From contig JANQLC010000010.1 in NCBI GenBank assembly GCA_028280815.1, positions 1 to 37,989 of the forward strand: a stretch of 37,989 nucleotides of DNA, read 5' to 3'. The DNA is from Flavobacteriales bacterium (GTDB taxonomy: Bacteria > Bacteroidota > Bacteroidia > Flavobacteriales > JANQLC01). Below are positions 1-37,989 of the stretch, piece after piece. Made by a program: the position numbers and the translations under genes. The first letter of the stretch is position 1; the number at the start of each line of letters is the position of its first letter. A model generated the notes under the pieces. The model saw nothing but the letters and a program-made list of their open reading frames with translations, did not search any database and had not been told where the DNA came from.

Positions 1-244
1 TTGTCGGGTTGATTGGTTGGGTTGGTGGTTCGCCGGTGAGCTTGTCGTGTGTCACACTGGTTTTCTGTCTCGCTTGTCTACTGTGGACTTGTCTTTTGCA
101 GGTTGCTTGTCACTATTGCATTGGCTTGGCGTTAGCTCAGTTGGTTGGATTGAGTGGGTGAATCGAGTGAGGTTGGTCGGCTGGACTGGTGGGTTTGGGT
201 GGGTTGGAGTGAGTGGGTGGAGAGTAGGGTTGATTGGTTGGTTT

Positions 245-370
245 GAATGGGCATAAAGTGTTTGAAAAATGTCTTTGCCATTGGTAGAGCAGGGTTTGGT
301 GATGGCTGCAGATCGGCGACTTTTTTATCTAATCGGCTTTGAGTCGGCGGTGTTTTTGTGTGGATAAGGG
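245..370 (+). repeat. Left-end long repeat, copy A
   Basis: About 125 nt running from GAATGGGCATAAAGTG to GTGGATAAGGG, with a shared core containing GATGGCTGCAGATCGG and CTTTTTTATCTAATCGGC. It is nearly identical to copy B at 506-630, partly matched by copy C at 663-767, and matched with roughly 70% identity by an inverted copy at 37527-37649. An ORF spans copy A on the - strand, but copy B has a 2-nt deletion that destroys that frame, so it is probably not coding. Confidence 0.85.
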
Positions 371-505
371 CTTGCATGGGTTGAGTTGTTTGGGTTGGTT
401 TGGCTGGTTCGCTGATGTGATGGGTTGAATTGTGTTTGGTCGTGTTGATTGGGCTGTTTGACTGGGTTGGGTTGAGCGGTTTGCATGGGTTGTGTTAGCT
501 GGGTT

Positions 506-630
506 GAATGGGCATAAAGTGTTTGAAAGATGTCTTTGCCATTGGTAGAGCGGGGGTTGGTGATGGCTGCAGATCGGCGACTTTTTTATCTAATCGGCTT
601 TGAGCCGGCGGTTTTTGTGTTGGTAAGGAT
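506..630 (+). repeat. Left-end long repeat, copy B
   Basis: Near-identical to copy A over about 120 nt, with substitutions such as AAAGATG for AAAAATG and a 2-nt deletion near 612-616. The flanking sequence is unrelated GT-rich filler. Confidence 0.85.
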
Positions 631-662
631 TTGTGTTGATTTAGTTGAGTGGTTGGGTTGAA

Positions 663-767
663 AGGCGTTTTCCCACTGAGAAGAGGGGGGCTCGGTGATG
701 GCTGCAGATCGGTGACTTTTTTTATCTAAGCGGCTTTGAATCGGCGGTGTTTTTGTGCTGATAAGGG
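663..767 (+). repeat. Left-end long repeat, copy C (diverged 5' half)
   Basis: The 3' two thirds, from GATGGCTGCAGATCGG through the ATAAGGG end, match copies A and B closely. The 5' third (GGCGTTTTCCCACTGAG) is diverged. A short echo of the end of the unit (GTGGATAAAGG) follows near 791-801. Confidence 0.75.
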
Positions 768-908
768 TTTGTGTCGGTGATGGGTTTGCGTGGATAAAGG
801 TTTTTGATTCGATGACGGTTTTGCTTGACTCGTTGGGCTGCGTCTCGGTTGGGCTTACCTCGGGACTTTGTTTGGCTCGCGTTGGCTGTATCTTGGGTTT
901 TGCTTGAC

Positions 909-1519
909 TCAGCGGTTGTTTCGACTTGGGTTGTTTTGCCTGGGCTCCCCGGATAAACTGAAAATGCTATCTAATTTCGCATCTAAACCGGCTTCTTCCG
1001 AACCGTACCTGCCTATGATTACACCTTATTCCGATACCTTGCATCTAACTCGTCATACCGTTGTTCTATCGCTCGCGTTTTGGTTCGCGCTTCGCTTAGA
1101 TAGGTGGCGTATTCATCCTGGACAGGGCATCCTTTTACCAGAGGTGTGAGCTCGACATAATGGCCTCTTTTAGAAAGGTACTGGCTCGTGTCTAAGTCAA
1201 TTTTAATATGGGCGTTTTCGGCAAAAAATGAACACTGCAAATGCTGTTCTGTCTCATCGCTCTCTGTGTTTAAGCCCGTCAATCTCGGCGAACTCAAGTT
1301 TCCTTGAAGTCCAAATTTACCGTTTGCAATTTCAGCTGTATCCGGTTCAATTCGCGAGTTTTCACCGACATCGAAATAGCTTAAAATCACCTTACCGCTC
1401 TTTGTGCCTTTGATGTTGCCGGCGATGGTAAATCCATGTCTTGAGTTTTTGCACCCGCCGGTCAATACCGACAAGCCGGCCAGCACCCAACAGATTTTTC
1501 TACACTTCATATGAATCAT
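909..1519 (-). pseudogene. DUF4369 / TlpA-type thiol-disulfide lipoprotein, truncated and frameshifted
   Basis: The first frame (1519 down to 1019) encodes a 166-residue lipoprotein. Its signal peptide ends at the lipobox LTGGC and is followed by a beta-rich DUF4369-like domain, FTIAGNIKGTKSGKVILSY, then a helical stretch ending DELDARYRNKV. The typical continuation is visible in another frame immediately downstream: IIGRYGSEEAGLDAKLDSIF, reading on to a stop at 909-911. The C-terminal thioredoxin domain with CxxC that normally follows DUF4369 is absent, because the sequence dissolves into the GT/AC-rich repeat block near 940. The family sits in the outer envelope and often follows SusC/SusD pairs, which fits the SusD remnant directly upstream. 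I infer a non-functional gene with a frameshift near 1020 and a lost 3' half. Confidence 0.7.
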
Positions 1520-1858
1520 TCTTTAATGGCTCATGTCGATAACCGGGATCCTGTGCCATTTTGGCGTTTTTCTCAAGTTCTGACTCAGGTATGGGAAAGG
1601 CCAACTGATCTCTAACGCTTTATCCACGGTTGTAATTGCTTTATTTTTTCAAGTGAAGGACAAGGCGTCAAGGCAAACCACTCTTGCCTGTCTTCTAAGC
1701 GCACATCCTTCATATGCTCGCCCAGGGTCTCATATCGCATCGAAGTCGGTGATCCCCGCCTGGGTTTTTCGCGCTCCAAAAAAGGCGCTGCCGTTTTCAT
1801 CACTACTGAGCCTCACATAGGTTTCCGTCGGCTCACCAAAGTTAAACAATCCGGCTGA
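1500..1858 (-). pseudogene. SusD/RagB outer-membrane lipoprotein, C-terminal remnant in three frames
   Basis: Three adjacent reading-frame pieces on the - strand form the end of a SusD-like protein. The most telling is RDQLAFPIPESELEKNAKM followed by AQDPGY (about 1530-1615), the classic SusD C-terminus FPIPxxELxxNxxxxQNPGY. Upstream pieces are LFNFGEPTETYVRLSSDENG (1858 to ~1735) and RYETLGEHMKDVRLEDRQEW (to 1612), joined only by frame changes. The N-terminal three quarters and the SusC porin partner are missing. The last codons overlap the start of the DUF4369 gene, as expected for an operon. SusD proteins bind nutrients above a TonB-dependent porin, so this is an uptake locus that has been lost. 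The terminal motif is very characteristic; the outer limits are approximate. Confidence 0.65.
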
Positions 1859-1955
1859 TTTAGATATAATGGATTTGTATTACATCCGATCGGTATCGTT
1901 TTCTCGTCGCAGCATGTTAAAAGCCTTTGAATTTGAAGAAATCCTTTTGCCGCGC

Positions 1956-2474
1956 TCAGCGGTATAAGTCCAACAGGCCTTCCGGAAGTTTTAAGCGGAT
2001 TTCTCTCTTTTCGCGGTCGAACCTTTCGATGAATTCGTCGACGACCGGCACGAGTATTTCCCTACCTCGGCAGTCGATGGCAAAGCAGTCCTGAGCTGTG
2101 CCACTTTCGTTTATCCTCTTGATTTTACCGAGCGCTTTGCCTTGGGTAAGGGTGTTGAATCCGATCACCTCGTGGTAGTAGAATTGGTTTCCGCTCAGGG
2201 GTGGTAAGCTGCTCAACGGCAGGAAAACCGCCTTGCCCACCAGTTCTTTGGCGGCTGTGACATGTCGATAACCCTCGAAATCCACTTTGATCTCATCTCG
2301 GTGCATTGGTTTCACCTTTTCGATGGACAGTGGAAAGGGCCTGCCATCTCGTTCGACAAAGAGGATTTTACTGTGGTAGTACCGCTCGGGCTGATCGGTA
2401 TCCAGTGTGATCAAGACCGAACCCCACTTGCCGTGCGTACGGCTGATTCGTCCGAGATAGTAATGGTCTCTCAT
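1956..2474 (-). CDS. rimM: Ribosome maturation factor RimM
   Basis: This 172-residue protein has the expected length for RimM, which helps mature the 3' domain of 16S rRNA by binding S19 in the 30S head. The N-terminal barrel opens with YYLGRISRTHGKWGSV (compare the family pattern GxIxxxHGxxGxv). The PRC-barrel-like C-terminal half contains FYYHEVIGF, LGKIKRINESG, DCFAIDCRGREILVPVV and EFIERFDREKREIRLKLPEG. The start at 2474 (MRDHYYLG) places the glycine motif at the usual distance. In most Bacteroidota rimM directly follows rpsP; here about 1.07 kb of repeats separate them, so a common transcript would have to cross the array or rimM must have its own promoter. Confidence 0.95.
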   Translation of the reverse strand: MRDHYYLGRISRTHGKWGSVLITLDTDQPERYYHSKILFVERDGRPFPLSIEKVKPMHRDEIKVDFEGYRHVTAAKELVGKAVFLPLSSLPPLSGNQFYYHEVIGFNTLTQGKALGKIKRINESGTAQDCFAIDCRGREILVPVVDEFIERFDREKREIRLKLPEGLLDLYR

Positions 2475-2660
2475 GGGCTTTTCAGCTCAAAAATAGCACG
2501 CCTAAGTAAAAGGGATAAAATAGTGCTGGACTTTCAAACCGCCACATAAGACGAATACAAAAAAATAAGCCACATTTTTAGCCCACCTACAAGACGAGCA
2601 CAGAAAGCCATCGCTAGCGCTTCAAGCCGCCATAAAAAGACAATGACAAAAAGCAAATCA

Positions 2661-2757
2661 GCCTTTCAAATGCAACCCCACGAGGACAAAGGTAAAAAAT
2701 AAGCCCTGCTTTTCAAACTGCTCCCGATTTGATCGACGTTGTGATTGGGATTTTGCA
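2661..2757 (-). repeat. 97-nt dispersed segment with stem-loop, copy 1
   Basis: Read on the - strand this segment matches 18155-18252 (+) almost base for base over ~97 nt, including TCCCAATCACAAC, TCGATCAAAT, GGGAGCAGTTTGAA and TTATTTTTTACCTTTGTCCT. It contains a 7-nt inverted repeat (2722-2728 with 2744-2750) that pairs with one G-U wobble on the + strand transcript. It forms part of the larger tandem array. Confidence 0.8.
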
Positions 2758-2843
2758 GTCGTTTAGGTGAACAAATACAAGGGATAATTCCACATTTCAA
2801 ACCGCCATGACAGGTCAAAAACGAAGAGATAGAACTAACTTTT

Positions 2844-2992
2844 CAGACTACCACGCACGGGCGGATACAAGTAGAGGGGGGCGTAGCGATGTACACATGT
2901 CCGCAGACTACCACGCACGGGCGGATACAAGTCTCGTCTCGTCTATCGATTCGTATGCGCTTGGCAGACTACCACGCACGGGCGGATACAAG
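2844..2992. repeat. CRISPR-like cluster: three identical 28-nt repeats with 32- and 33-nt spacers
   Basis: Identical 28-mers lie at 2844-2871, 2904-2931 and 2965-2992; each begins CAGACTACCACGCACGG and ends GCGGATACAAG. The intervening sequences (2872-2903, 32 nt; 2932-2964, 33 nt) are unrelated to each other. Repeat and spacer lengths fit a minimal CRISPR array, but there is no cas gene in the window, the repeat has no convincing palindrome, and it aligns with the degenerate unit family around it (compare ACCACACGGGATAAAAACAA near 3346). It may therefore be a recently amplified, sharper version of that unit rather than a true CRISPR. There is no evidence for direction of transcription. Confidence 0.6.
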
Positions 2993-3543
2993 CGGGTACC
3001 CCCGGGATTTTAAGCCGACTCGCAGAGACAAGCCCAGAAAACAAGGCCGCCTCTTTAATTGGTGCAGACCGCTGAAACAAAGAATATCCCAGTTTTCAAG
3101 CCGACTCAAGGGGTTAAAGCCGAAGAGACAAGGCCTTCTTCTTACCCCACCACACAGCAAAAAACAGGCAGCTTTTCAAACTGAAATCCGCAAGACAAGA
3201 CCAAAAAATAAGACCGACTTTTCAAACGCTCTCCTTCAGAGATGAAACCCAAAAACCTCGACTTTCAGACACGCCCCAGGTGAAAAATACAATAAAAGTC
3301 AGCGGGGCTGACTACAGAGAGACAAAAAATAAAGGCTGGCTTTTTTAAACCAACCACACGGGATAAAAACAAAAAATAGCCCTTTTCAGGCTGCCCTAAA
3401 AGATTAAAATTCAAAAAATAGGCCTCTGCTTTCAGAATCCCTAAAGCGCGTTACGCCATTCCTTTTTCCGCCGCTGTGCCCTTTGCTGATCCTGTGTCTT
3501 TCTCTGTCGCTGTGCTTTTCTGCTTTTGTGCCTTTTTCTGTTT

Positions 3544-4053
3544 CTACGCTTTTGGCAGTGGTTTTGCCTGGGTTTCGGGATTTGCTTGGGACGATTCTGC
3601 CCCTTCGGCCTGGGCAGCGGCTTTCCGCTCTTCGCCCGCTTTGCGTTTCGAATCGACTCGTCTCTGGTGTGCTTCTCGCTTGGCTTCGGCTATGCTTTTG
3701 GCTTTGTCGTTGATTTTGTCCGCTTTTTCTCTGAGCCATTTGTCGAAGCGTTTTTGCGCTTCGGCTTCATCGAAAGCTCCCTTTTTCACGCCGCCCAGCA
3801 AGTGTTTTTTGTAGCGAACGCCTGTATGAGATAGGATGGCACGTGCGGTATCGGTCGGCTGTGCGCCCTTTTGCAGCCAATCGACTGCCTTATCCACATC
3901 TATGTGGATGCTGGCGGGATCGGTGTTGGGATTGTAACTGCCGAGTCGTTCAATGCAGCGTCCGTCGCGCTTGGCTCGTGAATCCATAACTGCGATGTGA
4001 AAGAAGGGCTTTCCTTTTTTTCCGTGTCTTTGCAACCTGATTTTTGCCGGCAT
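3544..4053 (-). CDS. rpsP: 30S ribosomal protein S16 with long basic/acidic tail
   Basis: The first ~85 residues are a standard S16, a small-subunit assembly protein: [20 protein letters not shown], then [20 protein letters not shown], the [20 protein letters not shown] region and [14 protein letters not shown]. Residues ~86-169 form an extension rich in Lys, Ala, Glu and Arg, predicted helical, ending AKPLPKA. Bacterial S16 is usually 80-90 residues, but Bacteroidota versions commonly carry such tails. The start MPAKIRL is unambiguous, and a TACCTTTG promoter-like site lies 60 nt upstream (4113-4120). The gene would normally be followed directly by rimM; the repeat array interrupts this. Confidence 0.95.
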
Positions 4054-4112
4054 AAATACGCTTTTTGAGGTACTCGACCTCGGTTGATTGAAATGGTTTC
4101 AAATCGAGGGGG

Positions 4113-4120
4113 CAAAGGTA
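4113..4120 (-). promoter_or_regulatory. Bacteroidota -7 box (TACCTTTG) for rpsP
   Basis: On the - strand TACCTTTG matches the TAnnTTTG -7 element of Bacteroidota sigma-ABfr. It lies about 60 nt before the rpsP start codon. No clear -33 TTTG is seen at the right distance. Confidence 0.5.
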
Positions 4121-4298
4121 CATTATTTTGGTTACAGTGGGTTGCAGCTGTTGTCGTGTACAATGAGAATCCCCGTCGCTGATTTCTATGGCCTTCAGCC
4201 TGTGTTTTCAGCTATTTGGTATGCATCTGAGCGGTAAGTGCACTTTAAATCGGTTAAAACCAACCGTGAAGGGACTAAAAGGATGACTGCCCCAATGC

Positions 4299-4505
4299 TT
4301 ATTCAAAGAATGTCATATATATATAGCGGAATTGCGGTTTTTCACCTCGAGCGATGGCATATATAAATACGGGTTCTTCTATTTGTAGCGGCTTGTGCCC
4401 CGATCTTCGCGCTGACTCGTACGGGTTTGCCGTTTACTCGATCCAATTGACCCGATATGGTTAGACCGTATAAAAACGCCGATCCAAACAAGGGCTAAAA
4501 TGGTC
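4299..4505 (-). pseudogene. Unrecognised small gene remnant downstream of the SdpI-like gene
   Basis: Starting right after the SdpI-like stop codon, three - strand frames read in succession like one short exported protein. The pieces are TILALVWIGVF (hydrophobic, signal-like), then LYGLTISGQLDRVNGKPVRV continuing SAKIGAQAATN, then QIEEPVFIYAIARGEKPQFR ending YIYMTFFE and a stop at 4299-4301. No single frame is open throughout and no ATG is evident. I do not recognise the family. The rest of the stretch up to the rpsP promoter shows nothing. Inference from frame-hopping alone, so weak. Confidence 0.3.
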
Positions 4506-4865
4506 TTATTGCGAATCCTCTTTCCTCAATTTGTATTCAACGCAGCCGACGCAAACCGAGACGATGAGCACATATCCGATTAAAAATAAGTAAAAAGGAT
4601 CTATTTTAAAGACGTATCTCGTCACGATCGCGGCGAGGAGCAGTACGGCCGACAAAGGTAAAAAGAGCGCACCGAAGTACCGATTGGCGATCTTCCAATT
4701 TTGCAAATTTTCTCGGGAGGTAGGGGTTCGATATCCGTAAAACCGATTGATGTGCTCGGCCGGTAAAAATCGGGAAAGCAAGCCGACTGCAAATAGCACC
4801 ACCGCACCTAACACGCCTACGTCTATGCTCTTAACCTCGAAGTAAAGGGAGTAAAGCGTCAGCAT
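4506..4865 (-). CDS. SdpI/YhfL-family membrane protein
   Basis: The 119-residue protein has three predicted membrane helices: about residues 15-35 (VGVLGAVVLFAVGLLSRFLP), 63-84 (YFGALFLPLSAVLLLAAIVT) and 89-108 (FYLFLIGYVLIVSVCVGCVE). Between the first two lies the family signature INRFYGYRTPTSRENLQNWK followed by IANRYFG (compare N-x-x-Y-G-Y-R-T-x-x-S in SdpI). SdpI of Bacillus gives immunity to a secreted killing factor, but most family members, including short Bacteroidota ones, have no known function. The start at 4865 gives the usual length. A 57-codon ORF (4831-5004, -) with one possible membrane helix overlaps its 5' end in another frame and could be a leader gene or a remnant. Confidence 0.7.
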   Translation of the reverse strand: MLTLYSLYFEVKSIDVGVLGAVVLFAVGLLSRFLPAEHINRFYGYRTPTSRENLQNWKIANRYFGALFLPLSAVLLLAAIVTRYVFKIDPFYLFLIGYVLIVSVCVGCVEYKLRKEDSQ

Positions 4866-5334
4866 TCCAAATGAGAGCGTCAGAAAAAACCAGATCCTTC
4901 GGCCCGTTCCTCGGGGTGGAAATGATAAAGAGCACCAACCACAAAACAGTGAACAAGAAAAGAGTGATTACTGCTTTACCACCCACTATTTCATTATCAA
5001 ACATAGCTTTCGCTTTTTCTAATTCGACATCAAATCGAATGCTGTTAGAAACGAGATAAAAAAGGGATTTTTGGCGATCGATCGACTCTTTTTCAAGGTG
5101 TTAGAAATTTGAATGGTTGGGTTTTAGTGTATAGTGCAAACTCAATTGGTGTAATTATAAGTTGAAAATGAAATCCATTTATTTTTATTATATTTCTATC
5201 AGTTTTATTTATGATTTTTCGATTAAAAGGTCGCGGAGAGAAAATGGGTTTTATGCCCTTGGTTACAATCAGCCCCATATCTGACAAAAGCCTTTAAATC
5301 AAAGCTGCCCACTGGGCTGAATGCCCCTTACAGT
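4866..5334. other. Gene-poor spacer
   Basis: Only a possible 57-codon - strand ORF at 4831-5004, which begins MFDNEIVGG and has one hydrophobic segment, ITLFLFTVLWLVLFII. From about 5050 to 5334 the sequence is A/T-richer than elsewhere, with no recognisable gene, RNA or repeat unit. Confidence 0.4.
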
Positions 5335-5580
5335 TCATACATGCGGCTTTTCAACTGGCTTATTCGCCGTCAGCTCGCTGAGTCGGGTGACTGCTTTAAA
5401 GTTTACATCACCTAATGCTTCAAAATGCCGTTTTCTACAGTCGATTTTTTGTCCTTCTGCCGGGTGCAGCACATCGCTGTCAAGAGTTGATTTGGCTCTT
5501 CTTTCTATTAAAGGTGATCGGACATCTGATCTGAGGTAATCTACGCAGCACGGCTTTGGTGGATTGAATTTAAAGTTCAC
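5335..5580 (-). pseudogene. Possible C-terminal remnant of a type III restriction (Res) or related helicase-nuclease subunit
   Basis: An 81-codon - strand frame reads VDYLRSDVRSPLIERRAKST and then AEGQKIDCRKRHFEALGDVN and FKAVTRLSELTAN. The KIxCxxxHFEALG..xFKxVT pattern recalls the C-terminal end of Res-type restriction subunits, as far as I remember the family; I cannot confirm it. No upstream continuation of a helicase is visible, so at best this is a fragment. The nearby type III methyltransferase remnant (6798-7305, same strand) makes the identification more attractive, although a transporter pseudogene lies between them. Confidence 0.3.
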
Positions 5581-5619
5581 ATATATGATTTTTATTCACT
5601 GATTTTCACGCTAAATGCC

Positions 5620-6532
5620 TTAGGGTATATGTTTGAGTTCTCGTCTTTTGCGGTTTACCAGATAAACGCCTAGAAAAATCAGTAGTATTGAGGCTGATTT
5701 CACCAAACCTATTGAATCTTTGCTCAGCAGTATGGCAAAAAAGACAGCGAAAACCGGTTCGAAATAAATATATACACCGGCCATGTGTGCGTCTACTTCT
5801 TTTAGGGCTGACAGATTGAGTAAATAAGCCAAGCACGATAGCGCGATGACCGAATAAAGGATGCTCCAAGTAGCAGCTGGTGGCAGGTCGTGCCAATGAA
5901 TTTGATCGACTTCTTTGTAACCGATAAGGCAGGACGAGGAAAAAGCCGACGGTAAATAGATATCCGGCCACTTCAATCCCCGAATATTTTTGCATCAGGC
6001 GTTTCACCGAGATAAAATAGGTGCTAAAGCTGCCCACAGCCACAAACACCATCAGGTTACCCAACATGGGATTAGACGCGATTCCCGGGTCTGGTTTGCT
6101 GTACAGGATGAGTAACAGTGTGCCGAGCGGGCCAAATAAAACACCCAAGATATTAAACCAAGTTATGCTTACTTTAAGAAAAACGATGCTCAGCAACATG
6201 ATGCAGACAGGGATAATAGTCATGATAATGCTCGCGCTGATGGGGTTGGTCAGGCTGAGCCCATAAAAAAAGAATCAACTGATTAAACGCCGCGCCAGAT
6301 GCGGCACAGAGAATCAGCAAGGGCCAATCTGTCCGCTCCAATTTGGATCGTCTTCTATCGAAAAACAAGCCCACCACTTGAAAAAAACCATGGCTCCCAA
6401 GTTGCGCAACACGATAAAGCCAAAGGGTTTCACATAATCCGGCATCGCAAAGCGGGCAATGGAAAAATTGCCCCCATAAATTAGGGCACCCAAGAGTAAA
6501 AAGATATGTGGTCTTAGCTCCTTATACATCAA
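5620..6532 (-). pseudogene. EamA/DMT-family transporter with at least three frameshifts
   Basis: Four - strand frame segments, read in order, make one ~300-residue ten-helix EamA transporter. They begin MYKELRPHIFLLLGALIYGG (6532-~6375), continue VGLFFDRRRSKLERTDWPLL (to ~6265), then YGLSLTNPISASIIMTIIPV through RLMQKYSGIEVAGYLFTVGF (to ~5930), and end LIGYKEVDQIHWHDLPPAAT through LLIFLGVYLVNRKRRELKHI (5620). Two shifts lie in T runs on the coding strand (near 6375, needing one more T; near 6268, needing one fewer). The third, near 5925, needs one base added in CTGCCTTATC. Three independent indels in one gene argue for true decay over sequencing error, though the homopolymer sites deserve checking. 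An intact EamA paralogue lies at 7499-8392. Confidence 0.8.
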
Positions 6533-6797
6533 AATATTTTTTTAAAAGGTCAGTTGATGAGCGAAGAAGAACTGAACTGCTAGAGTAAGCGCTCTAGCAA
6601 TATATGCTTTGGCCCCTTGGTTAACCCAAATACGAAATGCTGTGCCTAAGGGTGATTTTCGCTGTATCCCACTGAAATAGTAGATTCTAGACTACGGTGA
6701 GCCAGGTTCTTTCTGCATTTCGATCGCCTTCTCAAAGATGTCGAATATGGGTTCATCTGCGGTGGATTTGGCCCAGCGCCGATCGAGGGTTTCCCAT

Positions 6798-7305
6798 TTA
6801 TACGCTCTCAAAGTCGATCCCCACACCCCGCATTTGGAGTACTGCGTTAGTCTTTAATGAAACCTTTCCCTCGAATGATCTGTCCAATGCGATCACTTTT
6901 TGGGGCCCTGCTCGGATGATGGCATCGGTGATTCCGGCGGTCGCCTCTTCCAGCATCAACACCAACCCACTCAAGTTGATGCAGTAGCCGCAATTCCCCG
7001 ATTCTCTCGGGTTGTGGATATGCGTGTCGCAATTCCCCTCCTTTGGAGGGGAATTTTTTTCTATGTAGCTGTTGAGGTCGAGGCCGGATTTCAGCACCTC
7101 GAGATTTTCACCCTCGATAAATATGTTTTCGGCGCAATCGAAATCCGTTGACGCACCCCGACCGGGAATCAGGGTTCCAGTGGACGGCATTTGCAAGGCT
7201 CGAAAAGCATCCGATTTACCCGCCCAATTTAAAACGTAACGCTCATCCCGAAAATACTTCGGACATCCAAGCCTTGAGTTGCCTCAGTAGGACGTCTTTG
7301 GGCAT
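6798..7305 (-). pseudogene. Type III-like DNA methyltransferase (Mod), internally deleted
   Basis: The N-terminal part begins MPKDVLLRQLKAWMSEVFSG (7305 down). After one frameshift near 7245 it continues DERYVLNWAGKSDAFRALQM and then STDFDCAENIFIEGENLEVL. This matches the type III Mod start, where ERYxxxWxGKxxA and ENLxIEGDNLEVLK precede the catalytic DPPYN. The catalytic motif and about 400 residues are missing. The frame passes through junk, including a perfect hairpin at 7031-7055, and resumes with the Mod C-terminus TDAIIRAGPQKVIALDRSFE, then VSLKTNAVLQMRGVGIDFES and a stop at 6798. An open stretch in another frame just downstream (AYKWETLDRRWAKSTADEPI, to ~6690) may be further debris. 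Non-functional as a methyltransferase. Confidence 0.75.
7031..7060 (+). other. Perfect 11-bp hairpin followed by a T run
   Basis: AATTCCCCTCC (7031-7041) pairs perfectly with GGAGGGGAATT (7045-7055) around a TTT loop, and five further T follow on the + strand. By shape it is a rho-independent terminator for + transcripts, but no + gene precedes it. The CCCCTCCTTTGGAGGGG core is a common intergenic repeat in Bacteroidota. Here it lies within the deletion scar of the Mod pseudogene, so it may mark a mobile or recombinogenic repeat. Confidence 0.6.
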
Positions 7306-7498
7306 CTGTGATTCTCCTGTCATAACTTAAATCCTCAGTTTATCAGCTCGCCAATGCCTGTCTGTGCGCCACAACCTATCGGTCATTCACGGGTGCCAAG
7401 CTTTCATTTGGCGCCTAAAGCTACGAAATAGCTGCCTTTTTCAAGCTGCTTGTGCAGGCCTGATCAGGCCGGGTTTCGAGAGCGGGACAGCGTGGTAC

Positions 7499-8392
7499 TC
7501 ACCGGCTTTTTATAGCGCTTTTTTGCGTTTTCTCCTGGCTGATTAGATAAATCCCCAGCAAAATGACGAATGCGGCCACCAGCTGATACCGGTTAAAGCG
7601 TTCCCCATCCAATACAGCCCACAGTATGGAAACGAGCGGTATCAGATAGCTCAAAGAGGCGGCGAACAAAGCTGAGCTGAGTTGGAGCAGTTTATAAAAT
7701 CCCAAATAGGCTAAGGCTGTGCCTACTATGGACAAAAGGGCTATAGCAGCTAAGCTCTGATAGGTGGTCGCATGGAATCCGAGGTTTTGAAAGTCAGCGG
7801 CCGTTAGCACGATCAGTGCTGGGATCATGATAAGACTGAACGATCCGGTGGTGATAACCAAGGGTTTGAGGTGTCCCAACCAGTTTTTTGCGACGTTGAC
7901 AGCCAGTCCGTAAAACAGGGTAGCGAGGACGATCAATCCCACGTGAAACAGCGATATGGGTTGGTTGAGCGAATCGCCCGAGCGGATCAAGTACCAGCTG
8001 CCCAACAGCCCGATGAGAACGCCAAGCAGTTGTATCAGCTTGGGTTTTTCACCGAATAAAGCCAAGCCGGTGAGCAGCGTAAACAAGGGGACCAAGGTAT
8101 TTAGCACACCGGTCACACCACTCGGTACTTCGGTCTGTGCAAAGGCGAAGAGAAAAGCGGGGGAGAGCTCGAGAGCCCCAGCCATAGCCAACCAAAAATA
8201 GTCCCGCCTGCGAAGGTTTTTAAGCTGCTTAAAACCCAGCGGCAATAAAAAGAGCCCGGTGATGAGGATGCGCAGCGCGCCGAGCTGGATGGGCGTGAAA
8301 GCCAGCAGACTCTTTTTGATCAAGATGAAAGAGCTGCCCCAAATGATGGATAACGCGATGAGTAATCCCCATTTTGAATAAGTCTTGGACAT
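7499..8392 (-). CDS. EamA/DMT-family transporter (intact)
   Basis: The 297-residue protein contains two EamA domains of five helices each. The first covers residues ~5-140 (WGLLIALSIIWGSSFILIKK opening, LGALRILITGLFLLP, FLFAFAQTEVPSGVTGVLNT). The second covers ~155-292, ending FVILLGIYLISQEKTQ. The family exports small metabolites or amino acids across the inner membrane; the substrate cannot be told from sequence. The frame stays open upstream to 8743, but MSKTYSKWGLL at 8392 is the natural start because it immediately precedes the first helix. It is divergent from the HMA lipoprotein gene and close to a dead EamA paralogue. Confidence 0.85.
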   Translation of the reverse strand: MSKTYSKWGLLIALSIIWGSSFILIKKSLLAFTPIQLGALRILITGLFLLPLGFKQLKNLRRRDYFWLAMAGALELSPAFLFAFAQTEVPSGVTGVLNTLVPLFTLLTGLALFGEKPKLIQLLGVLIGLLGSWYLIRSGDSLNQPISLFHVGLIVLATLFYGLAVNVAKNWLGHLKPLVITTGSFSLIMIPALIVLTAADFQNLGFHATTYQSLAAIALLSIVGTALAYLGFYKLLQLSSALFAASLSYLIPLVSILWAVLDGERFNRYQLVAAFVILLGIYLISQEKTQKSAIKSR

Positions 8393-8437
8393 GGGCAATT
8401 TTTCAGCAAAAAAACGAATTCTTTTACATATAGCCTT

Positions 8438-8445
8438 TAGATTTG
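8438..8445 (+). promoter_or_regulatory. Bacteroidota -7 box (TAGATTTG) for the HMA lipoprotein-ctaA pair
   Basis: TAGATTTG fits TAnnTTTG and ends 20 nt before the ATG at 8466, predicting a leader of about 15 nt. No clear -33 element. Confidence 0.5.
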
Positions 8446-8465
8446 CAGTTGAAAAACTTTTGAGC

Positions 8466-8822
8466 ATGAAAGGTACTACGGTCTTATTTTTCGCCGCTTT
8501 GACGCTAACTGCTTGCCAACCCAAACCGGCGCCCAAACGCATGGCAATTCCCACCCATACCGCTGAGAGAAAACCCCAGGTCGAGGCGGTGGCCAATGCG
8601 AAAGTCGAGATGAAAATCGAAGGTATGATGTGTGAGATGGGATGTGCCCGAAGGATCCAACAAAAGCTAAACGAGGCGCCGGGCGTGACAGAGGCGATCG
8701 TCAATTTCAAGGCCAAAGCAGCGACGGTTGCCTTCGATAGCACGCAAACCGATACCCGCGCATTGGCTCAGGTGGTAGGCGCAGCCGGTCCCTATCAGGT
8801 GAACGGGGTGACCCGCCTGTAG
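8466..8822 (+). CDS. HMA (heavy-metal-associated) domain lipoprotein, probable copper chaperone
   Basis: A 118-residue protein with a short signal peptide and lipobox LTLTAC (Cys17), a Pro/Ala-rich linker, and a single HMA domain at about residues 46-118. The metal site reads GMMCEMGC (Cys56, Cys60). That is CxxxC rather than the usual CxxC, a variant I recall from other Bacteroidota HMA lipoproteins. The rest of the ferredoxin-like fold is present: ARRIQQKLNEAPGVTEAIVN and AATVAFDSTQTD. Its stop codon touches the ATG of heme A synthase (TAGATG), so the two are translationally coupled. I infer a lipid-anchored, periplasm-facing carrier of copper for cytochrome oxidase assembly; metal specificity is unproven. 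Confidence 0.8.
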   Translation: MKGTTVLFFAALTLTACQPKPAPKRMAIPTHTAERKPQVEAVANAKVEMKIEGMMCEMGCARRIQQKLNEAPGVTEAIVNFKAKAATVAFDSTQTDTRALAQVVGAAGPYQVNGVTRL

Positions 8823-9851
8823 ATGTCACAACGCTTCTTCCGGTCTTGGGTGTACTTTTGCTTGGTGCTCGTCTATTTGGTCGTCTCGGCAGGCGCTGCC
8901 GTGCGCATGACTGGCTCGGGCATGGGATGCCCCGATTGGCCTAAGTGTTTTGGACATTACCTCCCGCCCACAGATGAGACACAATTGCTTTGGAAACCGG
9001 AAAAGTCTTTTCGCAAAGGGCAGCTCATCATTCGCGATTCAGCCCTGTTTTCCGCCGTGCGCGACCTGCGGACGGGCGTTGATTACAACCCGGCCAACTG
9101 GCGGCGATACACCCGACACGACTATGTGGCTTTTAACGCCTACCACACTTGGATGGAATATGTCAACCGACTCGTCGGCGCGCTGGCCGGACTAACGGTC
9201 TTGGCACTCGCGGTCTTTTCCCTCTTTGTGAAAAGAAGCCCGAAATACACCGTCGGGCTCAGTTGGCTCGCCATGTCACTCATGGGATTGCAAGCCTGGC
9301 TCGGTGCCCTGGTGGTCTATAGCACTTTACAAGCGATAAAAATCAGCTTACACATGCTGATGGCATGGATCGTCATCGCCGTCTTGTTATTGATCTATGC
9401 GCGCTGCAACCCGACGCAAGCCCCATCACCCGATAAAAGCCTGAGGCGAATCGCCCGGGTCGCATGGCTCGTCTTTCTGATTCAAGCCCTGTTGGGCACC
9501 CAGACCCGGCAGCTCGTCGATGTGGAGTCTGCTGCGCACCCCCTCAATCCATCGGAATGGCTCGCAGATCCATCAGCCTTCTTTTACGCGCACCGCAGCT
9601 TTTCGATTCTGGTGCTCTGTGCCTATGCATACCTGCTTTACAAGACGCGGATCTGCCTTAAAATAAGAGATAACCGCATCGCCTTGCTCTTCGGCCTTTT
9701 GCTCGTCGAAGCCGCAGCTGGTGTTGCGATGACCTATTTGTCTTTCCCGTTTGGTGTGCAAGCCCTCCATCTCGTGCTGGCCAGCCTGGTATTTGGCCTG
9801 GGATTTTACATCTGGATAAAGCCCCCACAAGCACTGATGAATCAGTCCTGA
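8823..9851 (+). CDS. ctaA: Heme A synthase (COX15/CtaA family)
   Basis: This 342-residue polytopic protein oxidises heme O to heme A for aa3-type cytochrome oxidase in the inner membrane. The N-terminus has the family signature GAAVRMTGSGMGCPDWPKCF (residues ~24-43), and a periplasmic loop follows. Four helix histidines expected to bind the two hemes are visible in YHTWMEYVNRLVGALAG, KISLHMLMAW, YAHRSFSILV and VQALHLVLASLVFG. It is longer than Bacillus CtaA and closer to COX15-type members, thanks to the extended first loop. It starts directly at the stop of the HMA lipoprotein gene. It implies aerobic respiration with heme A; no other oxidase genes are in the window. Confidence 0.93.
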   Translation: MSQRFFRSWVYFCLVLVYLVVSAGAAVRMTGSGMGCPDWPKCFGHYLPPTDETQLLWKPEKSFRKGQLIIRDSALFSAVRDLRTGVDYNPANWRRYTRHDYVAFNAYHTWMEYVNRLVGALAGLTVLALAVFSLFVKRSPKYTVGLSWLAMSLMGLQAWLGALVVYSTLQAIKISLHMLMAWIVIAVLLLIYARCNPTQAPSPDKSLRRIARVAWLVFLIQALLGTQTRQLVDVESAAHPLNPSEWLADPSAFFYAHRSFSILVLCAYAYLLYKTRICLKIRDNRIALLFGLLLVEAAAGVAMTYLSFPFGVQALHLVLASLVFGLGFYIWIKPPQALMNQS

Positions 9852-9981
9852 GCTGGTGCCCTGTCAAGAGGCATATTTTGACTTGCTCACTCACGGCCCT
9901 GTTTTTGATATGTGGAGGCGCCGATGGTTTGAATACGCGTACTGGGTCATATGCCAAATGCTACACCACGTCCAACCGAGC

Positions 9982-10620
9982 TCAATCTGCCCATTTGAGG
10001 GTTTCCATCAGGTGTCCGATGTCTTTTTTCAGGTATTCAATGGCGGGTTGTAGGCTATCCGGATTGGGTGTGGTATAGAAGTATAGAGAACCCGATAGCA
10101 GGTGTCTCGTACGGTCGGAAGCGTAAAATTGTACGTTGGAAGCCGCTGGCCCGCCCACGCGAAACAGCATCCCATATACGCTGTCGCTTGGATTGACATA
10201 GGGCTGACCGGAGATGTAACTCGCCTTTATCGCGTGTTTATAGGTGAATTTTTCCACTTCTCGAATCAACGCTTTGTAATTCCCCCTTATGTTTTTGTAG
10301 GTCAAATAGAGGGTGGCTTTCATATTTGGATACTTCAAGTTGTACCAGTAGGCATTGCTGGCCTGCTCGGCTTTGGCGTAGATGGATTTTTCAAAGGAGA
10401 AGGGGCAACCCCTTGGCGAAAAGCGCGTATATACGGCTTTGGGGTATTCGAGTCGCAGCTGTCCCATAGGCTTGGGCAAAGGGGGATGACAGGCTGCGAG
10501 CAGTCCCATACAAGAGACAAGCCCCATATAGCGTACCTCAGGCCTGCTGCTCGACCGGGGTGATTTATCTGAAACCAATGCTTTACAAACCTTATATGCA
10601 ACTGGGGTTGTCATTTCCAC
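9982..10620 (-). CDS. gldD: Gliding motility lipoprotein GldD
   Basis: The protein follows the GldD pattern: LPKPMGQLRLEYPKAVYTRF, CPFSFEKSIYAKAEQ, YWYNLKYPNMKATLYLTYKN, EVEKFTYKHAIKASYI, SVYGMLFRVGGPAASNVQFY, LLSGSLYFYTTPNPDSLQPA and IGHLMETLKWAD at the end. GldD is an outer-envelope lipoprotein required for gliding and type IX secretion in Bacteroidota. The lipobox is GLLAAC. The internal ATG at 10527 would leave a signal peptide with no positive charge, and a TATATTTG promoter box lies at 10659-10666, so I prefer the start at 10620 (or 10614); 10527 remains possible. Its usual neighbours (gldE, ssb, mutY) are absent here. It is convergent with ctaA. Confidence 0.85.
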   Translation of the reverse strand: MEMTTPVAYKVCKALVSDKSPRSSSRPEVRYMGLVSCMGLLAACHPPLPKPMGQLRLEYPKAVYTRFSPRGCPFSFEKSIYAKAEQASNAYWYNLKYPNMKATLYLTYKNIRGNYKALIREVEKFTYKHAIKASYISGQPYVNPSDSVYGMLFRVGGPAASNVQFYASDRTRHLLSGSLYFYTTPNPDSLQPAIEYLKKDIGHLMETLKWAD

Positions 10621-10658
10621 AACTCAAATGCGCCCGAGCAGCGGATTCTCTACAAGTG

Positions 10659-10666
10659 CAAATATA
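10659..10666 (-). promoter_or_regulatory. Bacteroidota -7 box (TATATTTG) for gldD
   Basis: On the - strand TATATTTG matches TAnnTTTG, about 39 nt before the upstream gldD start at 10620. No clear -33 element. Confidence 0.45.
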
Positions 10667-11269
10667 AAAAGACTGCTGAGGGAGCATGGTTTTGTAAACG
10701 GTTGAATGCGCAATGCATAGCTGAGGTGGAGGGAGGTGTATGCGAATTGAAGAGATAGGCTTCCAAAATCCCACTGTGCGCCGCCGAGCTGAGAAAAAAC
10801 GATTTGATTTCTACAAAAAATGTAATAGTGGTTGATACTCGATTTTTCAAATTTTTTGCTGGTTTTAAACAACTTTTCTCAGCCGCAAAATGCCAGCTTT
10901 ACTCGTGAATTGGCGTGTGAAAGCGAGGGACTTACATCTGTTCTTTATGGCAACGCCTGTGCTGGTGTGATCGGGTAGAAGAAAATTTGACCGAATTAAA
11001 AATACCCGAATCTATAAAAAACTATGGGCTAATACGGGACTTAAAAAGTGCACGCGGATCTGACCTCGAGATCGAGACCTATAATGGAGATAATTCAACA
11101 CGCGCAGATTGGGATTCCACTCAACCTGCTGCAGATAGATGCCGTGAACACCCGCCATATTGAGCCATTAAAGCAGTCCTTGTCTTTTGCCTCGTACCCA
11201 CCACAACGTCGATCAAGCGAGGTCAGCAATGCTGGATTTTGTCGCATGCTCAAATGGATAGCGTCGGCT
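10667..11269. other. Gene-free stretch, nothing recognised
   Basis: About 600 nt without a credible gene. Short frames on both strands have no familiar motif. The words CACAACGTCGATCAA (about 11202-11216, +) also occur in the dispersed stem-loop repeat at 2661-2757 (read on -), so a decayed copy of that element may lie around 11185-11230. Confidence 0.4.
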
Positions 11270-11705
11270 AAAAATGTAGTTTTTATCTCTTTGCACGTAC
11301 CCCATATGGCTATTTGAAAAGTCAGCCTCAATTTTTTGTGTTTATCCCCTATGGGGGTCTAAAACCCCAGCCTTATCTTTCTGTGCTGTAGGGCATCTAA
11401 AAATGAGGCTTATTTTTCTTGTCCTATGTGGCGTGAAAGCAGGACTCGTCCCTATGGTCGGTCCCGCTGACTTTTATTAGGCGGTGAAATAAAAACCTCG
11501 AATTTATTCTCTTGCGTTTATCCCGTTTGGGGCTCAGTTTAAAAAGTCGGTTCTGTTTTTCCCTTCGGGCTGCGCTGAAAACTGCGGTTTACGCCTTTGT
11601 CCTCCTGCTGTATGCAGTTGCAAAAGCCCTCTTATCTCTGTTCCCGTTTGACAGCCTGAAAGGCTGATCTCATCTTTTTATCTTTATTCTGTGGGGTTAA
11701 AAATA
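11270..11705 (+). repeat. Degenerate tandem-repeat array downstream of accC
   Basis: About ten units of 36-55 nt read on the + strand as GGCTTATTTTTTG-like start, TTTGTCC or TTTATCC centre, and TTTGAAAAG or TTTAAAAAG end. Examples are GGCTTATTTTTCTTGTCCTA, CGTTTATCCCGTTTGGGGCT and TTTACGCCTTTGTCC. This is the same family as 2519-3440 but in the opposite orientation. It ends about 7 nt before the accC stop codon, so the strand rich in G/T is antisense to accC. Confidence 0.7.
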
Positions 11706-11711
11706 GGCGCC

Positions 11712-13088
11712 TTATCCCTCATCTTCTTCGTACTTGAATCGCGGGTCGGGCACAAAATCCTCTAAGTATTCTGTCGTATAGTCCCCCGTTGCGAAGGCAT
11801 CCTCGCGCAACAACTGCCTGTGAAAAGGGATGGTCGTCCTCACACCGCCGATCACAAACTCATCCAAGGCGCGCTTCATCTTACTAATCGATTCTTCGCG
11901 GGTTTGCGCCGTTGCGATCAATTTTGCAATCATGCTATCGTAAAAAGGGGGGATGTTATAGCCGGAATACGCATGTGTGTCGATTCGAATACCATGTCCC
12001 CCCGGCGCGTGAAAATCGGTAATCGTTCCCGGAGAGGGGCGAAATCCGCTATAGGGGTCTTCGGCGTTGATGCGACATTCGATGGAATGCAGTTTGGGCT
12101 CGTAATTCTTCCCGCTGATCGGAGTGCCGGAAGCCACGAGAATCTGTTCTCTAATCAGATCGTAATCAATCACTTGTTCAGTTATCGGATGTTCCACTTG
12201 AATGCGGGTATTCATCTCCATAAAATAGAAGTTTCGGTCTTTATCAACCAAAAACTCCACGGTTCCAGCTCCTTCATACCCGATGTGCTTTGCGCCCCGA
12301 ATAGCCGCTTCACCCATACGCCTACGCAAGTCTTCAGTCATAAAAGGGGAAGGGGTTTCCTCCAACAATTTTTGATGCCGACGCTGAATCGAACAATCCC
12401 TTTCCGACAAGTGACAGAGCTTTCCGTACTGATCACCGACGACCTGAATTTCTATATGCCGCGGATCGACGATTCGTTTTTCCATATAGACATCTGCATT
12501 ACCAAAGGCGGCCTTAGCCTCCGTGCGAGCCGAATCCCAGGCTTTTTCGAGCTCCCCCTTAGACCCGATGGCGCGCATGCCTTTCCCCCCCCCACCGGCC
12601 GTGGCCTTCATCATGACGGGGTAGCCGATCTCCTCGGCAACCCGCTTTGCTTCTCTCAAGTCCTTTAAGATGCCATCCGAACCCGGTACGAGGGGCACTT
12701 CAGCAGCCCGCATGGTTGCTTTGGCTTCAGCTTTGTCTCCCATGCGCGCGATCATCTCGGCAGAAGGGCCGATAAACTTTATGCTTTGCTCCTCACAAAT
12801 CCTCGAAAAGTGCGCATTTTCTGAGAGAAAACCATACCCGGGATGAATGGCGTCGGCATTGGTAATCTCTGCAGCGGAGATGATATTGGGAATTTTTAAA
12901 TACGATTCCGCACTGGACTCAGGACCAATGCAAACCGCTTCATCGGCAAAACGCACGTGCAAACTCTCCGCATCAGCTGAACTGTAAACGGCTACCGTCT
13001 TAATCCCCATTTCCCTACAGGTGCAAATGATGCGCAGAGCGATCTCGCCGCGATTGGCTATTAGAATTTTATTAAACGCCTTTGCCAT
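11712..13088 (-). CDS. accC: Acetyl-CoA carboxylase, biotin carboxylase subunit
   Basis: The 458-residue protein carries out ATP-dependent carboxylation of the biotin on AccB, the first half-reaction of malonyl-CoA synthesis for fatty acids. Visible are the N-terminal domain ([39 protein letters not shown]), the ATP-grasp glycine loop [12 protein letters not shown] near residue 160, the biotin carboxylase signature [17 protein letters not shown] with catalytic Glu and Arg, and the C-terminal domain ([20 protein letters not shown]). The frame is open further upstream into accB, but [15 protein letters not shown] at 13088 is the family start. It follows accB by 7 nt and is surely co-transcribed. 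Confidence 0.96.
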
Positions 13089-13095
13089 GGTCTCG

Positions 13096-13596
13096 CTAGG
13101 CCTTAGAGGGGTCAACCAGAAATAGCGGTTGATCGTATTCCACAGGGGAGTTATCCGCCGCCAATACCTCAACGATTTTACCGGCTACTTCGCTCTCTAT
13201 TTCATTGAAGAGTTTCATCGCTTCAATGACGCAGACCACATCGCCCGGCCCTACTTCGCTACCCACCTTTACAAAGACCTCTTTATCGGGTGAAGGACGG
13301 CGGTAAAAAGTACCTATCATCGGAGACTTAATGGTGATGAGCCCACCGTTGGATTCTCCTTCCTCCTTTTCTCCAGGCGTCTCGACGCGACTCTTCTGCG
13401 GGGCTTCAGCACCTGGAGCCTGTTGGGGTACGACAGGTTGAAAACTCGGAGCAGGGAATGCCTGGGTGGCAGTCTGTGGATCTCGCTCAGCGCTGGTTTT
13501 AATCGTGATCTCAAAGTCGGCTGTTTTGAGTTTTATCTCACCGACGCCCGACTTGGCGACAAACTTTATCAGGCTTTGTATTTCTTTCAAATCCAT
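13096..13596 (-). CDS. accB: Acetyl-CoA carboxylase biotin carboxyl carrier protein
   Basis: This 166-residue carrier shuttles carboxybiotin between AccC and the carboxyltransferase. The N-terminal region ([20 protein letters not shown] and [14 protein letters not shown]) is followed by a Pro/Ala/Gln-rich flexible linker (~40-85) and a biotinyl domain (~88-166). That domain contains [19 protein letters not shown] and the biotinylation site [12 protein letters not shown] with Lys128. The start at MDLKEIQ (13596) is chosen over an in-frame upstream MWNISK because it matches the family. It sits between rpmF and accC. In many Bacteroidota fabH lies between rpmF and accB; it is absent here. Confidence 0.95.
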
Positions 13597-13678
13597 AGTA
13601 TAGGGCAAAAGATTGGTCTTGTCAGAGCCAAATTTAGAAATATTCCACAAGCCCTCGCTTAAAAAGGTCGATCAAGAC

Positions 13679-13873
13679 TCAATCTGCTGTGTCCTCAGCA
13701 GCCACCAGCCGCTTACCCCTGTAGTACACCTCGCCTTCATACCAATACGCGCGATGCATCAAATGGGTTTCACCCGTAGTCGGACAGGTGGCCAAGCTCG
13801 GCGCAGCCGCCTTGTAGTGGGTGCGCCTCTTATCTCTCCTCGTCTTGGATTGCTTGCGTTTGGGATGTGCCAT
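13679..13873 (-). CDS. rpmF: 50S ribosomal protein L32
   Basis: A 64-residue protein with the L32 pattern [20 protein letters not shown], then [20 protein letters not shown] ending VYYRGKRL. Only one cysteine (Cys30) is present, so the zinc ribbon of some L32 proteins is not formed. It is the first gene of rpmF-accB-accC, an arrangement linking ribosome and lipid synthesis that is widespread in bacteria. The DUF177/YceD gene usually found just upstream is missing; only a short frame ending [12 protein letters not shown] faintly recalls its C-terminus. Confidence 0.94.
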
Positions 13874-14061
13874 CGCACCAAATCTTTAGTTTACCCAATC
13901 TTTTATCCCTCCCTACCGAGTCCATTAAATGCCATACTTCAGATTTCAGCTCACCCCCCTTTACATAGACAAAACCCAGGGTTCTCAAGGCCGAGCTGTG
14001 CAAAGCCTGTGTAGAGAAAAACAAAGCCTTATCATTTGATTTCAAACTCAAATTTGGGAGG

Positions 14062-14069
14062 CAAAGGTA
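14062..14069 (-). promoter_or_regulatory. Bacteroidota -7 box (TACCTTTG) for rpmF-accB-accC
   Basis: On the - strand TACCTTTG lies between the pdxA stop (14082) and rpmF (start 13873). This suggests that the rpmF-acc operon is separately initiated, with a leader of about 180 nt that could hold the debris of the missing DUF177 gene. Confidence 0.45.
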
Positions 14070-14081
14070 AAAAATTTTATA

Positions 14082-15134
14082 TCAATCCACCTTATGCTGG
14101 CTTCTGTAACCCGATTTCGAGTCCGATGCTTCCATTTTGCGGTTTCCATAGATCTCGATAGCGGTAAAAATGGCTCGCTCATAAGAGCCGGTCGAAGCGA
14201 CCCCCTTGCCAACGAGGTCGTAAGCTGTACCGTGATCGGGAGCCGTTCGGATGCGATTCAGTCCGGCCGTAAAGTTTACCCCTTCGTCAAAGGCCAAAGT
14301 TTTAAACGGAATTAACCCCTGATCGTGATACATGGCCAAAACCCCATCAAAATCGCGGTACATCCCGCTGCCGAAAAAACCATCGGCGGGATAGGGGCCA
14401 AAAACACATAGGCCCCGATCAAACCAATCATCGATAACCGGCGCGACGATCTGCTGATCCTGATCGCCCATCAGCCCGCGATCGCCCGCGTGCGGATTCA
14501 GGCTCAATACGGCGATCTTGGGCTTGTGGCAAACGAAATCTCGCACCAGAGTTTGACTCATCACACCAATTCCATCCCGAATCGCTTCCCGATTTATACT
14601 TTGGGTCACTTGGGAAAGGGGAATGTGTCCGGTAACCACGGCCAGCTTTAGCCTTTCTGAAACCAAAAACATAAGGCTTTCCCCCGCCAGCTCGCTTTGC
14701 AGGTATTCGGTATGCCCGGGAAAGGAGAATGCATCGCTGTGAATGCTGTGCTTATCGACCGGCGCGGTAACCAATACGTCTATGCTGCCGCGGGACAGCG
14801 CCTGCGTAGCTGCTTGTAAAGACTTGAATGCGTATGCACCAGCCGTTCGAGAGGCTGTACCCATTTCAATACGAACCGGCTTCTGCCAAATATTCACGCA
14901 ATTTATCCGACCCGATATCGCATTTTCAGCTGTGTCAATACCCATTACCTTTAGATCGCTGCCCAGCACTTTCTTATAATACGAAATCGATTTGGTCGAA
15001 CCGAATAGGATGGGCGTACAAAGCGTCTCCATGCCAGGCTTGGAAAATGTACGAATGAAGAGTTCAAGCCCAATACCGTTTAAATCCCCCGTCGTCACAC
15101 CTACTTTAATCACGCCATCTCTTCTCAATGCCAT
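14082..15134 (-). CDS. pdxA: 4-hydroxythreonine-4-phosphate dehydrogenase
   Basis: This 350-residue enzyme oxidises 4-phosphohydroxy-L-threonine in the DXP-dependent pathway to pyridoxal phosphate. Recognised by KVGVTTGDLNGIGLELFIRT at the N-terminus, TAPVDKHSIHSDAFSFPGHT (the substrate/metal His), LSLNPHAGDRGLMGDQD and MYHDQGLIPFKTLAFDEGVN (second and third metal histidines), and IRTAPDHGTAYDLVGKGVA. Length fits the family. Divergent from riboflavin synthase with only 41 nt between starts, and followed on the same strand by the rpmF operon. The PLP it helps make is used, for example, by the aminotransferase at 19696-20883. Confidence 0.95.
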   Translation of the reverse strand: MALRRDGVIKVGVTTGDLNGIGLELFIRTFSKPGMETLCTPILFGSTKSISYYKKVLGSDLKVMGIDTAENAISGRINCVNIWQKPVRIEMGTASRTAGAYAFKSLQAATQALSRGSIDVLVTAPVDKHSIHSDAFSFPGHTEYLQSELAGESLMFLVSERLKLAVVTGHIPLSQVTQSINREAIRDGIGVMSQTLVRDFVCHKPKIAVLSLNPHAGDRGLMGDQDQQIVAPVIDDWFDRGLCVFGPYPADGFFGSGMYRDFDGVLAMYHDQGLIPFKTLAFDEGVNFTAGLNRIRTAPDHGTAYDLVGKGVASTGSYERAIFTAIEIYGNRKMEASDSKSGYRSQHKVD

Positions 15135-15151
15135 AACATTTGCTAATTTTA

Positions 15152-15159
15152 CAAAGATA
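15152..15159 (-). promoter_or_regulatory. Bacteroidota -7 box (TATCTTTG) for pdxA
   Basis: TATCTTTG on the - strand ends 17 nt before the pdxA ATG, predicting a very short leader. It lies in the 41-nt divergent gap shared with ribE; a matching site for ribE is not clear. Confidence 0.5.
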
Positions 15160-15175
15160 ATTAAAAACCCAGGCC

Positions 15176-15757
15176 ATGTTTGCAGGAATTGTCGAAGGCT
15201 TGGCTGTGGTGCAAGCGCTGAAACGCGAAAGGGATAGCCTACACATCACATTGCAGAGCGAGCTCACGTCCGCCTTACACATAGGCCAGAGCTTGAGCCA
15301 CAATGGCATTTGTCTAACCGTAGTAAGCACAAATGAAGACAGTTACAACGTAACAGCTGTGCGCGAAACCTTAGAAAAATCAAATCTAAGCGATTGGCAA
15401 AGAGGCGATGCCGTCAACTTGGAACGCTGTCTCAAGCTGGGTGATCGCTTGGATGGACATATGGTGCAAGGCCACGTAGACCAAACGGCTCGCTGTGCAT
15501 CCATCGTCGATGAGAAAGGGAGCGCCCGATTCACCTTTGCATACACCCCACAGAAATACCGCACCGTAGAAAAGGGATCCATAGCGGTAAACGGGGTTAG
15601 CCTAACCGTCTTAGACAGCGAGATCGACCGCTTTAGCGTAGCCGTTATCCCCTATACTTATGAACGCACAAACTTCCATCAAATCAAAGAAGGAGATAGG
15701 GTAAATCTGGAGTTCGATATCTTGGGAAAATACATAGCCGAATGGGTTCATAAATAG
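15176..15757 (+). CDS. ribE: Riboflavin synthase, alpha chain
   Basis: This 193-residue enzyme dismutates two 6,7-dimethyl-8-ribityllumazines to riboflavin. Two lumazine-binding repeats are clear. The first opens MFAGIVEGLAVVQALKRERD (variant of MFTGIIE) and includes SHNGICLTVV and NVTAVRETLEKSNL. The second opens LGDRLDGHMVQGHVDQTA and includes IAVNGVSLTVLD and VAVIPYTYERTNF. Length and tail (FDILGKYIAEWVHK) are normal. It is divergent from pdxA, and the sensor kinase gene follows 29 nt later on the same strand. Confidence 0.95.
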   Translation: MFAGIVEGLAVVQALKRERDSLHITLQSELTSALHIGQSLSHNGICLTVVSTNEDSYNVTAVRETLEKSNLSDWQRGDAVNLERCLKLGDRLDGHMVQGHVDQTARCASIVDEKGSARFTFAYTPQKYRTVEKGSIAVNGVSLTVLDSEIDRFSVAVIPYTYERTNFHQIKEGDRVNLEFDILGKYIAEWVHK

Positions 15758-15786
15758 GTAAAACACAGGTAACTCAAACTGGGATC

Positions 15787-17253
15787 ATGCCTATTTTTAA
15801 GCTGTTTAACCTCCGGGATCGGATCTTTCTATCCATTGTGTCAGTGGTTGTGATCAGCTCACTGTTCACGGCTTTGGTGGTCGTTTTCCACTTTCAAAAA
15901 ACCAATGACAAATACCACAATTCGCGCTTGGAACGAAAGGAATCGATCATTCGATTAAATATCGATTACATCATTGCACAATCACCTGAAAATGCAACAC
16001 CGAGGAACATACCATCCATGCTGGAAGGAAGCATTTTCAAGCTGTCTCAAATCAACGAAGTGGAAATCAACATTTTTAGTCTAAGCGGTGATTTACTCAT
16101 CTCTTCAGACCCCCCTTTAATCGCCAGTGATAGGCGCAGCAAAATTCCAGCTGGCGTTCTAGCACAACTCAGCAAAAAACCGCAGGTTAGAGTACGGGAT
16201 AACAAGCGAGCCGGTGATACCCGTACGAATCGCTCTGCCTATTCCTTCATTTACAACCTCGACCACCAACCCGTCGCCATTTTAAATCTGTCCTATATGC
16301 AAGGCAATACATTCCTGGTGGAGGAGCTCCACGCTTTTCTAAAAGATATCAGCGTCACTTATCTGTTCATCATAATCGGCTCCATCTTTTTGTCCTTATA
16401 CCTTTCTAAATCGATTACAAAGCAATTGGAAATCATTCAAAACCGTCTGAAAAGGACACAGTTGACTCGACGGAATGAACAGATTAAATACGATCGGCAC
16501 GATGAAGTACGCCCACTGATAGATGCTTACAACGAAATGCTGGTCGAATTGGAACAGAGTACGGAGTCGCTCGCCAAAACAGAGCGCGAATACGCCTGGC
16601 GCGAGATGGCCAGACAGGTTGTGCACGAGATAAAAAACCCACTTACACCCATGCGTTTGATGGTTCAAAACTTCATGCAGCGATACAATCCCACTGCTGT
16701 GGACGCCAAGCAAAAGCTATCGGATTTTTCCAAATCCATGATACGGCAAATCGACACCCTTTCCGCTATTGCTTCCGCTTTTTCAGACTTCGCCCGGATG
16801 CCTACACCCATCGACGAAGTTCTTGCCTTAGATCCGTCATTGGCCAAGGCTTTGGACCTCTTTGACAGTCGAGCTGTCTCCTTTGAACCCGGTGCCAAAG
16901 GCGTGGCGATCTTCATGGACAAGTCACAATTTAACCGTTTGATTACCAACGTTTTAAAAAATGCCCTGCAAGCCATTCCAGCAGGTAGAAAACCAGAAAT
17001 CTACATCCGTTCTTCGGCGAAAAACGCCTATGCGGTCATTGAGATCCAAGACAATGGCTCCGGCATTCCAGCCGACCGCAAAGAATTGATCTTTGAGCCG
17101 CAATTCACCACCAAATCCAGCGGCATGGGGCTGGGTTTGGCCATAGTTAAAAGAATCGTCAAGAGCTACGGCGGCAAAATCCATTTCAAAACCAAACCCG
17201 GTTCGGGCAGTTCTTTTTATATTGAACTCCCCATTGAAAAGATGAAGACATGA
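15787..17253 (+). CDS. NtrY-like membrane sensor histidine kinase
   Basis: The 488 residues are arranged as TM1 (~13-35), a ~150-residue periplasmic sensor region, TM2 (~190-208), a HAMP-like linker, a HisKA domain with phospho-acceptor His280 in HEIKNPLTPM, and a HATPase_c domain. The latter has an N-box near 388-397 (NVLKNALQAI), G1 at Asp422 (DNGSGIP), an F-box (FEPQFTTKS) and G2 (GMGLGLAIVK). HEIKNPLTP is typical of NtrY/PAS-type kinases of the nitrogen-regulation class. No response regulator is adjacent, so it is an orphan as far as the window shows. Its stop codon overlaps the start of the enoyl-CoA hydratase gene (ATGA), which implies co-translation. The ligand is unknown. Confidence 0.9.
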   Translation: MPIFKLFNLRDRIFLSIVSVVVISSLFTALVVVFHFQKTNDKYHNSRLERKESIIRLNIDYIIAQSPENATPRNIPSMLEGSIFKLSQINEVEINIFSLSGDLLISSDPPLIASDRRSKIPAGVLAQLSKKPQVRVRDNKRAGDTRTNRSAYSFIYNLDHQPVAILNLSYMQGNTFLVEELHAFLKDISVTYLFIIIGSIFLSLYLSKSITKQLEIIQNRLKRTQLTRRNEQIKYDRHDEVRPLIDAYNEMLVELEQSTESLAKTEREYAWREMARQVVHEIKNPLTPMRLMVQNFMQRYNPTAVDAKQKLSDFSKSMIRQIDTLSAIASAFSDFARMPTPIDEVLALDPSLAKALDLFDSRAVSFEPGAKGVAIFMDKSQFNRLITNVLKNALQAIPAGRKPEIYIRSSAKNAYAVIEIQDNGSGIPADRKELIFEPQFTTKSSGMGLGLAIVKRIVKSYGGKIHFKTKPGSGSSFYIELPIEKMKT

Positions 17254-18020
17254 GCGATGACAAAGCGGTGCATTCGAGGGATTTGGATAAAATCCGAATC
17301 CTGCGCATCAACCGACCCGAAAACCTGAACGCCCTGAACAAGCCCACCATCGAAGCCTTGCACGACGCGGTTCGGAAAGCTGAAGAAGCAGCAGATATCC
17401 GAGTGGTTATCCTGACCGGAAGCGGTGACAAGGCCTTCGTCGCCGGCGCAGACGTCAAAGAATTCTCTGGTTTTAATGCCTCACAAGGGACAGAGCTGGC
17501 GCGCAAGGGCCAGCAAATGCTATTCGATGCCATCGAAAATTTGAGCAAACCCGTCATAGCAGCCATCAACGGCTTTGCGCTGGGCGGCGGATTGGAGTTG
17601 GCTATGGCATGCCACATACGGGTGGCTGCTGAACAGGCCCGACTGGGCTTACCCGAGACTGCACTGGGGTTGATTCCCGGATACGGCGGTACCCAGCGAT
17701 TGCCTCAGCTGGTCGGAAAGGGAAAAGCGATGGAAATGATCTTAACCGGTGCTGCGATCAGCGCAAAGCAGGCTCTGGCATGCGGCCTGGTCAATTACAC
17801 CACGGCGCGTAAAAAACTATTGGAAAAATGTGAGGAAATCGCCGCCGAGCTCATTCAAAATGCCCCTCAAGCACAGGCGGCTGCCATTCGTGCAATCCAT
17901 GCCGGGTTCCCCCGACAAGGGTTTGAGGCAGAAATCCAGGCATTCGGCAAATGCTTTGGCACGGAAAATGGTAGGGAGGGAATCCGGGCTTTCTTAGAGA
18001 AGCGGAAGCCGAGCTTTTAG
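17250..18020 (+). CDS. Enoyl-CoA hydratase/isomerase (crotonase family)
   Basis: This 256-residue crotonase is complete. It has the oxyanion-hole segments FVAGADVKEFSGF and INGFALGGGLELAMACHI, and both catalytic glutamates of true hydratases: Glu116 in GGGLELAMAC and Glu136 in LPETALGLIPGYGGTQRLPQ. It should hydrate short 2-enoyl-CoAs in beta-oxidation or a related CoA pathway; the exact substrate is open. Translation is coupled to the sensor kinase through a 4-nt overlap. No other beta-oxidation genes lie nearby. The downstream region is filled by repeats up to convergent rpmA. Confidence 0.9.
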   Translation: MSDDKAVHSRDLDKIRILRINRPENLNALNKPTIEALHDAVRKAEEAADIRVVILTGSGDKAFVAGADVKEFSGFNASQGTELARKGQQMLFDAIENLSKPVIAAINGFALGGGLELAMACHIRVAAEQARLGLPETALGLIPGYGGTQRLPQLVGKGKAMEMILTGAAISAKQALACGLVNYTTARKKLLEKCEEIAAELIQNAPQAQAAAIRAIHAGFPRQGFEAEIQAFGKCFGTENGREGIRAFLEKRKPSF

Positions 18021-18742
18021 GCAGGGACGGGCGTGAACAACAGACTACAGCCCTATTTTTCTGGTGTTGGACTGAAAGGGAACGCCTTTTGTATTCATCC
18101 CTTTGCCATGTGAAATTTGAAAAAGGGGCTTGCGCCGCCCTGCGGTGTCCCGAGTGCAAAATCCCAATCACAACATCGATCAAATTGGGAGCAGTTTGAA
18201 GAGCGGGACTTATTTTTTACCTTTGTCCTGGTGGGGTTGCATTTTGAAAGGCGTCCCCGTGTTTTCGTGCTCATCCCTGCGTGTGGGTTTGAAAGCAGAA
18301 CCTCTTCGTCCCTGTGGTCAGCTGCGTTTAACCCTTCCATACTTGGGAAGCATCTGAAAGACGAAGGATATTTTTTGATTTTATCCTTTTCCAGCGCTGA
18401 GACACCGCTTTGTGGTGCGTTTATTTTTGGTACTGGCTTCTCGCGGAGTTCTAAGTGGATTGGGGGTGTTTCGGGTGTTTGCCATTATGAGAGAGCTGTC
18501 CATCGGTCTTATTTTTTGCCTTTCTCCCTGCGTGGCGGTTTGAAAAAGGGCTTATTTCTCAGCCTTTGTCCTGTGATCAGCTGCAGGGGCTCTTACGCAA
18601 AGCGACCCGGGCCTACATCATCGAGGGCTATACGGGCTATATGATGATTTTAGAGCTACACCGCTGAACCCCAATCCATCGCTACTGGAGAGGCAGGCCG
18701 ATTGGCGCCGCTGATCCCTATCGAGAGGAAGGCGCTTCTCCC
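18021..18742 (+). repeat. Degenerate tandem-repeat array between convergent genes
   Basis: Fills the 0.7 kb between the enoyl-CoA hydratase and rpmA. The + strand is G/T-rich and shows the family unit many times: TTATTTTTTACCTTTGTCCT, CATCCCTGCGTGTGGGTTTG, TTATTTTTTGCCTTTCTCCC then TGCGTGGCGGTTTGAAAAAG, and TTATTTCTCAGCCTTTGTCC. It includes copy 2 of the 97-nt stem-loop segment (18155-18252). From about 18590 to 18742 the unit pattern fades and nothing is recognised. Confidence 0.7.
18155..18252 (+). repeat. 97-nt dispersed segment with stem-loop, copy 2
   Basis: Near-identical to the - strand of 2661-2757. The inverted repeat TCCCAAT (18162-18168) / ATTGGGA (18184-18190) is a perfect 7-bp stem with a 15-nt loop. 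Compared with copy 1, the differences inside the stem preserve pairing on at least one strand's transcript. Confidence 0.8.
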
Positions 18743-19000
18743 TCAATCCAAAGGCTCGATGGAAACGTACGAACGATCGTTTTTAGACTTTTTGAAAACG
18801 ACTCTCCCCGCTCGCAATGCAAAAAGGGTGTGGTCTTTGCCCATGCCTACATATTCGCCCGGATGGTGCCCGGTACCGCGCTGGCGGACCAAGATGTTGC
18901 CGGCTTTGGCCAACTGACCGCCAAAGATCTTGACGCCGAGGCGCTTTGATTCCGATTCCCTGCCGTTTCTGGAGCTACCGACTCCTTTCTTATGTGCCAT
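18743..19000 (-). CDS. rpmA: 50S ribosomal protein L27
   Basis: An 85-residue protein with the L27 pattern: [60 protein letters not shown] and [11 protein letters not shown]. The N-terminus reaches the peptidyl-transferase centre; no cleavable Firmicutes-type N-terminal extension is present. It follows rplU with a 21-nt gap, the conserved rplU-rpmA operon. Confidence 0.96.
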
Positions 19001-19021
19001 GGTTTCGCATATTTGGCGCTC

Positions 19022-19630
19022 TCAGTTATCCTTACCGGTCTCTAAGCGATCTTGTAATTCCTTCAACTCGTCCCACTTGCCCTCAGCAGCGAGCCGTGCT
19101 TGTTCAGGCCAGGTAGCCGGGTTGCGCGAAGCATAACGACTGCCCGCATGGGCTAATATCTCTTTTAACTGCGACACAGTTGCCTCAGCCAATTTGGCAA
19201 AGGCATCCACACCGGCCCCGGCCAATACTTCAGATATCTTAGGGCCGATGCCTTCTATTTTTTTCAAATCGTTCGGCCGGGCTTTGGCAGTGGCTCGCTC
19301 AGTTTGGACATGCGAGGGCCTGGTATGCAGCGATTGGATCTCAATCTCGGTAAGGGGCTGCCTGTGACCGTTTTTTTTGCGATACCCCTTCCTCCGATTC
19401 TTCTTAAAGACGATTTTTTTATCGGCCCTCAAATGCGCCAATATTTTCGCAGATACAGAAACACCCGACAAAGTGGGACAGCCTATACCGATGGCATCCC
19501 CCTCTGCAGTGAGCAAAACGCGGTCTAGGCTTACCACTTCTCCAACGTCGCCCTGCAGGCGGTTCACATAGAGCTTTTGATCGGGCTCGACCTTATATTG
19601 CAGCCCCGCTATTTCTACAATGGCATACAT
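19022..19630 (-). CDS. rplU: 50S ribosomal protein L21 with C-terminal helix-hairpin-helix extension
   Basis: The first ~100 residues are L21 (MYAIVEIAGLQYKVEPDQKL, VGEVVSLDRVLLTAEGDAIG, IVFKKNRRKGYRKKNGHRQP), a 23S rRNA-binding protein. Residues ~118-202 form an extra domain with the HhH motif DLKKIEGIGPKISEVLAGAG, then VSQLKEILAHAGSRYASRNP and a conserved WPEQARLAAEGKWDELKELQ tail. Such L21 extensions are found in many Bacteroidota, so it is lineage-typical rather than a local fusion; the tail's role is unknown. The gene starts right at 19630 (MYAIVEIAG), 26 nt after a TATATTTG box. Confidence 0.95.
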   Translation of the reverse strand: MYAIVEIAGLQYKVEPDQKLYVNRLQGDVGEVVSLDRVLLTAEGDAIGIGCPTLSGVSVSAKILAHLRADKKIVFKKNRRKGYRKKNGHRQPLTEIEIQSLHTRPSHVQTERATAKARPNDLKKIEGIGPKISEVLAGAGVDAFAKLAEATVSQLKEILAHAGSRYASRNPATWPEQARLAAEGKWDELKELQDRLETGKDN

Positions 19631-19655
19631 AGGCCCTGCCTTTTATTCAGGGCTG

Positions 19656-19663
19656 CAAATATA
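19656..19663 (-). promoter_or_regulatory. Bacteroidota -7 box (TATATTTG) for rplU-rpmA
   Basis: TATATTTG on the - strand, 25 nt before the rplU ATG; predicted leader about 20 nt. Confidence 0.55.
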
Positions 19664-19695
19664 AAAAAACGCTTTGAATTTTGGTTTCCCCGAAC

Positions 19696-20883
19696 TCAAT
19701 CCAAGGCGTGTTTCATGCGTTTGAAGGCTTCTCGCAATGCCGCTTCAGAAGCGGCATAGGAAATGCGCAGGCCATTGGCTGTACCAAAGGCTTCGCCAGC
19801 AACGGTAGCCACGCCCGCGTGTTCGAGCAAATACAGGCTCAAATCCCATGCACGCCCGATCTGCGTGCCGCGGTAGGCCTTACCGAAACACTTGGAAACA
19901 TCGGGAAAAATATAAAAAGCGCCATCTGGCAACAGGGTCTGAAACGCTTTGATCTCTCGCGCCTGAGCGATTACCAAATCCCTTCTCCGCCTAAAGGCAT
20001 CGACCCTATATCGGATTTTCTTCGGGTCCGCTTCCAAAGCGGTAATGGCCGCGCGTTGTGCGATGGCATTGGCATTAGCGGTAAGCTGCCCTTGCAGCTT
20101 GGTACAGGCATCGGCCAGCCATTTGGGCGCTCCCATATAGCCGATGCGCCATCCGGTCATGGCAAAGGCTTTGGAAAGCCCATTTACCGTAACCACGCGG
20201 TCAGCGATCTGTGCAAACCGTGCCAGGCTCTGGTGTACATTCCCGTAATGGATGTGTTCGTAAACCTCATCGCTCACCGCGATCACTTGTGGATGGCGCG
20301 CCAAGACAGCAGCCAAAGCGGCGAGCTCTCGCTCGGTGTAGGCACTGCCCGACGGATTGGCTGGCGAGCTGAAGAGGAATAGACGCGTCCTACCGCTCAA
20401 AGCCGATTCCAATTGTTCGGCCGTGATTTTAAAGCGATTTTCTAAAGTAGTCGGCACGGTGACAGGCACCCCCTCAGCCAGGCGTACCAGCTCGGGGTAA
20501 CTGACCCAATAGGGGGCAGGAATAACCGCTTCATCACCGGGGTTCAGGATTGAAAGGCAAAGGTTCGCCAACGACTGTTTGGCACCGGTGGAGACCACAA
20601 TTTGGTCGGGTTCGTATGCCAATCCGTTATCTCGTTTAAACTTGTGTGCGATGGCCGCGCGCAGCTCGGGATAGCCAGCCACCGGCGTATAGTGGTCAAA
20701 GTGTCCATCGATGGCTGCTTTAGCGGCTTCTGCGATGAATTGGGGGGCGCTAAAATCGGGTTCGCCCAAGCTCAAATCGATGACATCCCGCCCCTGCGCT
20801 ATGCACGCGCGCACTCGGGCAGCCATAGCCAAAGTAGCTGATTCAGACAGAGTCGCGATGCGTTTCGAAGGCTGATGGATCAT
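19696..20883 (-). CDS. Class I/II (aspartate-type) aminotransferase
   Basis: This 395-residue PLP enzyme is of fold type I. Key residues are seen in sequence: Asn176 in FSSPANPSGS, Asp205 and Tyr208 in VSDEVYEHIHYG, the Schiff-base Lys238 in NGLSKAFAMTGWRIGYM, and the substrate-binding Arg in NGLRISYA near the C-terminus. The profile (LSLGEPDFSAPQFIAEAAK, YTPVAGYPELRAAIA) is that of bacterial subgroup I-gamma aspartate or aromatic aminotransferases. The exact amino donor is not certain. The frame is open upstream to 20931, but the ATG at 20883 lies just below a TATTTTTG promoter box. Divergent from rsmG. Confidence 0.92.
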   Translation of the reverse strand: MIHQPSKRIATLSESATLAMAARVRACIAQGRDVIDLSLGEPDFSAPQFIAEAAKAAIDGHFDHYTPVAGYPELRAAIAHKFKRDNGLAYEPDQIVVSTGAKQSLANLCLSILNPGDEAVIPAPYWVSYPELVRLAEGVPVTVPTTLENRFKITAEQLESALSGRTRLFLFSSPANPSGSAYTERELAALAAVLARHPQVIAVSDEVYEHIHYGNVHQSLARFAQIADRVVTVNGLSKAFAMTGWRIGYMGAPKWLADACTKLQGQLTANANAIAQRAAITALEADPKKIRYRVDAFRRRRDLVIAQAREIKAFQTLLPDGAFYIFPDVSKCFGKAYRGTQIGRAWDLSLYLLEHAGVATVAGEAFGTANGLRISYAASEAALREAFKRMKHALD

Positions 20884-20902
20884 CTGAGCTGCGAATAAGG
20901 CG

Positions 20903-20910
20903 CAAAAATA
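20903..20910 (-). promoter_or_regulatory. Bacteroidota -7 box (TATTTTTG) for the aminotransferase
   Basis: TATTTTTG on the - strand, 19 nt before the start at 20883; it supports that start over the longer frame. Confidence 0.45.
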
Positions 20911-20974
20911 ACCAAGATTTTGTCTCCCCACCCATTCTCTCGTTTTTTATTCCTTTGCAAAGAAAGCCGATGCG

Positions 20975-21592
20975 ATGCGCGACATACAGCGCTATTTTCC
21001 AGACTTAAGCCCCGTCCAAATCCAACGGATAGCGGCACTCAAAGCGCTGTACGACTATTGGAATGCACGGATCAATGTGATTTCCCGAAAAGACATAGCC
21101 GCGCTATACACCCGGCACGTATTGCACGCCTTGGGCATCGCCAAGGTACAAGCCTTCTCAGCCGAAAGCCAAATCTTAGACCTGGGCACAGGGGGCGGTT
21201 TTCCCGGCATACCCTTAGCCATCCTATTGCCCCAAACCCATTTTTACCTCGTCGATTCCATCGGGAAAAAGATTAAGGTGGTTCGAGAAATCGCCGCCGC
21301 ATTGGGGTTGGAAAACCTGAGGGCAGCCCCCATACGGGCTGAAAATGTCGAAGGTACCTACGACTTCGTCATCAGCCGAGCGGTCGCCCCCATGCCCAAA
21401 CTCGTATCCTGGGTGCAGCAAAAGATTCGAAAGCCGAGCCGGCACGACTTGGAAAACGGGATTCTATCCCTCAAAGGGGGGGATTTGAGCGCGGAGTTAA
21501 AAGGATTTCCACAGGCGCGGGTATTTCCGCTTTCCACCTATTTTGCAGCGCCGTTTTTTGCTCGCAAAAAGGTCGTACACATCCCCCTTTAA
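20975..21592 (+). CDS. rsmG: 16S rRNA (guanine-527-N7)-methyltransferase RsmG
   Basis: This 205-residue SAM-dependent methyltransferase acts on G527 of 16S rRNA; loss gives low-level streptomycin resistance in other bacteria. The N-terminal helical region carries YDYWNARINVISRKDIAALY, followed by TRHVLHALGIA. The SAM-binding loop is LDLGTGGGFPGIPLAI (residues ~68-83), followed by FYLVDSIGKKIKVVREIAAA and DFVISRAVAPMPKLVSWV. All are standard. Divergent from the aminotransferase gene. Confidence 0.95.
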   Translation: MRDIQRYFPDLSPVQIQRIAALKALYDYWNARINVISRKDIAALYTRHVLHALGIAKVQAFSAESQILDLGTGGGFPGIPLAILLPQTHFYLVDSIGKKIKVVREIAAALGLENLRAAPIRAENVEGTYDFVISRAVAPMPKLVSWVQQKIRKPSRHDLENGILSLKGGDLSAELKGFPQARVFPLSTYFAAPFFARKKVVHIPL

Positions 21593-22281
21593 AAACCCAT
21601 CACACAACTTGGGCATCCACCAAATGGATCGCTCAGCTAAGGGCTGCTTGCATCCCAGGCCCGCTTTTGATGAAACGTGCCATAGGGAGATGGGTGAGAT
21701 GAAAAAACGGTTTGGGCACATGGCAAGACAAGTGAGGACGCGTACGAGAAACCAAGCGGGCTTAGAAAGATGATTGACAAAGGGGTGAGCCGAGCGGGAA
21801 AGGGAAGTTTAAACCGCTTGAGAAATAAAAAAAGGAGCATAAGACAGTATGAGAAGGACGATTAGAAGGCCCAAGAGAAAGAGCGGAAAGACCAAAGGGA
21901 AAAGCAATAAAAGCAACAAAATGAGGGGCGATGGGACAGCCATGCAAACAGGCGAGACGAGACAGCCCAAGCGTTCGCTACATCCACCCATTCACTAGGG
22001 TTTTATATGTCTATGACGACACCACGGCCGGGTGAAATCGCCCCGCTCAATCCAGCTTGGCGCATTGATTTTTAAAGCCTTTGTTGTTGCCTGCCCCTAG
22101 TTCCCAAACCGATGAGAAAAAATATTCCCGTTTGGGTTGCAACCTTCTTTACAAAATGCCGAACACTGCAAAAATTTTAAGCGAGGATTTATGGGATTTT
22201 GAAAATTTATAAATCCCCAATATATATTCTATATTATATCTAAACCTAAAATGCAATGGCCTCCTCAACAGCGAATAAATT
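21593..22281. other. Gene-free stretch with a purine-rich tract
   Basis: No gene recognised. From about 21665 to 21965 the + strand is strongly A/G-rich (for example GAGAAAGAGCGGAAAGACCA and AAGGAGCATAAGACAGTATG), so - strand ORFs there are pyrimidine-coded Leu/Phe/Ser runs and look artificial. It may be a further diverged member of the strand-asymmetric filler family (GTTTAAACCGC near 21810 recalls the unit). From about 22100 to 22281 the sequence becomes A/T-rich, as expected in front of the lipoprotein gene. Confidence 0.45.
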
Positions 22282-23206
22282 ATGAAAAATATATGGTTAT
22301 GTGCAATCGGCGCACTCCTGTTTACCGGCTGCAACTCAGACGACCGCGTGATAACACCGGATAAACAAACCCAAACGACTCAAAAGCTGCACTTTGCTTT
22401 GAAAATCCATAGCAATAACCTCATCGACCGAATCCATTCCTATATGATCCGCAAAGCCGCGAATCCACAATCAAATCCTCTTCTTAATTCATACATAACG
22501 CTTACATATCAACCCGACATAGAGGGTCTAAAAGATGACGATATGAGATTTGCCAAGGACGTGAAATTATCGGTTGATGAGAATGGCATTTCACAAGCCT
22601 TAGAATTGAGTACGGGCAGTTATTTTATATCTGCGTTTAAGGTGATGAACAAGGGTACAGATCTCAAAGAACTCACTGAGGACGATTATCCGAGCTTCGA
22701 GGCAGACGAACTGCCCATTAACTTTACCGTTGAACCCGAGATGAGTAACCCTTATATTCCAGTTGGGGTAGTTCCCATAAGCGATTTTGCTTCGGGATAT
22801 ACTACTGCTGCTGAAGAATCCAAATCAGTTGAGATATCAATAAGCGGATTTACGTCAAGGTGGCTGGTAATTCACCTACAGGTTCAAGAATTACTAAGGA
22901 GGAAAGGACGTTTATATAGATAACTATACATTGACCATCAAAAGAGGTGACGATATAATTGAAACGTTTCCTCCTTACGCTTTTGATAGCCCGGAAGATG
23001 ATACGACTTACCATAAACTTTTACACGACACCCGCAAAAAAGATGATTTCCAATTGTTCGTAACAAAGATAGAAGAGGATGTTACGCGCACGGGACGCCC
23101 CACCATAAAATACGCCGATTTGTCGAATGAACACGACTCATATGGAAGACCTTACTCCGTCTATCCTCACATGATTTACATAGCCGGTAAACTGAGGGTT
23201 ATTTAA
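22282..23206 (+). pseudogene. Unidentified surface lipoprotein, frameshifted at least twice
   Basis: The first frame (22282-22923) opens MKNIWLCAIGALLFTGCNSD, a clear lipoprotein signal with lipobox LFTGC, followed by a beta-rich acidic domain (KLHFALKIHSNN, DVKLSVDENGISQALELSTG). Near 22858 the sense moves to another frame (VAGNSPTGSRITKEERTF), and near 22915 to a third that runs to 23206 (DNYTLTIKRGDDIIETFPPY through YSVYPHMIYIAGKLRVI). Neither half is complete alone. The overall style resembles fimbrillin-like or other Bacteroidota surface lipoproteins, but I do not recognise a family. The first 193 residues could still be made as a truncated product. Confidence 0.6.
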
Positions 23207-23490
23207 TCGATTGTAAAGGGCGACTCCGCCATCTAATGGGCATATGCCAATCGAGCAATTGACAAATCCAAACCGGAAGATTTGCTAATGATGACATGCG
23301 TTTTGAATACACGGACGAGCCGATTACGCAGGTGCCGCTGGAATCGTGAAAGCATTTGCTCTACCAATCTATTGGGCGCGGTTTTATACGTCTAACGAAG
23401 CCCTATTCAGGTGGACATGGCCTATCCCCAGCCCTCCCAACTCGTCGATTTTCAAAGCCCCCATGTACTTTCCGTCTCTCAGGCTCCAAA
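23207..23490. other. Spacer with a possible paralogous remnant
   Basis: A + strand frame at about 23290-23349 reads DDMRFEYTDEPITQVPLES then stop. It shares DDMRF with the upstream lipoprotein (DDDMRFAKDVKL), so a second decayed copy of that gene may have existed. Nothing else recognised. Confidence 0.25.
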
Positions 23491-26347
<2,857 letters not shown>

Positions 26348-26425
26348 GTAAAACCCAGCATCAAGGCCGATTGCACCGCTCAGCTTTTCAACAGCCGTAC
26401 AAAATGCCGGATTCAAGAGAAAACG

Positions 26426-26457
26426 TTTGGCAAGTCGGCGGGGATTCCCTATCTTTG
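26426..26457 (+). promoter_or_regulatory. Full Bacteroidota promoter TTTG-N20-TATCTTTG
   Basis: A -33 TTTG (26426-26429) and -7 TATCTTTG (26450-26457), separated by 20 nt, match the sigma-ABfr consensus fully. The ATG of the thioredoxin-fold gene follows only 10 nt after the -7 box, so the predicted leader is a handful of nucleotides. Confidence 0.7.
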
Positions 26458-26467
26458 AAAACAAAAA

Positions 26468-27031
26468 ATGGCACGTACGGAATCCAATATGATCGAACTG
26501 GGCACTCGGGCACCGGATTTTACGCTACCCGATATGATTAGTGATACAGAGCTCGCGCTGGCAGATGTGCGGGGTGAAAAGGCGACGGTACTCTTTTTCA
26601 TCTGCAACCACTGCCCCTTTGTGAAACACGTAAATCCCGAGCTGGTCAAACTAACTGCGGATTACCAGGGGAAAGGAATCGGCTTTGTGGCCATCAACAG
26701 CAACGACGTGGAAAATTACCCAGCGGATAGCCCCGAACAGATGAAGGCCGTAGCGGAGCGACTGGGCTATCCCTTTCCCTACCTATACGATGAAACACAG
26801 GCTGTAGCCAGGCGTTACCAAGCGGCTTGCACCCCTGACTTTTACATCTTTGACAAAGACTTACAGCTGGTCTACCGGGGACGATTGGACGACGCCCGGC
26901 CAGACAATGGCAAACCGCTGACGGGAAAAGACATCCGAGCCGCCTTAGATGCCATCTTGGCAAACCAAGCGGTCTCAGCGAACCAAAAACCCAGCATCGG
27001 CTGCAACGTCAAGTGGAAACGGCAGGGATAA
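26468..27031 (+). CDS. Thioredoxin-fold (AhpC/TSA-like) protein with CNHC site
   Basis: A 187-residue cytoplasmic protein (no signal peptide) of the redoxin type. ELGTRAPDFTLPDMI opens the fold; the active site is CNHC (Cys46, Cys49) in FFICNHCPFVKHVNPELVKL. VGFVAINSNDVENYPADSPE-like strand and helix elements follow, and the cis-proline region is ACTPDFYIFDKDLQLVYRGR. It belongs to the widespread CNHCPFVxH group of thioredoxin-family proteins, whose physiological partner is not established. It has its own strong promoter with an almost absent leader. A repeat array follows. Confidence 0.88.
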   Translation: MARTESNMIELGTRAPDFTLPDMISDTELALADVRGEKATVLFFICNHCPFVKHVNPELVKLTADYQGKGIGFVAINSNDVENYPADSPEQMKAVAERLGYPFPYLYDETQAVARRYQAACTPDFYIFDKDLQLVYRGRLDDARPDNGKPLTGKDIRAALDAILANQAVSANQKPSIGCNVKWKRQG

Positions 27032-27330
27032 AGCTGGATTGTGCGAGGCGCCCTTTGTTTTTATCTGTGGGTGGTGGTTTGAAAAGCAAGTCCTCAGCGC
27101 TTCGCTCTTATCCAGCATAAGGGTAAAAAGGGCATTATTTTCTCGGTGTACATCCTTTATGAGGGTTTAAAAAGAAGGCTTATGACCTTATTTTCGGTTT
27201 TTGCCTCTATGGGGCGATTTGAAAGAGGCATGTCTTAGCTTTTGGCGTTTGACCTCTTGAGTCGGTTTGAAAAAAAGAGAGACCTATCTCTTGTTCCTGT
27301 GCTGTGTCCCGGCTTCAAAAGCCCTATTTT
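27032..27330 (+). repeat. Degenerate tandem-repeat array downstream of the thioredoxin-fold gene
   Basis: About six units of the same family on the + strand: TTTATCTGTGGGTGGTGGTT with TTGAAAAG, CATCCTTTATGAGGGTTTAA, TTTTTGCCTCTATGGGGCGA with TTTGAAAG, TTTGACCTCTTGAGTCGGTT with TGAAAAAA, and TGTGTCCCGGCTTCAAAAG. The remaining ~160 nt to the GNAT remnant hold nothing recognisable. Confidence 0.65.
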
Positions 27331-27494
27331 ATCGTCAACCGAGCTGGAGTAGCCACACGCTGACCTCTATTTAGATAACCAAGCCTGAAAACCCGTGCAC
27401 TTTTTATTATCATTGTGTGGCCAAGCGCCCAAGTGGTAAACCGCGATACAGAATGCGTAACTTTGACACGCACCCATACAAGCGCGCTTTTGCC

Positions 27495-27791
27495 ATGATC
27501 CAAATCATTTCCTTTGGCTCCCATGCCTATGCCCAATCGTTAGGGCTCCGAGACGAAGTTTTGCGAAAACCCCTTGGGCTTTCCCTACAACACCCCATCG
27601 CCTATTTCAAGGGAAACACCTTATGTGGCACCTCAGTCTTACAGGGGGTTGACCCCCACCGCTTGAAACTGCGGGCGGAAAATTGGGCAGCTGAAAACGA
27701 TTACTCGACCTTAGTGATAGACGCGCGACGAGAATCGATTTCGTTTTACGAGCTCGGAATTCCCCATTGCAAAATGCGAAAAGACGTATGA
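27495..27791 (+). pseudogene. GNAT acetyltransferase lacking the acetyl-CoA loop
   Basis: The frame begins MIQIISFGSHAYAQSLGLRD and EVLRKPLGLSL, as in small GNATs with LRxxVLRxPLG. It then jumps from VDPHRLKLR directly to AENWAAENDYSTLVIDARRE, followed by SISFYELG. In the family, KLRQMAV, the R/Q-x-x-G-x-G/A acetyl-CoA loop and an adjoining helix lie between these two points; about 20-25 residues are missing in frame. The C-terminus is also cut short just after FYELG. At 98 codons it should be inactive as an acetyltransferase. Its stop overlaps the purD start (ATGA), so it may persist because its translation feeds purD. Confidence 0.6.
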
Positions 27792-29020
27792 GCGCACTGA
27801 TCATAGGGGGCGGAGGCAGGGAGCACGCCATCGGTTGGAAGTTGAGACAGAGCCGGCAATCGCCTGAACTGTACTTTGCACCCGGAAATGCAGGCACGGC
27901 ACAGATCGGCACCAATATCGATAGGCAAAGCGTTCGAGAATTGACTGATTTTGCCAAAAGTAAACGGATCGAACTAACCGTGGTGGGGCCAGAGGCTTGG
28001 CTGGCGGCGGGCATCGTCGATGCTTTTCAGGCTGAAAAACTGCCGATATTCGGCCCGGATAAACGCTGCGCCCAACTGGAGAGCAACAAGGTATTTGCAA
28101 AGGGCTTTATGAAGGCCTACGGAGTTCGGACGGCCCCCTTTGAAAGCTTTGCCGATGCGGATACCGCCAAGGCTTACTCAGATGGAAAGCGCTTTCCAAT
28201 GGTGATCAAAGCCAGTGGGTTAGCGGCTGGAAAAGGAGTAATAATCGCACAAAACCCAAGTGAAGCCAAACAGGCCATCGATGAAATCATGACTGAAAAG
28301 CGCTTTGGCGAAGCAGGGGCAGAAGTGGTGATCGAGGAATTCCTAGAAGGGGATGAAATCTCTGTACTCTCCATCTTTAACGGCGCGGAAATCATCCCCT
28401 TGCGCGCGGCCAAAGACTACAAAAAAATAGGGGCGGGCGAAACGGGACCCAACACCGGTGGCATGGGCGCTATCGCGCCCAACCCCCATTTCACCCCAGC
28501 GGTTGAAAGAGCTTTTGAAACCGACGTTTTACAACCGACGCTAAAGGGCCTATTAAGCGAAGGGCTCCTCTTTTCGGGCATTGTATTCTTCGGGCTGATG
28601 TGCACGAAAAAAGGGATATACCTGCTCGAATACAACCTGCGTCTCGGCGACCCGGAAACGCAGACACTATTGCCTTTACTCGACGCGGATTTGCTGCAAA
28701 TCATTCGAGACGCCACAGCGGGTGAGCACTTTACGCTCAGCTGGAAAGACCGATGCGCTTGCACGGTCGTTCTGGCCAGTGGTGGCTACCCGGAATCCTA
28801 CCCAACCGGAATGGAAATCACCGGCTTAGACCAGGTGGAAAATACGGTTTTTGTGGCCGGCGCCAAAGCGGCGGGAGAACGGCTCATCGCTTCGGGCGGA
28901 CGCGTGCTCAACGTAACCGCTTTGGGAAAGGACGCAGCAGAAGCCCGAGAAAAAGCCTACGCAGACGTGAAAAAGATCCGATTCAAGGGCAGCTACTACC
29001 GAAGCGATATAGGGGGTTGA
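27788..29020 (+). CDS. purD: Phosphoribosylamine-glycine ligase (GAR synthetase)
   Basis: The 410-residue ATP-grasp enzyme of purine synthesis joins glycine to phosphoribosylamine. Recognised by the N-terminal IIGGGGREHAIGWKLRQS, VGPEAWLAAGIVDAF, FGPDKRCAQLESNKVFAKGF, MVIKASGLAAGKGVIIAQNP (ATP grasp), the PurD signature RLGDPETQTLLPLLDADLLQ, and the C-terminal barrel (VLASGGYPESYPTGMEITGL). The start at 27788 (MSALIIGGGG) overlaps the GNAT remnant by 4 nt; the frame is open to 27767, but that adds residues unlike the family. No other purine genes are nearby. Confidence 0.96.
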   Translation: MSALIIGGGGREHAIGWKLRQSRQSPELYFAPGNAGTAQIGTNIDRQSVRELTDFAKSKRIELTVVGPEAWLAAGIVDAFQAEKLPIFGPDKRCAQLESNKVFAKGFMKAYGVRTAPFESFADADTAKAYSDGKRFPMVIKASGLAAGKGVIIAQNPSEAKQAIDEIMTEKRFGEAGAEVVIEEFLEGDEISVLSIFNGAEIIPLRAAKDYKKIGAGETGPNTGGMGAIAPNPHFTPAVERAFETDVLQPTLKGLLSEGLLFSGIVFFGLMCTKKGIYLLEYNLRLGDPETQTLLPLLDADLLQIIRDATAGEHFTLSWKDRCACTVVLASGGYPESYPTGMEITGLDQVENTVFVAGAKAAGERLIASGGRVLNVTALGKDAAEAREKAYADVKKIRFKGSYYRSDIGG

Positions 29021-29827
29021 CAAAGGGTTAATCCAAGCGGGCTCAGACTAACTGGCCAAAGGGAAAAAGCAAAGAGAGCAGGCCGCTTTTTCAAGGCGAA
29101 AGGTAAGGATAAACCCCGCTTTTCAGACCGCTCCAATTTGATCTTTTAAAGGCGCAATTGGGCTTCTATTCACCTCAAAAGAGCGAGCAAAAAGATAAAA
29201 AGGCAACCCCACTAAAGACAGCCTCACAAAAGATAAAGCACGCAAAGGGATAAGTTGCACAAGGGACGAGTTACACAGAGAATAAGGCACGAGATGAGTT
29301 TTACGAACGATGTTCTTAAACCACGCCAAAAGTCTGGCTTTTCATCGGGCTGCTATAGCCATGGGAGACAAACACAAAAACAAGCCCACAAAGGATAAGC
29401 CACACAAAACATGGGCTATGCCAAATAAGCGTTGCACAGAAGACGAGCCGAGCAAGAGACAATCCGCACAAGGCAAGCCCCCTCAGACCACAGATTAGAA
29501 TAAAAAACGCTTTTAAGCCGATCCACAGGAGGCCAAGAGTCAGCAGAGCCAGCTCCAAGACCAACACCAAAGACAGGTACGACCCGCCAAACCCGCTCAA
29601 AAGGTCAAAGTCAAAAAGCAAGTCACGCAAAAGACAAATGCCAAAAATACTCCTTTTCAGATCATCGTGGAAACGAACACCAAAGAGATGAGCCCTTTTC
29701 TCAAACTGCCACAAAGAGATAAACACAAAGACAAGCCCTATACCCCAACATGCAAGAGGGCAAGAGTTTGCGATAAGCGCCCATGGGTGCGAGAAAGAGA
29801 TCGAAAAGGGATTTTCAGCAAAATGAT
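29021..29827 (-). repeat. Degenerate A/C-rich array between purD and manA
   Basis: The + strand is A/C-rich and shows the family unit in the orientation of 2519-3440: CTTTTTCAAGGCGAAAGGTA, CGCTTTTCAGACCGCTCC, CACAAAGGATAAGCCACACA, CTTTTCTCAAACTGCCACAA then AGAGATAAACACAAAGACAA. Near 29133-29161 CCAATT and AATTGG form an inverted repeat beside TTTGATC, a likely decayed version of the stem-loop in the 97-nt segment. ORFs here are artefacts of the repeat. Confidence 0.65.
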
Positions 29828-29835
29828 TACATTTG
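29828..29835 (+). promoter_or_regulatory. Bacteroidota -7 box (TACATTTG) for manA
   Basis: TACATTTG ends 23 nt before the manA ATG at 29859. No clear -33 element. Confidence 0.5.
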
Positions 29836-29858
29836 CCCTTGAGCCTGTTGCCTAAACG

Positions 29859-30818
29859 ATGACTGAGGTGGCATTATACCCTTTGAAATTCAAACCCATA
29901 GGCGTACCCAAGATTTGGGGTGGCCACAGGCTTTGCACCCTACTAAATAAAGGGTTTGGGAGTGAACGGATCGGGGAAAGCTGGGAAATTGCGGATTTGG
30001 GTGATCGCGTTTCGACAGTGGCGAGCGGTCCTTTAAAGGGAAAGTCCATCCGGTCGCTCATCGGTGCGTATCGAGCCGATTTGATCGGTGAGAAAGCCTA
30101 TGCCCATGGCGACAGCCGGTTCCCGCTGCTCATCAAATTGATCGATGCCGAAAAACCCCTTTCCATCCAGGTGCACCCCCCTGATGCACTGGCAAAGGCC
30201 CGCCACCAATCGGCGGGCAAAACCGAGATGTGGTACGTGATACACGCAGCGCCAAACAGCGAGTTAATCCTGGGCTTTTCCCATACCATCGACGAGCAGG
30301 CATACCTCGAAAACCTCGAGCGCAAAACTTTGGAGAACATACTGCAAAAGCGAAAGGTAAGAGCGGGCGATTGGTTTTACTTGCCCGCCGGGCGGGTGCA
30401 CGCCATAGGGGCTGGCGTCCTCTTAGCGGAAATTCAACAAAATTCCGATATCACCTACCGAATTTACGACTACGACCGAAAGGATCCCAAAACGGGCAAA
30501 AAGCGGGAACTGCATACCGAACTGGCCCTGGCTGCCATCGATTTCAGTTCAGTGGGCGTCCAGCCAATCCATGACCAAAGCCTGATATGCCCTTACTTCA
30601 AGGTTGAGTTGCTAAGGCTGACCAAGCGCGTGGACAGGAAAAACCGCGAAGATTCCTTTATCGTCTTCACCGGCGCTGCCGGTAGCTCATATTTGAACGT
30701 GGATGGAACCCTTACGCATCTGACGTTTGGGGAAACCGTTTTGCTACCGGCAAAGTTTAAACATTTCAGCCTGGAACCGGCCGAGGAGACGAGCCGAGTG
30801 CTCCAGATTACAGCCTAA
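29859..30818 (+). CDS. manA: Mannose-6-phosphate isomerase, class I
   Basis: The 319-residue zinc cupin interconverts fructose-6-phosphate and mannose-6-phosphate, supplying mannose for glycans. The zinc ligands are in place: Gln and His in SIQVHPPDALA (near 103-107), Glu in GKTEMWYVI (near 124) and His in LPAGRVHAIGAGVLLAEIQQ (near 180). The short, single-cupin-pair form with a small lid and the NSDITYRIYDYDR segment is typical of Bacteroidota and Firmicutes ManA. Length is normal. Alone between the repeat array and a convergent porin gene. Confidence 0.94.
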   Translation: MTEVALYPLKFKPIGVPKIWGGHRLCTLLNKGFGSERIGESWEIADLGDRVSTVASGPLKGKSIRSLIGAYRADLIGEKAYAHGDSRFPLLIKLIDAEKPLSIQVHPPDALAKARHQSAGKTEMWYVIHAAPNSELILGFSHTIDEQAYLENLERKTLENILQKRKVRAGDWFYLPAGRVHAIGAGVLLAEIQQNSDITYRIYDYDRKDPKTGKKRELHTELALAAIDFSSVGVQPIHDQSLICPYFKVELLRLTKRVDRKNREDSFIVFTGAAGSSYLNVDGTLTHLTFGETVLLPAKFKHFSLEPAEETSRVLQITA

Positions 30819-30866
30819 GCACCGTAGCAAATGAAGCGGTTTGGGCATGCCGCTGGATCAGCGGAT

Positions 30867-32195
30867 TCAAAAGGCGTAACACAGGCTTAACAAAATATGG
30901 GTTTGGGCGGTTTTTAACCGAACGGGATCGGGAATATCAACGAGATCTTGCGAACCCACATAAAAGATGTGGTAATCCCGCTTTTGATATGCGTAATCAC
31001 CCGATAGATCAAGCCTGAGATTCGGTGAGAAGCGATAGCCCATACCCGCAGCGGCGCTCCACAAGTCCCCAACGGTCGGATAATCGGACTCATCTTTGTA
31101 GGGGGACTGCTCCCACCTAACGCCCAACCGAAGGCTGGCATTTTTTACGCGCTTTTCAATCCCCAGTCGCAGGTTGGAGGTGGACCGAATGCGATGGGTA
31201 ATCGCATCATTCTCGTCTCTAAAATCGTTATTCGGGCTGAGGTGCATACTCGCATAGCCCTTTCGATAGTAATCGAGATCGACGAAAGCAGATTTCCCAA
31301 AGACATAGGCGACACTCGCATTCCGCCGGTCAGGGGTTCTCAAATCATACTCGAAATAGCTCGGTGCGCCTTCCGAATCGGTAAAGTCCTCTCGCATATC
31401 ATGATACCATTTTGGTGTGATATAGGACAAGCCAAAGCGAAGGTTGGTCGGCGTTTTATACAAGAGACCCAGCGCAAAGGAAAACCCAGTGCCCTCAGTG
31501 TGTTCAGTGGTTTCATCGGACAGCTGCTCACCTGAATCAGCCGCTCTGGAAGGCGATTCCAATTCGTAACCGATATAGGTGTTTCCATAGCGAATCGCAT
31601 GCGCGTTCAAAGAGATGCCGAAATAAAAGCGGTCACTCAGGTCGATAGCACCCATAAAATTCACCTCATCCTTGCCCCCACGGGTCGTCTTTTGATACCC
31701 ATCGAATCGTATTTGTGAAGGCGCTGCTGGCCAGGTGATAGATCCATACCTCGGCGCATCGATGTATAAACTCCGGCTGTAATCGGCATCCAACTGATAG
31801 TTGATACCCAATGCCAGGCGGCTTACCACAGGGTTGTCTGCAACCGGTACGGCAAACACCAAGCCGAGCTGGTTCAAATTGAAGTTTGCCCGATCGGCCG
31901 TATTGCTGTACCCCTGATCAGCGTGAAAACCGGCTCGGTTGTGATACAGCCTGACCCCCGTTGTCAGGCTGAATTCCGGTCTGATAAATACAGCGAGACC
32001 GGCCGGATTTGTCACAGCAGCGCTCACATCGCCGCCCAGGGCGCCCATGGAACCGCTGAGCGCCCGAAAGCGAGCGGTTCCGCGCACGGGACTAGCCGAA
32101 AACAGAATAGACTGATCTACGTAATGCATCTCGCTTTGCGCCATCCCCTGAAGCGAAACAGCCAGAGCACCGAAGAGGAAAAGAGATTTTTTCAC
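30867..32195 (-). CDS. OmpP1/FadL-type outer-membrane porin
   Basis: With a GTG start at 32195 the protein has 442 residues and a clean signal peptide (MKKSLFLFGALAVSLQGMAQ). The longer ATG frame to 32276 adds a charged, unlikely N-terminus. The mature part starts with a FadL-like plug segment (GTARFRALSGSMGALGGDVS AAVTNPAGLA, as two adjoining pieces) and continues as alternating beta strands, ending in the aromatic residue of LLSLCYAF, as barrel proteins do. FadL-like channels pass hydrophobic molecules across the outer membrane; the substrate is unknown. It follows a lipoprotein gene on the same strand, and in other Bacteroidota such porins also lie near proS. Confidence 0.85.
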   Translation of the reverse strand: MKKSLFLFGALAVSLQGMAQSEMHYVDQSILFSASPVRGTARFRALSGSMGALGGDVSAAVTNPAGLAVFIRPEFSLTTGVRLYHNRAGFHADQGYSNTADRANFNLNQLGLVFAVPVADNPVVSRLALGINYQLDADYSRSLYIDAPRYGSITWPAAPSQIRFDGYQKTTRGGKDEVNFMGAIDLSDRFYFGISLNAHAIRYGNTYIGYELESPSRAADSGEQLSDETTEHTEGTGFSFALGLLYKTPTNLRFGLSYITPKWYHDMREDFTDSEGAPSYFEYDLRTPDRRNASVAYVFGKSAFVDLDYYRKGYASMHLSPNNDFRDENDAITHRIRSTSNLRLGIEKRVKNASLRLGVRWEQSPYKDESDYPTVGDLWSAAAGMGYRFSPNLRLDLSGDYAYQKRDYHIFYVGSQDLVDIPDPVRLKTAQTHILLSLCYAF

Positions 32196-32291
32196 AGATG
32201 GATATATACTTTGCGTTTTTCTGGTGTGACGGTTAGAGCAACGGGCTGTACACGGGTGTGAAATCCGGGCGTCCAACGCATTGGAAGGCGG

Positions 32292-33083
32292 TCACTTCCG
32301 ATGCCGGTGTATTCTGCTATCATACCTGATGGCTTTGGAATAGGTACGCGTGGGTGGGGCTCGGCGATGCGTCCCGCTATCCGGCCTGAGATTTTTGGAT
32401 CGGCTACGAACAGGTGCGGTTTGGCGATATACCCGGCTATCGTATCTCGGGTTTTTAAAATACCTATGCGTAGGTGGGACTCGGCGATATACCCGGCTAT
32501 CGTATCTCGGGTTTTTGGAATACCTACGAATAGATGCAACAGGGCGCCAAATCCAGTCACCAGCGGTGTAGGGTACGGCCAAAGACCAGCCGACACCCCA
32601 GCCCGGCCAAATTCGGTGATAATACCCCGAGTAATAGCGGAGGTAAAAACAATCCCAGCTGCCATACCACGGATAAGTCCAATCCCAAGCGCTCCAACCG
32701 CCATACAGATAGGGGTACGCATAAAGACCCAAGCCCTCGTCGTATATGTTGATGTGATAGTCGCCGTTCGCGCTTAGATTGGGATGGGATTCCATCTCGG
32801 CTCGGTGGGAATCATCGTAATTTTTCAAGTCGATGTCCGTACCGTAATAAGTCTGTGGGATAGGTGAAGAATGGTTGTCCGCGCGCTCGTATCGCGCTTT
32901 CCACTGCCCTTTTTCAGAACGGTAACCCTCATCCCCACCAGTCGCATAGATCCCATCTGTTTCTTCAGGCGCATAGGCTGTGGGATAATAGGTCGCACAC
33001 GACATGGCGAGAGCCGAGAAAAGCGCAGCGAGCCCCACACAGCAATGGGTGAGGTTCAACCCAAAATCTGTAGCTTTGCCCAT
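32292..33083 (-). CDS. Aromatic-rich lipoprotein with basic C-terminal tandem repeats
   Basis: 263 residues. The signal peptide leads to lipobox ALAMSC (Cys at ~29). Residues ~110-170 are extremely rich in Tyr, Trp and Gly (LYAYPYLYGGWSAWDWTYPW, YLRYYSGYYHRIWPGWG). The C-terminal ~80 residues are four tandem copies of a 19-20-residue basic unit of the form YSKNPRYDSRVYRRxPPT; the DNA of the two middle copies (period 60 nt, around 32425 and 32485) is nearly identical. It is probably anchored in an envelope membrane and adjacent to a porin on the same strand. I recall similar Tyr-rich lipoproteins near proS in other Bacteroidota (sometimes labelled vitellogenin-like), but no function is known. 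The start codon region overlaps the proS promoter, suggesting divergent transcription from one site. Confidence 0.75.
   Translation of the reverse strand: MGKATDFGLNLTHCCVGLAALFSALAMSCATYYPTAYAPEETDGIYATGGDEGYRSEKGQWKARYERADNHSSPIPQTYYGTDIDLKNYDDSHRAEMESHPNLSANGDYHINIYDEGLGLYAYPYLYGGWSAWDWTYPWYGSWDCFYLRYYSGYYHRIWPGWGVGWSLAVPYTAGDWIWRPVASIRRYSKNPRYDSRVYRRVPPTHRYFKNPRYDSRVYRQTAPVRSRSKNLRPDSGTHRRAPPTRTYSKAIRYDSRIHRHRK
33071..33078 (+). promoter_or_regulatory. Bacteroidota -7 box (TAGCTTTG) for proS
   Basis: TAGCTTTG lies 57 nt before the proS ATG, within the first codons of the divergent lipoprotein gene. No clear -33 element. Confidence 0.4.
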
Positions 33084-33135
33084 TGCGTAAAGAAGGGCAA
33101 ACCCTATGCCAAACCATTAAATCGAAAAAAGTGAC

Positions 33136-34608
33136 ATGGCTGAACTAACCCGACGCGCTGCGGACTACTCCAAATGGTATAACGAATTGGTAATCCGAGC
33201 CGATCTCGCTGAGAATAGCGGTGTTCGGGGTTCCATGGTGATTAAGCCCTATGGCTTTGCCATCTGGGAAAGGATACAGCAACAGTTGGACAAGATGTTT
33301 AAGGATACCGGACATGTCAATGCCTACTTTCCGCTTTTAATACCGAAATCCCACCTCGCTAAGGAAGCCGAACACGTCGAAGGCTTCGCCAAAGAAGTAG
33401 CCGTGGTAACCCATTATCGATTGAAAGCCGATCGCGCAGGCGGTGGCATAGTCGTGGATCCCAAAGCCGAGTTGGAGGAAGCGCTCATCATCCGCCCGAC
33501 CTCTGAAACCATCGTATGGGATACGTACAAACGCTGGATACAATCGTACCGAGATTTACCCTTGCTGATCAACCAATGGGCTAATGTGGTGCGCTGGGAA
33601 ATGCGCACACGCCTATTTCTGCGCACGGCCGAATTTTTATGGCAAGAAGGGCACACCGCACACGCTACCGAAGCAGAGGCCGTTGCAGAAGCCAAACGGA
33701 TGCAGGAAGTATATGCCGATTTTGTCGAAAATTTTATGGGCATCCCGATTATCAAAGGGGTAAAGACGCCGAGCGAACGCTTTGCAGGTGCTTTGGAAAC
33801 CTATACCGTCGAGGCGATGATGCAAGACGGGAAAGCCCTACAAGTGGGTACCTCACATTTTTTAGGTCAAAATTTTGCCCGCGCCTTCGACGTGAAATTT
33901 ACCGATCGAAACGGAAAGGAATCATATGTATGGGCTACTTCCTGGGGTGTTTCTACCCGACTGATGGGGGCGTTAATCATGGCGCATGCCGATGATAGAG
34001 GCTTGGTCCTACCCCCTAACTTAGCTCCCATACAAGTGGTCATCATCCCCATCTACAAAGGCCAAGCCGAGCTGGAACGAGTCTCTGCAGTAGCCCGAGC
34101 CCTCCAGCAAAAACTGCAAAGCCGAGGCATAAGGGTACGGTTTGACGACTGCGATACGCACAAACCGGGTTGGAAGTTCAACGAATACGAATTGAAGGGT
34201 GTACCGCTGCGCGTAGCCATCGGCCCCAAAGACTTGGAAAACGCTACGATAGAATTGGCGAGACGCGACACACTGAAAAAACAGCTCATAGCCCTAGACA
34301 AAGCCGTAGATGAAATTCCCCATTTGCTGCGGGGTATTCAAAAGCAGCTCTTTGATAAAGCACGGGCATTCAGAAACGCAAGGACTACCGAAGTGCAGTC
34401 ATATCCCGAATTTAAGAAAGTCTTAGACAGCCGAGGCGGCTTTCTCTCGATGCTTTGGGATGGCAGTGCAGAAACCGAGGTGGGCATCCAACGAGAGACC
34501 AGAGCGACCATCCGCTGCATCCCATCAGATGCGTCAGAAGCAGAAGGCACAGACCCCTATAGCGGAAAACCCGCAAAGCTGCGGGTGTTGTACGCCAAAG
34601 CTTATTAA
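33136..34608 (+). CDS. proS: Prolyl-tRNA synthetase, archaeal/eukaryal type
   Basis: The 490-residue class II synthetase charges tRNA-Pro. It lacks the ~180-residue editing insertion of E. coli-type enzymes and has the extra C-terminal domain of the archaeal/eukaryal type, ending LRVLYAKAY. Visible are the motif 1 region ([20 protein letters not shown]), motif 2 ([26 protein letters not shown], two adjoining pieces, near 150-175), the motif 3 region ([20 protein letters not shown]) and the anticodon-binding domain from ~296 ([20 protein letters not shown]). This form is usual in Bacteroidota. It is followed by tRNA-Glu and rpsT. Confidence 0.96.
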
Positions 34609-34647
34609 TTTGTGCAGGCAGTACCATTAAAACAACGCATCCAAAGG

Positions 34648-34678
34648 ATTGCCTCCTTACGAAATAGTTCTAAATTTG
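34648..34678 (+). promoter_or_regulatory. Bacteroidota promoter ATTG-N19-TAAATTTG for tRNA-Glu
   Basis: A near-consensus -33 (ATTG, 34648-34651) and -7 TAAATTTG (34671-34678) with 19-nt spacing, 18 nt before the mature tRNA 5' end. It may also serve rpsT downstream. Confidence 0.55.
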
Positions 34679-34696
34679 CACGCCCCTTTGTGGAAG

Positions 34697-34768
34697 GGCC
34701 CATTCGTCTAGTGGTTAGGACACAAGGTTTTCATCCTTGAAACAGGAGTTCGATTCTCCTATGGGCTA
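34697..34768 (+). tRNA. tRNA-Glu (TTC)
   Basis: A full cloverleaf: acceptor GGCCCAT (34697-34703) pairs with ATGGGCT (34761-34767, one G-U). The D arm is GTCT/GGAC, the anticodon arm CAAGG-TTTTCAT-CCTTG with anticodon TTC at 34730-34732, a 4-nt variable loop follows, and the T arm is AGGAG-TTCGATT-CTCCT. The discriminator is A; CCA is not encoded. Confidence 0.95.
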
Positions 34769-34818
34769 CGAGGCTTGATTTTGTAAGAGCGAAATTCGTA
34801 CACGAATAAAACAAAACC

Positions 34819-35076
34819 ATGGCAAATCACAAATCCGCATTAAAGCGAATCCGTCAGACTGAAAAAAGACGCCTGCGCAACCGCTACGCACTCAAAACCG
34901 CTCGCCATGCCGTACGCCGACTGCGCGGAGAATCCGATGCCAAAGCCGCTGCAGAAGCGCTCCCCAAAGTGTGTGGGATGATCGACAAATTGGTCAGGAA
35001 TCGAATCGTTCACAAAAACAAAGGTGCCAACCTAAAATCTAAATTGGCGCTTCACGTGAAGGCGTTAGACGCTTAA
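34819..35076 (+). CDS. rpsT: 30S ribosomal protein S20
   Basis: The 85-residue helical-bundle protein binds the 5' domain of 16S rRNA. It opens MANHKSALKRIRQTEKRRLR NR (two adjoining pieces), the standard S20 N-terminus, and ends HKNKGANLKSKLALHVKAL. It follows tRNA-Glu by 50 nt, so the two may share a transcript. Confidence 0.95.
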   Translation: MANHKSALKRIRQTEKRRLRNRYALKTARHAVRRLRGESDAKAAAEALPKVCGMIDKLVRNRIVHKNKGANLKSKLALHVKALDA

Positions 35077-35227
35077 ACACCGCCCAATCAACGCCCAACA
35101 GCTACAAGGTGAGACTTTTTTGTCCGAGGCTGTATTTCCATTCTATTATGGGTATGGCATACGCCGCATTTCCCGCATCCGATTCAATTTTTTTTCGGAT
35201 ATTTAATCCGCAATATCGGAAGAAGTT

Positions 35228-35920
35228 TTGGCGGAAAAATACAAACCCATCAAGGAATGGGCGGAAGATGATCGGCCGCGCGAAAAATTCTTCCTAAAAG
35301 GGAAGAAAGCGCTTTCGACCGCAGAATTGTTGGCGATTTTACTCGGCTCTGGCTCCCAGGATGAATCGGCGGTAAAACTGGGGAGGCGCATGCTTGACGC
35401 GGTGGGGAACGACTTGAACAAACTGGCGCGCTACGCTTTGGAAGACCTGTGCCAATTCAAAGGCATCGGACAGGCTAAAGCGATCAGCATATTGGCAGCG
35501 TTGGAGCTGGGCCGGCGCAAAAAAGCGGCGGAGATCAACAAGCGATCCGTCATTGTTTCCAGCCGAGATGTATTCGAAATGATGACACCCGAACTGAGCG
35601 ACTTGGACCACGAAGAATTCTGGTTTTTGCTACTAAATCGAGGCAACAGGGTACTGAGCAAAGAACAGCTCAGTAAAGGAGGCCTCTCGCAAACTACCGT
35701 GGACGTGAGAATCATCCTAAAAAAAGCCTTAGCCCATGCGGCGAGCGGCATCATCCTCTGCCACAACCACCCTTCAGACTCTTTAAAACCGAGCCGAAGC
35801 GACCGGGCTATCACACAAAAAGTCAAAGAAGCCGCACAGCTGCTCGATATATCCCTATTGGATCACATCATATTTTCTCAAAGGGATTACTTTAGCTTTT
35901 CCGATAATAGAACGATTTAA
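35228..35920 (+). CDS. radC: RadC-family JAMM/MPN+ protein
   Basis: The 230-residue protein starts with the Bacteroidota RadC opening YKPIKEWAEDDRPREKFFLK. A UPF0758 N-terminal region with a helix-hairpin-helix (LCQFKGIGQAKAISILAALE) is followed by the JAMM metalloprotease-like core with HNHPSDSLKPSRSD near 178 and the upstream Glu. All zinc-ligand positions (HxHxxxxxxxxxxD) are present. The true role of RadC is unclear; the old DNA-repair assignment does not hold. The best start is TTG at 35228 (AEKYKPIKEW), as no ATG fits. It is followed after 3 nt by the deacetylase-like gene, a pairing I recall from other Bacteroidota. Confidence 0.92.
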   Translation: MAEKYKPIKEWAEDDRPREKFFLKGKKALSTAELLAILLGSGSQDESAVKLGRRMLDAVGNDLNKLARYALEDLCQFKGIGQAKAISILAALELGRRKKAAEINKRSVIVSSRDVFEMMTPELSDLDHEEFWFLLLNRGNRVLSKEQLSKGGLSQTTVDVRIILKKALAHAASGIILCHNHPSDSLKPSRSDRAITQKVKEAAQLLDISLLDHIIFSQRDYFSFSDNRTI

Positions 35921-35923
35921 TCC

Positions 35924-37237
35924 ATGATCCTGATCTATACCCCTCAGATCAACTCGCGCATCGAATACATATTTTCGCATATCTTCCAACACGTGTTGCA
36001 AAGGGAGTTCACGCTAGGCGAAAAAGTAGATGAATTCATCGCACACAAAGGGCCCAAACTGAGCTATGCTGAGCAAGCCTTGGGCAGCGAGTTCTTCGTG
36101 AAGTCACACGGCTTGCTATCCAAGCAAAATATGGAGACATTAGACATCACGGTAGAACGATGGGAGGGGGTTCCCTGTTTTTTTAAAACAGATGAAAACG
36201 CGGCAATCCCCTTTGACATATTTGCCGCCAGCTTTTACCAACTCGCGCGTTATGAGGAATACGCACCGTCAAACACAAATGCTTCGGCGCGCTTTTCCTA
36301 TAGCCACAGTTTGGCCTTTGCCCAAAATTTCTTGCATCTGCCCGTGGTCGATCTGTGGATCTACAAACTGTTTGAAAAATTGCAAGCGCAGTTCCCAGAA
36401 CTGACAACCGCTGACAGACCCACATATTGGCAACAACTACTCATAGTCGACGAGATATACCGCTACAGAGACAAGGGTCTCGTCAGAACGATAGGCGGTT
36501 GGATTGAAGAGGGTATGCGCTTAGACTTCGTGCGCATGATCGAAAGGGGACTCAGCGTATTCGGCTTGCGAAAGGACCCCTACGACAACTTCAAATACCT
36601 CATCCGAATATTTAAAAAATACGAGATACCCACTCGGGCTTTTTTTTCCGTAGGCGCATATGGCACCTACGACAAGAACATTTCACCGTTGCTAAAGCGC
36701 TTTGAGATCGCGGTGAAACACCTCTCTGATTACTTCGCCCAAGGCTACTTGGTTTCATACCAGGCCGCTGAAAAACAAGGGCTGATGCAACGGGAAAGAC
36801 GCAGCTTGAACGAGATCCTAAAACGCGATGTACAGCATGCGCAATTCCACTTGCTACACCTGCGGTTTCCCCTATCATACCGCTACTTAATCGAAGCCGA
36901 AATATTCGACGATTACTCCATGGGATACCTCGAACGCTACGGCTATCGCGCGGGGACTTCGAGGTCCTTCCACTTCTACGATTTGGATTACGAGCAAAAG
37001 ACACCGCTCCTGCTGCACCCCTTCATACTCAGCGACGCCTATATGATGAAGCTATCCCGAAAGCTGACCTCCATAGAATTGGAGTCCTTCTTAAAAGATC
37101 TGTTGCAAAACGCAAAACGCGTGAAGGGGGATTTCACCTTGGCCGTCCACTCCAAGAACTTCGGGGAACACGAGGGCTGGCGGGGCTGGCGCCACTTGTA
37201 CGAATGGGTCTTAGAAATCGTAAAAGCCGAGTTGTAA
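35924..37237 (+). CDS. DUF7033 / polysaccharide deacetylase-like protein
   Basis: 437 residues. The N-terminal ~150 residues (RIEYIFSHIFQHVLQREFTL, PFDIFAASFYQLARYEEYAP) match the DUF7033 half of Bacteroidota polysaccharide deacetylase-like proteins. A NodB-like barrel follows, with YRAGTSRSFHFYDLDYEQKT and LHPFILSDAYM near the end. At the first catalytic strand, where relatives carry a D-x-D before a KG-containing loop, this protein reads LLIVDEIYRYRDKG, so one of the two acidic residues seems replaced; deacetylase activity is therefore doubtful. No signal peptide. Coupled to radC by a 3-nt gap. Specific substrate unknown. Confidence 0.78.
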   Translation: MILIYTPQINSRIEYIFSHIFQHVLQREFTLGEKVDEFIAHKGPKLSYAEQALGSEFFVKSHGLLSKQNMETLDITVERWEGVPCFFKTDENAAIPFDIFAASFYQLARYEEYAPSNTNASARFSYSHSLAFAQNFLHLPVVDLWIYKLFEKLQAQFPELTTADRPTYWQQLLIVDEIYRYRDKGLVRTIGGWIEEGMRLDFVRMIERGLSVFGLRKDPYDNFKYLIRIFKKYEIPTRAFFSVGAYGTYDKNISPLLKRFEIAVKHLSDYFAQGYLVSYQAAEKQGLMQRERRSLNEILKRDVQHAQFHLLHLRFPLSYRYLIEAEIFDDYSMGYLERYGYRAGTSRSFHFYDLDYEQKTPLLLHPFILSDAYMMKLSRKLTSIELESFLKDLLQNAKRVKGDFTLAVHSKNFGEHEGWRGWRHLYEWVLEIVKAEL

Positions 37238-37989
37238 ACCGTTCAAAAACCCAATCCGATCTATTTCACAACGACAAGCCCGATATTTTACCGCAATACC
37301 TGCCCAACCCCTTATTGAGCGTACCGCTATCAGCTGCGCAGCACGGCAAACTCGATTCGAAAAACGCCGCCCAAGGAGCAGAACCGCTATGACATAGCAT
37401 GAGAAAAACCCAGCTACCATACCCAACGCAACAGCGCAAGGACAAACCGACCCAACCACACTGACCCAACTGCACCCATCCAACCGCAACGCAATACAAC
37501 CCAACCAGGCCAATCAATCCAGCGAAATGCAAGCCCGGATCCATACAAAACGCATGCCGAATCAGAACGCCTCAGATAAAAGTTACCAACCTGAAGCCCT
37601 CACCAAGCCCCGCGCTCCCAAGGGCAAAAACGCCTTTCAACACCTGCAAAAGAGCAAAACCAAAGCGCAATCCGCCCTTTTCAAACCCACGCACCCACCC
37701 ACTGAACAACAAGCCCAGCCCAACCACTAACGCAAAGCGGCCTAGCCAACGGCACCGCAACCTACCACAACGCAACGACCCGCCAGCGCACCGGCACAAA
37801 GCAAAGCGGCAATTTACCCGTGCAAGGCAGCTCAGCCCATACGACAATCCAGCCCATGCAACAAACAACTCAGTCGAAGCGCACCAACCACACCCAACGC
37901 ACCAACCCACTGAACAAATCGAGCAGTCCAACCCACGCAACCCAAAACCCGCCTATGCCAACCGTAGAAAAACCCAGGCAAAAGACTCG
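37238..37989 (-). repeat. A/C-rich low-complexity block, no gene
   Basis: The + strand is dominated by A and C with recurring CCAACC, ACCCAA and CAACGCAA words, the mirror image of 1-908. Frames on either strand are low-complexity (Gln/Pro/Thr or Trp/Gly/Leu). It begins directly after the deacetylase stop and runs to the window edge. Apart from the inverted long repeat at 37527-37649, nothing is recognised. Confidence 0.65.
37527..37649 (-). repeat. Right-end inverted, diverged copy of the left-end long repeat
   Basis: On the + strand this reads ATGCAAGCCCGGATCCATAC, continues through CAGATAAAAGTTACCAACCT and CCTCACCAAGCCCCGCGCTC, and ends TTTCAACACCTGCAA. It aligns along its whole ~123 nt to the reverse complement of copy A (245-370) with roughly 70% identity and only small indels. 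The two lie about 37 kb apart in opposite orientation. Confidence 0.7.

Follow-up and report, generated by a model that had tools for sequence, protein, structure and literature searches.

The repeats at the two ends of the window, three at the left (copies A, B and C) and one inverted and diverged at the right (copy R), are likely to be members of a lineage-restricted, non-coding dispersed repeat family of about 130 nt, which sits in polar, G+T-rich, satellite-like islands and would have spread by duplication and by recombination between islands. The window is the whole stretch of DNA analysed, 37,989 bp, and corresponds to contig C31 from its first base to its last. The assembly to which it belongs comprises 42 contigs and 1,593,684 bases and is 92% complete. 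We infer that the genome is Flavobacteriales-like; among its order-level relatives are very small genomes, of 0.3 and 0.6 Mb, which fits the Flavobacteriales.

Copies of the repeat in the window and across the genome

An earlier note on this DNA had described three repeats at the left end and, at the right end, a diverged copy in inverted orientation, set in GT-rich filler on the left and AC-rich filler on the right. Both observations are real. The copies lie essentially where they had been placed, with borders now refined by a profile (Table 1), and the filler has a keto skew, defined as G+T minus A+C, of about 0.55 on opposite strands. Copies A and B are 93% identical, and B is the nearest copy to A; C and B are about 86% identical. 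Ungapped pieces of R are 73-78% identical to the left copies, and R is clearly homologous to A, B and C, far beyond chance. The word GATGGCTGCAGATCGG is common to A, B and C only, with GAGGGCTTCAGGTTGG as its counterpart in R, and the nearest relative of R is not one of the left copies, but C29:42028-42147 (92% identity).

Table 1. Repeat copies, keto-rich islands, contig-end forks and second-family stretches in the window.
Feature	Position	Strand	Details
Core repeat copy A	244..378	+	profile match 110.7 bits, E 3.8e-32; also direct repeat D1
Core repeat copy B	505..638	+	profile match 106.4 bits, E 8.9e-31
Core repeat copy C	656..775	+	5' ~17 nt missing; profile match 90.9 bits, E 6e-26
Core repeat copy R	37526..37645	-	diverged subfamily; profile match 74.6 bits, E 7e-21
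Left keto-rich (G+T) island	1..975	+	holds A, B and C; keto skew up to 0.55
Right keto-rich island	37201..37975	-	holds R; G+T on minus strand; keto skew up to 0.54
Weaker interior keto-rich island	29351..29775	-	right-end polarity
Contig-end fork	1..55		reverse complement of the initial 55 nt of C37 and of C26
Contig-end fork	37891..37989		last 99 nt of C29
Second-family stretches	2500-3450, 11290-11500, 18120-18600, 27030-27300, 29080-29760		

The suggestion that these repeats mark a dispersed element is borne out by a genome-wide count. A profile built from 16 aligned copies and searched across the whole genome gave 26 matches on 12 contigs, 16 of them near-complete, and BLAST found the repeat at 16 places. 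These copies form a dispersed intergenic family: they occupy unrelated non-coding loci, in gaps between the genes called by a simple home-made caller, and are scattered with no tie to breakpoints. Kinship among them is mosaic. Copy C21a is nearest to the C20 copy and C21b to the C32 copy, just as R is nearest to the C29 copy; copies are often paired within one island, yet frequently nearest to a copy in another. Mean flank identity is scarcely above that of shuffles (0.76 versus 0.73 upstream).

The family appears confined to its lineage at the level of the comparison, which covered order-level relatives only: BLAST against 39 order-mates and a profile search of 147 other members of the order each gave no copy. 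Searches of plasmids and phages with the left island gave no match. Among 84,980 GTDB genomes and among viral contigs, a core word gave only single, non-extending 21-nt matches in unrelated taxa, and these isolated matches are chance. In the literature, we found no matching repeat system for this group of bacteria. Small dispersed intergenic repeats are likewise about 100-170 nt long, non-coding, multicopy, intergenic and lineage-restricted, examples being enterobacterial RU-1, at 127 bp (PMC2759123), and pneumococcal BOX and RUP (PMC3049150). Unlike them, the present repeat lacks MITE-like terminal inverted repeats or a MITE-like fold, and it is embedded in a fixed direction in larger polar G+T-rich islands.

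Polar G+T-rich islands and what they may be

We counted 57 keto-rich islands of 0.35-2.5 kb in the 1.16 Mb examined of the 1.59 Mb genome, about 25% of which is non-coding. None was seen in 373 kb from 20 order-mates, a rough control in that GC and coding density differ. The islands are mosaics of several mutually similar repeat units and show weak autocorrelation at 5 nt and at 13-14 nt. All 25 core copies checked are oriented with the G+T-rich strand of their surroundings. Similarly, the 859 island-to-island alignments at E < 1e-6 are all same-strand and none is inverted, although the missing inverted matches are partly forced by composition. Islands are enriched in intergenic gaps where the neighbouring genes converge (odds ratio 2.6, p=0.02). 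A rule based on gene direction was rejected, with tandem contexts divided into 7 same and 9 opposite, and transition-only hypermutation was also rejected, with transitions exceeding transversions just 1.8-fold and diverged copies no more keto-rich than others.

The 4-fold sites in genes carry a small strand effect, a weak form of the leading-strand type of G+T excess. For 40 of the 57 islands, the sign matches that of the local keto skew at these sites (p=0.0007, flipping whole contigs). Because 17 of the 57 islands oppose the local skew, and because neighbouring islands agree in polarity just 21:11, island polarity follows strand skew only in part, as a tendency and not strictly. The left island of the window is among the exceptions, with a local 4-fold skew of -0.072, opposite to its own polarity. 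On C3, the 16S rRNA gene is encoded by the strand that is G+T-rich in the islands of that contig, and the same holds for rpL2 on C2, so G+T probably marks the leading strand. The overall strand bias of genes gave no signal as a leading-strand marker (52% of coding bases; tRNAs 6:7) and was set aside.

In bacteria, the most frequent pattern is a leading strand with an excess of keto bases, and skew is usually weaker at intergenic than at 4-fold sites in the genomes surveyed (PMC2099444). In contrast to the surveyed skew, the islands reach 0.5-0.65, versus about 0.1 at 4-fold sites, and do so in discrete, repeat-built blocks. Their polarity is the only unusual part of the finding. As strand-polar satellite-like repeats within the non-coding quarter of the genome, the islands would offer a way to test the influence of replication direction on non-coding DNA.

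We propose that copies multiply by local duplication, either slippage or unequal, and that they may be moved or homogenised between islands via recombination or gene conversion. Insertions would persist where promoters stay unbroken, mainly 3' of genes. The orientation of the islands tends to track the strand skew that replication leaves, though not strictly, and the leading strand is probably the G+T-rich one. A more ambitious model, possible if on the whole unlikely, is that the islands, built from several related repeat families, constitute a genome-wide polar system marking the replication strand, which may serve chromosome segregation or fork passage, or may arise by strand-specific copying. 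If this were true, the repeat reported here would be the best-conserved unit of that system.

Many dispersed intergenic copies of about 130 nt are also what a miniature transposon, MITE- or REP-like and mobilised by a transposase acting on the core ends, would leave behind, and a weak core copy adjoins the sole reverse transcriptase of the genome. However, we consider such an origin unlikely. The core is not palindromic and has no conserved fold, and it lacks terminal inverted repeats: in the 16-copy alignment, the start, TTGAATGGGCAC, and the end, GTGGATAAGGATTTG, are not complementary. The copies also have their surrounding island context in common. REP/REPIN sequences and the present repeat are both intergenic and repeated, and REPs are palindromes of 20-40 bp tied to RAYT transposases (PMC3116915, PMC3733652). 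Unlike these, the present repeat contains no palindrome, and the genome has no gene for the Y1/REP-associated transposase PF01797. The reverse transcriptase was rejected as a driver of the repeat, since the protein is an AbiP2-type defence protein.

The islands, core included, might instead be selected polar signals, comparable to the FtsK-orienting KOPS or to AIMS, that mark the leading strand for chromosome segregation. Like KOPS and AIMS, they are strand-polar sequences, which here probably tend to follow the leading strand; their polarity correlates with strand skew, their composition is strongly strand-specific and the orientation of the core is fixed within them. Nevertheless, this seems quite improbable to us, given the 17 wrong-way islands and the weak skew of island words outside islands (27:18 for TTGGATTG and 44:37 for GTTTGAAA; 28:9 for TTGGGTTG). 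AIMS are octamers distributed along the chromosome (PMC5993296), whereas the signal here is clumped in islands that are long, degenerate and repeat-built, with many exceptions in polarity.

We give very little credence to the idea that the copies are structured non-coding RNAs or terminators. A short hairpin with a T-tract does occur at the same position in A and B, but terminator-like sites occur at the shuffled rate (2 versus 1.9), there is no covariation (0 two-sided changes), folding z-scores on both strands run from -0.6 to +0.9, consensus energies are -4.4 kcal/mol for one strand and 0 for the other, and neither window end has an Rfam match.

Contig ends at repeats and the proposed inversion

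The dispersed, island-borne family described above also bears on how the window itself is bounded. The earlier note had taken the interval to be enclosed by inverted relatives, but these bounds are forks of the assembly graph inside repeats. Since the window spans contig C31 in full, both of its 'ends' are places where the assembly broke, and they carry copies because short-read assembly could not traverse the repeats. The ends share sequence with other contig ends (Table 1) and fall in islands; the placement of repeats there is therefore a product of the assembler stopping at repeats, not a biological boundary. Across the assembly, the terminal 21-mer recurs near another contig end in 57 of 80 usable contig ends. 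Keto-rich islands account for 4.4% of the sequence yet contain 20 of these 80 ends (p=2e-10), and 12 of 25 repeat copies lie less than 2 kb from a contig end, compared with about 10-14% expected. This provides a clean example of contig ends mimicking biological boundaries. Before a motif that recurs at both ends of a short-read contig is called the boundary of an element, other sequence should be searched for further copies of it.

The remaining proposal, that inverted end repeats drive homologous inversion of the 37-kb interval, is scarcely credible: copies of one family do face opposite ways at the left and right ends, and the polarity of the left island opposes the silent-site skew of the adjacent genes, as at an inversion breakpoint, but both ends are contig ends, no near-identical inverted repeats flank the segment (the left end and the inverted right end match exactly over at most 15 nt, whereas exact matches to other contigs reach 99 nt for the right end, on C29, and 55 nt for the left end, on C37 and C26), the partner of R is on C29, and joining C31 through C37 gives flanks of equal skew in which only the junction island is inverted. 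An exact match of 15 nt is a short substrate for homologous recombination. Elsewhere in the genome, a pair of islands might still mediate an inversion.

Other repeats and genes of the window and genome

A second family, of degenerate intergenic units of about 45 nt with the form TTTGAAAAG...CTTATTTTTT...TTTGTCC, occupies less skewed stretches (Table 1) and is absent from 197 order-mates. Two of its segments, 2668-2761 and 18151-18244, are inverted copies with 93% identity. Intergenic TTTRAAA words show a peak of spacing at 36-51 nt, and the density of GTTTGAAA between genes is 5.7 times that in genes. Upstream of rimM, the 33-nt sequence CAGACTACCACGCACGGGCGGATACAAG occurs three times (2839-2992), with the copies 60-61 nt apart. 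Within the coding part of the window, positions 19022-19630 encode a ribosomal protein L21 that carries an additional helix-hairpin-helix domain at its C terminus, and a 60-bp tandem repeat of 2.4 copies (32392-32537) lies within ORF 32292-33083(-).

Elsewhere in the genome, the AbiP2 reverse transcriptase gene (L023:4043-5599, on the minus strand of C37) encodes 518 aa, matches AbiP2 in PADLOC at E 5e-182, and adjoins groEL and an eroded keto island. A CRISPR-like array at C20:16119-18313 (L042) has 37 repeats with CCCCACGCATGTGGGG at a period of 61 nt. The 7,487-bp contig C40 (L082), circular by a terminal overlap of 99 bp, carries an ORF of 1,099 aa that matches DNA polymerase family B below the threshold, and is possibly a plasmid from another organism that was binned with the genome. 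Finally, the two ends of the 21.7-kb contig C41 carry inverted copies of each other's sequence, which hints at a palindromic or hairpin-ended arrangement, or at an assembly artefact.
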